NCBI GenBank assembly: GCA_019638845.1
Contig: JAHBSZ010000005.1
Coordinates: 124,001-188,000 of the forward strand
Source: Salinibacterium sp.
GTDB lineage: Bacteria; Actinomycetota; Actinomycetes; Actinomycetales; Microbacteriaceae
Reading direction: 5' to 3'
Length of the DNA stretch: 64,000 bases
Below the pieces are notes generated by a model. That model was not told the DNA's origin. It worked only from the letters and a program-made list of their open reading frames with translations, and did not search any database. The translations under genes and the position numbers were made by a program. Shown one piece after another: positions 1 to 64,000 of the stretch. Position 1 is the first letter of the stretch. The number at the start of each line of letters is the position of its first letter.

Positions 1-620
1 TTACTGAATCCCCGACCCGCGACGCCTCGGGTACAGTCGCCGGATTCGCCGACGCGAGCGGGTTGTTCCTCCCCCTCGTCGCCACCCTCAACGCCGCGCG
101 CGTACTCGACTCGATCGCTGGGCTTCTCGGAGTTGACCATTCCGGCCTCGGCGACCTTGCTCGTGAGGCGGAGCCCGGCGCCGACGGACTCGTACTGAAG
201 CCCTACTTCGAGGGCGAGCGCACGCCCAATCTTCCGGATGCCACGGCCACCCTCTTCGGGATGACCCTCGCTTCGAGTACCCGCCCGAACCTCGCGCGCG
301 CAGCGATCGAGGGGCTGCTGTGCGGCCTCGCCGATGGCTTGGACGCTCTTCGCGCACAGGGTGTCGACGCGCGCAGGATCCTACTCATCGGCGGTGCCGC
401 GCAGAATCCGGCGGTCGCGGCCATCGCCGCGCAGGTCTTCGCGGAGCCTGTGGTGGTTCCGCAGCCGGGAGAGTACGTCGCGCTCGGCGCCGCAGCCCAG
501 GCCGCGTGGGCCCTCAACGGCGTGCGCCCGACCTGGCTAGTGCCGCTGGCTGCCGAACCTGCGGTCGACTTCCGCAGCGTCATCCGTGAGCAATATCGAC
601 ATGCAGGACACAGCAGCTAG
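1..620 (+). CDS. xylB: Xylulokinase (FGGY family), C-terminal part; 5' end outside window
   Basis: This is the C-terminal domain of an FGGY-family sugar kinase, open in frame 3 from the window edge. The residues before the first internal start ([13 protein letters not shown]) are typical of xylulokinase, so the gene begins upstream. Visible family motifs are PYFEGERTP, the GGAAQNP segment of the ATP-binding fold and the [15 protein letters not shown] helix near the end. The enzyme phosphorylates D-xylulose to xylulose 5-phosphate in the cytoplasm, feeding the pentose phosphate pathway. It ends at TAG 618-620 and overlaps the end of the convergent dehydrogenase gene by 4 bases. The sugar importers and ROK repressor nearby support a pentose role. 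Another FGGY kinase specificity is possible, since the substrate-binding N-terminus is not visible. Confidence 0.9.
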
Positions 621-1741
621 ACGGCTAACCACGCACTCCCGTTGGCCGAACTAGCTTCCACTGCGGCGAGCACGCGCTGTACCTGGAGCCCGTCAGCAAA
701 CGAGGGAGTCGGCTGGGTTCCCGATGTAATGCCGTCGACGAAGTCCTTCACCTGGTTCGAGAATCCATGCTCGTACCCGAGGATGTGGCCTGGCGGCCAC
801 CATGCGTCGATGTACGGATGCACTGCCTCGGTGACGGAAATCGAGGTGAAGCCGCGCTCGCCTTCGGGCGCTGTCGCGTCGTAGTAGTTCAGCGAGTTCA
901 TGTTCTCCAGGTCGAAGGAGATCGCCCCCTCCGAGCCCGACACCTCCACGCGCAGGGCGTTCTTGCGTCCGGTAGCGAACCGAGTCGCCTCGAAATTCGC
1001 CAGCACGCCGGTATCGAATCTCCCGGTGAACAGCGCGAGATCGTCTACGGTCACGGGCGCGGTCCCCCCACCAGGCGCTGAGCGCTCGGGTACGAGGGTT
1101 TCGATGATGCCCGACACCTGGGTCAGGCGCGAGCCGGTGATGAACTGGGACAGGTCAACGGCGTGCGCACCGATATCACCGAGGGCGCCGGAGCCCGCAC
1201 GTGACTTGTCGAGGCGCCAGACGAAGGGCGCGTTCGGATCGGCGAGCCAGTCCTGCAGATAGCTCGCGCGCACCTGGTAGATGCGGCCGAGCCTGCCGGA
1301 GGCGACGAGGTCGCGGGCGAAGGTCGCTGCGGGAACGCGGCGGAATGTGAACCCGGTCATGGCGAAGACTCCGCGGGCGGCGGCCCGGGTCGCGGCATCC
1401 GTCATCGCTTCTGCTTCGGCGACGGTGTTCGCGAGCGGCTTCTCGCAGAGAACGTGCTTGCCCGCGTCGAGCGCGGCGATGGCGATCTCGGCGTGCGAGT
1501 CGCCGGGGGTCACGATGTCGACGATGTCGATGTCGTCCCGCTCGATCGCTTCACGCCAGTCGGTGGCCGTCGAGTTCCAGCCCCATTGTGAGGCGGAGGC
1601 TTCCACGTTCGAACGCCCGACGACAAGTTCCATGACGGGCTGGGCATCCAGGTCGAAGAAGTGCGGGGCTACACGCCAGCCCTGGGAATGGGCCGCGCCC
1701 ATGAAACCGTGGCCGATCATCGCAACAGTGAGGGTGTTCAT
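617..1741 (-). CDS. Gfo/Idh/MocA family oxidoreductase
   Basis: A 374-residue NAD(P)-dependent sugar or inositol dehydrogenase-like protein. The N-terminus carries the Rossmann motif GHGFMG (residues 10-15), and CEKPLAN (99-105) contains the EKP triad typical of the family. A GFO/IDH/MocA C-terminal beta-sheet domain follows. Length is normal for the family. It lies downstream of chvE in the same direction, separated by a strong hairpin, so its expression may be partly uncoupled from the importer. The location between a xylulokinase and a monosaccharide importer suggests oxidation of an imported sugar. The exact substrate cannot be read from the sequence. Confidence 0.85.
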
Positions 1742-1768
1742 GATTCCTAAACGGTAGTGGGATGAGAA

Positions 1769-1799
1769 AGGCCGGTCGGGGCAGTCCCCCGACCGGCCT
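1769..1799 (-). terminator. Hairpin terminator after chvE
   Basis: A perfect 13-bp stem (1769-1781 with 1787-1799) encloses a 5-base loop (cagtc). It sits 15 bases after the chvE stop and before the dehydrogenase start. The minus strand then reads TTCTCATC, only weakly T-rich. It probably terminates or attenuates chvE transcription ahead of the dehydrogenase gene. Confidence 0.75.
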
Positions 1800-1814
1800 C
1801 ACTGTGCCGACGAA

Positions 1815-2918
1815 TTAGCCCTTTGCGGCTGCCTCGAGGGTGGGGTTGTTGGCGTACGCCTGAACTGCGTTGTCCTTGGTCACGACGACCGGGGCGAGCA
1901 GGTAGGACGGAACGACCTTTACACCGTTGTCGTAGGACGTGGTGTCGTTGATCTCGGAAACGGCCTTGCCAGCCTGCAGCTCCTTGACCATGTCAACTGC
2001 TGCAGACACCAGCGAGCGGGTGTCCTTGTAGATGGTCATGTACTGCTCGCCAGCCATGATCGACTTGACGGACTCGACCTCGGAGTCCTGGCCAGTCACG
2101 ACCGGGATCGGCTTGCCAGCGCTGCGGACCGACTCAATGATCGCGCGAGCCAAGGTGTCGTTCGGGGAAAGAACGCCATCGAGGTCCGTGCTCTGGTAGT
2201 TCGCAGCGAGAAGGGTGTCCATGCGGCTCTGCGCGTTGGCTGCAAGCCAACCCTGCGTAGCAGTCTGGGCAACCGCGGTCTGGCCAGACACGACGACGAG
2301 GGTTCCGTCATCGATCTTCGGCTGGAGAACGTCCATTGCGCCCTTGAAGAACACGCCGGCGTTGTTGTCGTCGGGCGAGCCCGAGAACAGCTCGATGTTG
2401 TAGGACTTCTTGTCCGGGAACTTCGCCTTGAGTCCATCAAGGAGTGCCTGGCCCTGGAGCTGGCCAACCTTGAAGTTGTCGAACGCGAGGTAGTAGTCAA
2501 CGGCCTGGGTGTTCAGGATGAGACGGTCGTACGCGATAACAGTGGCACCCGCGGCGTGCGCTGCCTCAACCTGCGAGGAAAGCTGCGAGCCGTCCTTGGC
2601 ACCAATGATGATGACCTTGGCGCCGTTGGTCACCATCGAGGTGATCTGGTTCTGCTGCTCGGCCACCGTGTTGCTGGCCGGCGCGTACTGCACGTCAGGC
2701 TTGAAGCCCGCCGCGGTGAGACCGTCGGTGAAGAGCTGGCCCGCGAGGACCCAGTTCTCCGAAGTCTTGTCGGGCAGTGCGACACCGATGCTGGCGTCAG
2801 CGGCAAACCCGGCGGCGGCTTCTGTGCCTGTACCGGTGTCAGTGCGCGCAGAGCAGCCTGCGAGGGTCATCGCCGCGATGGCGACAAAGCTCGCCGTCGC
2901 GATAACGAGTTTCTTCAT
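1815..2918 (-). CDS. chvE: Monosaccharide ABC transporter substrate-binding lipoprotein (ChvE type)
   Basis: A 367-residue periplasmic-binding-protein-fold lipoprotein. The start is the ATG at 2918, preceded by AGGAAAGAG; an upstream extension of the frame lacks a signal peptide and is rejected. The signal peptide MKKLVIATASFVAIAAMT ends in the lipobox LAGC (Cys22). IELFSGSPDDNNAG and YDNGVKVVPSYLL match the ChvE family of multiple-monosaccharide binding proteins, which carry xylose, arabinose, galactose or glucose. It lies downstream of its permease (mmsB) and ATPase (mmsA) genes and is followed by a strong terminator. This protein would be membrane-anchored outside the cell and deliver sugar to the permease. 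Confidence 0.9.
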   Translation of the reverse strand: MKKLVIATASFVAIAAMTLAGCSARTDTGTGTEAAAGFAADASIGVALPDKTSENWVLAGQLFTDGLTAAGFKPDVQYAPASNTVAEQQNQITSMVTNGAKVIIIGAKDGSQLSSQVEAAHAAGATVIAYDRLILNTQAVDYYLAFDNFKVGQLQGQALLDGLKAKFPDKKSYNIELFSGSPDDNNAGVFFKGAMDVLQPKIDDGTLVVVSGQTAVAQTATQGWLAANAQSRMDTLLAANYQSTDLDGVLSPNDTLARAIIESVRSAGKPIPVVTGQDSEVESVKSIMAGEQYMTIYKDTRSLVSAAVDMVKELQAGKAVSEINDTTSYDNGVKVVPSYLLAPVVVTKDNAVQAYANNPTLEAAAKG

Positions 2919-2967
2919 TGGTATTCTCTTTCCTGGTGCATCTGGATAGGTGGAAACCACGTTGTTC

Positions 2968-4347
2968 TTAGCCTTCGGGAGTGAGGTCCTGAGGGCGAGA
3001 GGTTTCCTGGGCCCCACCCGTAGGGGTGGGAGTCTGTGTACCTAGCGGGGCCGCAGGTACCGGCGTCAGATCGACGTCGGACTTGCGGCCTCGCGTCAGT
3101 AGGCCGATTATCGACGGCTTGCCTTGGCGCTTCGAGTAGACATCGACGCCGACCGCCACGAGCAGCACGAGTCCCTTGATCATCTGGACTCGGTCGGCAC
3201 CCACGCTCAGCAACTGGAGTCCGTTGTTGAGCACGGCGATCACGAGACCGCCGACTATCGAACCGACGATAGTTCCGATGCCGCCGGAGACCGCTGCGCC
3301 ACCGATGAACACTGCTGCGATGGCGTCGAGCTCCCAGCCCACACCGTCGCCGGGACCGGATGCCACGGACCGGGCGATCCACAGCATGCCCGCGATCGCG
3401 GCGATCACCGACATGTTGGCAATGACGAAGAAGTTCACGCGGCGGATGTTCACACCAGAGAGCTCGGCGGCTCGCCAGTTGCCACCAACTGCGTAGATGT
3501 GGCGACCGATAGTCGTGTTGTTGGTGAGGAAGGAGTACCCGAGCACGAGCACGCCGAGCACGATTCCTGAGATCGGATAGCTCGTGCCGACTCGGCCCGA
3601 AGCAAACAGGTAGGTGGCGCCGGCGACGACCAGCAGGAGCACGACTACCTTCACGATGCTCACCCACAGCGGGGCGGGAACGGCGCCCATCTTGCGCTGG
3701 TTGCTGCGCCCGCGGCGCTCCTGCCAGACGATCGCGATCCCGACGAGGAGTCCGAGGATGAGCGTGGGGTTGGAGAAGCCGAAGTCCGGGCCGAAGTCCG
3801 GAAGGTATCCGCCACCGATGAAGGTGAAGTCACGGGGCACCGGGATCGACGTCGAGTTGCCCACGAACTGGTTAGCCCCACGGAAGAAGAGCATTCCCGC
3901 AAGGGTCACGATGAACGCGGGGACCCCGACGTAGGCGACCCACCAACCCTGCCAAGCACCGACCAGCGCGCCGACGACGAGCCCGAGCACCATCGCGAGG
4001 GGCCAGGGGAAGTTCCAGACGAACATCGACTGCGCAACGACGATCCCGACGAACGCTGCTACCGAACCGACCGACAGGTCGATGTGGCCGGCCACGATGA
4101 CCATGACCATGCCGACAGCGAGCACGAGAACGTAGGCGTTGCCGTTGACCAGGTTGATGAGGTTGACCGGGTCGAGGGTCTTGCCGTTGGTCAGGATCTC
4201 GAACAGCACGATGATCACGACGAGTGCGCCGAGGATGCCGAACTGGCGGACGCCGCCAGGGCCGCCGCCGAAGACCTTGCCGAGGTCACGGAACCGGAAC
4301 GGGGCCTTCTCGACGGCTGCTGTGTCGCTCTTGGTGGTGTTCGTCAT
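2968..4347 (-). CDS. mmsB: Monosaccharide ABC transporter permease (MmsB/GguB type)
   Basis: A 459-residue inner-membrane permease of the ribose/xylose branch (BPD_transp_2). Many hydrophobic segments run through the protein. GHIDLSVGSVAAFVG is the family hallmark near residue 90, and GGAAVSGGIGTIVGSIVGGLVIAVLNNGLQLL lies in the second half as the coupling region. The C-terminal tail is proline- and threonine-rich and looks disordered. It is longer than simple RbsC permeases, as expected for MmsB proteins. It starts 3 bases after the MmsA stop and ends about 50 bases before chvE, so the three genes form one operon transcribed from near 5970. Confidence 0.9.
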   Translation of the reverse strand: MTNTTKSDTAAVEKAPFRFRDLGKVFGGGPGGVRQFGILGALVVIIVLFEILTNGKTLDPVNLINLVNGNAYVLVLAVGMVMVIVAGHIDLSVGSVAAFVGIVVAQSMFVWNFPWPLAMVLGLVVGALVGAWQGWWVAYVGVPAFIVTLAGMLFFRGANQFVGNSTSIPVPRDFTFIGGGYLPDFGPDFGFSNPTLILGLLVGIAIVWQERRGRSNQRKMGAVPAPLWVSIVKVVVLLLVVAGATYLFASGRVGTSYPISGIVLGVLVLGYSFLTNNTTIGRHIYAVGGNWRAAELSGVNIRRVNFFVIANMSVIAAIAGMLWIARSVASGPGDGVGWELDAIAAVFIGGAAVSGGIGTIVGSIVGGLVIAVLNNGLQLLSVGADRVQMIKGLVLLVAVGVDVYSKRQGKPSIIGLLTRGRKSDVDLTPVPAAPLGTQTPTPTGGAQETSRPQDLTPEG

Positions 4348-4349
4348 CG

Positions 4350-5921
4350 CTAAGAGGCCTTCTTGTTCGAGGATGTCATGCTGCGCATAAGTGATTCTGG
4401 ATTCGCCTGTTCGGCGGTCATCTCGTTGGTGATGGCGCCTTCGAAGATCGTGTAGATGCGGTCCGATACGCCGAGCAGTTCGGGCAGCTCGGAGGAGATC
4501 ATGATGATGCCCTTGCCTGCGGCCGCGAGGTCGTTGATGATGCCGTAGATCTCGGTCTTCGCCCCGACGTCAATCCCGCGCGTGGGCTCATCGAGGATGA
4601 GCAGGTCGGGGTCCGTGAACATCCACTTCGCGAGGACAACCTTCTGTTGGTTGCCTCCCGAGAGCTTGTTCACTCCCTCGTCCACTGTCGGCGTCTTGAT
4701 GCGCAGGCTCTTACGGAACTTCTCGGAGACGTTGTACTCCGCGACCTTGTCGACGACGTCGAGTGTCGAGATCTTGGAGAGCTTGGCCGCGGTGACCGAC
4801 GTCTTGATGTCGTCGAGGAGGTTCAATCCGAGGGCCTTGCGATCCTCGCTCACGTACGCCAGCCCATTGTCGATCGCGTCGTAAACAGTCCGGAGACGGA
4901 TCTCCTCCCCGTCTTTGAAGATCTCACCGGAGACGAAGTTGCCGTACGACCTGCCGAAGAGGCTCATCGCGAGTTCCGTGCGCCCCGCTCCCATGAGACC
5001 AGCGAATCCGACGACCTCACCCCTGCGCACGGTAAAGCTGGAGTTCTTGACCACGAGACGGTCTGCGGAGTGGGGGTGCTGAACGATCCAGTTCTTTACC
5101 TCAAAGAACACGTCGCCGATCGTCGAGGTGCGCTTCGGGAAGCGATTCTCGAGCACCCGACCGACCATGCCCCGGATGATCCTGTCTTCATCGACCCCGT
5201 CGCGGGCGACATCGAGGGTCTCGATGGTCTTTCCGTCGCGCAGGATCGTGATCTCGTCGGCGATCGCCTCGATCTCGTTGAGCTTGTGAGAGATCATGAT
5301 GCTCGTGATCCCTCGCCCCTTGAGGCCGCGCAGGAGGTCGAGGAGGTGCTGCGAGTCTGACTCGTTCAGAGCCGCGGTGGGCTCGTCGAGGATCAGCAGC
5401 TTTACCGACTTGTTGAGTGCTTTTGCGATCTCGACGAGCTGTTGCTTGCCGACGCCGATGTCCTTGACCAGGGTTTCTGGATCGTCGTCGAGACCGACAC
5501 GCGCGAGAAGTTCGGTGGCACGGTTCTTCGCGGCGATCCAGTCGATCGCCCCGTACCTCGTCGGCTCGTTGCCCAGGAAGATGTTCTCGGTGATCGAGAG
5601 CAGCGGGATCAGCGCCAGCTCCTGATGGATTATGGCAATACCGGCATGCTCGCTTTGGCGGATATTGCTGAACCGAACTTCGGCGCCTTGGTACAGGATC
5701 TGTCCCGTGTAGCTTCCGTACGGGTAAACGCCCGAGAGCACCTTCATAAGAGTGGACTTGCCAGCGCCGTTCTCGCCGCAGATGGCGTGGATCTCGCCAG
5801 CACGAACCTTGAGGGTGACATTCTCCAGCGCCTTGACGCCAGGGAATTCCTTGGTGATCGAGCGCATCTCAAGAATCGTCGGCACAGCGTTCATCGGCTC
5901 AGGTTTGCCTGCCAATTCCAC
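4350..5921 (-). CDS. mmsA: Monosaccharide ABC transporter ATP-binding protein, two NBDs (MmsA/GguA type)
   Basis: A 523-residue protein with two fused nucleotide-binding domains, as in RbsA/XylG/MmsA. The first domain has Walker [10 protein letters not shown] and Walker [12 protein letters not shown]. The second has a degenerate P-loop ([10 protein letters not shown]), the signature LSGGNQQK and [12 protein letters not shown]; this asymmetry is normal for the family. I chose the GTG at 5921 because GGAGGT lies 5 bases upstream. A further in-frame ATG at 5939 has no ribosome site, and another at 5876 is also possible. It energises sugar import with MmsB and ChvE and is the first gene of the operon. 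Confidence 0.9.
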
Positions 5922-5944
5922 TTGTGACCTCCGCGTCATGAGTT

Positions 5945-5965
5945 CGCACCACCGTTTCTGGTGCG
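5945..5965 (-). promoter_or_regulatory. Inverted repeat in the mmsA leader
   Basis: A perfect 7-bp inverted repeat (cgcacca / tggtgcg) with a 7-base spacer lies between the predicted mmsA transcription start (about 5971) and its ribosome site. It could be an operator for the divergent ROK regulator or a leader hairpin. Sequence alone does not decide. Confidence 0.45.
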
Positions 5966-5977
5966 GCCTGCATCGAA

Positions 5978-6006
5978 AACCTAACCCTCGGAATGCTTGG
6001 CGTCAA
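5978..6006 (-). promoter_or_regulatory. Promoter of mmsA-mmsB-chvE
   Basis: On the minus strand a -35 box TTGACG (6001-6006) and a -10 box TAGGTT (5978-5983) are separated by exactly 17 bases. This places transcription start near 5971, about 50 bases before the chosen mmsA GTG. The surrounding 5940-6110 stretch is clearly more AT-rich than the genes. Confidence 0.65.
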
Positions 6007-6119
6007 ATATTGAACACAAGCCTGAGAAAATCGTGACCGTATTGAAAGATGGGTTTGTGTTCCAAACCCGCATAAATACAGGGAAGTACCATAAGAATGC
6101 GGCTCACGTGTATCTTTGG

Positions 6120-7310
6120 GTGGTGCAAAGCCGCAACCCAACGCCGGGTTCCCAGACTTCATTACGCGAAGCCAACCGCGCGCGTATCGTCGAGTCGCTC
6201 ATGCACCACGGTCATCTCACACAGGTCGAACTCGCCGGTTCGACGGGACTCTCTCCGGCCACAGTGTCGAATATCGTCAAGGAACTCGCCGCCTCTGGGG
6301 TGCTCAAGACCTCGGTGACCTCGCGAAGCGGGCGCCGCGCGACCGAAGTCACGCTCGCTCGCAAGCTCGGCCTCGTCGCGGGCCTGCACTTCTCTAGCCG
6401 ACACCTTCGCGTGGCGATCTCTGACGTGGGGCGGACAGTCGTCGCCGAGAATCACGTGCCGCTGGCACTCGATCACCGGCACGACCGTGAACTCGACCGC
6501 GCCACCCTCCTGATGAGTGACATGCTCGATTCGGTCAACGCGAGCTTCTCCGACCTCCTCGCCGTCGGTATCGGCCTTCCGGCACCCGTCGATGAGGCGA
6601 CGGGCATGATTGCAACCCCTGGACTGCTGCGAGGCTGGGAAAACGTGCGGGTCGCCGAAGTCCTGACCAATCGCATCGATGTTCCCGCCTTTGTCGATAG
6701 CGAAGCGAATCTCGGCGCGCTCGCCGAGGTTCGTTCGGGTGCCGCACGCGGAGCGCGGGGTGCCGTCTACATTCGCGTCGGTCACGGCGTGAGCGCTGGG
6801 CTCGTGATCAACAGCGCCATCTACCGCGGCGTCACGGGCAAGGCCGGTCAAATCGGTCACGTCACCATCGACGAGAACGGGCCGATTTGCCGATGTGGGA
6901 GCAGGGGTTGCCTCGATACCCTCGCGGGCGGCCCAGCCCTACTCGAACTGTTCCGCGATGATCCGGGAATGCAGCGTCTGCGGGACCTACTGGTGCGCGC
7001 CGACTCCGGCGACGCAAGCGCGCGCCGGGTGATCGCCGATGCTGGTCGGCACATCGGTATCGCAGCCGCGAGCCTATGCAACCTCCTTGACCCGGAGCGG
7101 CTTGTGATCGGGGGCGAGCTGGCGCAGGCTGGCGAGATCCTCCTTGCCCCCATGAGGCACGCTCTCGAGCGATCCGCACTTGCGGGCGCGGGGGGCGTTC
7201 CCGAGATAGTGCAGGGCGAACTCGGCGAGCGCGCGGAGGTATTGGGCGCACTCGCACTCGCCAGCGATAACGTCGGTCTTGAGGCCGAGGTAAGAGGCAG
7301 CACCCGTTGA
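6120..7310 (+). CDS. ROK family transcriptional regulator (XylR-like)
   Basis: A repressor of about 396 residues. An N-terminal winged helix-turn-helix (TQVELAGSTGLSPATVSNIV) is followed by a ROK sugar-kinase-like domain. CRCGSRGCLDTLAG carries the cysteine zinc motif (C-x-C-x4-C) found in ROK proteins. The frame stays open back to 5997, but that region is AT-rich promoter DNA. I place the start at tandem GTG codons at 6120 and 6123; neither has a strong ribosome site, so this is uncertain. It is divergent from the mmsA operon and its stop overlaps the possible TTG start of the next gene. It likely represses both sugar importers until a pentose or its derivative binds. Confidence 0.85.
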   Translation: MVQSRNPTPGSQTSLREANRARIVESLMHHGHLTQVELAGSTGLSPATVSNIVKELAASGVLKTSVTSRSGRRATEVTLARKLGLVAGLHFSSRHLRVAISDVGRTVVAENHVPLALDHRHDRELDRATLLMSDMLDSVNASFSDLLAVGIGLPAPVDEATGMIATPGLLRGWENVRVAEVLTNRIDVPAFVDSEANLGALAEVRSGAARGARGAVYIRVGHGVSAGLVINSAIYRGVTGKAGQIGHVTIDENGPICRCGSRGCLDTLAGGPALLELFRDDPGMQRLRDLLVRADSGDASARRVIADAGRHIGIAAASLCNLLDPERLVIGGELAQAGEILLAPMRHALERSALAGAGGVPEIVQGELGERAEVLGALALASDNVGLEAEVRGSTR

Positions 7311-7357
7311 ATCCCCTATCCACAGCAACACTCGAGCCACCAACGAAGGCGGTCCCA

Positions 7358-8422
7358 GTGAGAGGCACCCGACTGAAGTCCAGGCTCGTCCGACTCGCAG
7401 CGATTGCGGTTGTCGCGATAGTCGCCTCGACTGGACTTGTAGCATGCACCGCGGGAAGTGACGCGGTGAAAATCGCGCTTCTCCTCCCCGAATCGAAAAC
7501 CGCACGCTACGAGGCGTTCGACCGTCCGTTCTTCGAGAAACGAGTCAGCGAACTGGGTAACTACGACGTTCTGTATTCGAACGCCGACCAGGATGCGGCA
7601 AAGCAGCAGTCGCAGGCCGAAGCGGCGCTGGCATCCGGCGTTCGCGTTCTCGTGCTCGACCCCGTCGACTCGTCCGCGGCGGCGAGTATTGTCGCCGCAG
7701 CCAACGCGCAGGGCGTTCCCGTTATCGCGTACGACCGGATAGTGAACGGCGGAAAGCTCGCCTACTACGTGTCTTTCGACAACAGGAACATCGGCGAGTT
7801 GCAAGGCAAGGCGCTCGTGGCCAAGCTCGATGCAGACGGTGCCAGCGGCGGCATTCTCATGGTCAACGGCTCACCCACAGACGGCAACGCCGGGGAGTTC
7901 AAGTCGGGTGCGCTCAGCCAGATCGAACCCAGCAACTACCCCGTTCTCGCCGACTTCGATTCCCCCGACTGGAGCCCGGACAAGGCACAGGACTGGGTTG
8001 CCGGCCAGATCGTGCAGTTCGGCGGACGGATTGCGGGCGTCTACGCGGCAAATGACGGGACGGCGGGCGGCGCGATCGCAGCGCTCAAAGCTGCCAACGT
8101 CAGCCCGCTGCCCATCGTTACGGGCCAGGATGCCGAACTCGCGGGAATCCAGCGCATCGTGTCGGGTGACCAGTACATGACCATCTACAAGGCAATGAAA
8201 GCACAGGCCACCCTTGCCGCCGAGGTCGCTGTCAAACTGGCGAAAGGTGAGCCCGTCACGGGCGATATCGAGATCAACGGGGCCCCCGCGACCCTGCTCT
8301 CGGCGGTTGTCGTCACGGTCGACAACATCATGAATACCGTTGTCGCAGACGGAATCTATACGGTTGCCGAGATCTGCACCCCCGAATACGCCGCAGCCTG
8401 TGCTGCGGCGGGAATCCGCTAG
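7358..8422 (+). CDS. Sugar ABC transporter substrate-binding lipoprotein (XylF-like)
   Basis: A substrate-binding lipoprotein of about 354 residues in the xylose/ribose-binding family. I chose GTG 7358: it has GAAGG 8 bases upstream and gives a short signal peptide ending in LVAC. The frame also reaches a TTG at 7307 that overlaps the ROK stop (TTGA), which would add 17 residues; translational coupling from there is possible. VIAYDRIVNGGKLAYYVSFDN and PIVTGQDAELAGIQRIVSGDQYMTIYK resemble XylF. It is followed after 6 bases by its ATPase and then its permease. It is distantly similar to the ChvE-type protein at 1.8-2.9 kb, so the two transporters may cover different sugars. Confidence 0.87.
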   Translation: MRGTRLKSRLVRLAAIAVVAIVASTGLVACTAGSDAVKIALLLPESKTARYEAFDRPFFEKRVSELGNYDVLYSNADQDAAKQQSQAEAALASGVRVLVLDPVDSSAAASIVAAANAQGVPVIAYDRIVNGGKLAYYVSFDNRNIGELQGKALVAKLDADGASGGILMVNGSPTDGNAGEFKSGALSQIEPSNYPVLADFDSPDWSPDKAQDWVAGQIVQFGGRIAGVYAANDGTAGGAIAALKAANVSPLPIVTGQDAELAGIQRIVSGDQYMTIYKAMKAQATLAAEVAVKLAKGEPVTGDIEINGAPATLLSAVVVTVDNIMNTVVADGIYTVAEICTPEYAAACAAAGIR

Positions 8423-8428
8423 GACCGC

Positions 8429-9241
8429 ATGCCCACTCTCTCCCACACCACGCCACGCTCTCGAACTGACGCGCACCTGCTCTCGCTGCGCGGAATTACC
8501 AAGCGCTTCGGAGCAGTTCGGGCTCTCACCGGCGTCGACCTCGACGTGTTTGCTGGCGAAGTAGTCGCGATCGTCGGTGACAATGGGGCGGGAAAATCGA
8601 CCCTCGTCAAGATCCTTGCCGGTGTGCACCCGCCAGACGCGGGCACCATCTCGTTCGGCGGCGTGATGACGACGATCCCGACCCCGACCGACTCCCGAGA
8701 TCTCGGCATAGCGACCGTGTATCAAGATCTCTCGCTGTGCGACAACCTCGACGTCGTGAGCAACCTCTGGCTCGGGCGCGAACTGCGTAAGGGTGGCGCC
8801 CTCGACGAGGTCGAGATGGAGCAGCGATCATGGACGCTGCTGCGTGAACTCAGTGCCCGCATTCCCTCGGTGCGGATTCCTGTCGCGTCCCTCTCGGGCG
8901 GGCAACGGCAGACGGTAGCGATCGCGCGCTCGCTCATCGGCGAACCGAGTGTCGTCATCCTCGATGAGCCAACGGCGGCACTGGGTGTTGCCCAGACTGC
9001 CGAGGTGCTTAACCTCATCGAGCGCCTGCGCGAGCGCGGGCTCGGGGTCATCCTCATCAGTCACAACATCGCCGATGTGCAGGCGGTCGCCGACCGCATC
9101 GTCGTGCTGCGACTTGGCAGGAACAACGGCGACTTCAGAATCGCGGATGTCACGAGCGAAATGATCATCGGCGCGATCACGGGAGCCACCGACAACTCGG
9201 TCAGCCGTCGTGCTGCGCTGCAAGAGGAGAACGACTCATGA
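8429..9241 (+). CDS. Sugar ABC transporter ATP-binding protein, single NBD
   Basis: A 270-residue ATPase with one nucleotide-binding domain: Walker A GDNGAGKST, signature LSGGQRQ, Walker [12 protein letters not shown] and an H-loop His in LISHN. Most xylose/ribose-type importers use a double-domain ATPase of about 500 residues, so this is the single-domain variant that presumably works as a homodimer, as in FrcA-like systems. It begins 6 bases after the binding-protein stop and overlaps the permease start by 4 bases (ATGA). It energises import with the flanking binding protein and permease. Confidence 0.9.
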   Translation: MPTLSHTTPRSRTDAHLLSLRGITKRFGAVRALTGVDLDVFAGEVVAIVGDNGAGKSTLVKILAGVHPPDAGTISFGGVMTTIPTPTDSRDLGIATVYQDLSLCDNLDVVSNLWLGRELRKGGALDEVEMEQRSWTLLRELSARIPSVRIPVASLSGGQRQTVAIARSLIGEPSVVILDEPTAALGVAQTAEVLNLIERLRERGLGVILISHNIADVQAVADRIVVLRLGRNNGDFRIADVTSEMIIGAITGATDNSVSRRAALQEENDS

Positions 9242-10479
9242 CCATCGACTCGGCGAAACCACTCGACCAGCAGGATGAACGACTCCTCCATCACTCGGGA
9301 TTCCGCGGTGCCGTGGGCGACTTCCTGCAGCGCTTGCGCGGGGGCGATCTAGGGTCGCTCCCCGTGGTCCTCGGCCTCATCATCATTTGGACGATTTTCC
9401 AGGTGCTCAACCCCAACTTCCTCTCGAGCACAAACCTGGTCAACCTCACGATGCAGAGCGCAGCGGTCGGCACGATCGCGATCGGCATTGTGCTGGTGCT
9501 GCTGCTCGGCGAGATCGACCTCTCGGTCGGGTCGGTGAGCGGTCTCTCCTCCGCGATCCTCGCCGTCGGGTTCGTGCAACTCGGCCTCCCACTGCCCGTT
9601 GTGCTGCTGGCATCCCTCGTCGCGGGAGTCGTTGCCGGAGCGGCCTTCGGGTTCTTGCGCACGCTCTTCGGCGTGCCGAGCTTCGTGATCACGCTCGGGG
9701 GCTTGCTGGGTATCCTCGGTTTGCAGCTCTTCGTTCTTGGCAAGACCAAGTCGATAAACATCCCGTTCGACTCGGTGATCGTTCAGTTCGGACAGCAGTG
9801 GTTCCTACCTGCGTGGGCGAGCTACACCCTCGTGGTGATCGCGGTCGCGATATTCGCCTATAACCAACTTTCACTTTCCCGCAGAAGGGAGGGTGCCGGG
9901 CTGTCGTCGACCCCGGCAAGCATCATCATCGTACGCAGCGCCGGCTTGCTCGCCGTTCTCGGTGCCGCTACCTGGTATCTCAATCTCTCCCGCGGGGTCG
10001 GAGCACCGTTCGCCCTGTTCCTGTTGCTCGTGGTGATCATGCACTTCTTTCTCACCCGCACCCGCTGGGGGCGTTCGGTCTTCGCCGTTGGCGGCAACGT
10101 CGAGGCGGCCAGGCGGGCGGGCATCCGCGTCAACCGTGTCTATATCTCGGTGTTCGTGCTGTGTTCACTGTTCGCGGCGCTCGGCGGGCTGCTCGCCGCG
10201 GCCCGCGCGGCCTCCGCAAACTCCTCGAGTGGTGGTGGCGACACCAACCTCAACGCGATAGCCGCGGCAGTGATTGGTGGCACTTCGCTGTTCGGCGGGC
10301 GCGGATCGGCATTCTCCGCCGTGCTTGGCATCGTCGTCATCATGTCGATCAACTCGGGTCTCGCGTTGCTCTTCCTCGAGTCGTACGTGCAGTACATCGT
10401 GACCGGTGCCGTCTTGCTTCTGGCCGTCGTGATCGACTCGCTCTCGCGACGATCGCGTGCGGCTGCCGGACGGGCCTAG
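9238..10479 (+). CDS. Sugar ABC transporter permease (XylH-like)
   Basis: A 413-residue membrane permease of the ribose/xylose family with about ten hydrophobic segments. GEIDLSVGSVSGLSS is the family hallmark, and AAAVIGGTSLFGGRGS is the conserved cytoplasmic loop. It overlaps the ATPase gene by 4 bases and is the last gene of the ROK-binding protein-ATPase-permease unit. It forms the membrane channel of the second importer of this locus. It is a paralogue of the permease at 2968-4347 but lacks that protein's long Pro/Thr tail. Confidence 0.9.
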   Translation: MTIDSAKPLDQQDERLLHHSGFRGAVGDFLQRLRGGDLGSLPVVLGLIIIWTIFQVLNPNFLSSTNLVNLTMQSAAVGTIAIGIVLVLLLGEIDLSVGSVSGLSSAILAVGFVQLGLPLPVVLLASLVAGVVAGAAFGFLRTLFGVPSFVITLGGLLGILGLQLFVLGKTKSINIPFDSVIVQFGQQWFLPAWASYTLVVIAVAIFAYNQLSLSRRREGAGLSSTPASIIIVRSAGLLAVLGAATWYLNLSRGVGAPFALFLLLVVIMHFFLTRTRWGRSVFAVGGNVEAARRAGIRVNRVYISVFVLCSLFAALGGLLAAARAASANSSSGGGDTNLNAIAAAVIGGTSLFGGRGSAFSAVLGIVVIMSINSGLALLFLESYVQYIVTGAVLLLAVVIDSLSRRSRAAAGRA

Positions 10480-10497
10480 GGCCTACGGCTTGGGCCT

Positions 10498-10525
10498 TGG
10501 GGCCCACGAATAGACGAAGGCCCCA
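10498..10525. terminator. Weak hairpin between convergent genes
   Basis: A 7-bp stem (tggggcc / ggcccca) with a 14-base loop lies 18 bases after the permease stop and before the end of the convergent APC gene. The plus strand continues taaatt. It is a plausible but weak shared terminator. Confidence 0.4.
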
Positions 10526-10570
10526 TAAATTCGCTCAGGCTCTCGTTGAGCCCGCGGGAAACGGTGGGCC

Positions 10571-11863
10571 TTACCTCTGCCGCGCTCCGGCGGGCACCGT
10601 GCGCCGCACGCGCTGCACAACGGTCACGCCCACGGCAACGATCGCCAGCGCAGCGGGAATGAGCAAGTGCACTCCCGCGAGCACGAGCAACCCGGCCACG
10701 AGGACTACGGAGACCACGGCCATCCACCACCCGAGACTCCCCCGTTCGAGCAGCCGAACCGCAGCGGTCATGCCGAGCGCATACACGGCGACCATCGAGC
10801 TGGTGTGGATCAAGATGAACGGCTCCAAGCGCAACCCCGTGACAACCATCGCCGCGAAGTACACGAGGGCGATGACCGCCCACAGCACAAGTGCGCGGCG
10901 AGGAACGGAACCGACCTCGGCGCCTTTGGCGAACCACCGCGGCAGATGGCCGTCGCGACCCAAGGATGCCGCGAGGTTGGCGAATGCCGGAATGTAGGCG
11001 TTGAGCACACCAACCGCGACGACCGCTGCGATCACCGCAACGACCGCGGGGCCCACGCCCGGAACGGTCAGCGCAACAAGATCGATGAGCGGCACCTGGC
11101 TGTGCACGCCACTCGACCCCAGTACCCCCACGGTCACGATCTGTAGGGCAAGGTACGACAGCCCGACGACGACGATGGCGATGCCGGTGGCCACGGGAAT
11201 CGTGCGCCGCGGGTCTCGGAACTCCCCCGCGATGTGCGTCACCGCTTCCCACCCCGCGAACGCCCAGACGAAGAGGCTGATCGCGAGGCCGACTCCCGCC
11301 AGACCCCGCGGCAGGAACGGCGTGAAGTTCGCGGGCTCGACTCCGGGAGCGGAGACAGCGACGACACCGATGACAACAACGAGCAGGAGTGCGGTGAGGC
11401 CGAGCTGGATGGTTCCGGTCAATCGCAGACCGAAGGCATTGACGACGAGGGGAACCACGAGAAAGGCGAGGCCGAGCCACGGCACAACCTCGCGGGGGGC
11501 TGCGAGCGCCGCGGCGACGTACTCGCCACCGAGGATCGCGACGACCGGGGCGCCAAAACTCACTCCGAAGAAGAACCAGTAGCCACTCATTCTGGCCGCG
11601 GTGGAGCCCAGTGCGAGGCGAACAAAAGTGGCGACGCCGCCCGCATCCGGAAAGCGCGCGGCGAGCGCGGCAAAGGTACCCGCCAGAGGGATCGAGGCGA
11701 TGAATACCGCGACGACGGCAACTATCGACGCGGGCCCCGCGGCATCCGCGGCCAAGCCAGGGAGTGCAAGGATGCCCGTTCCGAGCACCGCCGCGATGTA
11801 GAGCGCCGACGCCTGTGCAAGCCCGAGCCGCCCGGCATGAACAGGTGCGTCGATTGTGGTCAC
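10571..11863 (-). CDS. APC family amino acid permease
   Basis: A membrane transporter of about 430 residues with roughly twelve hydrophobic segments. The early GTGILALPGLAADAAGP segment is the substrate-binding unwound helix typical of the amino acid-polyamine-organocation superfamily. AFAGWEAVTHIAGEFRDPRRTIP is the family signature of the sixth to seventh helix. I chose the GTG at 11863, which follows AGGATAGGG; the frame extends to a TTG at 11905 without support. It is a single gene between the sugar operon and the glycosyltransferase operon. The substrate is not readable; YjeH-like neutral amino acid transport is one guess. Confidence 0.82.
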   Translation of the reverse strand: MTTIDAPVHAGRLGLAQASALYIAAVLGTGILALPGLAADAAGPASIVAVVAVFIASIPLAGTFAALAARFPDAGGVATFVRLALGSTAARMSGYWFFFGVSFGAPVVAILGGEYVAAALAAPREVVPWLGLAFLVVPLVVNAFGLRLTGTIQLGLTALLLVVVIGVVAVSAPGVEPANFTPFLPRGLAGVGLAISLFVWAFAGWEAVTHIAGEFRDPRRTIPVATGIAIVVVGLSYLALQIVTVGVLGSSGVHSQVPLIDLVALTVPGVGPAVVAVIAAVVAVGVLNAYIPAFANLAASLGRDGHLPRWFAKGAEVGSVPRRALVLWAVIALVYFAAMVVTGLRLEPFILIHTSSMVAVYALGMTAAVRLLERGSLGWWMAVVSVVLVAGLLVLAGVHLLIPAALAIVAVGVTVVQRVRRTVPAGARQR

Positions 11864-11925
11864 GTCCCTATCCTGCTGTGCGCCACGCCTCCCGTCTCGC
11901 GACAAACCGTCAGGTCACTACGAGT

Positions 11926-13830
11926 TCATGACAAAGGCCGGGTCAGGTCATAGAAGTGCACGCCCTGAAGGGTGACTTCTTCGAAATTCGCCGCCACCCA
12001 GGATGCGATGCGCGATGAGTCATTCGATCCTCCGTTGGGTTTGCCGATGCGACCCGCGATGTACCAATGAATCTGTCGTTGAGCGACGTACTGCTGGAAC
12101 TGCGAGAGGGTCGGTGAGGGATCGCTTCCGTTGAATCCGCCGACCGGCATCACCGGATATCCCGTCGCGAGTTGGTAGCCTGCGGCCTGATTCGAGCCAA
12201 GCGACGCCGCGACCCACGTGTAGTCGGTTGCACCGGCCGAGAGCTGCTTGGCCAGCCCTGGGCTGACCTCGGCCGCACTGAGCAGAGTGCCACCCGTTGC
12301 GCCGCGGATTTGCAGGGCCGATGCCGGGTTCGAGGCCGACAGTCGAGGCACCGAGGCGCTTGGCCCCGCGGTGACCACCGAGCCGGTGTGACTGACCGTG
12401 AGCGTTGCGAGCGTAAAGGCGAGTGGTCCAAGTAACACAGCGGCGAGCGCCACGGATGCCACGCCTACGCCCCGGGCGCGGCCACCCCGCACGATGACCA
12501 GCACGACAGCGGCAACACCCAGCAGCACGACTATCCAGCGCAACCAGGGCAGCCACCATGCGGACCGGTACAGCAGCTCAAACCCCCACGCCACTGTGCC
12601 CGCAATGAGCACGGCCATCAGGATGCGAACCCAGCGCGTGCTGCGGCGAGCCCACAGCATCCCGGCGCCGATCGCGAAACTCCCCGCGAGGGCAGGAGCC
12701 ATGGCCACCGTGTAGTAGGCATGAAAGATTCCAGCCATGAAACTGAAGGCGAGCGCGGTGAACACGAGCGTGCCGCCGAGCAGCAAAGCGGTGGCGCGCG
12801 CGGCTGACGTGCGCGGGAGCTTTCGCATGAGCCACAGAATGACGCCGAGCGCCACGAGTGTCGCGAACATGAGCCAGGTGATCTGGCCGCCAATATCCCC
12901 GCTGAACAGCCTGTCGATTCCGGTGTAGCCCCAGTGCGATCCCACGCTGGCGCTCGTGACGCTCCCGGTCTCGGCGCCGGTGAGGCGCCCGAATCCGTTG
13001 TAACCGAAAGTCAGTTCCAGGAAGTCGTTGGTCTGTGACCCACCGACGTAGGGTCGCTCGCTTGCTGGTACCAGTGCCACGATCGCAACCCACCAGCCCG
13101 CGGAGACGATCACGGCGCCCAGTGCCGCGAACAGGTGGCCGAACCGCACGCGCAGGCTGCGCGGCGCGGCGTAAAGGTACACCCCAGCAAGCACCGGCAG
13201 GATGAGGAACGCCTGTAGCTGTTTGGTGAGGAAGCCAAGCCCCACCATCACGCCGGCCCACAGCACCCACCGGAGCCGTCCGCTTTCGATGCCCCTGAGC
13301 GTGAAGAGAACAGCAAGGGTGAGCAGGAGCACGAGCAAGGCATCCGGATTGTTGAACCTGAACATCAGCGCGGCCACGGGGGTCAGTGCGAGGGTGAGTC
13401 CAGCAAGCAGAGCGGTGCCCGCGGGAAACCTGCGGCGCACGATCGCGTACAGCACGCCGACCGTGGCGACACCCATGAGGGCTTCCGGCAGCAGGATGGC
13501 GAACGGACTGAGGCCCAGAAGGCGCACCGAGAGCGCCATAAACCACAGGCTCGCGGGCGGCTTGTCGACGGTTATCGAGTTTGCCGCATCCGAGGAACCG
13601 TAGAAGAACGCCTCCCAGTTCACGGAGCCTGCCTGAACCGCCGCCGAGTAGAACGAGTTTGCCCAGCCGCTCACCGAGAGGTTGACGAGGTATAGCGCAG
13701 CGGCCACCGCGAGCAGTCCGATGAAGGCGGGGCGCTCCCAGGCTGGGGCATCCGTGCGACCGCGCACCAAGACGCGCGCTGCCGACAGGACGCGCATCCC
13801 GACGGGACCGCGCTCGGTGATGGCCGTCAC
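11926..13830 (-). CDS. GT39-type membrane glycosyltransferase (ArnT/YkcB-like)
   Basis: A 634-residue integral membrane protein of the ArnT/protein mannosyltransferase fold. The N-terminal extracytoplasmic loop holds WEAFFYGSSDAANSITVDKPP, including the DKPP motif characteristic of YkcB-type proteins. Many transmembrane helices follow, and then a soluble C-terminal domain of about 150 residues. It uses a polyprenyl-phosphate sugar to glycosylate an envelope acceptor outside the cell. Its start overlaps the stop of the upstream GT2-GtrA gene by 4 bases. That partner would make and flip the lipid-linked sugar, so the pair forms a two-gene envelope glycosylation unit. Confidence 0.85.
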   Translation of the reverse strand: MTAITERGPVGMRVLSAARVLVRGRTDAPAWERPAFIGLLAVAAALYLVNLSVSGWANSFYSAAVQAGSVNWEAFFYGSSDAANSITVDKPPASLWFMALSVRLLGLSPFAILLPEALMGVATVGVLYAIVRRRFPAGTALLAGLTLALTPVAALMFRFNNPDALLVLLLTLAVLFTLRGIESGRLRWVLWAGVMVGLGFLTKQLQAFLILPVLAGVYLYAAPRSLRVRFGHLFAALGAVIVSAGWWVAIVALVPASERPYVGGSQTNDFLELTFGYNGFGRLTGAETGSVTSASVGSHWGYTGIDRLFSGDIGGQITWLMFATLVALGVILWLMRKLPRTSAARATALLLGGTLVFTALAFSFMAGIFHAYYTVAMAPALAGSFAIGAGMLWARRSTRWVRILMAVLIAGTVAWGFELLYRSAWWLPWLRWIVVLLGVAAVVLVIVRGGRARGVGVASVALAAVLLGPLAFTLATLTVSHTGSVVTAGPSASVPRLSASNPASALQIRGATGGTLLSAAEVSPGLAKQLSAGATDYTWVAASLGSNQAAGYQLATGYPVMPVGGFNGSDPSPTLSQFQQYVAQRQIHWYIAGRIGKPNGGSNDSSRIASWVAANFEEVTLQGVHFYDLTRPLS

Positions 13831-15071
13831 GAACTGAGCACTCTGTCACGCGAGGTGAGCACGCGGGTCGACGTCTCCTGGCGGGCGTGTGTGGCGCGGC
13901 CGCGGAACACCCACAGTCGCAACGCGAGGAACCGCATCACCGTGGCAGCAAGGTTCGCCACCGTGAGGACGGCGAGTTCGTGGTGCGGTCCGGCATCCGG
14001 GAACGAACTGTGCAGAACTGCCAGCGAACTCGACGTCATAGCCCACGCCACCCCGAACACCACGAGGGCTTGCACGTGGTGACGCAAGACGGACTGCCGC
14101 CCGCGCACGCCGAAAGTGAACCGGCGGTTCGCCCAGGTGTTGGCGATGGCAGTAGCGAGAAGTGCGACGAAGTTGGCGGCCTGTTCGGCCATCACAAACT
14201 GGAGCGCGAAGTAGAGCGCCGCGTAGGCGAGCGTGGAGAGTCCGCCGATGATGCCGAACCGCACCACCTGTCCGAAGAAGCTCGGCGGGCGCGCGGGAGG
14301 GAAGGGCTGGCGGCCCAGTTCGGCATAGACCTCCTCGAGGGGGATCCGCCCGGTGAGAATCGACCGCCACACCCGCACGAGGCCTCGCAGGTCGGCAGCG
14401 GCCGTGGCGACGATATCGACACTCGAGTTCTCATCGTCGATCCAGTCGACGGGAACCTCGTGGATGCGCAGTCCGGCGCGCTCCGCAATGATCAGCAGTT
14501 CCGTGTCGAAGAACCAGCCGGTGTCTTCTACGAGCGGAAGCACTCGCTGCGCGACATCCCTGCGCATGGCCTTGAATCCGCATTGGGCGTCGCTGAAGGT
14601 GACACCCATGGCGCGCCGCAGCAGGATGTTGTAACTGCGGGAGACAAACTCGCGCTTGATCCCGCGCACAACGCGCGATCCGCGACCCAGGCGCGTGCCG
14701 ATGGCGATATCCGAGTGACCAGACAGAAGCGGCGCGACAAGAGGCGGGAGCGCTCTGAGGTCGGTGGAGAGGTCAACGTCCAGGTAGGCCACCACCTCGG
14801 CGCTGGACTCGAGCCACGCGCGCTTGAGGGCGCGGCCCCTACCTTTCTCGTCGAGATGCAGCACCGCGATGCCCGGCAGCTCGGCAGCGAGCCGTGCGGC
14901 GATCTGGGGAGTGTCGTCTGTGCTCGCGTTATCGGCGATCGTGATTCGCCAGGATTCGTCGAACTGGTCAGCGAGCGTGGCGTGGAGCACACGGATGCTG
15001 CTCTCGAGCGAATCCTGTTCGTTGAAGACGGGCACGACGATATCGAGGCGCAGGCCCTCGGGAGTTCTCAC
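13827..15071 (-). CDS. GT2 glycosyltransferase fused to a GtrA domain (YkcC-like)
   Basis: A 414-residue fusion. Residues 1 to about 250 form a GT-A family 2 transferase (VVPVFNEQDSLE at the start, AYLDVDLSTDL carrying the metal-binding Asp motif, and DAQCGFKAMRRD). The last 130 residues form a four-helix GtrA membrane domain (FGIIGGLSTLAYAALYF; ANTWANRRFTFG). It likely transfers a sugar from a nucleotide donor to undecaprenyl or decaprenyl phosphate at the inner face, with the GtrA part helping translocation. It starts at GTG 15071 after GCGGA. It is translationally coupled to the GT39 gene downstream. Confidence 0.87.
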   Translation of the reverse strand: MRTPEGLRLDIVVPVFNEQDSLESSIRVLHATLADQFDESWRITIADNASTDDTPQIAARLAAELPGIAVLHLDEKGRGRALKRAWLESSAEVVAYLDVDLSTDLRALPPLVAPLLSGHSDIAIGTRLGRGSRVVRGIKREFVSRSYNILLRRAMGVTFSDAQCGFKAMRRDVAQRVLPLVEDTGWFFDTELLIIAERAGLRIHEVPVDWIDDENSSVDIVATAAADLRGLVRVWRSILTGRIPLEEVYAELGRQPFPPARPPSFFGQVVRFGIIGGLSTLAYAALYFALQFVMAEQAANFVALLATAIANTWANRRFTFGVRGRQSVLRHHVQALVVFGVAWAMTSSSLAVLHSSFPDAGPHHELAVLTVANLAATVMRFLALRLWVFRGRATHARQETSTRVLTSRDRVLSS

Positions 15072-15150
15072 TCCGCTGACTATCGACCTGCTGTCTGGAA
15101 CCCAGCCCTACGCCGCCTTCGGCTCCGCTGTGAGTCGACTGGGCTGATAC

Positions 15151-16305
15151 CTACAGCCGGTCGAGCGCTGCGAGCACGTCGGCGGTCAGGTCCGCGACAT
15201 CCTCGATACCCACGGAGAGACGCACGACGTTCTCCGGAACCTCGAGGTCAGTGCCGCGCACCGAAGCGTGCGTCATCTCGGAGGGGTAGCACACGAGGGA
15301 TTCGACGCCGCCGAGGGATTCCGCAAGCTGGAACAACTCCATGCTCTCCGCAAACGTCTTCGCGGGCCCCACGCCGCCCTTGACCGCGACCGAGATCATT
15401 CCGCCAAAGGCCTTCATCTGCTTCGCCGCGATGTCATGTCCAGGGTGGTCCGGGAGACCGGGGTAGTAGACCGCGTCGAGCTTCGGGTGACCGACGAGGG
15501 TCTCGGCAAGGGACTGGGCGTTCGACGAGTGCCGTTCGACACGGACCGGGAGAGTCTTGATTCCGCGCACGGTGAGCCAGGCATCCATGGCACCAGATAC
15601 CGCGCCCACCCCGAATTGGAGGAATCCGACCTTCTCGGCAAGCTCCTCGGTATTGACGATCACGGCACCGCCAAGCACATCGGAGTGCCCGCCCAGGTAC
15701 TTGGTGGCCGAGTGCACGACGACATCCGCCCCGAACGACAGTGGCTGCTGCAGGTACGGCGAGGCAAAGGTGTTGTCGACGACGACAAGAACGCCGGTCT
15801 CCTTCGCAATCGCGACGAGAGCCGCAATGTCGCTGATCTTCATGAGCGGGTTGCTGGGAGTCTCGATCCAGAGCACCTTCGTGGCGTCAGGGCGGATTGC
15901 CGCACGCACCGCATCGAGATCGCTCATGTTGACAGTGGAGAGGGAGACCCCCCAGGGGATGAACACCCGGCTGACGAGACGGTGGGTGCCACCGTAGACA
16001 TCGTTGCCCATGACGATGTGGTCTCCGGGGGCGAGCACGGCACGCAGCAGCGCATCCTCGCCCGCTAGGCCGGAGGCGAAGCTGAATGCCTTCAGTCCGC
16101 CTTCCAGTGACGCGAGGAGTTCCTGCAGGGAGTCACGGGTCGGGTTGCCACCCCGGTTGTACTCGTAACCGCCGCGAAAGCCTCCGATGCCGTCTTGCAC
16201 GAAAGTCGACGTCATGTAGATGGGTGGGACCACCGCCCCGGTCGTGGGGTCGAACTCTTGCCCGGCATGAATAGCGCGGGTGGGAAATGCGAACTGCTCG
16301 GTCAC
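15151..16305 (-). CDS. metB: Cystathionine gamma-synthase / gamma-lyase family enzyme
   Basis: A 384-residue PLP enzyme of the Cys/Met metabolism family. The lysine of VVVHSATKYLGGHSDVLGG forms the Schiff base, and FASGLAGEDALLRAVL is the conserved N-terminal active-site region. In bacteria this family makes cystathionine from O-acyl-homoserine and cysteine (MetB) or cleaves cystathionine (MetC/CTH). It starts 11 bases after the cystathionine beta-synthase stop, so the two are an operon. That context permits either forward or reverse transsulfuration; actinobacterial proteins of this type are often bifunctional. Confidence 0.9.
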   Translation of the reverse strand: MTEQFAFPTRAIHAGQEFDPTTGAVVPPIYMTSTFVQDGIGGFRGGYEYNRGGNPTRDSLQELLASLEGGLKAFSFASGLAGEDALLRAVLAPGDHIVMGNDVYGGTHRLVSRVFIPWGVSLSTVNMSDLDAVRAAIRPDATKVLWIETPSNPLMKISDIAALVAIAKETGVLVVVDNTFASPYLQQPLSFGADVVVHSATKYLGGHSDVLGGAVIVNTEELAEKVGFLQFGVGAVSGAMDAWLTVRGIKTLPVRVERHSSNAQSLAETLVGHPKLDAVYYPGLPDHPGHDIAAKQMKAFGGMISVAVKGGVGPAKTFAESMELFQLAESLGGVESLVCYPSEMTHASVRGTDLEVPENVVRLSVGIEDVADLTADVLAALDRL

Positions 16306-16316
16306 GTGTGGGGCCT

Positions 16317-17681
16317 TTACTCGGAGAGGAACGTCAGCAGGTCATGCCGCGTGAGGACGGCGGCGGGTTTGCCGTCGTTGGTGACGAGCAGGGCATCCGT
16401 GGTTGCCAATGCCGCCTTGGCGGCGCTCAGGGACTCGTGCACACCGATCAAACCGAGCGGCGCACCCACGAATTCCTTGATCGCGTCGGTCATCTGCGCA
16501 CCGCCCGAGAACACCGACTCCAGCAACGACCGTTCATCGATCGCACCGATCACCTCGCCCATCACGACGGGCGGCTCAGCAGTCAGCACCGGCATCTGCG
16601 AAACCTCGTACTTCGACATGATCTCGATCGCGTCGCGCACAGTATCGGTCGGATGCACATGCACAAGGTCGGGTAGCTGGCCCGTCTTCGAGCTCAGCAC
16701 ATCGCCCACCGTGCGCTCTTCGGCGTCGGAGAGAAAACCGTAGCTGCGCATCCACTTGTCATTGAACACCTTGCCCAGGTAGCCGCGGCCGCCGTCCGGG
16801 AGCAGGATGACCATCACATCGTCTTTGCTCAGGCTGGCAGCGGCCTTGAGCCCGGATGCCACGGCCAGACCACTCGAACCGCCGACGAGCAGCCCCTCTT
16901 CGCGAGCGAGCCGCCGAGTGAAGTCGAACGACTCGGCGTCAGACGATGCGATGATCTCGTCGACAACGGACGGGTCGTACGCGGTGGGCCAGAAATCCTC
17001 GCCCACCCCTTCGACGAGGTAGGGCCGCCCGGTGCCGCCCGAGTACACCGAACCTTCGGGGTCAGCGCCGATCACCCGCACTGCGCCGTTCGACACCTCC
17101 TTGAGGTACTTGCCGACACCGCTAATGGTTCCGCCCGTGCCGACTCCCGCCACGAAGTGGGTGATCTTGCCGTCGGTGTCGGCCCAGATCTCGGGACCGG
17201 TGGTCTCGTAGTGGCTGAGCGGGCCGTTGGGGTTCGAGTATTGGTTGGGCTTGAACGCACCCGGGATCTCGCGCGCAAGGCGATCGGAGACCGAGTAGTA
17301 CGATTCGGGGCTCGACGGCTCGACGGCGGTGGGCGTCACGACGATCTCGGCGCCATACGCGAGAAGGACGTTGCGCTTGTCTTCACCGACCTTGTCCGGG
17401 AGCACGAACACGCACCGGTACCCGCGCTGCTGAGCGACGAGGGCCAGGCCAATGCCTGTGTTGCCACTCGTGGGCTCGACGATGGTGCCGCCCGGCTTGA
17501 GGAGCCCCTGCCGTTCGGCATCATCGATGATGCGCGTGGCGATTCGGTCTTTGGATGAGCCCCCGGGGTTGAGGTACTCGACTTTGACGAGCACTGTCGC
17601 GGCGATGCCCTCGGTGACCTTGTTCAGGCGCACGAGAGGGGTGTTTCCGACGAGGTCGATAACGCTGTTGGCGTACTTCAT
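16317..17681 (-). CDS. cbs: Cystathionine beta-synthase with CBS domain pair
   Basis: A 454-residue enzyme. The PLP domain (1-320) has NPGGSSKDRIA with the catalytic lysine, EPTSGNTGIGLA, and GVGTGGTISGVGKYLKE for phosphate binding. Two CBS regulatory motifs fill residues 330-454. It condenses serine or an activated serine with homocysteine to cystathionine (or makes cysteine). There is no haem-binding N-terminus, as usual in bacteria. It is the first gene of the cbs-metB operon. The -10 box ends only 9 bases before the ATG, so its mRNA is probably leaderless. Confidence 0.92.
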   Translation of the reverse strand: MKYANSVIDLVGNTPLVRLNKVTEGIAATVLVKVEYLNPGGSSKDRIATRIIDDAERQGLLKPGGTIVEPTSGNTGIGLALVAQQRGYRCVFVLPDKVGEDKRNVLLAYGAEIVVTPTAVEPSSPESYYSVSDRLAREIPGAFKPNQYSNPNGPLSHYETTGPEIWADTDGKITHFVAGVGTGGTISGVGKYLKEVSNGAVRVIGADPEGSVYSGGTGRPYLVEGVGEDFWPTAYDPSVVDEIIASSDAESFDFTRRLAREEGLLVGGSSGLAVASGLKAAASLSKDDVMVILLPDGGRGYLGKVFNDKWMRSYGFLSDAEERTVGDVLSSKTGQLPDLVHVHPTDTVRDAIEIMSKYEVSQMPVLTAEPPVVMGEVIGAIDERSLLESVFSGGAQMTDAIKEFVGAPLGLIGVHESLSAAKAALATTDALLVTNDGKPAAVLTRHDLLTFLSE

Positions 17682-17690
17682 GGTCCGGCA

Positions 17691-17718
17691 AATCTATCAG
17701 CGGGCCCCTCCGTGTCAC
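17691..17718 (-). promoter_or_regulatory. Promoter of cbs-metB, leaderless
   Basis: On the minus strand a -35 GTGACA (17713-17718) and a -10 TAGATT (17691-17696) are 16 bases apart. Only 9 bases separate the -10 box from the cbs ATG at 17681, and no Shine-Dalgarno is present. This geometry predicts a leaderless transcript. Confidence 0.6.
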
Positions 17719-17801
17719 CCGGGACCGTCGTTCACACTGGATTCCAAGCAGACAGGCACCATGATGGAGTCACGACCGACCCAATCCTGACAGGATGTGC
17801 C

Positions 17802-18470
17802 GTGCCCGATCCCAGCCAGCCGACCGTCAAACAGCAACGAGACGCCCGCAGGGCGGTGAAAGTTGTGGCGATGCAGAAGCAACTGGCCGCCCAGAAGCGC
17901 AATCGGCGCATCGGACTTACAGCAGCAATCACGGGTGGAGCCTTAGTCATCGGCCTCATCGTGACCTTCGTGGTCGTCAGTGCCACTCCCAAGCCCGACC
18001 CGAGCGCTATCGACATTCCGGGCCTCACCACTTTTGGCACCCTCACCCCCACGCACGTCGACGGTGCAGTCGACTACCAAGCCGACTACGGGATGAACCC
18101 GCCCGCGGGTGGTAACCACAACGCGGTATGGCTCAACTGCGGGGTCTATGACCAGCCCCAACAGAACGAGAACGCCGTTCATTCGCTCGAGCACGGCGCA
18201 GTCTGGATCACCTACGACCCCAGTGCGCTCACCCCCGCAGAGATCGACACGTTGCGCGGCGAGGTTCCGGGCACGTACAGCATTTTGTCGCCGTACCCCG
18301 CCCTCCCGGCACCTGTGGTTATCTCCGCATGGTCGGCGCAGGTGCAGCTCGACGGTGTCGATGACCCCCGGCTGCAGTTGTTCATCCAGAAGTTCTGGAA
18401 GTCGGCGACCGCACCTGAGCCTGGGGCCGCGTGCACGGGTGCCCTCGATGGTCCCGGCAAGGTCTCCTGA
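17802..18470 (+). CDS. DUF3105 family membrane-anchored protein
   Basis: A 222-residue protein. I chose GTG 17802, which has AGGAT 7 bases upstream; the frame is open further back without support. A basic, coiled N-terminus of about 40 residues precedes one transmembrane helix (GLTAAITGGALVIGLIVTFVVV) and an extracytoplasmic DUF3105 domain with GGNHNAVWLNCGVY and the conserved HSLEHGAVWITY. The family function is not established. It overlaps or abuts the DUF305 gene downstream; this pairing of secreted His-rich proteins suggests an extracytoplasmic metal or redox role, which is inference. Confidence 0.82.
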   Translation: MPDPSQPTVKQQRDARRAVKVVAMQKQLAAQKRNRRIGLTAAITGGALVIGLIVTFVVVSATPKPDPSAIDIPGLTTFGTLTPTHVDGAVDYQADYGMNPPAGGNHNAVWLNCGVYDQPQQNENAVHSLEHGAVWITYDPSALTPAEIDTLRGEVPGTYSILSPYPALPAPVVISAWSAQVQLDGVDDPRLQLFIQKFWKSATAPEPGAACTGALDGPGKVS

Positions 18471-19122
18471 GTCGTTGGCCGTCGAGTCGGGTCGTCGCAC
18501 CCGGGTCGCGGTCGCCGCGGTTCTCACGGCATTGTTGCTGGTCTCGGCATCCCTCGTCATCGGGCGCCTCAGCGCGCCTGCCAGCCACGCGCCACTCGAC
18601 CGCAGTGTGGAGGCGGGGTTCGCGCGGGACATGCAGGTGCACCACAATCAGGCTGTCGACATGGCCATGGCGGTGCGCGAACTCACCACCGACCCTGACA
18701 TACGGCTGCTCGCCTACGACATAGCTACCTCGCAAGCTCAGCAGTCGGGTCAGATGTTCGGCTGGCTCGCCGACTGGGGCCTCAATCAGGCGCCCTCCGA
18801 ACCACCGATGACCTGGATGACTCGACCGATGCTCGCCGGTAGCCATCACGATATGGCCGACATGGCGATCACACCGGGCGGCGCAATGCCGGGGATCGCC
18901 ACGCCCGCTCAACTCGCCGAACTCACGGCATCTTCTGGGGTTGAAGCCGAGAAGCTCTTTCTCACTCTGATGATCGCGCATCATCAGGGCGGGGTCGACA
19001 TGGCCGAGGCGGTGCTCGCTCGCACGCAGAATCGCGTTGTCGTCGATCTCGCGAACAGTATCGTGCAAGCGCAGTCGAGCGAGATCACCGTGATGGAAGG
19101 CATGCTCGCCGCGCGTCAGTAA
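18448..19122 (+). CDS. DUF305 domain secreted protein, probable metal binder
   Basis: A protein of about 224 residues with an N-terminal membrane anchor or signal (VAVAAVLTALLLVSASLVIG) and two copies of the DUF305 helical motif: DMQVHHNQAVDMAM and IAHHQGGVDMAEAVL. The HH-x(n)-DM pattern resembles copper-binding CopM-like proteins. The start is uncertain: ATG 18448 overlaps the upstream gene by 23 bases, while TTG 18475 follows AAGG and lies just after the upstream stop. It forms a two-gene unit with the DUF3105 gene and ends 14 bases before the end of the convergent channel gene. Confidence 0.8.
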   Translation: MVPARSPESLAVESGRRTRVAVAAVLTALLLVSASLVIGRLSAPASHAPLDRSVEAGFARDMQVHHNQAVDMAMAVRELTTDPDIRLLAYDIATSQAQQSGQMFGWLADWGLNQAPSEPPMTWMTRPMLAGSHHDMADMAITPGGAMPGIATPAQLAELTASSGVEAEKLFLTLMIAHHQGGVDMAEAVLARTQNRVVVDLANSIVQAQSSEITVMEGMLAARQ

Positions 19123-19136
19123 CCCCTTGCGGCCCG

Positions 19137-20570
19137 TCAGCCGAAAATGCGCGTGCCCGGTGGTATGACGACTCCCGCAGCCTCAAGTGCGGCGATGGCG
19201 AGAGTCCGTCGATTGTCGATCTCTTGGCCAATGTCGCGCGCAAGTCGAGGGCGCGAGCCCACCAGGCCGTCAAGAACCGCGACAGGGATGAACAGCACCG
19301 CGAGATCGCTCGTGGCGGTGATCCGGGCATCAACACCCTGCCGAGTAAGCGCGGTAAGCCCCACGACATCGTCGCGATCGAGCGTCGCGAAGCGTACCTC
19401 CGCTCCCGCCTCGATGGGGGTGGCGATCTGGGCGGTGCCGCTGATGATGTAGCGCATGCCTTCGGGGATGCTCTGCGGCTGCTGGATCACCTCGCCCTCG
19501 CCCCAACGCTCCAGCCGAGCCTGTGGGGCAATTACGGGCACATCCTCCGGGGTGAGGTAGAGCGCCGGAGCGACCCTCCGTACGGCCGCTTCGGTATTCG
19601 CGGGAGTGTTGAAGTTGTCGGTGAGGTCACCATCAAGGTGTAGATCTGCGCGTCGAGCGGCGTACCACAGCCGTGTTCGGAACAGCTTGATTGACGACCC
19701 GTTGTCTCCCGGGCTCGCGATGGGAATCTCCACCTCGTACTTAGCCTTGGACATCGGGGTGATGGTCGGCAGTTCCCCCGCCACGGCGGCGGGCAGATCG
19801 GCGGCAACCTGCATACACACGTCGATGACCTGCTGAGGTGGGTCATCGGTAGAGAACTTCACGACGATATCGAGCTCGAACGGCGACGGCTTTCGGCTGA
19901 GGTTGAGGAACGATCCGCCCGCCAGCGACGAGTTCGGTATCACCAGGATTCCGCGAGCCGTCTTGATGTGCACGGCTCGCCAGTTGACCTCGACGATCCG
20001 CCCGCGCGCGCCATTCACCTCGAGCCAGTCCCCGAGCCCGAAAGGCTGTTCGAAGAGCAGGAAGAGGCCAGAGACTACCGAGCCCACTGCAGTTTGCAGC
20101 GACAACCCGATCACGATCGACCCGACCCCGAGGGCAGCGAAGAGACCGCCAATGTCCGTGCTCCAGACCACGGAGAACAGCACCCCGAGGGCGATCAGAA
20201 TCAGAATTATCCGAACGATGTCCACGAAGATCGACGGCGTTCGGCTGCGCCAACTTCCCTCCTTCGCCGTCACAAACAGCGCAAAGTTGATGGTGTTGAG
20301 CAGCACGAGGATGAGCAGGAAGCCAAAGACCGTGGCCACCACGCGAGTCCAGGTGAACTCGACGTTCGCGTAGTGGGCCTGACTCATCAGAAGCAGCAGT
20401 GCACCCACCGGCGCGACATAGTTGCGCAGCAACATGACGATGCGCGTTGCGTGACTTCCCCGCCGCTCGAGCGTGCTGTGCAACTCGGTCAGGATGAGCA
20501 ACGTCACCGGTAACCCGACAACCACCCCCACCGCGGGCCAGAACCACGGTTGCATCCAGAATGCTGTCAC
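19137..20570 (-). CDS. MscS-family channel with C-terminal cNMP-binding-like domain
   Basis: A 477-residue membrane channel. Four or more transmembrane helices cover residues 10-170, and the pore helix and MscS signature are at 141-185 (ALGVGSIVIGLSLQTAVGSVVSGLF, then EQPFGLGDWLEV). A beta-rich vestibule follows (186-335). A cyclic-nucleotide-binding-fold domain (about 345-450) is recognisable by GMRYIISGTAQIAT and DDVVGLTALT...ITATSDLAVLFIPV. In that domain the glutamate of the phosphate-binding cassette is Leu405, and by my alignment the arginine is Val413, so classical cAMP binding is doubtful. Its ATG overlaps the stop of the cyclase-like receptor gene by 4 bases, implying coupled translation and joint function. 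Confidence 0.87.
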   Translation of the reverse strand: MTAFWMQPWFWPAVGVVVGLPVTLLILTELHSTLERRGSHATRIVMLLRNYVAPVGALLLLMSQAHYANVEFTWTRVVATVFGFLLILVLLNTINFALFVTAKEGSWRSRTPSIFVDIVRIILILIALGVLFSVVWSTDIGGLFAALGVGSIVIGLSLQTAVGSVVSGLFLLFEQPFGLGDWLEVNGARGRIVEVNWRAVHIKTARGILVIPNSSLAGGSFLNLSRKPSPFELDIVVKFSTDDPPQQVIDVCMQVAADLPAAVAGELPTITPMSKAKYEVEIPIASPGDNGSSIKLFRTRLWYAARRADLHLDGDLTDNFNTPANTEAAVRRVAPALYLTPEDVPVIAPQARLERWGEGEVIQQPQSIPEGMRYIISGTAQIATPIEAGAEVRFATLDRDDVVGLTALTRQGVDARITATSDLAVLFIPVAVLDGLVGSRPRLARDIGQEIDNRRTLAIAALEAAGVVIPPGTRIFG

Positions 20571-22807
20571 GCGTCAAACCCCGTCGGGGCCTCAGGCACG
20601 TCCACCCGCCACACCTTCTGCGGCCCAGACGCCGTATTGACGAATCCCCAGTCGCGCACCTGGATGTTGTCGGGCATCCGGTCGACCACTTGTTGGGTGA
20701 GGAAGATGCCCGAGTCGCCGTTGGTGCCCTGCAACTGGAATGCGAGATTCACAGCGTCGCCCCACAAGTCGTAGGCGATGTGCGACTGGCCGACGAGCCC
20801 ACTTGTCACGGTGCCCGTGTCGATCCCCGCGCGGATGCTCAGCTTCGTGCCGTGCTTTCCGCCGTACCGATTCGCGATCCGCTCGAGGTCCATTGCGAAC
20901 TCCACCATGCGGCGCGCGTTATCCACGCGCGGGATCGTGAGACCACAGCTCGCGAGATAGCCGGCGCGGGTGGTGCGCACGCGCTCGACCCCGTGCCGAT
21001 CCGCCACATCGTCGAAGGCACGGATGATCTCGTTGAGCTTCGCGAGGGCTTCTTCCGAATGCATGCCCCGACCGAATGCCTCAAACCCGACGATGTCAGC
21101 AAACAACACGGACACCTCTTGATGGTCGAGGACAATCGTCGCCGCACCCTCCTTGTACTTCTTCACCAGCGGTTCGGGCATGAGAGAGAGCAGCAACCGA
21201 TCATTCTCGGCCTGCTGCTCCGCGAGCAATGTTGCTTTCGTCTGGAGGCTGCGACTCATGTCGTTGAACGCGGCACCCACGTCAGCCAACTCATCACTCG
21301 TTCCGGCGTCGACCTGCACCCCGGTCTCGCCCGCCGCAATGCGGCGAGCGGCATCACGCAACCGGCGCAACGGGCGCACGATCACCCCGGCGATGACGAG
21401 CGAGAGCAGCGAGACCAACAGCACGATGATTGCCGACGAGAGAACGAGGTTCCGAGTGAAGTCGTCAACGGGCGCGAACGCCTCAGAACTGTCGAGCTCC
21501 GCCACGATCACCCAGTCCAACCCGTCGAGCTGGAGTGGGGCGTACGCCGCAATGGTCTCGGTGCCCAAATACCCGCCCGCGAGAGTCGTGCCGGACTGCC
21601 CCTCGGCAGCGCCTTGCACGGCATCCGTATGCACGGGCTGTAGCAGCAGCGTGTTGCCGGTCTCCACCGCACGATGGGCTGCCTCGGGCGGAGTGCCAGC
21701 CTTGACTGCGAGCTGCTCGTACAGAGCGGGATTCTCGATCAGGTCGCGGGATGTCGAGCGCATCAGGTTGTCTTCGGCACCCACGATGTAGGTCTCACCC
21801 GTCTTGCCGAGGCCGCCTTCCTCCCATTTGCCGTCGCCGGTCATGACCGCGTTGATCGACGCCACGGGCATCTCGACAGCGAGAGCTCCGACAATGGTTC
21901 CGTCAACCGCCACGGGGGTGACCGCCCATCCGGCCGGCACGCCGAGCGACGGTGGGTACGGCGCAAAATCGGTGAACTCGACGGTGCCTGCAACGTTGCC
22001 GGTCAGTGCCTTCGCGTACGCCGCGGCGAGATTCGTGCGCTGCAGGGGTCCGGTGTCGAGGTCGGCGCCGAGGTCGATGCCCTTGTATGCCGAATAGACC
22101 ACGTGTCCCTTGGTATCGAGCAACAGCACGTCTTCGTAGTGGAAGAGCTCGGTCATCCGACGAAAGTAGTCGTGGTACAGCTCGTGCGCCTTCGACCAGT
22201 CGCTCCCGTCACCGGCGTCATTGGTGGCTATCGCCTCGTCGAAAGTGGAGAACGGAACCGTGTAGCGCAACTGAAGGTAGCCCTGCGCCGGGTCTGTCGG
22301 AACGAGCGTCGACGCGTCGATACTCGTGCCGGTCGCCGCCTCGAGCTGCGCCCGGAAGGTCCCCGTGTAATACGACTCAAGAGCTGCTCGATCTTCAGAG
22401 CTGAGTCCGGTGTCTTCGAGCGCGGCGAATCCCGCGGAGAAGGCAACAACCGCTTCGCGCACGCTGTCACCTCTGGCGCTCAGCAAGAGCGTGCTCTCGA
22501 TCGAATCGAAGAGACTCACCATCTCGCTCGCGCGCGAATCACGCACCTCGATGAGGCGATTGAACGCCGCTTCGCGCAGGGAGTCGCGACCGTTCACATA
22601 GCCGATGAGTCCGACCACGACACTCGACGTCGTGCTCACCAACAACAACATGATGAGGAGCAACGAACGGATGCTCAACCCGCCCTTTGCGCTGGCGCTC
22701 GGAAGCAGGAGCACGTTCGGGGCGGGAGGCGGGGTGGGGCCGACGGTGGACACTGATGCTCCTGGCTGCGGGCACAACAAACTGTGTAATTCGTTCACCT
22801 TAGCCAC
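20567..22807 (-). CDS. Membrane receptor with HAMP and class III cyclase-like domain, degenerate active site
   Basis: A 746-residue receptor. It has a Pro-rich cytoplasmic N-terminus, TM1 about 48-70, a large double-Cache-like sensor domain 75-450, TM2 about 454-477, HAMP 478-530, a short coiled linker, and a class III nucleotidyl cyclase homology domain 560-730. The first metal Asp is present (FADIVGF, Asp571). The second, expected 44 residues later, is Ala615 in RTTRAGYLASCGL; the substrate lysine is Arg611. The transition-state Arg of NxxxR is Gln691 (NLAFQLQ), while Asn687 is kept. It may be inactive or work differently. It starts at GTG 22807, 35 bases after the ABC exporter stop, and is coupled to the MscS gene. 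Confidence 0.88.
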   Translation of the reverse strand: MAKVNELHSLLCPQPGASVSTVGPTPPPAPNVLLLPSASAKGGLSIRSLLLIMLLLVSTTSSVVVGLIGYVNGRDSLREAAFNRLIEVRDSRASEMVSLFDSIESTLLLSARGDSVREAVVAFSAGFAALEDTGLSSEDRAALESYYTGTFRAQLEAATGTSIDASTLVPTDPAQGYLQLRYTVPFSTFDEAIATNDAGDGSDWSKAHELYHDYFRRMTELFHYEDVLLLDTKGHVVYSAYKGIDLGADLDTGPLQRTNLAAAYAKALTGNVAGTVEFTDFAPYPPSLGVPAGWAVTPVAVDGTIVGALAVEMPVASINAVMTGDGKWEEGGLGKTGETYIVGAEDNLMRSTSRDLIENPALYEQLAVKAGTPPEAAHRAVETGNTLLLQPVHTDAVQGAAEGQSGTTLAGGYLGTETIAAYAPLQLDGLDWVIVAELDSSEAFAPVDDFTRNLVLSSAIIVLLVSLLSLVIAGVIVRPLRRLRDAARRIAAGETGVQVDAGTSDELADVGAAFNDMSRSLQTKATLLAEQQAENDRLLLSLMPEPLVKKYKEGAATIVLDHQEVSVLFADIVGFEAFGRGMHSEEALAKLNEIIRAFDDVADRHGVERVRTTRAGYLASCGLTIPRVDNARRMVEFAMDLERIANRYGGKHGTKLSIRAGIDTGTVTSGLVGQSHIAYDLWGDAVNLAFQLQGTNGDSGIFLTQQVVDRMPDNIQVRDWGFVNTASGPQKVWRVDVPEAPTGFDA

Positions 22808-22842
22808 TGCCGTGTCACCAGCGACAGTGCGGGAACTGCGGA

Positions 22843-24720
22843 CTAAGCCTGCTGCGCGTAGAGAGAGGAGTACATGCCACCCGCGGCAAGCAACTCCGCG
22901 TGCGTGCCGCGCTCGACAATCTGGCCCGCAACCACCACGAAGATCACGTCCGCATCGACGACTGTCGAGAGCCGATGCGCCACCGCGATTGTCGTGCGGC
23001 CCTGTGACGCGGCGTCGAGGGCATCCTGCACAAGCCGCTCCCCGATCGAGTCGAGAGCGCTCGTCGCCTCGTCGAGGATCAGTACCGCTGGGTCTTTGAG
23101 CAGTACGCGCGCGATGGCAATCCGTTGCTTCTCCCCGCCCGAAAGACGGTATCCGCGCTCCCCCACGACCGTGTCATACCGATCGGGGAATGACGCGATG
23201 GTGTCATGGATGTTGGCGGCGCGAGCCGCCACTTCAAGCTCCTCGTCGGTGGCGTCCGGCTTTGCGTACCGCAGGTTCTCCGCGATCGTTGCGTGGAACA
23301 GGTAGGTTTCCTGGCTCACGATTCCGATATTTCGCACGAGCGAATCGGCTTCGAGCTCGCGCACGTCGTCGCCCGCGAAGAGCACCCGGCCGTCGGTTAC
23401 GTCGTGCAGCCGCGGTATGAGGTAGCTCACTGTCGTCTTACCCGCGCCGGACGGGCCGACGAACGCCGCAAACTGCCCCGCCTCGATTCGGAAGGAAACA
23501 CCCCCGAGGGTCGCCGGAGAGTCGGACGGGGCATCCGGATACCTGAACACGACGGTGTCGAACTCGATGTCACCGAGCTTGTCGGGCCGCACGGCATGCG
23601 CATCGGGTCGGTCGGTGATCGCGGGCACGAGATCGAGGTACTCAAAGATTCGGGCGAACAGTGCCGACGACGTTTGCAGGTCGAGGGCGACTCGAAGCAG
23701 TCCGAGCAGGGGGAACATGAGGCGCGCCTGCACCGTGGTGAAAGCGACGATGGTTCCGGCCGTCACATCCGTGCCACCCGTGATGAGGTACGCCGCGACG
23801 ATGTAGATCACCGCCGGGATGATCGACAGGAAGATGTTGACCATGGCGAAGAACCACTGGCCGCTCATTTGCTGGCGCACCTGAAGTGACACCTGATTCC
23901 GGTTCTCGGCCTCGTAGCGTGCCGTTTCGGCGTGTTGCTGGTTGAAGCTCTTGGCCAGCAGAATGCCCGAGACACTCAGCGCCTCCTGCGTAATGGCCGT
24001 CATGTCACTCAGCGACTCCTGGGTCTTCGTCGCGATGCGGGCGCGCACCTGACCCACCTTTCGCTGGGCGATCACCAGCAGGGGCAACAGGATGACCGCC
24101 ACGATCGTGAGCTGCCAGCTCAACACCAACATGCTCACGAAGGCGGCAATCACTGTGACCGTGTTGCCGATGACGCTGGAGATCGTGTTGCTCAGCACTC
24201 CGGCGACGCCCCCGACATCGTTTTGGAGGCGGGACTGAATGACCCCGGTCTTCGTGCGGGTGAAGAACGCGAGTTCCATGGCCTGAAGGTGGCTGAACAG
24301 CCGGATGCGCAACGCGCCCATCACCTTGTTGCCGACGTTGGCGGTCAGCCAGGTCTGCCAGACGCCCATCGCCGCGGACGCGATCCACAGCCCGACCATG
24401 ATCGACACGAGTTCGATCAGCACCGGCACGTCCGGTCTGCCGGTCGCGGGAAACAGGCCGACATCGAACGCTTGCTTCGTGAGCAACGGGGGGAGCACAC
24501 TCAGTCCGGCGCTCACGAGCACGAGCACGATGGTGGTGGTGAGGGCGGCCCGATGGGGCGCGAACAGGCGCGCGATCCGCTTCAGCAGGTCAGGGATCTT
24601 CGGGGCGGTTGCATTCGCGGCCTTCTGTGCCTCGACATCTCCGCCGCTGATCCTGGTGCGCTGCTTGCCATACTGACCGACCTGAGAACCACCCGTAGTA
24701 CCGCCGCGCATGCCGCTCAT
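22843..24720 (-). CDS. ABC exporter, fused membrane and ATPase domains
   Basis: A 625-residue half-size exporter. A Gly- and basic-rich N-terminal tail leads into a six-helix type I transmembrane domain (residues 60-340) and a nucleotide-binding domain with Walker A GPSGAGKTT, signature LSGGEKQR, Walker B VLILDEATSALD and an H-loop His in VAHRLS. It would act as a homodimer exporting lipids, peptides or drugs. The cyclase-like receptor gene begins 35 bases downstream on the same strand, so exporter, receptor and channel may share a transcript. The substrate is not readable from sequence. Confidence 0.88.
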   Translation of the reverse strand: MSGMRGGTTGGSQVGQYGKQRTRISGGDVEAQKAANATAPKIPDLLKRIARLFAPHRAALTTTIVLVLVSAGLSVLPPLLTKQAFDVGLFPATGRPDVPVLIELVSIMVGLWIASAAMGVWQTWLTANVGNKVMGALRIRLFSHLQAMELAFFTRTKTGVIQSRLQNDVGGVAGVLSNTISSVIGNTVTVIAAFVSMLVLSWQLTIVAVILLPLLVIAQRKVGQVRARIATKTQESLSDMTAITQEALSVSGILLAKSFNQQHAETARYEAENRNQVSLQVRQQMSGQWFFAMVNIFLSIIPAVIYIVAAYLITGGTDVTAGTIVAFTTVQARLMFPLLGLLRVALDLQTSSALFARIFEYLDLVPAITDRPDAHAVRPDKLGDIEFDTVVFRYPDAPSDSPATLGGVSFRIEAGQFAAFVGPSGAGKTTVSYLIPRLHDVTDGRVLFAGDDVRELEADSLVRNIGIVSQETYLFHATIAENLRYAKPDATDEELEVAARAANIHDTIASFPDRYDTVVGERGYRLSGGEKQRIAIARVLLKDPAVLILDEATSALDSIGERLVQDALDAASQGRTTIAVAHRLSTVVDADVIFVVVAGQIVERGTHAELLAAGGMYSSLYAQQA

Positions 24721-24801
24721 TGCTTCACCTTATGCCGCACCCACGATGCCTCTCGCCGCGTTCGCTGACGGCACTACTCTCGGTCGCCGGCCGCCGCCGT
24801 G

Positions 24802-24885
24802 TTCACAACTCCGGCAGATCTCCCGCCGACGGGTCGGTCACGCGGTTGACCGCCAGCCCCGCTGCCGTTCCGCCGGAGTTATGAA
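24802..24885. repeat. REP-like intergenic inverted repeat
   Basis: Arms ttcacaactccggc (24802-24815) and gccggagttatgaa (24872-24885) are reverse complements with one mismatch. The spacer contains a smaller hairpin (gcggt-tga-ccgc). It lies upstream of the ABC exporter and downstream of the alpha-glucoside importer. The form is that of a dispersed palindromic repeat; no second copy occurs in this window. The rest of 24721-24924 shows no gene. Confidence 0.5.
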
Positions 24886-24924
24886 CGGGCGGGCTCAGGA
24901 AACGCCGGCTCGTGCCAGCGAAGC

Positions 24925-24954
24925 CGGGGGCACGCCCGACACGGGATGCCCCCG
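24925..24954 (-). terminator. Hairpin after the alpha-glucoside permease gene
   Basis: A perfect 8-bp outer stem (cgggggca / tgcccccg) encloses an inner CCCG-TGT-CGGG stem. It lies 7 bases after the stop of the MalG-type permease. There is no T-tract. It probably ends the importer operon or protects its 3' end. Confidence 0.6.
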
Positions 24955-24961
24955 AGTGCCG

Positions 24962-25936
24962 TTAGCCCTTGGTCGCGCCCGCGAGCAGGCCGCGCACGAA
25001 GAACCGCTGCAGTGCGAAGAACACGATGAGCGGCACGATGATCGCAATGAAGGTTCCCGCCGACTGCAAGTACCACTGGTTGCCCCACGTGCCCGACAGC
25101 GAGTTGAGCGTTTGGGTGATGGGCAGTGATGACGTTGGCGCGAAGATCGTCGCGACCAGGAGGTCGTTCCACACCCAGAGAAACTGGAAGATCGCGAACG
25201 AGGCGATTGCCGGCGTCGCGAGCGGCAGGATGATCCGGAAGAAGATCTGACCGTGACCCGCACCGTCAACGCGCGCCGCCTCGATAACGTCACCCGGGAT
25301 CTCGCTGATGAAGTTGTGCAACAGGAAGATCGCCAGCGGCAAGGCGAAGATCGAATGTGCGATCCACACCGTCGCGAAGCTGTGCGTGACATCGCGTAGC
25401 TCGAGACCGGGGAAGATACCCACCCCATTGATCGTGAGGCCCCGAGAGAAGAGGCTCAGGAGGGGCACGAGCGCCATCTGGAGGGGCACGATCTGCAGCG
25501 CGAAGACCAAGATGAAGAGCATGTTCTTGAACTTGAACTCAATCCAAGCGAACGCGTACGCAATGAGGGATGCCAGGGCGATCGGGATGAGTGTTGCCGG
25601 AATCGTGATCGCGAGCGAGTTGATGAACGATTGGCCGAGAGAGAGCGCCGTTCCCCCCGAGTTCAGTGCCTCGAAGTAGTTGTTCAGCGTGAACGACGGG
25701 TCGGTGAACACCGTCCACCACCCACTCGTGTTGCTGTCCGCGCCGGGTCGGAACGACGTGACGAAGAGCCCGAAGGTCGGGATTGTCCAGAGGATGGCGA
25801 TGAGGATCGCAATGAGAGTCGCCCCGCGCGAACTGAGTCGCCGCTGCGCGTCTTTCTCGTGCTTCGCAGTCTGCCGCGCCACCTGACGCTTCGACCGGGG
25901 GTCGACTGAGGGCACGGGCGTAGTGATGGCGGTCAT
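24962..25936 (-). CDS. aglG: Carbohydrate ABC transporter permease, MalG/AglG type
   Basis: A 324-residue permease with about six transmembrane helices. EAARVDGAGHGQIFFRIILPLATPA is the EAA loop that docks the ATPase. The start ATG at 25936 overlaps the stop of the MalF-type gene by 4 bases; a longer frame through the upstream gene is coincidental. It pairs with the MalF-type permease and the lipoprotein at 27357-28685. No ATPase gene is in the operon, so a shared MsiK-type ATPase elsewhere would energise it, as is common in actinobacteria. The alpha-glucoside label rests on overall resemblance to AglEFG. Confidence 0.85.
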   Translation of the reverse strand: MTAITTPVPSVDPRSKRQVARQTAKHEKDAQRRLSSRGATLIAILIAILWTIPTFGLFVTSFRPGADSNTSGWWTVFTDPSFTLNNYFEALNSGGTALSLGQSFINSLAITIPATLIPIALASLIAYAFAWIEFKFKNMLFILVFALQIVPLQMALVPLLSLFSRGLTINGVGIFPGLELRDVTHSFATVWIAHSIFALPLAIFLLHNFISEIPGDVIEAARVDGAGHGQIFFRIILPLATPAIASFAIFQFLWVWNDLLVATIFAPTSSLPITQTLNSLSGTWGNQWYLQSAGTFIAIIVPLIVFFALQRFFVRGLLAGATKG

Positions 25937-27243
25937 CGGATCTCCCTCTGCTTCTTGATCTGCCGTGCGTTGTAGATGATGAGGGGCAACACGAAAAGGA
26001 ACAGCACTACCGCGAGAGCTGCGGAATGCCCGTAGCTCTGGAACCGCTGCTGCTGGTTGACCATCTCGAACCCGAGCACCGAGGTGTTTGCCCGGCCACC
26101 GGTCATGACCGCGACGATGTCGTAGACCTTCAGGGCCGCGATCGCGATGGTCGTCAAGACCACGATGAGAGAGGAACGGATGCCCGGCACGGTCACGTTG
26201 ATGAACGACTGCCATGGCGTGGTGCCGTCGATCGCTGCGGCCTCGAGCTGCTCGGCAGGCACAGCCTTGATCGCCGAGGAGAGGATGACCATCGCGAAGG
26301 CAGTCTGGCTCCACACGAAGACGACGAGCAGCATGAACGTATTGATCAGGGGCTGGGCGTCGAGCCACGACACCGGCTCCCCGCCGAAGGCGGTCACAAC
26401 GGCGTTGAGGAGACCGATCTGCTCGCCCTGGCGGAAGTCGTACACGAACTTCCAGATGATGCCTGCACCGACGAACGAGATCGCGTACGGCATGAAGACA
26501 ACGATCTTGAGGAACTTCTCGCCACGCGACTTGTCGACCAGGGCGGCGTAAGCCAGGCCGATCACCGTCGCGAACACGGGTGCAATGAGCACCCAAATGA
26601 CGGTGTTGATGACCGACCAGAAGCCCTCGGGGTTCGTGAACACCCATACGTAGTTCTCGAGGCCGACGAAGGTTGTGGTCGTCTTGTCGAAGAACGACTG
26701 GAACAGTGTCGCGATGGTCGGGTAAATGAGGCCGACGAGCAGCAGGGTCGTCGCCGGAGCCGTGAAGATCACGAGCTGGAACAGGTATCCCGCTCCCTTT
26801 CGGGCGCGGTAGTCGAAGAAGAAGAGTGCACCGCCGAGCACCACCGCGATGATCAGAACAAGGATGAACGAGTTCTGGTACGGGCGAAGAAGCATGAAGG
26901 CCAGGATCGGGATGAGAAAGCTGGCACCGAGGCGGAGGTAGAAGTATCCCTTACCGGAGCGAGGGGCGTACTCGATGAGCACGAGGATCAGTGCAACCAC
27001 CGCGCCGAAGATGGCGAGGATGATCGGGATCTGCACGAGCGGGGACAGATTTCCGATCCACTGGAAGATGCCGTTCAGCGAGACGCCGAGCGACACCGGC
27101 CGGGCATCCGGATTCGGTTCCTGTGTGATGAGGAAGATAAAGGCGGCGACTACGGCGATCACCGCGACAGCGGCAACGATCGCAGCGGTCTGGCGCGAAG
27201 GCACCTTGCGCCTGGCATCCACTACCGAGGGTGTGGCGGTCAT
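25933..27243 (-). CDS. aglF: Carbohydrate ABC transporter permease, MalF/AglF type
   Basis: A 436-residue permease, longer than many MalF-like proteins because of extra N-terminal membrane segments (several helices before residue 160). The EAA loop is EAAAIDGTTPWQSFINVTVPGIR. It starts 113 bases after the binding-protein stop; a terminator-like hairpin in that gap would lower permease expression relative to the binding protein, a usual arrangement. It is coupled to aglG by a 4-base overlap. It forms half of the membrane channel for an oligosaccharide or alpha-glucoside. Confidence 0.85.
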   Translation of the reverse strand: MTATPSVVDARRKVPSRQTAAIVAAVAVIAVVAAFIFLITQEPNPDARPVSLGVSLNGIFQWIGNLSPLVQIPIILAIFGAVVALILVLIEYAPRSGKGYFYLRLGASFLIPILAFMLLRPYQNSFILVLIIAVVLGGALFFFDYRARKGAGYLFQLVIFTAPATTLLLVGLIYPTIATLFQSFFDKTTTTFVGLENYVWVFTNPEGFWSVINTVIWVLIAPVFATVIGLAYAALVDKSRGEKFLKIVVFMPYAISFVGAGIIWKFVYDFRQGEQIGLLNAVVTAFGGEPVSWLDAQPLINTFMLLVVFVWSQTAFAMVILSSAIKAVPAEQLEAAAIDGTTPWQSFINVTVPGIRSSLIVVLTTIAIAALKVYDIVAVMTGGRANTSVLGFEMVNQQQRFQSYGHSAALAVVLFLFVLPLIIYNARQIKKQREIR

Positions 27244-27297
27244 GACTTACCTTTCGAGTACGACGTCGGACTCTGTGAACAATCACGCTAGCCCAAG

Positions 27298-27331
27298 GGT
27301 GAGGGCTCCCGCCGTAGCGGAAACCCTCACC
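27298..27331 (-). terminator. Attenuating hairpin between binding protein and permease genes
   Basis: A perfect 8-bp stem (ggtgaggg / ccctcacc) encloses a second short stem around ccgc-cgta-gcgg. It lies 25 bases after the binding-protein stop at 27357. It likely gives partial termination so that more binding protein than permease is made. Confidence 0.6.
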
Positions 27332-27356
27332 TCATTGAGCGAGTGGTGCGGTACTG

Positions 27357-28685
27357 CTAGTTGTCGTAGCCAGCCTGGATGTCCGAGAGCACCGTATCGG
27401 TGTCGCGGCCGTCGATCCAGTTGACCATTCCCTTCCAGAACGAACCAGCGCCGACAGTCGACGGCATCAGGTCAGATGCATCGAAACGGACCGTGGTGTT
27501 CGGGTCTTGGAGGAGCTTCATGGCATCCGTGAGCAGCGGGCTCGACGCGAGCGTCGGGTCAGCGTTCAGGTTTGCCGAGATGCTTCCACCCTGGGAGACG
27601 CGCAGGTCGGCCCATTCAGGCGTCGACATGAACTCGAGAACCTTCTGAGTCGCGGCCGAGTCGGAGAAGGCGGTAACGAACTCGCCGCCGACCTCGATCG
27701 TGGCCGCGTTGGCCTTGATGCCTGGGAGGACGAACCCGTAGACGTCACCGTCGGGGCCAACTGTCGGGGTCGCACCCGAGGCGGTCTTGGCCTCAAGGAA
27801 GTTCGCCGACAGGAACGACGCCTGGTGGGTCAGGGGGCAAGTGCCATCGGCGACCTTCGCCGCAACGTCACCGAACGCGGTGGAGTTGATGCTCTTGATG
27901 TCACCAAAACCGGCGTTCACGTAGTCAGGGTTCTGGAGGATCTGGCCGACAGCGTCGAACGCGTCCTTGATCTGCGGGTCGGTGAACTTGACGTCGCCAG
28001 CAACCCACTGGTCGTAGACAGCAGCGCCGCTCTGGCGGAGCACGAGGTCCTCGATCCAGTCGGTGCCGGGCCAGCCCGAAGCGTCACCCGAAGCGAAGCC
28101 TGCACACCACGGGGCGGAACCGGTCTTCTCCTGGATGGTCTTGGTCAGGTCGAGGGTCTCCTGCCACGTTGTGGGTACTGTGACACCCCACTCCTTGAAA
28201 GCGGCGGGCGAGTACCAGACGTAGCCCTTGATGTTCGCGAGCATTGGCGCGGCGTAGAACACGCCGTCGAAGGTGCCGTACTGCTTCCAGTCGGGAGACC
28301 AGTTGGCGTCGACGTTTGCCGAGACGGCGTCAGGTGCCGGCTTGACTTCGCCGGTGTCGACGAGCGTCTTGAGCAGACCGGGCTGGGGCACGATGGCGAT
28401 GTCGGGAGCCGAACCACCGGTGACCTTGGTCACGATGTTGCCTTCGAAGCCCTTGTCACCGGTATAGACGACCTTGATGCCGGTGTCTGCGGTGAACTTG
28501 TCGAATGTCGCCTGGAGGGCAGTGGCCTCACCACCGGTGATGCCACCAGCGATCTGGACGGTCTGTCCTACGAGCGAATCGGAGCCGCCCGTGTTTCCAC
28601 CTTCTACACAACCGGAGAGTGCCAGCGAGGCAACTCCCAGCAGTGCCAGCGGTGCGATGAGACGGCGATGCACTGTGAAACTCAT
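27357..28685 (-). CDS. aglE: Carbohydrate ABC transporter substrate-binding lipoprotein (AglE-like)
   Basis: A 442-residue extracellular solute-binding protein of family 1. The signal peptide ends in the lipobox LSGC at about Cys26. TFDKFTADTGIKVVYTGDKGFEGNIV and a domain rich in aromatic residues (SAPWCAGFASGDASGWPGTDWIED) resemble alpha-glucoside binding proteins. It is the first gene of the importer operon, transcribed divergently from a LacI-family repressor. The region between them carries a good promoter overlapped by palindromic operators, so expression should be induced by the transported sugar. Start is ATG 28685 after AGGAGG. Confidence 0.88.
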   Translation of the reverse strand: MSFTVHRRLIAPLALLGVASLALSGCVEGGNTGGSDSLVGQTVQIAGGITGGEATALQATFDKFTADTGIKVVYTGDKGFEGNIVTKVTGGSAPDIAIVPQPGLLKTLVDTGEVKPAPDAVSANVDANWSPDWKQYGTFDGVFYAAPMLANIKGYVWYSPAAFKEWGVTVPTTWQETLDLTKTIQEKTGSAPWCAGFASGDASGWPGTDWIEDLVLRQSGAAVYDQWVAGDVKFTDPQIKDAFDAVGQILQNPDYVNAGFGDIKSINSTAFGDVAAKVADGTCPLTHQASFLSANFLEAKTASGATPTVGPDGDVYGFVLPGIKANAATIEVGGEFVTAFSDSAATQKVLEFMSTPEWADLRVSQGGSISANLNADPTLASSPLLTDAMKLLQDPNTTVRFDASDLMPSTVGAGSFWKGMVNWIDGRDTDTVLSDIQAGYDN

Positions 28686-28766
28686 ACTTCCTCCTCGTTG
28701 AGGTCACCGCGAATCGCTTGTCGACCGCGGGGTTGGTGATTGCAGGGTGGATACCGCCCCATTTCG

Positions 28767-28778
28767 GGAACCGGTTCC
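28767..28778. promoter_or_regulatory. Operator palindrome O1, GGAACCGGTTCC
   Basis: A perfect 12-bp palindrome that overlaps the predicted transcription start of aglE, about 8 bases beyond its -10 box. An identical copy occurs at 28913-28924. The central CG and symmetric arms are typical of LacI-family sites. Confidence 0.75.
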
Positions 28779-28785
28779 ATGTCAC

Positions 28786-28814
28786 AAGCTAAGGCACCGC
28801 AAGTCTCAATGCAA
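28786..28814 (-). promoter_or_regulatory. Promoter of the aglE operon
   Basis: On the minus strand a -35 TTGCAT (28809-28814) and a -10 TAGCTT (28786-28791) are 17 bases apart, placing the start near 28779. The -35 box overlaps operator O2 and the start overlaps operator O1, which fits direct repression. Confidence 0.6.
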
Positions 28815-28824
28815 GCGCTTGGCA
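28810..28824. promoter_or_regulatory. Operator-like palindrome O2, AAGCGCTT core
   Basis: The sequence tgcaagcgcttggca contains the perfect palindrome caagcgcttg (28812-28821), close to the cre/LacI-family consensus. A weaker related core (agcgct) lies at 28870-28875. Confidence 0.6.
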
Positions 28825-28905
28825 TGAACTGTTGTCTATCGAGTCCGAGCCGTTACCAACCGATGTGAGAGCGCTTCCAGCTTGTCCGCAAAGTGGAGGA
28901 CACGC

Positions 28906-28924
28906 TGGATATGGAACCGGTTCC
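28906..28924 (+). promoter_or_regulatory. Operator O3 at the LacI-gene promoter
   Basis: GGAACCGGTTCC at 28913-28924 repeats O1 exactly; centres are 146 bases apart, near 14 helical turns. A possible plus-strand promoter (-35 TTGTCC 28882-28887, -10 TGGATA 28906-28911) would start inside it, suggesting autoregulation and looping with O1. Confidence 0.6.
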
Positions 28925-28983
28925 ACACCGTGACGTTCGAGGCTATGCTGTGCAACGTCCACTCATCGGCGAAGGGAGATTTC

Positions 28984-30000
28984 GTGAGCGCGTTGAGCGA
29001 CGTTGCCCGAATCGCCCAAGTTTCGAAGGCCACGGCGTCCCGCGCGCTGAGTGGAAACGGCTATGTTTCCGCCGAAACGAGGGATCGCGTGATCGCCGCC
29101 GCCGCGACGATCGGGTACGTGGTTTCGTCCAACGCCTCGAGCCTCGTCACGGGTCGAACCCGCAATGTCGGCGTCGTCATTCCTCACATCAACCGCTGGT
29201 ATTTCGGCGACGTTCTCGAGGGAATCGAGTCAGCGCTCATTGCTGCGGGCTATGACCTCACGCTTTATCAACTGAGCGCGGATGCCGCTGAACGACGCCG
29301 CGTGTTCGAATACTTCCTCGTGCGCAAGCGGGTCGACGCGGTCATCGCCGTCGGCATCGAACTCACTCCCCACGAGGTGACGCTCCTTGGATCGCTCACC
29401 AAGCCGATCGTCGGTATCGGTGGTCCGATCGACGGAATCTCGACCCTGAGCATCGACGACTCCGCGGCCGCCGCGCTGGCGACCGAACACCTCATCAGCC
29501 TGGGCCACACGCGCATCATGCACCTCGGTGGCGACCAGTCCCGGGAGATGGACTTCCGGGTTCACTCCAACCGCCTCGACGGGTTCCGTCATGCCATGGA
29601 TGCCGCGGGCCTGGCCTCGGGCGAAGAAACGTTCCGGGCCACCGACCTCTCGATGCCCGGCGGCTTCGAGGCGGCACTCGCCGTCCTCGCCGACCCTCGC
29701 ACCAGACCCACGGCAATCGTGGCGGGCTCGGATGAAGTCGCGATCGGAACTATCGTCGCTGCCCGTCAGCTGGGTATTCAGGTTCCGGGCCAGCTCTCAG
29801 TGGTCGGAATCGACGGCCACGAGCTCGCACCCATGTTCGGACTCACGACCCTCGCTCAGAGCCCCTGCCTACAGGGCACTGCAGCAGTTGAGCTGGTCAT
29901 GGCCGAACTGGACGGCAATGGTGCTCACGAACGCGTGTGGATGCCGTACCCGGTTCGGCTTGACGTGCGGTCAAGCACCACCGCACCGGTGTACGCCTAG
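28984..30000 (+). CDS. LacI family transcriptional regulator of the alpha-glucoside operon
   Basis: A 338-residue repressor. The N-terminal LacI helix-turn-helix (LSDVARIAQVSKATASRALSGNGYVS) is followed by a periplasmic-binding-like effector domain starting at NVGVVIPHINRWYFGDVLEGIE. I chose GTG 28984, with AAGGGA upstream; the frame extends back to 28882 through the operator region and is not coding there. It is divergent from aglE. It probably binds the GGAACCGGTTCC and AAGCGCTT sites in the shared region and releases them when the sugar is present. Confidence 0.88.
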   Translation: MSALSDVARIAQVSKATASRALSGNGYVSAETRDRVIAAAATIGYVVSSNASSLVTGRTRNVGVVIPHINRWYFGDVLEGIESALIAAGYDLTLYQLSADAAERRRVFEYFLVRKRVDAVIAVGIELTPHEVTLLGSLTKPIVGIGGPIDGISTLSIDDSAAAALATEHLISLGHTRIMHLGGDQSREMDFRVHSNRLDGFRHAMDAAGLASGEETFRATDLSMPGGFEAALAVLADPRTRPTAIVAGSDEVAIGTIVAARQLGIQVPGQLSVVGIDGHELAPMFGLTTLAQSPCLQGTAAVELVMAELDGNGAHERVWMPYPVRLDVRSSTTAPVYA

Positions 30001-30012
30001 CCACTTCGAGAA

Positions 30013-30048
30013 ACTCGACCGGCGGTCCGAAAAGTCCGCCGGCCGAGT
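30013..30048. terminator. Bidirectional terminator between convergent genes
   Basis: A 13-bp inverted repeat with one mismatch (actcgaccggcgg / ccgccggccgagt) and a 10-base A-rich loop sits between the ends of the LacI gene and the surface-protein gene. It can serve both strands. Confidence 0.65.
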
Positions 30049-30057
30049 CCTCTGGAG

Positions 30058-32085
30058 TCAGACCTCGCGCGCCCCCGAACGGCGCCGAACGAGGCTGATC
30101 CCCACAAGCACGAGACCGAACTGCAGGAACCCGAGTCCCGCTAACGTCGGCGTCATTGTGCTTGCGCCTGTGTATGCGAGCGTGGGTAGATCGCACAGGG
30201 TCAACATGATATCTCCCGTGGCGCTCAGCGTCTTCGTCAGGTTTGTGACCGTGATCGTGTAGCTCGAGCCGACGGGGAGATCCGTAAACTGCAGAGACGC
30301 CGTCGGGACGGTGGCAACAATCTGCTGGTCGGCTACACCGGAAACCGGCTTGCCGTCCTTGGTTGTCGTCACTGCGACGGTGTACGTCTCCCCGGGGATG
30401 AGCTTGCCCACACCGACAGTGATCGTTGACGTCGTGAACACCGTGCAGGTGGGCTGCGTCAAGAACACGTCAGGGTTTCCGGGGCAATCTGCAAGCAGGA
30501 TGTCGTTCGCCGCGATCGGAAGCGTGCCACCGCCGGCCACAGCAGGCGGAGTCACATCCTCAACCAGCACGCGATACGTCAGCCCGGGAGCGAGCCCCGC
30601 GTAGGTGAAGACAGCCGGTGCTGCGGTCGTCGGGTCGAAGTTCTCCGACGCCGGCTGACCCGTGACCGGGAGTCCGTTCTGCGTGAGCGTGACCGTGTAG
30701 CTGCGTCCGATGGTGAAGTTGGTCACCGTCGCGGTGAGGGTGCCGGAACCGCCCGGTACCTCACACTGCACAGCTTCGAGCGAAACGTCTTGCTGGCTCG
30801 GGCACTCCTTGATCGTGGTTGACGTCGACGCGGTAAAGCCCGCTGACGCCGGATCAGTCGTGTCGGTAACCGTCAGCACGTAGTCGCCCGGAGCCAGGTT
30901 GAAGAGGGTCTTCGTCCAGCTCGATGACGCCGCGGGAGCAAGCGACTCCGAGTAGACCGTCGTAGCGCCCGTAGTGATCGCGATCGTGTACGAGCGTCCC
31001 GGGATCAGGAGGTCGACACTCGACACCATCGACGCGTTCGACGTTCCATCAGCCGTGGTGCACTGCGTGGGGTCGAGCACGGGGTTTGGGGTGCCAGGGC
31101 ACGGGAGGTAGTGGGCGGTGTTGCTCATCTTCCATGAGCCGTCCGCGACATCCCCAATCGCCACGTGGTAGCTGCCCGAGGGCGCCGTAGTGAACGAGTA
31201 GGAGAAGGTCGCACCCGTTGCGGTAAACGGCACTTCGACCGGAGCGCCACCAGCCTCATCGTGAAGAGCGAGGATGTAGTTGCGGCCTGTGACGAGCGAC
31301 GAGACCGTCACATCGAACACTCCACTGCCGCCCACAGTCGTGCACTGGGTGATAGTGACGTCGAACTCAGGCGGCTGCGGGCAACCGATCGCGTGCACGG
31401 TATCGGAGTCAGAGAGACCCGATGTCGTATCTATGAGTTCGGCTGTGTAGTCGTAGCCCGGTTCGAGATCGTTCCAGACCGCGGAGGTCGTCAAGACTGC
31501 CGCGACGCCGCTGTCGTAACCGTTGGTGCCCGTCAGTTGAACCGTGTAGGCGTGCGAGGCATCGAGCGGAGAAATGGTCGCCGTGACCGACGTCAGATCA
31601 CCGGTGTTGATGCACTGCGATGCCGTAACCCCGATGTCTGGGGTGGCACACCCAGCCGTGGTGTCAGACCAGCTGTAGTCGAACTGTGTGCCGTTGGTGC
31701 CGTCCGGCGCGTCGATGGTCGCGGTATATGACCATGCAAGGCTCGAGTCGGGGAAGAAGAACTTCTCGTGGAACTCTGCTCCGAACGTGCGGTTCTCGAC
31801 CCGGTCGGATCCATCAGGGTTGCCCCCGAAGATCGTGACCTGGACGGTGTTGACCAGCGCGGGGTTGTAGTCCCACGCATCGACCCAGACGCTTGCGCAA
31901 TCGGAGTTGATGGCTGGCGTGTGCGCCTGAACCGAGGAGACCGCGGCCACGGCAATGCCGGAACCGAGGAAGAGAGCGAGCACAACACCCGCTGCAAGAG
32001 CAATACCACCACGTCGGCGTCGACCAGTAGAACTGTCGAAACGCGCACGGCGCAGGGAACGGAGTCGGGAAATTAAAGGCTGCAT
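30058..32085 (-). CDS. Repeat-containing surface protein with LAxTG sorting signal
   Basis: A 675-residue secreted protein. A basic N-terminus and hydrophobic signal (about 27-48) precede a unique domain (50-145). Five related repeats of about 90-105 residues follow, starting near Cys146, 235, 329, 428 and 534. Each has a C-x(11-12)-C pair and a segment like LIPGRSYTIAITT, so they look like small beta-sandwich domains. The C-terminus has LAYTG (636-640), a membrane helix and RRR, i.e. a class E sortase-type (LAxTG) cell-wall anchor. No sortase gene is adjacent. The binding target is unknown. Confidence 0.82.
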   Translation of the reverse strand: MQPLISRLRSLRRARFDSSTGRRRRGGIALAAGVVLALFLGSGIAVAAVSSVQAHTPAINSDCASVWVDAWDYNPALVNTVQVTIFGGNPDGSDRVENRTFGAEFHEKFFFPDSSLAWSYTATIDAPDGTNGTQFDYSWSDTTAGCATPDIGVTASQCINTGDLTSVTATISPLDASHAYTVQLTGTNGYDSGVAAVLTTSAVWNDLEPGYDYTAELIDTTSGLSDSDTVHAIGCPQPPEFDVTITQCTTVGGSGVFDVTVSSLVTGRNYILALHDEAGGAPVEVPFTATGATFSYSFTTAPSGSYHVAIGDVADGSWKMSNTAHYLPCPGTPNPVLDPTQCTTADGTSNASMVSSVDLLIPGRSYTIAITTGATTVYSESLAPAASSSWTKTLFNLAPGDYVLTVTDTTDPASAGFTASTSTTIKECPSQQDVSLEAVQCEVPGGSGTLTATVTNFTIGRSYTVTLTQNGLPVTGQPASENFDPTTAAPAVFTYAGLAPGLTYRVLVEDVTPPAVAGGGTLPIAANDILLADCPGNPDVFLTQPTCTVFTTSTITVGVGKLIPGETYTVAVTTTKDGKPVSGVADQQIVATVPTASLQFTDLPVGSSYTITVTNLTKTLSATGDIMLTLCDLPTLAYTGASTMTPTLAGLGFLQFGLVLVGISLVRRRSGAREV

Positions 32086-32253
32086 CGGGTATGCCGCTTT
32101 CGGTTAAGCCAGCCTCGCGTTTGTTCGGAGCAAACGTGGTAGGGCACGCTTTTTCCAACGCAAGACTGATCGGGTAGCCCACGCAATCGGGTTTAGCGTG
32201 AGCAGTCCCCATTATGGGGGTCGAATTCGGGTGTGCGCAACTGCTGGGAACGA

Positions 32254-32290
32254 AAAAGGGGCACCCGGCGATCAGCCGGGTACCCCTTTT
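32254..32290. terminator. rplJ-rplL terminator
   Basis: A 16-bp stem with one mismatch (aaaaggggcacccggc / gccgggtacccctttt) and a 5-base loop ends on the minus strand in a T-run. It lies 31 bases after the rplL stop. The neighbouring stretch 32086-32253 holds the 5' region of the surface-protein gene and no other gene that I can support. Confidence 0.85.
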
Positions 32291-32321
32291 GCTGTATCTC
32301 TACAGACGATGTCGAGCGAAG

Positions 32322-32708
32322 TTACTTGAGGGTAACCGTCGCGCCGGCCTCTTCGAGAACGGCCTTGGCCTTCTCGGCGGTCTCCTTGTTCGCGCCCTCG
32401 AGCACGACACCGGGAGCACCATCAACGAGTGCCTTCGCCTCACCGAGACCGAGGCTCGTGAGGGTGCGCACCTCCTTGATGACCTGGATCTTCTTGTCGC
32501 CGGCAGACTCGAGAACGACGTCGAACGAGTCCTTCTCCTCCACCTCTTCGGCCGGGGCAGCAGCGCCGCCACCGGCAGCCGCAACGGCCACGGGGGCTGC
32601 AGCGGTGACCTCGAAGGTCTCCTCGAACTTCTTGACGAACTCGCTGAGCTCGATGAGCGTGAGCTCCTTGAATGCCTCGATCAGCTGGTCACTGGTCAGC
32701 TTTGCCAT
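32322..32708 (-). CDS. rplL: 50S ribosomal protein L7/L12
   Basis: A 128-residue acidic ribosomal stalk protein. The N-terminal dimerisation segment ([27 protein letters not shown]) joins by an Ala/Gly-rich hinge to the C-terminal factor-binding domain ([24 protein letters not shown]). It recruits translation GTPases to the ribosome. It follows rplJ by 63 bases and ends in a strong terminator. Length and sequence are typical; start is ATG 32708 after AGGAGA. Confidence 0.98.
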
Positions 32709-32771
32709 GATTTTTCTCCTTGGTTTACTAAACGTGTCGCACTGTGCGCGACTGAGTTTTCCTGGTTCGCG

Positions 32772-33287
32772 CTACTGCGCGGAGGACTGCTTCTCGCGCA
32801 GCGCTTCGACCGTGCGAACGGCCTGGGCAAGCGGTGCGTTGAACAGATATGCGGCGCCGAACAGCGAGGCCTTGGCGGCTCCAGCAAACTTCGCGAGGAG
32901 CACCTCCCTGGTCTCAAGATCGGCGAGCTTCGTTACCTCGGCCGCGGTGAGCGGGTTACCGTCAAAGTAACCGCCCTTCACCACCAGCAGAGGGTTTGCC
33001 TTGGCAAAGTCACGCAGACTCTTCGCGACAGTGACCGGGTCACCGTGTACGAAGGCGATTGCAGACGGACCCACGAGTTCCTCGTCGAATGACGAGATTC
33101 CCGCGTTGTTCGCCGCGATCTTGGTCAGCGTGTTCTTCACCACGGCGTATGTTGCGTTCTCACTAATCGACTTGCGCAGCGTCTTGAGCTGAGCAACGGT
33201 GAGTCCGCGATACTCGGTGAGCAGGACAGCAGTCGAGCTACGGAACAACTCCGTCATCTCGGCGACTGATGCTTCCTTGTTCGCCAT
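32772..33287 (-). CDS. rplJ: 50S ribosomal protein L10
   Basis: A 171-residue ribosomal stalk base protein that binds 23S rRNA and L7/L12 dimers. The start [29 protein letters not shown] is typical, and the C-terminal helix carries the L7/L12-binding segment. Its long leader (about 180 bases) holds an L10-leader-like structure with a terminator hairpin, consistent with autogenous control by the L10-L12 complex. It is co-transcribed with rplL. The rpoB genes often found next are not in this window. Confidence 0.97.
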
Positions 33288-33467
33288 GGTGCTCCCTAAT
33301 GGTTGGATTCGTTGGCCATCAACAACCCGGGGCAGAAATGAAAAAGCTCCGAGCCTTGCTTTTCAGCACAGGGCACGGAGCGAGAGAAACTGCTTCACAC
33401 ACCTGCGCTGGCGATTCGTGAGAATCCTTAGTCATCGTGTACACGACGAAACCTGCGGTCTTTGGCT
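33288..33467 (-). ncRNA. L10 leader of the rplJ-rplL mRNA
   Basis: The untranslated leader between the predicted start (near 33467) and the rplJ ATG is about 180 bases. It contains the hairpin at 33346-33381 and its position matches the ribosomal L10 leader family. The assignment rests on position and structure, not on a covariance-model search. Confidence 0.65.
33346..33381 (-). terminator. Intrinsic attenuator in the rplJ leader
   Basis: On the minus strand, arms GCTCCGTGCC and GGCTCGGAGC pair with a single mismatch. An inner TGCT-GAAA-AGCA stem gives a GAAA tetraloop, and TTTTT follows directly. This is a textbook intrinsic terminator inside a leader, so it should act as a regulated attenuator. 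Confidence 0.75.
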
Positions 33468-33473
33468 TCGGTA

Positions 33474-33502
33474 AGACTAAGTGATCACCGGATGACACGC
33501 AA
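33474..33502 (-). promoter_or_regulatory. Promoter of rplJ-rplL
   Basis: On the minus strand a -35 TTGCGT (33497-33502) and a -10 TAGTCT (33474-33479) lie 17 bases apart, placing the start near 33467. The -35 box lies directly after the stop of the preceding minus-strand gene. Confidence 0.55.
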
Positions 33503-33504
33503 CT

Positions 33505-34248
33505 TCAGTCGTCGTCGGGCGCAACGTCATCCGGCTCGGCGTCGGCATTCCGTCGTCGCCACGCCATAGGAACCAGCAGCACGAGGATGACCACGAGAGA
33601 AACAGCCACGATCGTGCCAACCGAGAGCACAGAGCCCAGGTTGAGCGGATCACCCGGGGCCACGGCCCCAGTGGGTGCGGTGACCTGCGCCTGATAGCTC
33701 GCTAGCGGGATCTGCGATGCCACCCCGGAACTCCCGCGCACGACAACAAGCAGGCGGGGCTGGTCGAGCACGAACCACGCTCCACGCGCTTCATCGTTGA
33801 CCAGATACACCCCGTCATCGATGCTGGCCAGTGCGGCCGCGAATGCACTGTCCGGCTCGAAATCGGCAAGCTGAGGTCGCACGGTATTGGGATTGATCCA
33901 CACGATTGCGACCCCGATCGAATTTCCCCCAACACTCACGGGAACTGTCCACCGATTCTCGAGGGACACCGGTTGATCGGTGCTCTCGCCGGCAAGCCAC
34001 GCGGGAGAGAACTGAAACACGCGGTCTATCCGGCCGAATTCGGTGCTCTCGTCGAACGCGATGCCTTTTCCGCCGATACCAGGGCCGAAGAAGTCATCGA
34101 GACTGGCGATGAGCCCGCCGGGTTCAGTTACGAACGCCGATACTTCGACGGGTATCGAGCCCTCGGTGGCTGATGCGGTGGGTGCGCAGAACAGGATCCC
34201 CACGGCGACGATGCCCGTGGCCGCAATCGCTCTGACCCGGATCAACAC
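33505..34248 (-). CDS. Secreted, membrane-anchored protein of unknown function
   Basis: A 247-residue protein with an N-terminal signal peptide ending near PTASA, an extracytoplasmic domain of about 170 residues, a C-terminal transmembrane helix (about 207-228) and a basic stop-transfer MAWRRRN followed by an acidic tail. I recognise no domain. The layout resembles a cell-surface protein kept in the membrane. It is encoded after the sensor kinase gene on the same strand (gap 41 bases), so it may be an accessory envelope component of that two-component system. Confidence 0.72.
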   Translation of the reverse strand: MLIRVRAIAATGIVAVGILFCAPTASATEGSIPVEVSAFVTEPGGLIASLDDFFGPGIGGKGIAFDESTEFGRIDRVFQFSPAWLAGESTDQPVSLENRWTVPVSVGGNSIGVAIVWINPNTVRPQLADFEPDSAFAAALASIDDGVYLVNDEARGAWFVLDQPRLLVVVRGSSGVASQIPLASYQAQVTAPTGAVAPGDPLNLGSVLSVGTIVAVSLVVILVLLVPMAWRRRNADAEPDDVAPDDD

Positions 34249-34289
34249 TCGTCAAGTGTGCCACCGCGAGTGATGCAGACTCGCGAGGC

Positions 34290-35756
34290 TCAGCCGATGT
34301 CGCGCGCCAGGATGACGCGGAACACCGTGCGTCCCGGGGCACTTTCCACCTCGGCACGGCCCGCATGCGCCTCCACGACTGCGGAAACGATGGCGAGCCC
34401 CAAGCCGGTACTGCCCGATGCGCGCGAGCGCGAGCCGTCTCCGCGCACGAACCGCTCGAAGATCGTAGGCACGAGGGCTGGATCGATTCCCGGGCCGGTA
34501 TCGGCAACCTCGATGACGGCCCGATTGCCATTCACCGAGAGCGACGCAGTAACGAGTGTTCCGGGCGGAGTGTGCGTTCGCGCGTTGGTGAGGAGATTGG
34601 CTACCACCTGATGAAGTTTCGATGCGTCTCCGCTCACATAGACCGGCTCATCGGGGAGGTCCAGTGCCCAGGTGTGGTCGGGACCGGCAGCGCGCGCATC
34701 GCTCACGGTGTCGACGAGCATCCTGCCGAGGTCAACATCGAGCGCCTCGAGCTGATGGTGTTCGTCGAGCCGGGCGAGCAGGAGCAGATCTTCGACGAGC
34801 GCGGTCATCCGTACCGACTCCGATTCCACTCGTCCGATGGCGTGGACGACATCGTCAGGAAGGTCGTGGTTGCCGCGTCTCGTGAGTTCCGCATATCCGC
34901 GGATCGACGCGAGAGGAGTGCGCAATTCGTGGCTCGCGTCCGCGACAAAGGTGCGCACCTTGTTTTCGCTCGCCTGGCGGGCTTCGAGCGCGGATGCCAC
35001 GTGCCCGAGCATCCGGTTGAATGCCGAGCCCACCGCTCCCACCTCAGTGCTCGGGTCAGCATCGGCTTCCGGAACTCTAACCGCGAGCGCCACCTCCCCA
35101 CGGTCAAGCGGAAGCTCCGAGACCCGGGTAGCGGTGGCCGCGACCCGCTCCAGCGGCCGGAGCGCGGATCGCACGATGATCACCCCGGCAACTGCTGCTG
35201 CGGAAACCCCCACGATCCCGATGATGAGGATGAGCACTCCGAGCTGGAACACCGTGGACTTCACATCGTTGAGTGGAAGGCCGATCACGAGGTAGTCACC
35301 GTTGGGGGCCGTGCGCGCAATTACTCGGTACTCGCCCAGACTCGTTCCTAGGTCGAGGCTGACTGGGGCGCTGTCAGGGGCCAAGGACAGCAGCGCCCCG
35401 AGCTGTGCGCTGTCGATCGGGGTTGGTCTTCCATCAGAATCGAGAACCGCGGCGTTGAAGATCTCGCCAGCATTCACGATCGCACCCAACGTTCCGACGG
35501 ACTGGCCGGAGCGTGCGAGAAACCCGGAGGCGGGCGGACGGAGGTTGTCATCCGGAAGCGAGCCACGCCCGTCGAAAGCATCCTGCGATCGGTCGGTCGC
35601 CGAGGTGAGTTGCCGGTCGAGGCGTGCGGTGAGGAAGCCGTTGAGCGCCACAACGCTCAAAACTCCGATGACCAACGTCACCGCGGCTAGCAGCGCAACG
35701 ATCCCGAGCACGAGGCGGCGGCGAAGGGTCAACCGCTTGCGGGTCAGCACCGTCAC
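34290..35756 (-). CDS. Sensor histidine kinase (OmpR-partner type)
   Basis: A 488-residue membrane kinase. TM1 lies near 15-35, an extracytoplasmic sensor at 36-155, TM2 near 160-185, then HAMP, HisKA with the phospho-accepting histidine in [22 protein letters not shown], and an HATPase domain with N-box [18 protein letters not shown] and G-boxes [10 protein letters not shown] and [10 protein letters not shown]. Its start overlaps the response regulator stop by 4 bases. The pair is divergent from a MacB-like ABC transporter, a common arrangement for envelope-stress or peptide sensing. The signal is unknown. Confidence 0.92.
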
Positions 35757-36505
35757 TCCGCGGGCTTGAGCACGTAGCCAAAGCCACGCACGGTATGGAT
35801 CATCGCTGGTCCGAGCGAATCAACCTTCTTGCGCAAGTAGGAAATGTAGATCTCGACCACGCTCGATCGGCCGCCGAAGTCATAGCTCCATACCCGATCG
35901 AGAATCTGGGCCTTGCTGAGCACCCGGCGTGGGTTGCGCATGAGAAACCGCAGAAGTTCGAACTCGGTCGCGGTCAACTCGATGAGCGTGCCACCACGAC
36001 GAACTTCATAACTCTCCTCATCGAGACTGAGGTCGCCGACTTCGACCACTGACTCCTCCACCGTTGAGAGTGTGAGGCTCGACCGACGGATGAGCGCGCG
36101 CAACCGCGCGACCAGTTCCTCAAGGCTAAAGGGCTTGGTGACATAGTCATCGCCCCCGACAGTGAGACCCGCGACACGGTCGTCGACCGAGTCCTTCGCG
36201 GTGAGGAACAGGATGGGAACCTGAATGCCATCGGCTCGCAACCGTGAGAGCACGGTGAGCCCGTCGATGTCCGGCAGCATGATGTCGAGCACGACCACGT
36301 CCGGGCGGAACTCGCGGATAGTCGACAGCGCCTTCTGGCCGTCCGCGGCGAGTCGGACGTCCCAGCCTTCATAGCGCAACGCCATCGACAAGAGGTCGCT
36401 GAGCGAATCCTCGTCATCGACGACGACGACCCGCACCGGGCTTCCATCGGCGCGTGTGAGCCGACGAGGGGCGATGGCCGTCGGGCTGTGCTGCGAATTG
36501 GTCAT
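35753..36505 (-). CDS. Response regulator, OmpR/PhoB family
   Basis: A 250-residue regulator. The receiver domain has the acidic pair in VVVDDEDSL, the phospho-acceptor Asp in [13 protein letters not shown] and the conserved lysine in [10 protein letters not shown] winged-helix DNA-binding domain ends in [24 protein letters not shown] chose ATG 36505, preceded by GGGAG; the frame is open to 36580 through the intergenic region. It is transcribed before its kinase and divergently from the ABC transporter genes it may control. Confidence 0.92.
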
Positions 36506-36521
36506 GTCTCCCAAGTATTCG

Positions 36522-36598
36522 GAGGTCTCTATGAGTTTCCTGTGAACCACATAAGCACATGCAATACACAGGTTCGCCATGGGCGAGACATAGAGAGC
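36522..36598. promoter_or_regulatory. Divergent control region with nested inverted repeats
   Basis: Between the response regulator and the ABC permease gene lie tctctatg and its inverse catagaga, with gaacc / ggttc nested inside. These are candidate binding sites for the response regulator. The permease start follows AGGAG at the right end of the 137-base gap. Confidence 0.4.
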
Positions 36599-36642
36599 GT
36601 CATTAGCTTCGGCTCACCATCAACCCCCTCCCTAGGAGTCCC

Positions 36643-38112
36643 ATGTTTGGCACCTATCTCGTGCGAGAGCTCACCAATCGGCGAAAGCAGACGGCGATCA
36701 TCGCCACCGGCATGGCTCTCGCTATCGCACTCGTCATCATCGTCAATGCGGTAGCGGCCGGCGTTAGCGCCGCCCAGACCAGCGTGCTTGCCTCGGTCTA
36801 CGGCGTCGGCACCGATATCACTGTGACCCAGACCCCGACCGCACCTACCCAGGGGAGTAACGGCACTCGCGCGGGCGGAGGGCCCGGTTTCGACTTCGGC
36901 GCGGCAGACGGACGAACAGCAGACGGATCCACCACGCTCTCCCAGACACACCTCGGCGTAGTCCGGGGCACCGAGACGTTTGACGCTTCCTCGCTCGACA
37001 CGATCGTCGGGGTGGAAAACGTAGCCGCGGCCACCGGGACACTCGCGCTCGACAACATCACTTTCAACGGCACGATCCCCACGCAGCGCCAATCGGGCGG
37101 AACCACCGACACCACGCCCCCGCCCGGCGGTTTGGACGGAGCTGGTGGCAGTTCGTTCAACGTCGACACGTTCACCGTGCTGGGCCTCGACGTTGCCGGT
37201 GCGGCCGTCGGTCCCCTCACTGCAGTCACCCTGACGGATGGCCGTACCTTTACCGCTGCCGATGCCGGATCCGATGTCGTGGTTGTCGACTCTGCTTATG
37301 CAACGAGCGCGAGCCTGGCGGTCGGCGGCACCCTGTCGATCAGCGGTACCGACTTCGAGATCATCGGGCTCGTGGCATCCGGATCAGGTGCGGCGACCGC
37401 GTCGAACACCTACATCCCGCTTGATGTTGCACAGTCCCTCGCCGGACTCGACGGCAAGCTCAGTTCGATCTACGTGCAGGCGGCGTCGTCCAACAACATC
37501 TCGCAAGTGCAAGCCGACATCAAGAACGCTCTGCCCGACGCGACGGTAGACACGCAAGCTGACCTCGCGTCCAGCGTCTCCGGGTCGTTGTCGACAGCGT
37601 CTGGTCTGCTCTCCAGCCTCGGCACGTGGCTCTCGGTACTCGTGCTGGCCGCCGCGTTCCTTATTGCGATCCTGTTCACAATCTCGGGAGTCACTCGCAG
37701 GACTCGTGAGTTCGGCACCTTGAAGGCGATCGGGTGGAGCAATCGACGGATCGTCGGGCAGGTGGCAGGCGAAAGCCTCGTTCAGGGAACGATCGGCGGC
37801 ATCCTTGGTGTTGCTGGGGGCCTCATCGGGATTCTCCTCATCAACCTCTTCGCGCCAACCCTCACCGCATCGGCGACGGTTCAACGTGTTGCCGGCTTCG
37901 GCGGAGGTCCTCGTGCCGGTGGAGGCGGGGCGCCGGGCGAGACGGCAGCCGCTGCCACGACCACCGATATCACCCTCCACGCGCCTGTGACCGGCACCAT
38001 CATCCTGGTCGCCGTTGCTCTCGCGATCCTCGGCGGGATTCTCGCCGGTGCGATCGGCGGATGGCGTGCCTCGCGCCTTCGCCCCGCAGAAGCACTCCGT
38101 AGCGTCGCCTAA
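36643..38112 (+). CDS. ABC transporter permease, MacB/FtsX family
   Basis: A 489-residue permease. An N-terminal transmembrane helix (TAIIATGMALAIALVIIVNAV) is followed by a large extracytoplasmic MacB-like domain rich in Gly/Thr, then the FtsX domain with three helices (about 325-350, 375-405, 445-475). The Gly-rich loop RVAGFGGGPRAGGGGAPGE lies between the last helices. Such proteins act in mechanotransmission or export of envelope substrates rather than import. It pairs with the ATPase gene 15 bases downstream and lies divergent from a two-component system that may regulate it. Confidence 0.88.
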   Translation: MFGTYLVRELTNRRKQTAIIATGMALAIALVIIVNAVAAGVSAAQTSVLASVYGVGTDITVTQTPTAPTQGSNGTRAGGGPGFDFGAADGRTADGSTTLSQTHLGVVRGTETFDASSLDTIVGVENVAAATGTLALDNITFNGTIPTQRQSGGTTDTTPPPGGLDGAGGSSFNVDTFTVLGLDVAGAAVGPLTAVTLTDGRTFTAADAGSDVVVVDSAYATSASLAVGGTLSISGTDFEIIGLVASGSGAATASNTYIPLDVAQSLAGLDGKLSSIYVQAASSNNISQVQADIKNALPDATVDTQADLASSVSGSLSTASGLLSSLGTWLSVLVLAAAFLIAILFTISGVTRRTREFGTLKAIGWSNRRIVGQVAGESLVQGTIGGILGVAGGLIGILLINLFAPTLTASATVQRVAGFGGGPRAGGGGAPGETAAAATTTDITLHAPVTGTIILVAVALAILGGILAGAIGGWRASRLRPAEALRSVA

Positions 38113-38127
38113 ACCAAGGACACCACC

Positions 38128-38799
38128 GTGTATGAACTGAAGAATGTCAGCAAGAGCTACGAGCAGACCCGACGTAGGGTCACTGCCCTCGACGACGTGT
38201 CCTTGTCGATACCCGACGGACAGATGGTCGCCATTCAAGGGCCAACGGGCGGGGGCAAGTCCACTCTGTTGCAGATGTTGGGGGCACTCGAACGGCCCAC
38301 CAAAGGCACCGTCGTACTGGGAAACGCTGAACTGTCTGCGTTGCCGGATACCAAGCTCGCGAGCATCCGTGCCAGGGAGGTGGGATTTGTGTTCCAAAGC
38401 TTCAACCTCATCCCCACGCTCACCGCCCAAGAAAACGTCGAGACGGCACTCGCGCCACTGGGCGTGCCGGGTGTCGAGCGGCGGGCGCGCGCGGCCGCCG
38501 CGCTGGAGAGTGTCGGCCTTGGCGATCGTGCGAGCCACCGGCCCGACGAACTCTCCGGTGGACAACAGCAGCGAGTTGCCATCGCACGCGCCCTCGTCAA
38601 GGAGCCTGACGTGCTTCTTGCGGATGAACCGACCGGAAGTCTTGATGAAGAAACCCGTGACGAAATCATGGACTTGCTCGAGGGCATTTGGCGCGATCGC
38701 GGCCTTACCCTTATCGTCGTCACCCACGATTCGGCGGTAGCGAAGCGAGCCGAGCGACGCCTGCACATCAAGCAGGGAAAGGTCACGGAGAAGAAGTAG
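38128..38799 (+). CDS. ABC transporter ATP-binding protein, MacB/LolD family
   Basis: A 223-residue ATPase. Walker A is unusual in the first position (GPTGGGKST). The signature is LSGGQQQR, Walker B is VLLADEPTGSLD and the H-loop is VVTHD. LolD/MacB-type proteins of this length serve FtsX-like permeases such as the upstream gene. It starts 15 bases after the permease stop. The operon pairs with the divergent kinase-regulator genes. Confidence 0.92.
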   Translation: MYELKNVSKSYEQTRRRVTALDDVSLSIPDGQMVAIQGPTGGGKSTLLQMLGALERPTKGTVVLGNAELSALPDTKLASIRAREVGFVFQSFNLIPTLTAQENVETALAPLGVPGVERRARAAAALESVGLGDRASHRPDELSGGQQQRVAIARALVKEPDVLLADEPTGSLDEETRDEIMDLLEGIWRDRGLTLIVVTHDSAVAKRAERRLHIKQGKVTEKK

Positions 38800-38813
38800 C
38801 GCCGGCACGGGAG

Positions 38814-38828
38814 TCTCGACAGGCTCGA
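38814..38828 (+). repeat. Short dispersed repeat, copy 1
   Basis: The 15-mer tctcgacaggctcga occurs here in an intergenic stretch and again, inverted, at 45083-45097. Short repeats of the form TCTCGACAAGCTCGA are common between genes in Microbacteriaceae, from general knowledge. Confidence 0.55.
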
Positions 38829-38872
38829 CCCGCCTGGTCGGGTTTGTCCCCGCGGCGGCGCACAATGGACAG

Positions 38873-39496
38873 GTGACCGTGCAGCCAGAACTCGACCTGT
38901 GGGAGCGTCCCCCCGCAGACCATCGGGATCGGGTAGTCGCACGGTCCGAAGATCGGGTTGCGTGGATCCGCGCTCGCAGCCGGGGCGTTACCGCGACGGA
39001 TGCCGCACGCCTCTCCAGTGAGCGTGCGCTTCAGTCCGTGCTTCAGGACAAGCTGCTCGGTTCAGGTTTTGGCGGCAACGCCTTCACCGATCACGGCCGC
39101 GCACGCGAACCCGAGATCGCCCGTTGGGTCCGAGCCCACCATCGCATCGAACCGAGTTCCACCCTGTTCCACGCGCACGGCGAGCCACTGCACCTCGCGA
39201 CTCCCGACGGCGTCGGAGTTCACGATGGCGTTGTGGTGTTGTCGGAGATCAAGACCACGGGTCACGCTTGGCGGAGCATCCCGCGCTCCTACCTGCGCCA
39301 GGTCTGGTGGCAGCAGTACGTGCTCGGTGCCGAGCGAACTCTCGTGGTGTGGGAGCAGCACGAAGACTTCGTGCCAGTGGCCCCGGAACCGAAGGCGCAG
39401 TGGGTCGACCGCGACGAGAATGAGATCCACGTGCTCGTCGGTTTAGCTGATCGCCTCCTGCGGCTGATGCGTGGCGATCCGCGCGGCAAGCACTGA
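38873..39496 (+). CDS. YqaJ-like exonuclease family protein
   Basis: A 207-residue protein with the YqaJ/lambda-exonuclease fold signature: GVTATDAARL near residue 38, HGRAREPE with Glu79, TPDGVG with Asp112, and SEIKTT with Glu125 and Lys127. These form a complete D-x(n)-E-x-K metal-dependent nuclease site. YqaJ proteins are best known from phage recombination modules, but no RecT or phage gene is nearby, so this is a stand-alone chromosomal copy. It starts at GTG 38873. Its 3' end overlaps the convergent DUF998-like gene by 54 bases. Confidence 0.82.
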   Translation: MTVQPELDLWERPPADHRDRVVARSEDRVAWIRARSRGVTATDAARLSSERALQSVLQDKLLGSGFGGNAFTDHGRAREPEIARWVRAHHRIEPSSTLFHAHGEPLHLATPDGVGVHDGVVVLSEIKTTGHAWRSIPRSYLRQVWWQQYVLGAERTLVVWEQHEDFVPVAPEPKAQWVDRDENEIHVLVGLADRLLRLMRGDPRGKH

Positions 39497-40090
39497 ACCG
39501 AACACGATCAGCCACGCGATCGCGAGGGTTGTCGCCACAAACTCGAGCTGACTACCAAACACCACCTGATAGCGGAAGAGCGACAGCAGCCCGCCGGCCC
39601 CGGCGATGATCGCCACGCCGATCCCCGTAGTTCGCGAGAACAGCGCAAGCACCCGATGGTTGTGGGCGAATGATGACTGCAGCATCGCCCAACAGGCCGC
39701 GGCAAAGGCGAGCACAGCGGCCAGCGTGTGCAGAAAGTCCTGGAGGTTGAACGTCACGCCGTACGGCAGTGGGCACCCGGCCGTACACGTGACTTGAGAT
39801 GCGAAGAGGAAGAGGCCGCAGGCGATCCACAGTGACACCGCCGGGGTCCACGCGCGTAACCCGCGGGCGTTTGACCGCACCCGCCGACCCGCCCACGCGA
39901 CGGCGCTGCCGCCCACGACCACGAGCAGCAGGGCGATCTCGAACCAGCGGGCGGTCGGCATTCCCTGCGCACCGAGCTCACTCACATACAACGCCCGAGG
40001 AATGGACAACCGTGCCACCCAGATCACCACGAGCGCGACCAAGACCAGCAGGCACCCCGCGATGGATGCCCCGAGCTCAACCCTTCGCAC
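39443..40090 (-). CDS. DUF998-like integral membrane protein
   Basis: A 215-residue protein with about six transmembrane helices and little soluble sequence. CTAGCPLPYGVTFNLQDFLHTLAAVLAFAAAC resembles the central part of DUF998 proteins. Function is unknown for the family. The 3' end overlaps the convergent nuclease gene by 54 bases. The next minus-strand gene upstream (Pr6Pr) ends 52 bases away, so the two may be co-transcribed. Confidence 0.72.
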   Translation of the reverse strand: MRRVELGASIAGCLLVLVALVVIWVARLSIPRALYVSELGAQGMPTARWFEIALLLVVVGGSAVAWAGRRVRSNARGLRAWTPAVSLWIACGLFLFASQVTCTAGCPLPYGVTFNLQDFLHTLAAVLAFAAACWAMLQSSFAHNHRVLALFSRTTGIGVAIIAGAGGLLSLFRYQVVFGSQLEFVATTLAIAWLIVFGSVLAARIATHQPQEAIS

Positions 40091-40141
40091 AGGGACCCCG
40101 CGAGGTCGTCCTGTGCACGGGGTACCAGTTGTCCGCGCTCA

Positions 40142-40750
40142 CTACGGTGTGAGAATGCGCACGCGGCTGAGCGCCCACACGCCAATCCCAACCACACCGA
40201 TCGCGACGGCGATGCCGATCGCATACATCGCGACCACACCGTAGCCGAGGCCTGGGTCGAGGAACGGGTATGGCACCCACCCGTCGGTCGCGCCGCGAAT
40301 GATGACGACAGTGAGCCACACCACCGGGTAGATCAGCACCACCCACACGCTCTTCCACGGCAACGGCTCCCGATCACCGAAGAACACCCAGTCGATCGCC
40401 GCATATACCGGGATCACCGCGTGCAGCACCACGTTGGCCCATGCCAGCGTGATCCCGCCCTCGAGACCTACGAGCAGGGTGTTGTAGACGATCCCGACGA
40501 TCACGATGTACGTGGTCACGCTCGCGTGGGCGAACCGAAGGGCGGGGGACGGCGTGCGGCCCGCGAACCCCACCACCGCGAGCATCAGAAAAACAAGCGC
40601 AGTCAATATGTTGCTCTGAGTCGTAAAGAACCCGAAGAAGTTGAAGGGGTTGATTGTGGTACGTGAGGCGGTATCGAGGAACGTTGCGACAACCGCGACG
40701 AGACCGGCCACCCCAGCGACCGCCCGGGCCGCAGCGAAAAGCATCTTCAT
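40142..40750 (-). CDS. Pr6Pr family membrane protein
   Basis: A 202-residue protein with about six helices. FFTTQSNILTAL and HAVIPVYAAIDWVFFGDREPLPW are typical of the Pr6Pr/FAR-17-like membrane family common in actinobacteria, whose function is not established. The start is ATG 40750 (MKMLFAAARAVAGVAG); the frame runs open to 41218 through the divergent gene and is not coding there. It is divergent from the MDR oxidoreductase. Confidence 0.75.
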   Translation of the reverse strand: MKMLFAAARAVAGVAGLVAVVATFLDTASRTTINPFNFFGFFTTQSNILTALVFLMLAVVGFAGRTPSPALRFAHASVTTYIVIVGIVYNTLLVGLEGGITLAWANVVLHAVIPVYAAIDWVFFGDREPLPWKSVWVVLIYPVVWLTVVIIRGATDGWVPYPFLDPGLGYGVVAMYAIGIAVAIGVVGIGVWALSRVRILTP

Positions 40751-40859
40751 GCTCGAAGAATAGCGGTGGCTGAGAGTTTGCGGCGAAGTGACACCACCGA
40801 AACAGTGCCGACTCATTGCCGTCGTTGACTGGTCATCACACAGGCTGGGGAGGCCGAGA

Positions 40860-41825
40860 ATGACCACGATGCGCGCGAGCATCATTACCGGAACCGGGGG
40901 GCCGGAAGTCCTGCACCTCGCCCACGTTGAACTGCCGACGAGAGTCAATGCCGAGTTCCTTGTCAAGGTGGTCGCCGCGGGCGTCAATCCCATCGACGCC
41001 GCATCCCGCTCCGGCGCAGGAACCGCCGCAGCCTTCAGCGGTTTTCCCGTGATTCTCGGCAACGACTTCAGCGGGACCGTCGTGGAGTCGTCCCATGAAG
41101 CGCACCCGATCAAGCCGGGCGACGATGTGTATGGCCTGACGATGGTCCCGCGCTTCGGCGGAACGTACGCCGAATACATCACGGTTCCCGGCACCGGCAT
41201 CGCCCGCAAGCCGCGCACGCTCTCCCACGTCGAAGCCGCAGGAGTGCCACTCGCGGCCCTTACCGCGTGGGGTGCGGTCGTCGACGTGGCGAAGGCCCAC
41301 TCCGGTCAGTCGATGCTGATCCACGCCGGTGCCGGCGGAGTCGGCCACTTCGCGATTCAGTTCGCCAGCTTCTTCGGCGCTCGAGTCATCACGACGGGAT
41401 CCTCACGGAACTCGCGCTGGCTACGCGAACTGGGTGCCGCCGAAGTCATCGACTACTCGACAACCCGGTTCGAAGAAGTGCTGAGCGACATCGACGTGGT
41501 CATCGATCTCGTCGGCAACGACTACGACGACACTGGCACCCGTTCCCTCAGCGTGCTGAGGCCCGGTGGTCTGCTGGTGAATGTGCCCCCCGACAGTTGG
41601 CCCACGCTCATCGCGGATGCCACGGCAGCAGGTGTGCGGGCATCCGGGTATCGGGTCCCGGCTGACGGCGCGACTCTCGCGACGATCACTCGCCTCATGG
41701 AGTCCGGTGACGTGCACGTGTTCGTCGACCAGGTGTTCGACCTCGAGAACGCTGCGGATGCACATGCCGCAGTCGAGACAAGACACACACGAGGCAAAAT
41801 CGTGCTCAAGGTGAGTGACGGCTGA
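40860..41825 (+). CDS. Zinc-independent MDR family NADP-dependent oxidoreductase
   Basis: A 321-residue medium-chain reductase resembling quinone oxidoreductases. The GroES-like half includes GVNPIDAASRSG and GNDFSGTVV. The Rossmann half has AGAGGVGHFAIQFASFFGARVITTGS. The zinc ligands of alcohol dehydrogenases are absent, as in the QOR group. I chose ATG 40860, with GGGAGG upstream. It is a single gene between two divergent or unrelated units. It would reduce quinones or enones with NADPH; the substrate is unknown. Confidence 0.87.
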   Translation: MTTMRASIITGTGGPEVLHLAHVELPTRVNAEFLVKVVAAGVNPIDAASRSGAGTAAAFSGFPVILGNDFSGTVVESSHEAHPIKPGDDVYGLTMVPRFGGTYAEYITVPGTGIARKPRTLSHVEAAGVPLAALTAWGAVVDVAKAHSGQSMLIHAGAGGVGHFAIQFASFFGARVITTGSSRNSRWLRELGAAEVIDYSTTRFEEVLSDIDVVIDLVGNDYDDTGTRSLSVLRPGGLLVNVPPDSWPTLIADATAAGVRASGYRVPADGATLATITRLMESGDVHVFVDQVFDLENAADAHAAVETRHTRGKIVLKVSDG

Positions 41826-41921
41826 GCGGCGACTTGCCAAACACGTCTCTGCGTCCGATGATGACCACACCCGTTTTTCATTTGCCGCCTCCCGCGTGCT
41901 TGACGAGAGGATGGCCGCACC

Positions 41922-43271
41922 GTGGTCGCACTCCGACGCATTCGTCACCTCGTGGCAGGTCTGCTTGCTGTGCTCTTTCTGACCGCACTCGCGCCACCTC
42001 CGCAAGGTTTGCGGGTCACCGATCACGCGATCCTTGGCGAGCAGGTGATGTCGGCGGGGCGTGACGCCTTCATCCAGGCACATCCGGGACTTCAGACGGC
42101 GTCGTTCGACAGTGACCCGGCAGTCGTCGCGGCTTGGTGGCAGTCACTATCGGATGGTGAGCGCCACAGTATCGCGAGGCGCATGCCCGAGATCGTGGGG
42201 AACTTAGCGGGTGTGGACTACGCGACCCGCGACGTTGCGAATCGGGCACAGCTCAAGCTTGCTCTCGCTGCCCTACTCGATAGCGCGGCCCGTCACCCCC
42301 TTGACGAAGTGGAGGCCGAACAGCTCGCGGCACTTCACGCCATCAAGGGGGCGCTCGCCTCGAAAACGGTGCCGCGATTCCTCATCGAACTCACCACCGA
42401 CTCTCCGCCCCTCGCTGCCATTTCCATCGGCGATCTCGATGCCGCTTTACTGGTGACGTTCGCGGTTCCCGGGATGGGAACGCTGAGTACCGATATGCAA
42501 CTGTGGACACGGGCCGCCAGCAACATCTACGACGCCCAGTCGGCGGCCGGTGCGCACAAGCAAGCAGTAATCGCATGGATGGGCTACCGCACCCCGCCCG
42601 TCGGTGTCGAAGCCACCAGGGACAACTACGCCAATCGAGGCGCGACCTTGTTGCGGCGCGACATCCTCGGGATTCGCGCGGCGCGGGGAGACGCGCGACA
42701 ACCGGTCATAAACATCATTGCGCACTCCTATGGGACGGCGACGGCCGCCAAGGCACTCTCACCTGATCTCGGGATTCGGACGCTTGTCATGCTTGGATCT
42801 GCCGGCGTTGACGCGTCATTCCGTACCGCTGCAGACCTCGCGGTCGAGCAAGTGTTCAGTGGCGAATCCTCCGCCGACCTTCAAGCGAGGTGGGGTCGTA
42901 TGGAGCGCACCAATCCGTCGAGTGCCGACTTCGGTGCCACGATCCTCGCCGTCAATGGGGATGACGAGCTGGGCCTCAAGCCCGTGACCGGCCATGAGCC
43001 CATCGTGCACTCGCCGTGGAACGACGACCCGGGCTCACCGCTATGGATGAGTTATACCAACGTGACAGTGCGCGACCGCCTGTACTCCGACCATATGCAA
43101 TCGTTCGGGTACCTCGATGTCGGAACCGAATCTTTGCTTGCCGTGGGCGACGTCACAACCCCGCCCACCTACCGCGGATACGCCTTCGGCCACTCGTCGT
43201 TTAGTCGGGGTGTAGGCCCCCGCGCTGAGGCCGCACTCGGAACTCCCTCAGACAGCATGGCTCGGCGCTAA
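41922..43271 (+). CDS. Secreted DUF1023-like alpha/beta hydrolase
   Basis: A 449-residue protein with an N-terminal hydrophobic signal (HLVAGLLAVLFLTALAPPP), a helical region (60-160) and an alpha/beta-hydrolase domain. The nucleophile elbow is AHSYGT with Ser269. DUF1023 proteins of actinobacteria share this layout and are probably lipases or esterases. SADFGATILAVNGDDELG and a late His (HSPWNDDPGS or SDHMQSFG) could complete the triad. It starts at GTG 41922 and its end overlaps the convergent GNAT gene by 4 bases. Confidence 0.8.
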   Translation: MVALRRIRHLVAGLLAVLFLTALAPPPQGLRVTDHAILGEQVMSAGRDAFIQAHPGLQTASFDSDPAVVAAWWQSLSDGERHSIARRMPEIVGNLAGVDYATRDVANRAQLKLALAALLDSAARHPLDEVEAEQLAALHAIKGALASKTVPRFLIELTTDSPPLAAISIGDLDAALLVTFAVPGMGTLSTDMQLWTRAASNIYDAQSAAGAHKQAVIAWMGYRTPPVGVEATRDNYANRGATLLRRDILGIRAARGDARQPVINIIAHSYGTATAAKALSPDLGIRTLVMLGSAGVDASFRTAADLAVEQVFSGESSADLQARWGRMERTNPSSADFGATILAVNGDDELGLKPVTGHEPIVHSPWNDDPGSPLWMSYTNVTVRDRLYSDHMQSFGYLDVGTESLLAVGDVTTPPTYRGYAFGHSSFSRGVGPRAEAALGTPSDSMARR

Positions 43272-43864
43272 AGTACCCGCGCACGCACGAAGTCTTCTTC
43301 GTAGCGTTCCCCTAGACGAAATCGCTTGGATCCCACGAGGTCGAATCCCTGTTTGCCGTAGAACCTATTTGCACGCTCATTCGCTTGATTTACGCCGAGC
43401 CACACACTCACGGCTCCCCGTCGATGGGCCTCATCCACAGAGGCCGCCACCAGAAGACGTGCGAGCCCCGCACCGTGGAACATCTGGCGCACGTAGACCT
43501 TGCTGAGTTCGGCGGTGGGACGTGTGGTCACTGCCGCGGCGGCGTCGGCATCGGCGGGCTCGCCAAAGACGATCATCGTGTAGCCGGCAGCCTCAGCCGT
43601 CCGCCCTGAGCCAGGGTCGGCCTCTGCCAAGAATAACGCGCGTTCCGGGTCGTCGAGATAGGCGCTGAAGGAACTCACCGAGAGGTGGGCTGCGATGAAC
43701 GCTGCAATCGACTCGGGCAGCGTGTCTGGCGGGCACGCGAGCGGGAAAGTCTCGGCCGCGACCGCGGCGAGCGCAGCGGCATCCGTAGCATCCGCGCGCC
43801 TTACCGAAAACGCAGGAGATTCGACCTCTGGCGTGCCGATCGGGGCTGAACTGGGCTCAGTCAT
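43268..43864 (-). CDS. GNAT family N-acetyltransferase
   Basis: A 198-residue acetyltransferase. The GNAT domain begins near residue 19 (FSVRRADATDAA). LSKVYVRQMFHGAGLARLLV is motif A with the acetyl-CoA pyrophosphate-binding loop (Q-x-x-GxG-like, here RQMFHGAGLA), and NERANRFYGKQGFDLVG is motif B. The substrate is unknown. Its Shine-Dalgarno (AGGAGA) and codons 15-20 are inside the arms of a perfect 17-bp inverted repeat, so translation is probably controlled by RNA structure. The end overlaps the DUF1023 hydrolase gene by 4 bases. Confidence 0.87.
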   Translation of the reverse strand: MTEPSSAPIGTPEVESPAFSVRRADATDAAALAAVAAETFPLACPPDTLPESIAAFIAAHLSVSSFSAYLDDPERALFLAEADPGSGRTAEAAGYTMIVFGEPADADAAAAVTTRPTAELSKVYVRQMFHGAGLARLLVAASVDEAHRRGAVSVWLGVNQANERANRFYGKQGFDLVGSKRFRLGERYEEDFVRARVL

Positions 43865-43886
43865 GACAGATCTCCTGCGTTTTCGG
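43804..43886 (-). promoter_or_regulatory. Perfect 17-bp inverted repeat that sequesters the GNAT ribosome site
   Basis: Arms 43804-43820 and 43870-43886 are exact reverse complements, separated by 49 bases. In the mRNA the 5' arm holds the Shine-Dalgarno (GCAGGAGAT) and the 3' arm lies in codons 15-20 of the same gene, with the start codon in the loop. Pairing would block initiation. The repeat could also be two DNA sites for a regulator. Confidence 0.7.
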
Positions 43887-43903
43887 AGGGCGAGGGGGAT
43901 GCA

Positions 43904-43933
43904 GAAAGGGGCCGACCGAAGTCGACCCCTTTC
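43904..43933 (-). terminator. rplK-rplA terminator
   Basis: A 13-bp stem with one mismatch (gaaaggggccgac / gtcgacccctttc) and a cgaa loop lies 12 bases after the rplA stop, between it and the GNAT leader. It resembles the rplL terminator in its CCCCTTT arm. Confidence 0.75.
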
Positions 43934-43944
43934 ACGTGCGAGTG

Positions 43945-44634
43945 TTAGATCGCGTTGACGTCGAGCGGGATGCCCGGGCCGAAGGTCGTGGAGACCGTGC
44001 CCTTAGTGATGTAGCGCCCCTTGGACGAGCTCGGCTTCGAACGGACTACCTCGTCGAGCGCAGCCTTGATGTTCTCGCTGAGCTGGTCGTGCGAGAAGCC
44101 AGCCTTGCCGACGACGAAGTGCACGTTGGCGTGCTTGTCGACGCGGAACTCAATCTTTCCGCCCTTGATGTCAGAGACGGCCTTGCCGGTGTCCTGCGTC
44201 ACGGTGCCAGTCTTCGGGTTGGGCATGAGGCCACGCGGGCCGAGCACCTTTCCGAGACGACCGACCTGACCCATGAGCTCAGGAGTCGAGACAGCGGCAT
44301 CGAACGCGGTGTAGCCCGCTGCCACCTTGTCGATGAGCTCTGCGCCACCGACCTCGTCAGCGCCAGCCGCAAGAGCGGCCTCTGCTGCGGGACCGGTCGC
44401 GAAGACGATGACGCGGGCGGTCTTACCCGTGCCGTGGGGAAGGATGACCGTTCCGCGGACCATCTGGTCAGCCTTGCGGGGGTCGACGCCGAGCTTGAGT
44501 GCAACCTCGACAGTCGAATCGAACTTTTTCGACCCGGTCTCCTTCGCGACGGCCACAGCCTCTGAGGGGCTGTAGAACTTGCCCTCTTCGATCTTCTCGA
44601 CGGCGGCGCGGTATGCCTTGGAATTCTTGGACAT
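43945..44634 (-). CDS. rplA: 50S ribosomal protein L1
   Basis: A 229-residue L1 stalk protein. [19 protein letters not shown] and [17 protein letters not shown] are the conserved rRNA-binding segments. It binds 23S rRNA helices 76-78 and assists E-site tRNA release; in many bacteria it also represses its own mRNA. The start abuts the rplK stop with a one-base overlap. A terminator follows the stop. Confidence 0.98.
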
Positions 44635-45065
44635 TATGCCTCCACCGTGATTCCCATCGAACGGGCGGTGCCCGCGATGATCTTCATTGCACCCTCGACG
44701 TCGTTCGCGTTGAGGTCGACCATCTTCTGCTCGGCGATCGTGCGAACCTGATCCTTGGTGAGCTTGGCCACCTTCACGGTGTGGGGAGTGGGCGAACCCT
44801 TGGCAACGCCAGCAGCCTTCTTGATGAGCTCTGCGGCGGGCGGCGTCTTGAGGATGAACGTGAACGAGCGGTCCTCGTACACGGTGATCTCGACGGGGAT
44901 GACGTTTCCACGCTGCGACTCGGTCGCGGCGTTGTACGCCTTGCAGAACTCCATGATGTTCACGCCGTGCTGACCCAGCGCAGGCCCGATGGGCGGTGCG
45001 GGGTTGGCGGCGCCGGCCTGGATCTGAAGCTTAATCAGACCTGTGACCTTCTTTTTCGGTGCCAT
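44634..45065 (-). CDS. rplK: 50S ribosomal protein L11
   Basis: A 143-residue ribosomal protein of the GTPase-associated centre. The N-terminal proline-rich segment [24 protein letters not shown] and the C-terminal rRNA-binding domain ([20 protein letters not shown]) are canonical. It is needed for the stringent factor RelA to sense uncharged tRNA. It is followed by rplA. A 246-base gap to nusG holds a long hairpin and probably an rplK promoter, with a possible -10 box TAATCT near 45182-45187 on the minus strand. Confidence 0.98.
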
Positions 45066-45082
45066 TGTGATTCCTTCGGTGA

Positions 45083-45097
45083 TCGAGCCTGTCGAGA
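45083..45097 (-). repeat. Short dispersed repeat, copy 2 (inverted)
   Basis: tcgagcctgtcgaga is the exact reverse complement of the 15-mer at 38814-38828. It lies in the rplK leader, just upstream of its ribosome site. Confidence 0.55.
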
Positions 45098-45229
45098 TAC
45101 CCCGACGAGCTCTCCCGCCATCCCCGGATGGGATGCGGTGAGGTGGTTGCGGGCGCGCGAAGACGCCGGAACAACTTCCCTAGATTACACGTCGAACTAG
45201 TCGACTGCCACCCCGAAGCGCGGCGCGTG

Positions 45230-45306
45230 AGCCGGTGCGGAGGATGACACGCCGCTGGACTGTCGGCGCGCGACCGCGTTCCGGCGCGCCATCCTCCGAA
45301 CCGGCT
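45230..45306 (-). terminator. Long hairpin between nusG and rplK
   Basis: Arms 45230-45246 and 45290-45306 pair over 17 bases with one mismatch (agccggt.cggaggatg / catcctccg.accggct). The 43-base interior can form a further cgccg/cggcg stem. It begins 6 bases after the nusG stop on the minus strand. It lacks a T-tract, so partial termination or RNA processing are both possible. Confidence 0.55.
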
Positions 45307-45311
45307 GGGTT

Positions 45312-46328
45312 CTAGAGCTTGCTGACCTGATCGAAGGACAGTTCGACCGGGGTTTCGCGCTCGAACAGCGAGACGAGAACAATGAGCTTGCCGCTCTCCG
45401 CCTTGATCTCGCTGATGGACCCGGGAAGGCCCGCGAACGAACCCTCCTTGATCGTGATGGTCTCGCCGATCTCGAAATCGATCTCCGCCGGGATGACGCG
45501 CGAAGCGCTCTTGCCCTTCGTCGCCGATCCCTTTGCCGCAGGAGCCTCAACGATCTGAACGAGGCTCTTGAGCATGTTGAACGCCTCTTCGAAACGCAAC
45601 GGGCGCGGGTTGTGTGAGTTGCCGACGAACCCGGTCACGCCGGGGGTGTGGCGCACAACAGACCAGCTGTCTTCGTTGAGGTCCATGCGCACGAGCACGT
45701 AACCCGGGATCCGCACGCGGTTGACGAGCTTGCGCTGACCGTTCTTGATTTCAACGACGTCCTCCATGGGGACCTCGACCTGGAAGACGTAGTCCTCCAT
45801 TGCCATCGAGACCTTGCGGTTCTCGATGTTCTGCTTCACGCGCTTCTCGAACCCCGCGTACGAGTGGATGACGTACCACTTGCCCGGCTTGGCGCGCAGT
45901 TCGGTACGGAACTCGTCGTAAGGATCCGCTTCCGCTGCATCGAGCGCATCGCCGGGGTCGGGTCCGTCGTAGGGCGTGACGTCGGGCTCTTCGGCCGCCT
46001 CATCCTCAGCCTCGATGTCAGCCTCGTCATCGGTAGCAGCTACGGATGCATCAGCCTCGTCGATCGAGTCCACCTCGAGTGCATCGGCGACAACGGCGTC
46101 GGCTTCGGGGTCCATCGCTGCATCGAGCGCTTCGAGGAGCCCGGCGAGATCGGAGCCGAGCTCGCTGTCGTCGTCATCGTCCTCGACCACATGCATGGCC
46201 TCGTGCTCGGCTGCGTCCTCCGACTTGTCGGCGGCGGCGAGCGTGTTGCCCGTCTGGGCCTCGTCCTCCTCAGCAGACTGCTCGGCGGCCGTCGCGAGCT
46301 CGAAATCGTCGCGGTGGTTCTCAGACAC
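45312..46328 (-). CDS. nusG: Transcription termination/antitermination factor NusG
   Basis: A 338-residue NusG. The first 145 or so residues are an acidic, low-complexity extension (for example [13 protein letters not shown] and [16 protein letters not shown]) found in actinobacterial NusG but absent in E. coli. The NGN domain starts at [22 protein letters not shown] and contains [10 protein letters not shown] and TGFVGN. The KOW domain ends the protein ([19 protein letters not shown]). It binds RNA polymerase and couples it to Rho or ribosomes. It lies between secE and rplK, the classical order. Confidence 0.97.
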
Positions 46329-46394
46329 TGAATCTCTTTTCGTTGCGTACTGACGCCCGCTCGGTGAAGCACGGCGCCGCGGGAGTGTGTGGCG

Positions 46395-46676
46395 CTAGCC
46401 CGTGATCGTCGGGTCGCCGAACAGGAAGTTGACGAGGGCGCTGAATCCGAAATCGAGGCCAGACACCAGAAGCATCATGATCACCACGAAGACGAGCACA
46501 ACACCGGTGTAGCTCAAGAGCTCTTTACGGGTCGGGGTGACTACCTTGCGGAGTTCGCCCACAACCTGGCGCAGGAAGAGCGCGACGCGCGAAAAAGGCC
46601 CGCGTCGCGTTGCGCGGTCCTTCTTGGCGTTCGCTACGACGTCCTCGCTGGGCTCGTCGACTACTTTTCTTGCCAC
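46395..46676 (-). CDS. secE: Preprotein translocase subunit SecE
   Basis: A 93-residue single-span SecE. The amphipathic segment FLRQVVGELRKVVTPTRKELLSYT precedes the transmembrane helix VVLVFVVIMMLLVSGLDFGFSALV. It clamps SecY in the SecYEG channel. It lies between tRNA-Trp and nusG. The basic N-terminal extension (about 35 residues) is usual for actinobacteria. Confidence 0.95.
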   Translation of the reverse strand: MARKVVDEPSEDVVANAKKDRATRRGPFSRVALFLRQVVGELRKVVTPTRKELLSYTGVVLVFVVIMMLLVSGLDFGFSALVNFLFGDPTITG

Positions 46677-46731
46677 TCTGTTACTACCTTCTGTTGACGT
46701 CCCATCCCCGCTTGTCGCGGGAGTGGTCCAG

Positions 46732-46804
46732 CAGGGCGGACAGGACTTGAACCTGCAACCTGCGGTTTTGGAGACCGCTGCTCTACCAATTGAGCCACCG
46801 CCCT
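46732..46804 (-). tRNA. trnW: tRNA-Trp (CCA anticodon)
   Basis: The minus strand reads a full 73-nt cloverleaf. The acceptor stem is AGGGCGG/CCGCCCT with discriminator G, the D arm contains GGCTCAATTGGTAGAGC, the anticodon arm is GCGGTCTCCAAAACCGC, and the T arm contains GGTTCAAGTCC. The anticodon CCA identifies tryptophan. The terminal CCA is not encoded. It precedes secE, as in many actinobacteria. Confidence 0.96.
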
Positions 46805-46808
46805 TTGC

Positions 46809-46827
46809 GTAATCGCTAGACGATTAC
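46809..46827. promoter_or_regulatory. Small palindrome upstream of tRNA-Trp
   Basis: gtaatcg-ctaga-cgattac is a perfect 7-bp inverted repeat 5 bases upstream of the tRNA 5' end. It may be part of the tRNA promoter or a processing structure. The remaining gap to 46951 shows no other feature. Confidence 0.35.
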
Positions 46828-46951
46828 ACGTGCTCTCAACACCGCATGGGCGCGCAAAAGCATGGCAGATTTCAACTACCTCCACCAGTGTACGTCATCC
46901 CCCGCGAACCCAAAATTTCACGCAGGCGGCTCCGGCCACTCTTCACTTACG

Positions 46952-48157
46952 ATGATGCACGTGAACCAGCACCGCATCGCAGCCCGCATCGCAGCCATCG
47001 CAGAGTCCGCGACTCTCAAGGTCGACGCGAAGGCCAAAGCGCTTCAAGCTGAGGGCCGTCCGGTCATCAGCTACGCGGCGGGCGAGCCCGACTTCTCCAC
47101 CCCCCAGAACATCGTGGATGCGGCATCCCGTGCGGTGCTCGACCCGAAGAACTACCGCTATACACCTGCCGCCGGGCTCCCCGAACTTCGCGAGGCGATC
47201 GCGGCAAAAACTGCTCGCGACAGTGGCTGGGCTGTTGCGGCATCCCAGGTCATCGTCACGAACGGTGGCAAGCAAGCCGTGTACCAGTCGTTCGCGACGA
47301 TCGTCGACGAGGGCGACGAGGTATTGCTCCCGACGCCCTACTGGACGACCTATCCGGAAGCGGTGAAGCTCGCGGGCGGTGTCCCGGTAGAGGTGTTCGC
47401 TGGCGCGGACCAGAACTACCTCGTGACCGTCGACCAGCTCGAGGCCGCGCGCACCGCCAGGACGAAGGTGCTGTTGTTCGTTTCGCCGTCGAACCCGACA
47501 GGCTCGGTGTACTCACACGAGCAGACCAAGGCCATCGGCGAGTGGGCACTTGAGCACGGAATCTGGGTCATCGCCGATGAGATTTACCAGAACTTGGTCT
47601 ATGGCGTGAAAGCCATCTCGATTGTCGAGGCCGTGCCCGCCCTTGCCGACACGACGATCCTCGTCAACGGCGTCGCCAAGAGCTACGCGATGACCGGTTG
47701 GCGGCTGGGCTGGATGGTCGGCCCCGCCGACGTCATCAAGGCCGCTGCGAACCTCCAGTCGCACTTGTCGAGCAATGTCTCCAACATCTCGCAGCGCGCG
47801 GCGATCGAAGCCCTCACCGGCCCTCAGGACCAGGTCGAGGTCATGCGCAAATCCTTCGAACGGCGCCGCGACCTCATCGTCGCCGAGTTGAACAAGATCG
47901 ATGGCGTGATCTGCCCCCTCCCCGAAGGTGCTTTCTATGTCTACCCGGATGTCACGGGCCTGCTGAACCGCACCTGGGGAGGGGTCACCCCCACGACGTC
48001 GCTCGAGCTTGCGGACCTGATCCTCGATCAGGCCGATGTCGCCGTCGTGCCCGGAGAGGCATTCGGCCCCAGCGGCTACCTGCGCCTGTCGTACGCGCTC
48101 GGCGACGAGCCCCTGCTCGAGGGCATCCGTCGCCTGCAGCGGCTCTTCACCTCATAG
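46952..48157 (+). CDS. aspC: Class I PLP aminotransferase (aspartate aminotransferase type)
   Basis: A 401-residue aminotransferase. [18 protein letters not shown] is the conserved N-terminal substrate loop, [11 protein letters not shown] holds the PLP-ring Asn, and [17 protein letters not shown] contains the Schiff-base lysine. LRLSYAL carries the Arg that binds the substrate carboxylate. It likely interconverts aspartate and oxaloacetate. The start is uncertain: tandem ATG at 46952/46955 or GTG 46961, none with a strong ribosome site. The frame is open to 46862 over non-coding DNA. Confidence 0.9.
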
Positions 48158-48162
48158 ACACA

Positions 48163-48774
48163 GTGATACTTGCTGCCCTCGCGGGCCTTGGCCTCGGCCT
48201 CTCGCTCATCATCGCCATCGGCGCGCAGAATGCTTTCGTGCTGCGGCAAGGGCTCCGTCGCGAGCATCTCCTCGTTGTCATTGTCATTTGTGCGGCCTCC
48301 GACGCGGTTCTCATCGCCCTTGGGGTCGCGGGTGCGGGATGGGTATTCGGCCAGCTTCCGTGGCTGGTTGAAGCCGTACGGTGGGCAGGGGCGCTCTTCC
48401 TCCTCACCTATGCCGCCCTCGCCGCGCGGCGTGCGATCAAGCCCATGGCCCTGGATCCCGCATCCGTCGGGCCCAGCGCTACGGCCTCGCTGTCAGCGGT
48501 GGCGGGCACCTGCCTCGCCCTCACCTGGCTCAACCCGCACGTCTATCTCGACACCATCGTGCTTCTCGGCTCTGTCGCGAGCACGCACGGGGATCAACGG
48601 TGGGCCTTCGGTGTGGGTGCAATGTTCGGCAGCGTGCTCTGGTTCACCGCACTTGGTCTCGGCGCTCGGTTGCTCGCCCCGGTCTTCGCCAAGCCCCTCG
48701 CGTGGCGCGTGCTCGATGGCATCATCGCGGTCGTCATGGTCGTGATCGCAGTCTCGCTCGTACTGCCGCACTAG
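48163..48774 (+). CDS. LysE/ArgO family amino acid exporter
   Basis: A 203-residue membrane exporter with about six helices. The N-terminal AIGAQNAFVLRQGLRREH is the LysE/ArgO signature, and TWLNPHVYLDTIVLLGSV is the second conserved segment. It exports basic amino acids such as lysine or arginine. It starts at GTG 48163, 5 bases after the aminotransferase stop, so the two are probably co-transcribed. No LysG regulator gene is adjacent. Confidence 0.88.
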   Translation: MILAALAGLGLGLSLIIAIGAQNAFVLRQGLRREHLLVVIVICAASDAVLIALGVAGAGWVFGQLPWLVEAVRWAGALFLLTYAALAARRAIKPMALDPASVGPSATASLSAVAGTCLALTWLNPHVYLDTIVLLGSVASTHGDQRWAFGVGAMFGSVLWFTALGLGARLLAPVFAKPLAWRVLDGIIAVVMVVIAVSLVLPH

Positions 48775-48858
48775 GCGCCCCCATCCACCGACCGGTTGAT
48801 GCCGGATTCATCCGGTCTACCGCTGCCGGGCTGAGACGCGCGCGGGCACTATTGCCCT

Positions 48859-49731
48859 ATGACAACTTCAGCCCCCGTCGTGAGTGTTCGCGACCTGCGC
48901 AAGACCTACGGCAGCTTCACCGCCCTCGACGGCGTGAGCTTCGATATCGCACGAGGTGAAACGTTCGCCCTCCTCGGCCCCAACGGCGCCGGGAAATCGA
49001 CCACCATCGAGATTCTTGAGGGCTACCGCGACCGATCCAGCGGCGAGGCGAGTGTGCTCGGCATCGACCCGAGCAAGGGCGGTCTCGACTGGAAGGCTCA
49101 GCTCGGCATCGTCCTCCAGTCGACCGGTGAGAGCGGCAATGTCACGGTACGGGAGCAGCTAACCCACTTCGCCGGTTACTACCCCCATGCCCGAGATGTC
49201 GATGACGTGATCGCCGCCGTCGGGCTGGAGGACAAGCAGAAGACGCTCATCCGCAAGCTCTCGGGTGGCCAGCGGCGACGCGTCGATGTCGCTCTCGGCA
49301 TCATCGGTCGGCCAGAGCTGCTGTTCCTCGACGAGCCCACGACCGGGTTCGACCCGGAGGCTCGTCGCCAATTCTGGGACCTCATCACCACCCTCAAGAC
49401 AGAGGGCACCACGATCTTGCTGACCACCCACTATCTCGACGAAGCCGCCCACCTGGGCGATCGAGCCGGGGTGATCGCAGGTGGACGCCTCATCGACATC
49501 GGCGCCATCGACGAGCTGGGCGGTGCGGATGCCCGCACTCCGGTTGTGCGCTGGCGGGAGAACGGCGTGCTCCATGAGGAGCGCACCACCACTCCCGGCG
49601 CGCTTGTCGCGCGACTCGGCGAGCCCGACGACCTTCAGGTCATCCGACCCAGCCTCGAAGACATCTACCTCAAGCTCGTCGGCGATCACGCCAGTGAGAC
49701 CAGCTTGACTCACGAAGGAGCAGCACTGTGA
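48859..49731 (+). CDS. ABC-2 type transporter ATP-binding protein
   Basis: A 290-residue ATPase of the drug/lantibiotic export class. Walker A is GPNGAGKST, the signature LSGGQRRR, Walker B LLFLDEPTTGFD, and the H-loop LTTHY. A C-terminal extension of about 70 residues is typical of DrrA-like proteins. It overlaps the permease gene by 4 bases. With the downstream permease, kinase and regulator it forms a four-gene operon of the exporter plus NarL-type two-component kind. Confidence 0.92.
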   Translation: MTTSAPVVSVRDLRKTYGSFTALDGVSFDIARGETFALLGPNGAGKSTTIEILEGYRDRSSGEASVLGIDPSKGGLDWKAQLGIVLQSTGESGNVTVREQLTHFAGYYPHARDVDDVIAAVGLEDKQKTLIRKLSGGQRRRVDVALGIIGRPELLFLDEPTTGFDPEARRQFWDLITTLKTEGTTILLTTHYLDEAAHLGDRAGVIAGGRLIDIGAIDELGGADARTPVVRWRENGVLHEERTTTPGALVARLGEPDDLQVIRPSLEDIYLKLVGDHASETSLTHEGAAL

Positions 49732-50561
49732 CCACCACAACCATTCCCCACCTGCCCGCCGGCCGCACCCTGCGCCTTGGCGTCAGCCGCATCGGCTACG
49801 AGGTGAAGACCTACTTCCGCCAGGGAGACTCGGTGTTTTTCACCTTCCTGTTCCCGCTCGTCATGCTCACGATTTTCTCCGTCGCCTTCAGCGAACAGAA
49901 CTTCGGTCCGGATGACGCGCCCCTCAGTGCTGCCGCGTTCTACCTACCCGGAATGCTCGCAGCCGGACTCTTGCTCAGCGGCCTGCAAAACATGGCCATC
50001 GATATCGCGGGGGAAAAAGGTGACGGCACGCTCAAGCGTTTCGCCGGAACGCCCCTTCCGGTGCTGAGCTACTTCATCGGCAAAATCGGCCAGGTGTTCG
50101 TCACGGGAGTGCTGCAGGCAGTGGCTTTGCTGCTCGTTGCCCGTTTCGTGTTCCAGGTGTCTCTGCCGACGAGTTTCGAGGCGTGGCTCACCTTCGGGTG
50201 GGTCTTCGTGCTCGGCGTGACGACAGCCGCCATTCTGGGAATCGCGCTCAGTGGATTGCCCCGCAGCGGAAAGAGCGCGACTGCGGTCATCATCCCGATC
50301 GTGCTCGTTCTGCAGTTCATCTCGGGCGTCTACCTCAACTTCGCCCAGTTGCCCTCGTGGCTGCAGAACATTGCGAGCGTCTTCCCGCTCAAGTGGATGG
50401 CGCAAGGCATGCGCGCGGTTTTCCTCCCAGAGGGCTACGAGTCGATTGAGGTCGGTGGGGTCTGGAACCTCGAGGGTGTCGCACTCGTCACAGCGATCTG
50501 GCTCGTTGTCGGACTCATCGTGACCCGCATCACTTTCCGCTGGATCCGCAAGGATAGCTAG
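49728..50561 (+). CDS. ABC-2 type transporter permease
   Basis: A 277-residue permease with six transmembrane helices. SVFFTFLFPLVMLTIFSVAF is the first helix and LPRSGKSATAVIIPIVLVLQFISGVYLNFAQLP is the conserved C-terminal ABC-2 motif region. It pairs with the upstream ATPase to export an unknown compound or lipid. Its stop is immediately followed (zero gap) by the kinase ATG, and its start overlaps the ATPase stop. Confidence 0.9.
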   Translation: MTTTTIPHLPAGRTLRLGVSRIGYEVKTYFRQGDSVFFTFLFPLVMLTIFSVAFSEQNFGPDDAPLSAAAFYLPGMLAAGLLLSGLQNMAIDIAGEKGDGTLKRFAGTPLPVLSYFIGKIGQVFVTGVLQAVALLLVARFVFQVSLPTSFEAWLTFGWVFVLGVTTAAILGIALSGLPRSGKSATAVIIPIVLVLQFISGVYLNFAQLPSWLQNIASVFPLKWMAQGMRAVFLPEGYESIEVGGVWNLEGVALVTAIWLVVGLIVTRITFRWIRKDS

Positions 50562-51692
50562 ATGACGGAACGACGCTGGTGGCACGTCGCGATCCTCGGG
50601 ATCGCGGCGCTGCTCACCACGCTCAGCCTCGCGAGCGCTCCGGTCGGGATCTTCCCCACCGGGGCCATGGCAGCGGTCGGGGTGATCGTGGTGTCGTGGT
50701 TCACGCTGGGTCGCATGGCTCGGGGCAACCGACCGGCTCGGTATCTCTTCATGGGGCTACTCATCCTCGCCAGCGGAGTCGGCACCGCGTTCGAACCGTC
50801 GTTCGCGACCGTGCAGTGCATCGCCTTCCCGCTGCTCTGGACGCTCGTTCACGGTCGATCTCGCGGCATCCTTGCGAGCGTCGCACTTGCCTTCTCGGTG
50901 GGTGTCGGCTCCTACCTGAGCACTCACTCTCTTGCTCAAACGCTCGCCATCGAGGGTATTTCGCTCGCAGTGAGTGTCGGCCTCGGACTCTGGATCACCA
51001 GCATCGCCAACCAGAGCCACGAGCGGCAGCGACTCCTCGACGAACTGCGCTCCGCTCAAGACCGACTCTCGGTGCTGGACCGGGATGCCGGGATCTCCAG
51101 TGAGCGCGAACGTCTCGCTCGCGAGATCCACGACACCATCGCCCAGGATCTCACTGGCCTGGTGATGCTCTCCCAGCGCGCCCAGCGTGAGCTCGCCACC
51201 GGCGCCGCGGTGCACGAGACACTCGCGCTACTTGAGGAGAGTGCACGGACGGCCCTCGCCGAGACACGCGCACTTGTAGCGTCCAGTGCGCCCGTCGCCC
51301 TCACCAGCGGAGGGATCACGGAAGCCCTCACCCGCCTCGGCGAGCGTTTCGAGCGCGAGACGTCCGTAGCCGTGACCGTGAACGCCAACCTGCCTCCGCT
51401 CGACCGCGACACCGAGGTCGTGCTGTTGCGCTGCGCGCAGGAAGGTCTCTCCAATGTCCGCAAGCACGCCGGCGCCGCGAGCGCATCTCTCGACGCCTGG
51501 AGTGGAGACGGATCGGTCGGTCTGCGCATCACCGACGACGGGACCGGTTTCGACCCTCGGGCGGCTACCGACGGATTTGGACTGGGTGGAATGCGTGATC
51601 GACTGGCCCTTGTCGGCGGGAACCTCGACGTGACAAGCTCCCCCGCCGGAACCATGCTCACTGCAACGTTGCCGATCGGAGTCAGCGCATGA
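50562..51692 (+). CDS. Sensor histidine kinase, NarL-partner (HisKA_3) type
   Basis: A 376-residue membrane kinase. About five N-terminal helices (10-150) form an integral membrane sensor with short loops, like DesK/LiaS-type kinases. The HisKA_3 motif EIHDTIAQDLTGLVML carries the phospho-His, and the ATPase domain has ITDDGTGFDPR and GFGLGGMRDRLALVGG. It starts directly at the permease stop and overlaps the regulator start by 4 bases. Its signal is probably membrane- or transporter-related. Confidence 0.92.
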   Translation: MTERRWWHVAILGIAALLTTLSLASAPVGIFPTGAMAAVGVIVVSWFTLGRMARGNRPARYLFMGLLILASGVGTAFEPSFATVQCIAFPLLWTLVHGRSRGILASVALAFSVGVGSYLSTHSLAQTLAIEGISLAVSVGLGLWITSIANQSHERQRLLDELRSAQDRLSVLDRDAGISSERERLAREIHDTIAQDLTGLVMLSQRAQRELATGAAVHETLALLEESARTALAETRALVASSAPVALTSGGITEALTRLGERFERETSVAVTVNANLPPLDRDTEVVLLRCAQEGLSNVRKHAGAASASLDAWSGDGSVGLRITDDGTGFDPRAATDGFGLGGMRDRLALVGGNLDVTSSPAGTMLTATLPIGVSA

Positions 51693-52303
51693 TCCGCGTT
51701 CTCGTGGCCGACGACCATCCTATCGTGCGAGGCGGAATCGTGGCACTGCTCTCGGCAGCCGATGATCTCGAGGTGGTCGGCGAGGCATCAGACGGCCTCG
51801 AGGCTGTACGACTCGCGGCCGAACTCACCCCGGACGTCGTGCTCATGGATTTGCGGATGCCGGGCCTCGACGGCGACGAAGCGACCGCGCGCATCCGTGC
51901 TGCGAGCCCCGGAGCGCGCATCGTGATTCTCACGACCTATGAGTCTGACGCGAGCATCCTCACTGCCATCGAGGCAGGAGCGAGTGGCTACCTGCTTAAA
52001 GCCGCACCGCAGGAGGAAATCCTCGCGGGCGTTCGTTCGGTTGCCCGCGGCGAAGTGGCCCTAGCTCCGTCGATCGCCGCCATGCTCGTCCAGCGCGTCG
52101 CGAGCCCGACAGTCACCCTGAGTCCGCGCGAGACCGAGGTTCTCGCCCTGGTGGCGCAAGGATCGAGCAATCCAACGATCGCGAAGACGCTCTTCTTGAG
52201 CGAAGCGACGGTCAAGACCCACCTGCTGCACGTGTTCGAGAAACTCGGTGTGAGCGACCGGACCCGTGCGGTGACGAAAGCAATGGAGCTCGGGCTGCTC
52301 TAG
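51689..52303 (+). CDS. Response regulator, NarL/LuxR family
   Basis: A 204-residue regulator. The receiver has ADDHP, the phospho-acceptor Asp in VVLMDLRMPGLDG and the lysine in GYLLKAAPQEE. The C-terminal LuxR helix-turn-helix starts at LSPRETEVLALVAQGSSNPTIAKTL. It is the last gene of the four-gene operon and likely controls the transporter. A large inverted repeat follows its stop. Confidence 0.93.
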   Translation: MIRVLVADDHPIVRGGIVALLSAADDLEVVGEASDGLEAVRLAAELTPDVVLMDLRMPGLDGDEATARIRAASPGARIVILTTYESDASILTAIEAGASGYLLKAAPQEEILAGVRSVARGEVALAPSIAAMLVQRVASPTVTLSPRETEVLALVAQGSSNPTIAKTLFLSEATVKTHLLHVFEKLGVSDRTRAVTKAMELGLL

Positions 52304-52332
52304 CTCGACGTCTACCGCATAACGGCCTACGC

Positions 52333-52399
52333 CAGAACGTTCACCGTATTCAGGACATATGCGCGCGGGCCGAATGTCCTGAATACGGTGAACGTCCTG
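52333..52399. repeat. Large perfect inverted repeat between convergent operons
   Basis: Arms 52337-52358 and 52374-52395 are exact 22-base reverse complements around a 15-base GC-rich loop. After one mismatch the pairing continues for 3 more bases on each side (cag/ctg). It lies between the ends of the NarL regulator and murB. No T-tract follows on either strand, and the stem is richer in A/T than the flanks, unlike the other terminators here. Confidence 0.8.
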
Positions 52400-52432
52400 A
52401 TTGGTCCGGAGGCCGGGATGAAGGAAATTGGA

Positions 52433-53437
52433 CTATAGCTCGACGCCGACCGCGACCGGCTCCGGTTGCAACGAGACCCCGAAGCGCGAGAGCACCATTG
52501 CCCGGATGTAGCGCGCGAGCTCGCCCACCTCCTCGGCAGTTCCCCCACCGCGGTTCGTGATGGCGAGCGTGTGTTTCGACGAGATCGCCACCCGCGATCC
52601 GGGCAAACTGAAGCCCTTGGTGATCCCGGCCTTCTCGATCAACCACGCGGCACTGAGCTTCACGTCGGTGTCGTCGACGAGCCACTGGGGAGTCTCCGGA
52701 GGCAACGATCTGGCAAAGTTCTCGCCCACGATTGGGTTCGTAAAGAACGATCCGCAGCTCACCGAATCTGGGTCCGCCGGATCGAGAACCATCCCCTTGG
52801 AGCTGCGCAGCCCAAGCACCCCCGCGCGGATGTCTGCGACGGGTGCCGACTCAACACCGAGGGCAGTGGCGAGTTGCGAGTACGTGATCACACCCTCCGC
52901 CGACTCCTCGAGCCGCAGCTCGACGGCGAGCACGACGCCTTGACGCCCTGCCTTGATGTTCGACATTCGGTAGCCCAGGCCGAGATCCGCCGCGAGAATG
53001 CGCTCCTGTTGCCCCGAGATATTGTCGAGAAAATCGACGGCAACCAGCACGTCGGAGAGTTCCTGACCGTAAGCGCCAATGTTCTGGATCGGGGCAGCAC
53101 CCACCGACCCGGGGATGCCGCTCAGCGCCTCGATGCCCGACCAGCCCTGACCGACGGTGTACTCGACGAGGCCGTCCCACGACTCCCCGGCCTCCACGCG
53201 CAGCAGCACTCCGTCGCCGTCTAGGCGCTCGATCCCCTTCGTGGCGACCCGGATTACCGTTCCCCCGAACCCGTCGTCACCGACGATCACGTTGCTGCCA
53301 CCGCCGAGCACGAGCCACTCGTCGCCGGTCTCCCACACCGCGAGCGCAGCATCCGTGAGTTCGTCCCGCGAGGTCGCCGTCACCACAGACTTGGCAGGAC
53401 CACCTACCCGCATCGTGGTGAGCTCAGAGAGCAGCAC
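52433..53437 (-). CDS. murB: UDP-N-acetylenolpyruvoylglucosamine reductase
   Basis: A 334-residue FAD enzyme that reduces UDP-GlcNAc-enolpyruvate to UDP-MurNAc in peptidoglycan synthesis. VLGGGSNVIVGDDGF and IPGSVGAAPIQNIGAYG bind FAD. SCGSFFTNPIV carries the proton-donor serine, and KLSAAWLIEKAGI and the C-terminal glutamate region complete the active site. It starts at GTG 53437, sharing one base with the stop of the MaoC-like gene. The conserved actinobacterial pairing of murB with two hot-dog dehydratases is seen here. Confidence 0.95.
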   Translation of the reverse strand: MLLSELTTMRVGGPAKSVVTATSRDELTDAALAVWETGDEWLVLGGGSNVIVGDDGFGGTVIRVATKGIERLDGDGVLLRVEAGESWDGLVEYTVGQGWSGIEALSGIPGSVGAAPIQNIGAYGQELSDVLVAVDFLDNISGQQERILAADLGLGYRMSNIKAGRQGVVLAVELRLEESAEGVITYSQLATALGVESAPVADIRAGVLGLRSSKGMVLDPADPDSVSCGSFFTNPIVGENFARSLPPETPQWLVDDTDVKLSAAWLIEKAGITKGFSLPGSRVAISSKHTLAITNRGGGTAEEVGELARYIRAMVLSRFGVSLQPEPVAVGVEL

Positions 53438-53832
53438 TAGACGAGACTCACGCGAACCTGCGCCTTGCCCAGTACGGTCGCATCGGCACAGGTGACGGTC
53501 AGATCGATGCGGGTCTCGGTTTCGTTGAGCGCAGCGACCTTCGCGACGACAGTAACGGTCGCGCCATCAGTCGGGTCGACGACAACCGGACGCGTGAACC
53601 GCACGCCGTAGCCGAGGACGATGCCGCGGTTGTCGAGCCAGTCGACGACCGGCTGCACCGCGAGGCCCATCGTCAGCATCCCGTGCGCGAGCACACCGGG
53701 CAGGCCGACGGATTCCGCGATGTCGTCCCGGTAGTGGATGGCGTTGAAGTCGCCCGACGCTCCTGCATAACGCACCAGCGAATCCCGAGTGAGGTGGAAC
53801 GTGCGCTCCGCGACGATCTCTCCGACGATCAT
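53437..53832 (-). CDS. MaoC family dehydratase (HadB-like)
   Basis: A 131-residue hot-dog protein. YAGASGDFNAIHYRDD contains the catalytic Asp and His of the hydratase 2 motif, and GVLAHGMLTMGLA is the conserved helix. It would form a heterodimer with the overlapping FAS1-like partner encoded just upstream, as HadAB does in mycobacterial fatty acid dehydration. Here mycolic acids are not expected, so a general (3R)-hydroxyacyl-ACP dehydratase role is inferred. It is coupled to both neighbours by overlaps. Confidence 0.88.
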   Translation of the reverse strand: MIVGEIVAERTFHLTRDSLVRYAGASGDFNAIHYRDDIAESVGLPGVLAHGMLTMGLAVQPVVDWLDNRGIVLGYGVRFTRPVVVDPTDGATVTVVAKVAALNETETRIDLTVTCADATVLGKAQVRVSLV

Positions 53833-54299
53833 GCGTCTGCCCTGACCACGAGCGTCGAGGTCGCCGTGACGACGTGGGCTCCGCTCGCGTCGACGATCGT
53901 GGACTCGGCGGTGATCATGGAATTGCCGCCAAGTGTTTTGATGCTGGTGACCGCCAGCGTGGCAACGAGTTCGTCGCCCGCCACGATGGGCCGAGTGTAG
54001 GAAAACCCCTGCTCGCCATGCACTACCCGGGTGAAGTCAATGCCACCGTCCGGCTCCGCAAGAAGCTGGGCGAGGGTCGCCTCCTGCACCACAACCGGGA
54101 ACGTCGGGGGCGCGACAACATCGTCGTAGCCGGCATCGCGGGCTGCGTCAGGGTCAAAGTTGAGTGGGCTCGTAGCGAAGACGGCGCGAGCGAACTCGCG
54201 TACCTTCTCGCGGCCGACGAGGTAGGGGGCCGTAGGCGGGAACACGCGGCCCTGGAGTTCGGGGTTCACTGGCACGCTCATCAGCCTACCGAGGGTCAC
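53829..54299 (-). CDS. MaoC N-terminal / FAS1-like dehydratase domain protein (HadA-like)
   Basis: A 156-residue hot-dog protein that lacks the full catalytic motif of its partner. FPPTAPYLVGREKVREFARAV and YDDVVAPPTFPVVV are typical of the N-terminal MaoC-like domain. It is probably the non-catalytic, acyl-binding subunit of the dehydratase. It is first in the hadA-hadB-murB unit and overlaps hadB by 4 bases. The start is a GTG at 54299 or a nearby internal start (GTG 54281, MPVNPELQGRVFPP). Confidence 0.82.
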   Translation of the reverse strand: MTLGRLMSVPVNPELQGRVFPPTAPYLVGREKVREFARAVFATSPLNFDPDAARDAGYDDVVAPPTFPVVVQEATLAQLLAEPDGGIDFTRVVHGEQGFSYTRPIVAGDELVATLAVTSIKTLGGNSMITAESTIVDASGAHVVTATSTLVVRADA

Positions 54300-54338
54300 G
54301 CCCCTCGACCCCTCGGAGCACAGCTGCGAGCCAAATCA

Positions 54339-54377
54339 GTGAAGCCCCGGCGACCTGATGGTCAGCCGGGGCTTCAC
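54339..54377 (-). terminator. Terminator of the small peptide gene
   Basis: A perfect 13-bp stem (gtgaagccccggc / gccggggcttcac) with an extra gacc-tgat-ggtc stem at its tip lies 22 bases after the peptide stop. The minus strand continues TGATTTGG. It isolates the peptide gene from the dehydratase genes downstream. Confidence 0.8.
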
Positions 54378-54399
54378 GGAATCTGTTAGATGCGATTGC

Positions 54400-54480
54400 C
54401 TACTGGCAGCTGTCGCACTGCAGAAGATCCATCGGATCGACGGGAACTGCGTAGCCGCCCACGTTGTCTTCGTTCTCCAT
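54400..54480 (-). CDS. 26-residue peptide ending in CDSCQ
   Basis: A short gene of 26 codons that begins MENEDNVGGYAVPV and ends DLLQCDSCQ. It is supported by a very strong ribosome site (GGGGAGG, 7 bases before the ATG at 54480), a promoter at 54535-54562 and its own terminator. The peptide is acidic (six Asp/Glu), has no signal or membrane segment, and ends in a C-x-x-C pair that could bind metal or form a disulfide. I do not recognise a named family. No RiPP-maturation enzyme is adjacent, so a modified-peptide role is only speculative. Confidence 0.7.
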   Translation of the reverse strand: MENEDNVGGYAVPVDPMDLLQCDSCQ

Positions 54481-54511
54481 TTTCGAACCTCCCCAAGTCT
54501 TCTTAGTTAAC

Positions 54512-54526
54512 CCGCGCTTTGCGCGG
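54512..54526 (-). promoter_or_regulatory. 5' hairpin of the small peptide mRNA
   Basis: A perfect ccgcgc-ttt-gcgcgg hairpin lies within a base or two of the predicted transcription start and about 22 bases before the ribosome site. Such 5' stem-loops often stabilise a transcript; it could also regulate it. Confidence 0.5.
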
Positions 54527-54534
54527 TGTTTCAC

Positions 54535-54562
54535 TATATAACCGGAATCACACCCGTGTCAT
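54535..54562 (-). promoter_or_regulatory. Promoter of the small peptide gene
   Basis: On the minus strand a -35 ATGACA (54557-54562) and a -10 TATATA (54535-54540) are 16 bases apart. It is one of the closest matches to consensus in the window, so the peptide gene should be well expressed. Confidence 0.6.
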
Positions 54563-54767
54563 TCCCCTAGATGTAGTGGTTCGGCGTGTCGCCGAAGTTT
54601 CTTTAACTGTAGGTCGATCCACTGACATTCCTCTGAGTTTGCCCAACCCGGCTCGACAACCGGGCGACAGAGGCGTTTACTCATGGGTACAGCACGCAGT
54701 ACGCGTACCACTCACACCACGCACCGGTGTCCTGCAGCTTTCAATGGTGAAAGTGAAGGAGCATGAC

Positions 54768-54992
54768 ATGACGATGACGACCCCGAAACGGTCGACTGAA
54801 GCCTCTCTCGCCCGCAGTTCGATCCAGTGGACGATCGTGCAGGCAGGTCTCTGGGTTGGCAAAGCCAACGGCGAATTCGCCGGCATGATCGAAGCTCATG
54901 GCGATGCCGGGTTCTCTGCAACAACCCATCGCGCAAAGTACCTCGGGTCGTTTCCGACCGTCGAGGCAGCGAAGGCGAGTTTCGAGCGGTAA
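54768..54992 (+). CDS. Small protein of unknown function, 74 residues
   Basis: A 74-residue soluble protein. I chose ATG 54768 with AAGGAG 5 bases upstream; the open frame extends to 54519 without support. The C-terminal half (AGMIEAHGDAGFSA...LGSFPTVEAAKASF) can be aligned with the small protein at 55831-56028, suggesting a common fold of a few strands and a helix. The gap 54563-54767 upstream presumably holds its promoter; I see only a short accc/gggt inverted repeat near 54650-54665. Function unknown. Confidence 0.75.
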   Translation: MTMTTPKRSTEASLARSSIQWTIVQAGLWVGKANGEFAGMIEAHGDAGFSATTHRAKYLGSFPTVEAAKASFER

Positions 54993-55075
54993 CGCCTCTG
55001 CCGTCGCGCGCGGGAGGCCCCCGTAAATCACCCTAGACTGGCGCTCTCATATCGACCCCACAGACCGGAGCACCA

Positions 55076-55768
55076 GTGTCATCCGACGCGACCATCGAAG
55101 GCCGTCAGGGCCTTTCCTTCCTGCGCAAGCACACCGAAATCATCATTGCCATTCTTCTCGGGGTGGTCTCCATCGCGACCGCATACTCGTCGTTCCAGAG
55201 TTCGCTCTATGGCGGGCAGCAGGCACAGAACTACACGGTCGGAACCAACCTCGCCACCGAGGCGGAGTCGATCTACCTTGAAGGCAACCAGCAGTACGTT
55301 CAGGACTCGCAGTTGTGGGAGACCCTCACCGGGCTCCGCCTCGATATCGCAAATCCCGACACCAGCATCGCTCATGCCGCGCAGATCAAGTACGACACGA
55401 TCTATTTCCAGTCCGTCTCCGACGCCTTCGGTGCCGCAATCGAACGGGCCGACGCGGAGAACGAAGCCAACCCTGACTTCTACGTCAGCCCGACAGACGA
55501 CACCGACTACCAAGCAACGCTATTCGGCGACTATGCAGACAAGAAAGATCTCGCGGTAAAGACCATTGCGGCCGGCGACCAGGCCAACGCCAATGGCGAC
55601 CGGCTGACACTGGCCACCGTGATTATGGCGGTCTCCCTGTTTCTGCTCGGTATCGCTGCAGTCGTCAGCGCCTTCCGCATCAAGCTCATCATGGGTGGCA
55701 CGGCGGTGGTCATTTTCCTCCTCGCTGTGGTCGTGGCCGCGGGTGTCCCCCCACTCCCGTTGTTCTAG
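55076..55768 (+). CDS. DUF4337-like membrane protein
   Basis: A 230-residue protein with one N-terminal helix (IIIAILLGVVSIATAYSSF, about 21-40), an acidic soluble segment of about 125 residues and two C-terminal helices (about 178-198 and 205-222). The topology and the start of the soluble part (QSSLYGGQQAQNY) resemble the DUF4337 family, whose function is unknown. It starts at GTG 55076, 6 bases after CGGAG. It lies between two small paralogous genes on the same strand. Confidence 0.75.
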   Translation: MSSDATIEGRQGLSFLRKHTEIIIAILLGVVSIATAYSSFQSSLYGGQQAQNYTVGTNLATEAESIYLEGNQQYVQDSQLWETLTGLRLDIANPDTSIAHAAQIKYDTIYFQSVSDAFGAAIERADAENEANPDFYVSPTDDTDYQATLFGDYADKKDLAVKTIAAGDQANANGDRLTLATVIMAVSLFLLGIAAVVSAFRIKLIMGGTAVVIFLLAVVVAAGVPPLPLF

Positions 55769-55830
55769 GACACGCGACACACACCGCCACTGTTCACGTG
55801 AATGTCACCGCGGTAGGGCAACATTGCCCG

Positions 55831-56028
55831 GTGACATACACGGAGCACTTCTACCTGACTGAAGACGGGCACGGTCGCTGGACGATCCGGCACCAGATCA
55901 CCGACAATCCGGCCGGCACGATCCTGCGCACGGCGGGCGGCTTTCGACTCAAGAACGAGAACGCACGCACTGTCGGCAACTTCGCGTCGATCGAGCTCGC
56001 TTTGGAGGGCCTGTACGCCGTGGCGTGA
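55831..56028 (+). CDS. Small protein of unknown function, 65 residues
   Basis: A 65-residue soluble protein, VTYTEHFYLTEDGHGRWTI at the start. Its second half (AGTILRTAGGFRL...VGNFASIELALEGL) aligns with the protein at 54768-54992. The start GTG 55831 has no ribosome site; an upstream GTG 55798 is alternative. The upstream DNA has a perfect palindrome ttcacgtgaa (55793-55802) and a gggcaa-cat-tgccc hairpin (55816-55829 region). It ends 7 bases before the end of the convergent epimerase gene. Confidence 0.6.
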   Translation: MTYTEHFYLTEDGHGRWTIRHQITDNPAGTILRTAGGFRLKNENARTVGNFASIELALEGLYAVA

Positions 56029-56034
56029 TCTTCA

Positions 56035-56871
56035 TCAGTATGGGCAGCGCAATGCGCGCGCTTCGGACTCGCTCATACGGAGCGCTTCCGCGACGAAGGT
56101 GCCGAAGTCGTGGGCAGGGCGATATCCGATCTCGGCCCAACCGCCCGTGGGCGAGATACGCGGCTGCGCCGTGACGTCGAGCCCGAACCTTTCGATGACC
56201 TCTCTCGCCCCCGGGTAGAGTTGCTCGGCGGTACCCACCGGATCGGATGCCCACCGCTCGAGCGCATCGAGCGGGTCGGGGTTGGGGCGCACGACGTCGA
56301 GAGCCACTCCCGCGTCCGTCGACTGCAGGAAGGCGACGCTGGCGACGATCGCAGCAAGCACGTCCTCGCGGTCCACCCTGCCGTAGAGCAGGCCGCGACC
56401 ATACTCACCCGGCCAGTCGTCTCCCCACGGGGTCAGATTTCCAGGTCGCACGCTCACATACGAAACCCCGTGGGCCCGCCGGCGATACTCCAGGAGCTCT
56501 TCGGCCACGCGCTTCGTGAACCCGTACTTCCCATATCGGTCGTCGTGCCACGCCTGCGATGACAGATAGACGACGCGACGGATGCCCGCCCGCTGCGCAG
56601 CCTCAAGAGCGCGGAAGGTGCCCTGAACGTTGAGCTGCCAGAACTCCTCATCGCTGCGAACCGCTCGATGGATCCCGTGCCACGCGGGCAGGTGAATCAG
56701 CAGGTCACAGCCCTCAGCGGCCGCATCGAGCCCCGCACCATCGCGCACATCGACAACCCGATATGGCGCAGCGAGATCCGTCACGACCAGTTCATGCCCG
56801 GCCGCCTCGAGAGGTGAGACAAGTCCTCGCCCGATGGTGCCGCCCGCACCGGTGACCAGAATCTTCGCCAT
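56035..56871 (-). CDS. NAD-dependent epimerase/dehydratase family protein
   Basis: A 278-residue short-chain (extended) dehydrogenase. ILVTGAGGTIGRGLV is the NAD-binding glycine motif and YGFTK is the catalytic Y-x3-K. VVDVRDGAGLDAAAEGCDLLIHLPAWHG and the size resemble uronate dehydrogenase-like members. The substrate, probably a nucleotide sugar or uronic acid, is not readable. It is divergent from sdaA, with 62 bases between the starts. Confidence 0.87.
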   Translation of the reverse strand: MAKILVTGAGGTIGRGLVSPLEAAGHELVVTDLAAPYRVVDVRDGAGLDAAAEGCDLLIHLPAWHGIHRAVRSDEEFWQLNVQGTFRALEAAQRAGIRRVVYLSSQAWHDDRYGKYGFTKRVAEELLEYRRRAHGVSYVSVRPGNLTPWGDDWPGEYGRGLLYGRVDREDVLAAIVASVAFLQSTDAGVALDVVRPNPDPLDALERWASDPVGTAEQLYPGAREVIERFGLDVTAQPRISPTGGWAEIGYRPAHDFGTFVAEALRMSESEARALRCPY

Positions 56872-56933
56872 ACCGCGAACCTATCAATCCGCGAGACAGT
56901 GACCTTTTACCTCTTCCGGCGTAGCGTGGCGAC

Positions 56934-58292
56934 GTGACCGCCTACGTTTCGGCCTTCGACCTCTTCTCCATCGGTGTGGGACCGTCGAGTTCCCATACCG
57001 TGGGGCCGATGCGTGCCGCCCGCGACTTCGCCCTTCGTGTGCCTCATCCCGAGCGGGTTGCGCACGTCACGTGTGAGCTGTACGGATCGCTCGGGGCAAC
57101 CGGAATCGGGCACGGTACCCCCGGTGCCGTGGTTGCCGGACTCTCTGGATTCGCTCCCGAAACAGTCGACCCTGTTCTGGTGCGCGATGCCTGGCAGGAG
57201 TGGGCCGATGGCGCGCCGTTGCTCTTCGCTGGGGTCCAGCCGGTGCCGTTCTCCCGGAACGACATCACCTTTGCCCCGTTCACGCGGCTGCCTGGGCATC
57301 CCAATGCCATGAAGCTCACGGTGTCGGACACCAAGGGAGTCGAGCTCGCGAGTGAGGTGTACTACTCGATCGGCGGCGGATTCATCCGTCGTGAGGGAGA
57401 GGCAGACGCGGTCGCCGCCGAGAGCTTTCCGTTGTCGTTTGCCACCGCGGACCGGCTGCTCGCCCTGTGTGCGGAACACGGTCTGACGATTGCCGAAATC
57501 GCCCGACGGAACGAGGAATCGCGCCGAACATCGGACGAGGTCGACGCCGGAATCGATGCGATCTGGACAGCGATGGACAGCTGCATCAACGCCGGCCTCC
57601 ACGCGAAAGGTTTGCTGCCGGGCCTGCTGAAGGTCCGGCGCCGCGCGGGTGCGATCCGGGAGCAACTCGACAACGAGGCCGGCTCGGGAAAGGCGCTGCC
57701 CGGCGACTGGCTGGGCACCTTTGCGCTCGCCGTCAACGAAGAGAACGCTGCGGGCGGGCGAGTGGTCACCGCTCCGACAAACGGCGCGGCGGGCATCCTT
57801 CCCGCGGTCGCCCGGTACTGGGTCGAATTTGTGAGTGACACGGATGACCCGCGGCCGGGTATGCGGGAGTTCTTACTCACCGCGACCGCACTGGGCTCGC
57901 TGTTCAAGGCCAACGCCTCGATCTCGGGCGCTGAAGGTGGGTGCCAAGCGGAAGTCGGGTCCGCGTGCGCGATGGCCGCGGGCGGACTCACTGCCGTGAT
58001 GGGTGGAACCCCTGAGCAGGTCGAGAACGCCGCCGAGATCGCGATGGAACACCACCTCGGCCTCACGTGCGATCCGGTCGGAGGGCTTGTGCAAATCCCC
58101 TGCATCGAGCGGAACGCCATTGCAGCGTCCACTGCGGTCACCGCGGCGCGACTCGCGATGCGCGGCGACGGTGCGCACTACGTCTCGCTCGACACCGTCG
58201 TCGAGACCATGCGGCAGACCGGCATCGACATGTCGACCAAGTACAAGGAAACCAGCGAAGGTGGGCTCGCGGTCAACGTCGTGGAGTGCTGA
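56934..58292 (+). CDS. sdaA: L-serine ammonia-lyase, iron-sulfur type
   Basis: A 452-residue single-chain serine dehydratase that converts L-serine to pyruvate and ammonia. The beta domain begins [21 protein letters not shown]. The alpha domain holds the [4Fe-4S] ligands in [17 protein letters not shown] and [19 protein letters not shown]. Length matches the fused form. It starts at GTG 56934 with no strong ribosome site, so a leaderless mRNA is possible. Its stop is directly followed by the end of a convergent gene. Confidence 0.95.
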
Positions 58293-58814
58293 CTAGCGAC
58301 GCCCCTCCGTGCGTCGGAAGTACACCCCAGCCACGATGAGTGCCGCGCCGAACAGCACGGTGACGACAGTGCCCAAAGTGCCGAGCGCGAGTGTGCCGAT
58401 GGCGCCGAGCAGGTAGAGAAGGCCAAGCGCGGTTGCGACGATGAAGATCACAGCGGCACGGTTGGTGATCTCCTTGCCGACGTAGAGCACGATCGCGCCG
58501 ATGAGTCCACCGACTCCCGCAACGAGTGCAGCAATGGCGGGCAGAGGTGCCGGCAGCACGAGGCCGAGGCCGGCGAGCGCGAGCACCGCCCAACCGACCG
58601 CCCCGGCGAAGAGCGACACCTTGGCGACCGTGTTGTTCACCGCGCCGAGGGCGAGGATGACCAATGCGACAACCATGGCGGCGTCCGCCAGCAGGACGAG
58701 CCACGGCAAGCTCACTGACACCAGTGGAAGAAGGACCGCCAGCAGGAACAAAGCCCCTGCAACTATCAGGGCGATTCCGGAAGTCGAACGACGCGAACGG
58801 GAAATGGCAGCCAT
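58293..58814 (-). CDS. Small multi-span membrane protein (HdeD/DUF308-like)
   Basis: A 173-residue hydrophobic protein with five or six helices that alternate with very short loops, ending in YFRRTEGRR. This pattern is like HdeD/DUF308 proteins, but I see no diagnostic motif. I chose ATG 58814 because GGAG lies 6 bases upstream; a GTG four codons earlier overlaps that ribosome site. Function unknown. It is convergent with sdaA with no gap. Confidence 0.7.
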
Positions 58815-58905
58815 GATTTTCTCCACATCGTTGGGGTTGGCGTCAGCTTAGGGCGGGTTCACGGAAAACGGCGACTTGTTGCACGATGTCGTGATCACTT
58901 ATCGG

Positions 58906-59877
58906 TCAGCTGAAGCTGCTCTTGAAAACCGTGAAGGCCAACAGGAATGTGACACCAATCGTGAGGAAGAGAGCGCTGAAGAACCATCGGGTAATGCGGG
59001 GGCTCACCTTTCCCTGAAGGCCGGTTCCGAGGATGGCACCGAGGATGGCACCGGGTACGGACCAAACAATGAGATTCCAAGGGATGGCGGCGAGACCACC
59101 GTGTGCAGCAAGCTGAACCATATGCGTAGTCGCAGCGCCGACAACGGTGCCGGCAACCACGACCGTCGAGGTGGCCGCGGCCACGGCAATGGGGAAGTGG
59201 GAACGACGGACTAGTCCGGGCAGTGTCGCTTCTCCGACGCCCGTTGAGATGAGTCCAGCGAAGAAGGCGCCGATACCTGAAATGAGTTGCTGGCCGCGGA
59301 GCCCGTGCGCGCAATAGACGTAGGTAGTCCCGTCGGCGGCGGTGATCCGCCGTGAAGTCCCGAGGGGGCAAGACGGATGAGTCGAATCCCTGGTTGGGCC
59401 GAACGCGGCCCCGGGTGCCACGCCGAAGCCGGGTACTCCCGCGAGCTCGTTCCTCCTGCTCCCCGTGGAGGATACGGACAGCGATTTGGCGGGGTTTGCT
59501 TCACGCACAAGCAGCAGCGCCAGGCCGATCATTGCCACGCCGTAGCCGAGTCGGAGTGCCTGCACGGGTGCCTGTGCCGACGCGAGGGCACCAAGCATTC
59601 CGAGCGGCAGAGTGATGGCGATCAGGCGCCACGCCGTCGAGGTATCGACCAGACGCAGCCGGAAGTACCGGTATAGCCCCGTGCCAAAACCGGAGGTCTC
59701 CAGCAGAAGCGAGACCCCAATCGCCTCGACCGTGGTGAGCCGAGGCACACCGAGCAGCGGGAAGGCAATGAGGAAGACTGGGATGAGCATGGCAGCGCCA
59801 CTGATGCCAGAGAACATGGCAATTCCTGCGATAACAATGCAGACCGGCAGCATAAACCAGTAGATGGTCCAGTCCAT
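58906..59877 (-). CDS. TauE/SafE family anion permease
   Basis: A 323-residue permease of the sulfite/organosulfonate exporter family. Two homologous halves of four helices are joined by a cytoplasmic loop of about 60 residues (about 145-205). The loop includes SCPLGTSRRITAADGTTYVYCAHG; its DG-x-x-Y-x-Y segment occurs in many such proteins, while the two Cys could bind metal. It lies 44 bases downstream of the flavin disulfide reductase on the same strand, suggesting a shared role in sulfur or thiol metabolism, which is inference. Confidence 0.83.
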   Translation of the reverse strand: MDWTIYWFMLPVCIVIAGIAMFSGISGAAMLIPVFLIAFPLLGVPRLTTVEAIGVSLLLETSGFGTGLYRYFRLRLVDTSTAWRLIAITLPLGMLGALASAQAPVQALRLGYGVAMIGLALLLVREANPAKSLSVSSTGSRRNELAGVPGFGVAPGAAFGPTRDSTHPSCPLGTSRRITAADGTTYVYCAHGLRGQQLISGIGAFFAGLISTGVGEATLPGLVRRSHFPIAVAAATSTVVVAGTVVGAATTHMVQLAAHGGLAAIPWNLIVWSVPGAILGAILGTGLQGKVSPRITRWFFSALFLTIGVTFLLAFTVFKSSFS

Positions 59878-59921
59878 GACCTACACCTCCCGAGTAGACG
59901 ATTCAGGACACGCGGCGGGCG

Positions 59922-61277
59922 TCATGGGAGACGACCTAGGGCATCCTCGATCGCCCGATGGAAGGTGGGGTAGGCGTAGATCATCTCCCGCAACCGATTC
60001 ACGGGGGTTCGCTCGTGAATGGCAAGGGTGAGCATCGAAAGGACCTCCCCGCCGGCCGGGCCGACTGAGGTGGCACCCACCAGAATTCCCCGGTCGGTAT
60101 CAGCGACGAGTTTGATCAGGCCTTCGTTGCCGGATTTGTGAATCCAGCCCCTCGAGGAGTTGGGTAACTGCGAGATCGAAACCCCGACGGCGATGCCCTG
60201 TTCGAGTGCTTGCTGCTCAGTTATTCCTACCGAGCCGACTTCCGGATCAGTAAATGTCACCCTCGGGACAGCATGGTATTCCGCGGCCGATCCTTGTTTG
60301 CCGAGGATGTGCGTCGCAACGATTCGCGCCTGGTACATCGACATGTGGGTAAATGCGCCCTTGCCGGTGATGTCACCGATCGCGTACACGCCGTCAGCGA
60401 TCTGGAGGTTGGCGTCGGTATCGAGGGTGCGTTGGGTGGTGTCGACACCTACTGCTGCCAATCCGAGACCAGCGAAGTCGCTGCGTCGGCCCGTTGCCAC
60501 CAGCAGATGATCCGCGGTGAAGGTCTTGTCCTCTGAGCTCACAGTGAAGGTGTTCGACTCGTAGCTGACCGCCCGCGCGATCGTCCGGGTGTTGATAGCT
60601 ATACCTTCGGAGGCGAGAACATCCGCGATGAGCTGGCTGGATTCGGGCTCCTCTAACGGCATCAACCGTTCGAGCGCCTCCAGAACTTGAACTTGGGTTC
60701 CGAAGCGAGCAAAGGCTTGAGCCATCTCCAGCCCGATCGGCCCGCCGCCAAGCACGATGAGTGAAGTCGGCGCTTCCGTGACAGTGACGGCTTCACGGTT
60801 TGTCCAGAAAGGGGTGCCTGCGAGACCCGGAATCGGCGGAACCGCCGGCTCAGTACCCGTGTTGAGCACTATCGCTTTGCCCGCCTCCAGCTCTACGTCA
60901 CCGACGCGGACCGTCTTGGGCCCGGTCACCGTTGCCGTACCCCGGATGAATCGCCCACCGGCCTGCTCGAATCGATCAACGGCGACCTGGTCGTTCCAGT
61001 TGTCCGTGGCTTCAGCTCGGATCCGCTTTGCGACCGGCGCGAAGTCTTTGGTGATCTTTACTTCTCCGGCCAGACCAGCAACGCGGCCGGCCTCGGCCAG
61101 GGTGTTGGCGGCGCGGACCATCATTTTGGTAGGTATGCACCCGTAGTACGGGCACTCCCCACCAACGAGGCGGGATTCTATGCCGATCACCGAGAGTCCG
61201 GCCTTGGCAAGTTCTGTGGCCGCCGCTTCACCACCGGGGCCCATGCCCACAACGACAACATCGACTTTCTCGACCAT
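59922..61277 (-). CDS. FAD-dependent disulfide reductase family protein (MerA/mycothione reductase-like)
   Basis: A 451-residue flavoprotein. FAD binding is at VVVVGMGPGGEAAATELAKAG, the redox disulfide is in GGECPYYGCIPTK (Cys-x4-Cys), NAD(P)H binding is at LIVLGGGPIGLEMAQAFARFG, and AIGDITGKGAFTHMSMYQ is the second FAD motif. The C-terminal dimer part has YAYPTFHRAIEDAL where glutathione and lipoamide reductases have HPT-x-x-E, so the natural disulfide substrate is unclear. AGGAG precedes the ATG at 61277. It is likely co-transcribed with the TauE/SafE gene. Confidence 0.87.
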   Translation of the reverse strand: MVEKVDVVVVGMGPGGEAAATELAKAGLSVIGIESRLVGGECPYYGCIPTKMMVRAANTLAEAGRVAGLAGEVKITKDFAPVAKRIRAEATDNWNDQVAVDRFEQAGGRFIRGTATVTGPKTVRVGDVELEAGKAIVLNTGTEPAVPPIPGLAGTPFWTNREAVTVTEAPTSLIVLGGGPIGLEMAQAFARFGTQVQVLEALERLMPLEEPESSQLIADVLASEGIAINTRTIARAVSYESNTFTVSSEDKTFTADHLLVATGRRSDFAGLGLAAVGVDTTQRTLDTDANLQIADGVYAIGDITGKGAFTHMSMYQARIVATHILGKQGSAAEYHAVPRVTFTDPEVGSVGITEQQALEQGIAVGVSISQLPNSSRGWIHKSGNEGLIKLVADTDRGILVGATSVGPAGGEVLSMLTLAIHERTPVNRLREMIYAYPTFHRAIEDALGRLP

Positions 61278-61497
61278 GTGACTTTCTCCTCATCGTCTAC
61301 GCGGGTGGTCGCGGCGACATCGCCGCTTCAGTGACATCCCTTCCCGCAGCAATGGGGAGTCACAACCGCAGCCACGATAAGCGCGGGGAACGCCGAGAGT
61401 CTGTGACCTGCATTGCACTCCAGCAGACGATGAGCGAGCTTTCGGCGGGGCCAAGCCTGCCCGACGCAGAAGAACAGCAAATATCGGGACCTAAGTG
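61278..61497. other. Intergenic stretch before the tRNA remnant
   Basis: No gene is supported. On the minus strand a frame without a start codon runs to a stop at 61328-61330 and ends VVTPHCCGKGCH, a Cys/His-rich tail that might be the end of a decayed gene. The reductase promoter must also lie here. Confidence 0.4.
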
Positions 61498-61548
61498 TGG
61501 TAGCTGAGGGGAGGCTCGATCTCCCGACCTCACGATTATGAGTTCCGC
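61498..61548 (-). tRNA. tRNA 3'-half remnant (CAU anticodon), probable attachment site
   Basis: On the minus strand the geometry of a tRNA from the anticodon arm to CCA is intact. The anticodon loop is CTCATAA, the variable loop has 5 bases, the T arm is GGGAG-ATCGAGC-CTCCC, followed by a 7-base acceptor strand CTCAGCT, discriminator A and CCA. The anticodon stem is poorly paired, the T loop starts with A instead of T, and no matching 5' acceptor strand exists. It is therefore a fragment, the sort left at one end of an element that integrates in a tRNA gene. Confidence 0.55.
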
Positions 61549-61569
61549 TCTCCTCCGTAGCCGCGTGCT

Positions 61570-62625
61570 ATGGCCGATGCTCCTGATGCTCTCCCGAGGG
61601 GATGCGTCCGGGCCTTCAAGACGAAGTCCGGGCAATTCGTGCGGTGCGGCTCGCGCGTTCGCTCGTCCTGCCCCTCGTGCGCTGAGTTGTATCGCGGCGA
61701 CTGGGCGGCGATTGCTCGATCGGGCGTGTTCGACGCTCGGGTGGAGCGGTTCCGCTTCTATCTGCTCACGCTGACGGCTCCCTCCTTCGGTCGGGTTCAC
61801 CGCGTCCCGCGTTCTGCCGGTGGCCGGCTGAAGCGGTGCGGGTGCGGATCTACACACGGTGCAGCCGACGCCGGCCTGCGGGGGGTTCCGCTGGATCCGT
61901 CGCGGTACGACTACGCGGGTCAGGTCGCATGGAACCGGGATGCGGGAGTGCTGTGGGATCGCACGCGGCGTCGTCTGCGGGATCGCTGGGTCACCGGGGA
62001 GTTCTTCTTGGTGCGCGAGTGGCAGGATCGGGGCGTCCTGCACCTGCATGTGCTGGTGCGGGTGGCCCGCGAGGAAGCCCCGGACGCTCGCGCGCTCCGT
62101 GAGGCAGCTCGTACCGCTGAGGCAGCGTCGCCGGTCGATGGCACCATCGTCGCGTGGGGCGAGCAGGTCGACGCCAAGGTCTTTCGAGCTGACGGCGATG
62201 CCGCGCGCACGATCTGGTATCTCTCCAAGGCGCTGAACTACGTGATGAAGGACACCGCGCTCGCGGCGATGGATGGGCGCGGGAGCAACCTCGCTTGGGT
62301 CCACCTGACTGAGCTGGGGCGTGCGGCGCGGATGATGCGCTGCTCGGTCGACTGCGTGCCAGGGGAATGCCCCAGCAGGGTGCATGACCGCTACGGGTCC
62401 CGTTCCCATGTGGTCAGCGCGTCGCGGCAGACGCTCACGCGGAGCGGCTGGTCCTTCTCGGGACTCACCCGCGGTCGGCAGAGGCTGGCACGCGCGGCGT
62501 GGGCTCAGGCGCAGGAGACGAAAGAACCGGCACCGCCGTCGGGTGAACAGCAGCAGGACGCTCGCGCGGCCTTGGTGCTCCTCACCCGACGAATCGATGT
62601 GGCACGCATGGCCGTGCTCCCATGA
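61570..62625 (+). CDS. Rolling-circle replication initiator, RepSA-like
   Basis: A 351-residue replication initiator of the type found in actinomycete integrative elements and plasmids. An N-terminal Cys cluster (CGSRVRSSCPSC) resembles a zinc finger. LTLTAPSFGRVH is motif 1, the HUH metal motif is GVLHLHVLVR (His158, His160), and YLSKALNYVMKD (217-228) carries the candidate catalytic tyrosines and lysines. The N-terminus is shorter than in typical RepSA proteins; a stop 12 bases upstream and the adjoining tRNA remnant suggest it is near-minimal or trimmed. Initiator activity would be nicking at the origin. Confidence 0.85.
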   Translation: MADAPDALPRGCVRAFKTKSGQFVRCGSRVRSSCPSCAELYRGDWAAIARSGVFDARVERFRFYLLTLTAPSFGRVHRVPRSAGGRLKRCGCGSTHGAADAGLRGVPLDPSRYDYAGQVAWNRDAGVLWDRTRRRLRDRWVTGEFFLVREWQDRGVLHLHVLVRVAREEAPDARALREAARTAEAASPVDGTIVAWGEQVDAKVFRADGDAARTIWYLSKALNYVMKDTALAAMDGRGSNLAWVHLTELGRAARMMRCSVDCVPGECPSRVHDRYGSRSHVVSASRQTLTRSGWSFSGLTRGRQRLARAAWAQAQETKEPAPPSGEQQQDARAALVLLTRRIDVARMAVLP

Positions 62626-62643
62626 CGGGGAGGGGGTGATCGA

Positions 62644-62778
62644 ATGGCTGCAGCTGACTGCGCAATGTGCGAGGCGATGGGCTTCCGGGCGTGTGACGAG
62701 TGCGGGAACGTCGTGTTCCCCGCGAATCTCGAGGCGAGCCCTGCGGGGCGCGAGCTCTGCGGGTACTGCTTGCCTTAG
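62644..62778 (+). CDS. 44-residue zinc-ribbon-like peptide
   Basis: A short gene, MAAADCAMCEAMGFRACDEC at the start and RELCGYCLP at the end. Three C-x-x-C pairs (CAMC, CDEC, CGYC) suggest one or two zinc sites. It has a strong ribosome site (GGGAGGGGG, about 7 bases before the ATG) and lies 18 bases after the Rep gene, so it is co-transcribed with it. Small Cys-rich proteins of this sort are common on actinobacterial plasmids. Function unknown. Confidence 0.7.
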   Translation: MAAADCAMCEAMGFRACDECGNVVFPANLEASPAGRELCGYCLP

Positions 62779-62793
62779 CTGTACCGACCGCTA

Positions 62794-63001
62794 GGGCATT
62801 TCACCGATAGCCAGAGGCACGTCCCGGCAGCGGAGGGCGTCAACCCCGGAGTCCGATGGATGCGCAGCAGGGTTGACGCCCGGAGTGAGAGGGGCGAGGC
62901 TCACGGCGTCGGTGGAATGCCCGACCGGGCTTGCTTGGGGTGGCTGCGCATGCGCGGTGGCCCGTCAGGGCCGAGCGCATCGCAGGGACCCAACTTCCCT
63001 G
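62794..63001. other. Highly structured non-coding region, possible replication origin of the element
   Basis: Nested inverted repeats occur here: outer arms 62794-62807 / 62909-62922 (13 of 14 paired) and inner arms 62835-62846 / 62870-62881 (12 of 12). Further right are gcgcatgcgc (62946-62955), ggccc-gtca-gggcc (62959-62972) and caggga/tccctg. No gene is present. Position beside a rolling-circle Rep gene fits a double- or single-strand origin or a terminator complex. Confidence 0.5.
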
Positions 63002-63055
63002 CCAGAATTCTGTGACGAATGACTCGCTTGCTCTATCGCAATCAGGGAGCTGTCA

Positions 63056-63316
63056 ATGGAACCGCCGTGGTCAAACCTCTTCATCGGTGCGATAGGAGTT
63101 GTCGCCATTGTCGGCAATTCGTTCCTGTTTCGTCATCGAGAGGCCGCGCTGCGGTTCGTCATCCGCCAGAACCGCTCGATGTACGGCAATTGGGCAGCTG
63201 ACAAGATGGGGAAGGGCGCCACTCCAATGTCAGGAGTGGGCGTCCCCGCGATCGGCGGCATCGTTATGGGAGTGGTCTTCATCCTCATCGCGATCTTCGG
63301 TCAACCGAGAGGCTAA
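63056..63316 (+). CDS. Small two-span membrane protein
   Basis: An 86-residue protein with two hydrophobic helices (about 7-24 and 62-82) around a basic middle (FRHREAALRFVIRQNRSMYG). GGGAG lies 6 bases before the ATG. The pattern is common among small actinobacterial membrane proteins of unknown function. Its last 87 bases overlap the convergent gene, so one of the two ends may be mis-set. Confidence 0.6.
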   Translation: MEPPWSNLFIGAIGVVAIVGNSFLFRHREAALRFVIRQNRSMYGNWAADKMGKGATPMSGVGVPAIGGIVMGVVFILIAIFGQPRG

Positions 63317-63505
63317 CGACCGCTCCTTGTGAATCTCGATGAGGATGCGCACGAATAGCACCTCCAATGCGATGCCCACGGCAGCGACGAGAAATCCGAA
63401 CGGCGACGTGGTTATCGCGAACGTTGTAGCGCCAACGACGAGCCCTCCGCAGATGATGATGTTCCACCACGCGGCAAAGAGATTGCCGGGCTTCTTCTGA
63501 ACCAT
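63230..63505 (-). CDS. Small two-span membrane protein with acidic His-rich tail
   Basis: A 91-residue protein with two helices (about 11-32 and 36-56) and a charged tail with EDRDEDEDHSHNDAADRGD. I chose ATG 63505; a GTG two codons earlier is possible. No clear ribosome site. The tail is encoded opposite the second helix of the overlapping plus-strand gene, so its odd composition may be an antisense effect rather than selected sequence. Confidence 0.5.
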   Translation of the reverse strand: MVQKKPGNLFAAWWNIIICGGLVVGATTFAITTSPFGFLVAAVGIALEVLFVRILIEIHKERSLASRLTEDRDEDEDHSHNDAADRGDAHS

Positions 63506-63607
63506 GACCACAGTATGGCGGTCGTTTGAGCGCGCTTCCGCGGCGCGGAGTCCCTAGGGCCGAGGCCAGTGCAGCGCGTGTGCTGAGGAAGTCGCCTCCA
63601 CGCTCAT

Positions 63608-63967
63608 CTAGTCCCAGATCATTGGCTCGTCACCGCCGCGCCCGACGATGAACGACGGTGAACCGGGCAGGTTCAGGGTCCAGGGCTCGAGCCCTGAGTC
63701 AGTCGCAACGAGGTGTCCATCGGACAACTCCACCGTGAGCACGGCACCGTCGATCTGCAGCGAACGAAGGCCTTGGCCCAAGAGCCCAACCAGTACCTCA
63801 GGCACACCGCGCCACTCGCCCACGACGAACTCAAACCGTTTACCGTTGAGCGTCAGCTCTGCGTGATTTTCGAGCATGATGCGGACGTCGTTCGTCGCCC
63901 CTATTTGCAGGTCTCCGGGCCCGAACGCAACCTGACAGATCTCTTGCCCGTCGTACTCGAATCGCAC
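63608..63967 (-). CDS. Small protein of unknown function (DUF6188-like)
   Basis: A 119-residue, beta-rich soluble protein beginning VRFEYDGQEICQVAFGPGD. I chose GTG 63967, with AAGGAGG 5 bases upstream; the frame continues open to the window edge, so a longer protein is not excluded. It resembles DUF6188-type proteins by overall pattern, with low certainty. The final residues GGDEPMIWD are acidic. Neighbours beyond the window are unknown. Confidence 0.6.
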   Translation of the reverse strand: MRFEYDGQEICQVAFGPGDLQIGATNDVRIMLENHAELTLNGKRFEFVVGEWRGVPEVLVGLLGQGLRSLQIDGAVLTVELSDGHLVATDSGLEPWTLNLPGSPSFIVGRGGDEPMIWD

Positions 63968-64000
63968 AATGCCCTCCTTGGGGAACACGCGGCGAAGCCG

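Follow-up and report, generated by a model that had tools for sequence, protein, structure and literature searches.

The two adjacent genes described here, found in a 64,000-nucleotide stretch of Salinibacterium sp. DNA (the window), most plausibly encode a conserved pseudocyclase receptor controlling an MscS-type channel without cAMP, via direct contact or another ligand, a reading that we hold with moderate confidence. As both the active site of the receptor and the cAMP pocket of the channel are altered, the sensor probably controls the channel otherwise than by cAMP. Congruent with the original prediction, which held cAMP gating to be unlikely, cAMP control of the channel is improbable, and conservation of the two altered sites extends far outside the genus.

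Organization of the gene pair

An ORF check placed both frames on the minus strand, at the positions originally predicted. The features are as follows (receptor residues in the numbering of the 746-residue ORF).

20567 to 22753, minus strand: receptor gene (Cache-like ectodomain, HAMP, linker, pseudocyclase); the longest ORF reaches 22807
21452 to 22603, minus strand: extracellular Cache-like domain, residues 69-452 (AlphaFold model)
21242 to 21394, minus strand: HAMP domain, residues 472-522 (Pfam PF00672, E 3.9e-14)
21122 to 21232, minus strand: conserved linker, residues 526-562, which we take to be a cyclase-transducing element (alignment)
20672 to 21121, minus strand: pseudocyclase domain, residues 563-712 (Pfam PF00211, Guanylate_cyc, 562-712, E 1.7e-31; Foldseek to cyclase domains)
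20975 to 20977, minus strand: Arg611 codon, substrate-Lys position (alignment census)
20963 to 20965, minus strand: Ala615 codon, second metal-Asp position (alignment census)
20735 to 20737, minus strand: Gln691 codon, transition-state Arg position (alignment census)
20567 to 20570, minus strand: GTGA overlap of 4 nt (channel start GTG 20568-20570, receptor stop TGA 20567-20569)
19137 to 20570, minus strand: MscS-type channel gene with C-terminal cNMP-binding fold (Pfam, AlphaFold, Foldseek)
20049 to 20153, minus strand: predicted pore-lining helix, residues 140-174 (AlphaFold, low confidence, pLDDT 52-71; MscS/YnaI alignment)
19893 to 20090, minus strand: MscS beta-domain, residues 161-226 (Pfam PF00924, MS_channel_2nd, E 2.5e-18)
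19251 to 19550, minus strand: cNMP-binding fold, residues 341-440 (Pfam PF00027, cNMP_binding, 355-436, E 4e-7; pLDDT about 90)
19314 to 19361, minus strand: degenerate phosphate-binding cassette, residues 404-419 (Glu replaced by Leu405, Arg by Val413)

The four Pfam matches (HAMP, Guanylate_cyc, MS_channel_2nd and cNMP_binding) all lie above the cut-off. The overlap had been given as ATGA, which the letters correct to GTGA. The receptor probably starts at the GTG at 22753, 18 codons into the long ORF, favored by an AGGAG box and by alignment with the starts of relatives L034, L035 and L036. A scan for promoters and terminators returned none above chance, and an Rfam scan yielded a single match, a tRNA away from the pair.

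The proposed Cache-HAMP-pseudocyclase architecture is borne out by Pfam for the HAMP and cyclase domains, while the window protein itself gives only a weak Cache call (E 0.1). Stronger dCache_1 evidence comes from a mycobacterial relative (E 2.4e-10, below the Pfam cut-off); relatives with such below-cut-off matches are L148 and L196. AlphaFold models the ectodomain of the receptor as an alpha/beta fold of the expected size, with pLDDT mostly above 90.

Linkage and distribution

The receptor and the channel constitute an inseparable unit. Both genes were recovered, adjacent, in the same 64 of 398 Microbacteriaceae genomes, and the receptor precedes the channel on the same strand in all 79 pairs. 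Within the genus (27 genomes), 10 genomes hold both genes and 17 neither. The neighboring cysteine gene is present without the pair in four genus genomes, three of which were inspected: in G016 and G013 the locus is there without the pair, G016 lacking both genes as a block, and G023 has a different neighborhood. Many mycobacteria also carry the pair, and a deep branch displays a receptor-channel-receptor arrangement, where none of the six receptors retains the first metal Asp. Distances in the receptor and channel trees correlate with r 0.95, and 23 of 42 splits are shared; such a mirror-tree correlation however proves little, since linked genes share their history.

The relatives studied were the 80 listed of 135. 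Residue counts refer to 95 non-identical pairs, which come from Microbacteriaceae, from mycobacteria and from MAGs without placement, with L125 (contig end, no channel), L153 (channel cut off) and L138 (broken frame) left out. A wider census comprises 110 receptors and 109 channels, with some genomes counted twice (L060-L089 overlaps L090-L169); likewise, alignments A3 and A4 contain one genome as both L034 and L092. The altered sites recur in 10 species of the same genus and in the 95 pairs, which rules out a sequencing error or a lone mutation in this strain, the latter being the outcome that would have spoken against the original prediction.

Active site of the receptor

The receptor has the fold of a class III cyclase domain, as judged by the PF00211 match and by Foldseek similarity to 4p2f and 7yz9. 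Translation and alignment confirm that D571 is present and that the second metal Asp, 44 residues on, is replaced by A615, a position where three other cyclases (L012, L024 and L226) keep the Asp in the same column. Equally, the transition-state Arg is replaced by Gln691, as proposed, with the partner N687 retained. The third suggested loss, substrate Lys to Arg611, is real but of little diagnostic value by itself: the otherwise canonical cyclase L012 also has Arg in this column and L024 has His, so that two of three other cyclases are without the Lys. What tells in the window strain is the absence of the metal Asp and of the transition-state Arg.

Across the 95 pairs, the second metal position is occupied by Asn (33), Gln (22), Ala (8), Ser (8), Gly (7), Glu (5), Lys (4), Asp (4), Arg (3) and His (1), and the transition-state position by Arg (60), Gln (33), Lys (1) and Ala (1). 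The Arg retained by these 60 tells against the main reading. Asp or Glu is found at 571, Arg at the substrate-Lys position and Asp at 680 in all 95. The wider census shows R611 and Y617 (110/110) and D680, W682 and G683 (109/109) as invariant. Judged from its residues, the window receptor has presumably lost catalysis; the two active-site loops are modeled with a pLDDT of only 52-68.

The domain is nevertheless maintained. With L015 not used in the alignment, mean column scores were 0.596 for the pseudocyclase, 0.596 for HAMP and 0.602 for the linker, as compared to 0.51 for the ectodomain; the pseudocyclase is hence conserved to the same degree as HAMP and linker, and under constraint.

The channel and its cyclic nucleotide-binding fold

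The pore helix and beta-domain of the channel are those of an MscS protein, with MscS and YnaI as top fold matches in Foldseek, and the nucleotide-binding domain (CNBD) follows this core; the Crp structure 4ev0 appears at Foldseek rank 46. The absence of the phosphate-cassette Glu (Leu405) and Arg (Val413) was verified by translation and alignment. Neither residue is found at its position in any of the 95 channels, with Arg at the position after 413 in one (L160). From these two residues, the channel has likely lost cNMP binding. Relatives share the altered cassette, with R410 in 101 of 109 rows and T409 in 97. The cNMP fold is among the least conserved parts of the channel, with column scores of 0.40, and 0.47 for the cassette, against 0.67 for the pore helix and beta-domain, disfavoring a tight conserved interface or pocket.

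A joint, co-evolved loss had been put forward. The altered sites are indeed conserved in both genes; since all 95 channels are without both residues, however, there is no channel-side variation from which a correlation could be computed, and the joint loss is unproven. Moreover, the channel of L074 is as degenerate as the rest despite a near-canonical receptor, which disfavors a tight correlation. The deepest branch is also degenerate, one of three channels having an Arg in the aligned column. No canonical receptor-channel pair was found, and a search for an ancestral one across the class to which G467 belongs (148 genomes) gave a long match only in G467, the other 15 matching genomes aligning with part of the MscS core only.

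Comparison with known systems

The bCNG channels, named for gating by cyclic nucleotide according to titles in the reference list of PMC4560390, likewise have an MscS core followed by a CNBD, and plasmid-borne proteobacterial channels of this type match the window channel over 70-81% of its length among the 40 matches listed. Unlike bCNG, the window clade is devoid of the Glu and Arg in 95/95 and adjoins a receptor gene. Seven of eight proteobacterial MscS-CNBD channels examined also lack the Arg, a further reason why the joint loss is unproven; in only one of these eight plasmid regions does a cyclase gene lie nearby (domain match no more than 4 kb away), on the opposite strand.

The mycobacterial counterparts are presumably Rv2435c/Rv2434c of Mycobacterium tuberculosis. 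Synteny as proof of this identity was of no help, as the L148 pair, which is mycobacterial, is flanked by amylase-like and esterase-like genes. Rv2435c has been described as a mammalian-type cyclase in the part of PMC3961136 considered, and with a double Cache domain in that of PMC4822843. It thereby resembles the window receptor in cyclase and Cache, with the pair recurring in many other mycobacteria. In contrast to the pseudocyclase reading, the portions of the literature covered count it among the adenylate cyclases of the cAMP network, and they contain no statement on Rv2435c as a pseudoenzyme paired with a channel (the main text of the 2004 survey PMC2447327 being outside this scope). The Rv1625c-type cyclases (7yzi/7yzk, 4p2f) are the best solved relatives by sequence and among the best by fold; unlike the window receptor, they have neither metal Asp replaced, nor the Arg.

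In Pycsar, a class III-like cyclase gene lies beside a gene with a nucleotide-binding effector. The window pair differs in that the catalytic Asp is absent and the receptor spans the membrane and carries Cache and HAMP domains. An anti-phage system of this kind was rejected: the PycC profile match is weak (2.6e-6), the metal Asp is missing, and PADLOC returned no match for the channel.

Mechanism and alternative explanations

We infer dimerization, physical coupling, channel gating and the type of stimulus as follows. The Cache-like ectodomain would likely sense a small extracellular molecule, the signal being relayed by HAMP and linker to a putative dimer of non-catalyzing class III cyclase domains. 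This dimer may act as a regulatory head on the MscS-type channel, shifting its opening, either by touching the cNMP-fold domains of the channel or by way of a ligand, neither cAMP nor cGMP, in an altered pocket. The strictest version, a two-protein ligand-gated channel with a Cache sensor, the cyclase as mechanical coupler, a repurposed cNMP fold and no second messenger, is tentative and rather doubtful, the weak conservation of the CNBD lowering the odds of pure contact.

Somewhat better placed, yet still short of an even chance, is that the pseudocyclase serves as a nucleotide sensor, binding ATP or GTP without turnover and adding the energy state of the cell to the Cache signal, which is compatible with the main reading. 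Nucleotide may still bind, considering that the base-selecting R611 and D680 as well as D/E at 571 are kept in 95/95, although demands of the fold or of dimer packing could also account for this conservation. That the channel domain answers a small ligand of another kind, produced elsewhere in the cell, with the receptor only aiding assembly, is unlikely: the shared altered cassette fits, but the conserved HAMP and linker argue for a signaling receptor.

Less likely still is that the receptor, for all its unusual active site, is a functional cyclase that supplies the channel with cAMP or some other cyclic nucleotide. The good PF00211 score, the retained D571, D680 and N687, the Arg of L012 and the weak PycC profile matches are in line with such activity, and L074, short of the Lys only, has the two metal Asps together with the Asn and Arg and by its residues could be an active cyclase, provided Arg611 is tolerated. 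Against this, the second metal Asp and transition-state Arg are both gone in the window strain, the metal position varies freely across relatives, including Lys, Gly and Ala, and no channel of the 95 retains either phosphate contact. The loss is also of the same type as in Rv1359, where one metal Asp and the Arg are lost, held to bar an active homodimer in the part of PMC3961136 considered.

That the receptor joins a second, intact cyclase in a mixed dimer is very improbable. Mycobacteria carry other cyclases, through which cAMP would be available there, and two different receptors flank one channel in the deep branch, but all six of those have lost the first metal Asp. Furthermore, no class III cyclase domain besides that of the receptor was found in 59 of the 64 carriers among the Microbacteriaceae, nor in any of the 10 carriers within the genus, and the window genome has no second PF00211 domain. 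No class IV cyclase was detected in the window genome and no class I cyclase in the 27 genus genomes; a second cyclase in the window genome was thus discarded for classes I, III and IV. The one other PF00027 match of this genome is a Crp/Fnr protein without the canonical Arg-Ser-Ala. Least credible of all are decaying relics, for even with the catalytic losses and stops inside the matched stretch in 10/64 receptor and 3/64 channel rows, the frames are open across 44 relatives (identity to the window pair 44-82% for the receptor, 42-83% for the channel), the gene order is conserved, and the pseudocyclase is as conserved as HAMP.

Implications

Proteins of this sort are usually labeled adenylate cyclases and cyclic-nucleotide channels. 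If the pseudocyclase reading is true, most of the Microbacteriaceae carriers examined have a sole class III "cyclase" that makes nothing, and counts of bacterial cAMP enzymes would need correcting. A pseudoenzyme and an altered nucleotide-binding domain would then have been held together as a unit over long spans, and signaling from receptor to channel without a known messenger would become testable in harmless bacteria of soil and water.

Organization and linkage of the gene pair

The receptor and channel genes share a four-base overlap, GTGA, and Pfam recovers HAMP and Guanylate_cyc domains in the receptor, and MS_channel_2nd and cNMP_binding domains in the channel. The region is arranged as follows:

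20567-22753 (long open reading frame to 22807), minus strand, receptor gene
19137-20570, minus strand, channel gene, directly after the receptor gene
17712-18467 and 18109-19119, plus strand, DUF3105 and DUF305 genes, overlapping open reading frames adjoining the pair

The DUF3105 and DUF305 genes recur in many of the syntenic loci.

Within the genus, 10 of 27 genomes carry both genes and 17 carry neither. Comparison of two tables for 398 family genomes places the channel in 64 and the receptor in exactly those 64, where the two genes are always neighbours on a single contig. Relatives were collected by a scan of named genomes, which gave 135, and 80 listed loci from Microbacterium, Agromyces, Subtercola, Mycetocola, Mycolicibacterium, Mycobacterium and unplaced MAGs were kept for study. 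All 80 hold the receptor, with the channel directly downstream in 79, the exception lying at a contig end. The distance between the receptor stop and the extrapolated start of the channel spans -10 to +39, with the four-base overlap (-4) in 37 of 78. In the Microbacteriaceae loci examined, the pair often has an ABC exporter on one side and a cysteine synthase-type/PLP enzyme pair on the other, frequently with the DUF3105 and DUF305 genes intervening. In one genome (G016) this neighbourhood is intact, the DUF305 and ABC alignments ending 8 bases apart, and both pair genes are missing as a block; they are likewise absent at the locus in G013. The three mycobacterial loci examined (L127, L141, L148) have other neighbours, so only the pair itself stays constant.

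One stop codon falls inside the matched stretch of 10 of the 64 receptor and 3 of the 64 channel matches in the family genomes, and in L031 the stop is located upstream of the probable start. In a metagenome copy (L138:4902-8540), a frame shift, taken as an assembly error, joins receptor front and channel in one open frame.

Substitutions in the active site and the phosphate cassette

Translation and alignment confirmed the substitutions named in the original prediction, namely Ala615, Arg611 and Gln691 in the receptor and Leu405 and Val413 in the channel. As a register control, three other cyclases (L012, L024, L226) were put into the same alignment, and in all of them the two metal Asps and the transition-state Asn and Arg are conserved in the aligned columns. 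The substrate Lys is retained by one of the three, and R611 alone is therefore little proof. Among the ten genus carriers, the second metal Asp is replaced by A, S or K and the Lys by Arg, the cassette reads GLTALTRQG or GLTSLTRQG, and position 691, Gln in the window, is Arg in one. The pattern across 95 non-identical pairs is tabulated below, and is the same among the 29 pairs with <70% identity.

Residues in 95 non-identical pairs from Microbacteriaceae, mycobacteria and unplaced MAGs (numbering of the window proteins)
Receptor 571, first metal Asp: D86 E9
Receptor 611, substrate Lys: R95
Receptor 615, second metal Asp: N33 Q22 A8 S8 G7 E5 K4 D4 R3 H1
Receptor 680, base-selecting Asp: D95
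Receptor 687, transition-state Asn: N48 S23 D18 T6
Receptor 691, transition-state Arg: R60 Q33 K1 A1
Channel 405, cassette Glu: L40 Q39 S10 I4 V1 M1
Channel 413, cassette Arg: V46 T26 A9 I6 L3 N3 E2

The assignment of Val413 to the cassette Arg is backed by the mycobacterial cassette GQTALTREPVTAAAYAL, where EPV aligns to the EPR contained in the canonical phosphate-cassette motif; an Arg at channel 414 occurs in a single pair (L160). Asp at 615 is found in four pairs (L074, L077, L080, L168), three of which are altered elsewhere in the receptor (Glu571 in L077, Ala691 in L080, Gln691 in L168). The L074 receptor (genome G344) retains the two metal Asps and the transition-state Asn and Arg, the Lys position being its sole departure from the canonical set, and its channel pocket is altered like all others. 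Given His at 615 in L071, its sister in the same genus, the Asp of L074 may represent a sporadic return.

Among eight proteobacterial MscS-CNBDs encoded on large plasmids (L226-L233), the Glu is found in six and both Glu and Arg are absent in two. The canonical Arg is present in one of the eight, and thus Arg loss is common in the MscS-CNBD family; judged by these residues, the label 'cyclic nucleotide-gated' may not suit many of the plasmid channels.

Three genomes beyond the window's class display another array, in which one MscS channel is flanked by two different receptors with degenerate cyclase domains:

L196:5034-11001, receptor A, channel, receptor B
L197:4330-10258, receptor A, channel, receptor B
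L198:4872-10830, receptor A, channel, receptor B

With alignment uncertain at such distance, the first metal Asp and the transition-state Arg are absent in all six receptors; receptor A keeps the Lys in 3/3 and the second metal Asp in 2/3, and in receptor B the Lys position is occupied by R, R or Q and metal-2 by D, E or E, the base-selecting Asp being lost. At the same uncertainty, the channel Glu is absent in all three, and L197 has Arg in column 413. Pfam no longer detects the cNMP domain in the L196 channel. The branch speaks for an old origin of an altered state, and no canonical receptor-channel pair was found in it.

Predicted structures and sequence constraint

AlphaFold models built from 45-row alignments reached mean pLDDT of 82 and 81 for the two proteins, with pTM 0.58 each. 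The receptor model runs from a long first helix through an alpha/beta ectodomain and a second long helix to a cyclase fold, solved relatives of which include Rv1625c and a soluble bacterial adenylyl cyclase by fold comparison. Since pLDDT is low in HAMP and linker (44-68) and in the two active-site loops (52-68), the model holds no reliable information on the pocket. The top fold matches of the channel model are MscS and YnaI, its C-terminal part matching Crp at rank 46.

Mean column scores over 110 rows are 0.68 for receptor TM1, 0.51 for the ectodomain and 0.60 each for HAMP, linker and cyclase; the channel scores 0.67 in pore helix and beta-domain, 0.43 in the alpha-beta part, 0.40 in the cNMP fold and 0.47 in the cassette. 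Thus, the pseudocyclase is well kept and the channel cNMP fold poorly kept.

Other cyclases and cNMP proteins in carriers

Each of the ten genus carriers has one PF00211 domain, that of this receptor, and the same search found none in the 17 genus genomes lacking the pair. PF00211 matches occur in 78 of the 398 family genomes, 64 of which carry the pair; the receptor is the only match in 59 of the 64, with more in G188, G239, G261, G307 and G357. No class IV cyclase was found in the window genome, and no class I cyclase in the 27 genus genomes.

The only PF00027 protein of the window genome besides the channel is a Crp/Fnr protein (L199, G000:C6:611768-612019), the cassette of which, GEMMLIGQRMYDNYAEA, keeps the Glu and lacks the canonical Arg-Ser-Ala. 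A similar Crp/Fnr cassette is present in G017 (L200), and PF00027 is matched in 11 of the 17 genus genomes that lack the pair.

Implications for signaling

In mycobacteria, the corresponding genes are probably Rv2435c and Rv2434c, the latter of which we take to be the MscS-CNBD neighbour of the former. Rv2435c has been assigned a double Cache domain and counted among the adenylate cyclases of the cAMP network (PMC4822843). It has also been included in the mammalian-type cyclase group, in a paper that deems Rv1359 probably inactive as a metal Asp is absent (PMC3961136), and its expression has been reported (PMC3938503). Rv2434c has been presented as a transmembrane protein with a possible role in cAMP signalling (PMC11205783). 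The bCNG papers are named in the reference list of PMC4560390. In PMC2447327, Rv2435c occurs 10 times, Rv2434c three times and the phrase 'inactive cyclase' a single time, and part of the present finding may already have been noted there. In a keyword literature search, judged by title and start of abstract, the pair was nowhere described as a pseudocyclase-channel unit.

On the residues alone, catalysis by the window receptor is improbable, and the retained R611, D571/E and D680 would leave room for a bound nucleotide. Conservation of HAMP, linker and pseudocyclase indicates that a signal still travels inside. A useful precedent is Rv1625c, one phenotype of which has been described as independent of its cyclase domain (PMC9995111). 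Pure contact between receptor and channel, with no messenger at all, appears rather unlikely, and some of the rival explanations are compatible with the main reading. We consider it reasonably probable that the pair forms a receptor-channel module that does not use cAMP, the pseudocyclase controlling the MscS channel by contact or by another ligand. The L074 pair, with a near-canonical receptor beside a fully altered channel pocket, represents a natural test case for cyclase activity.
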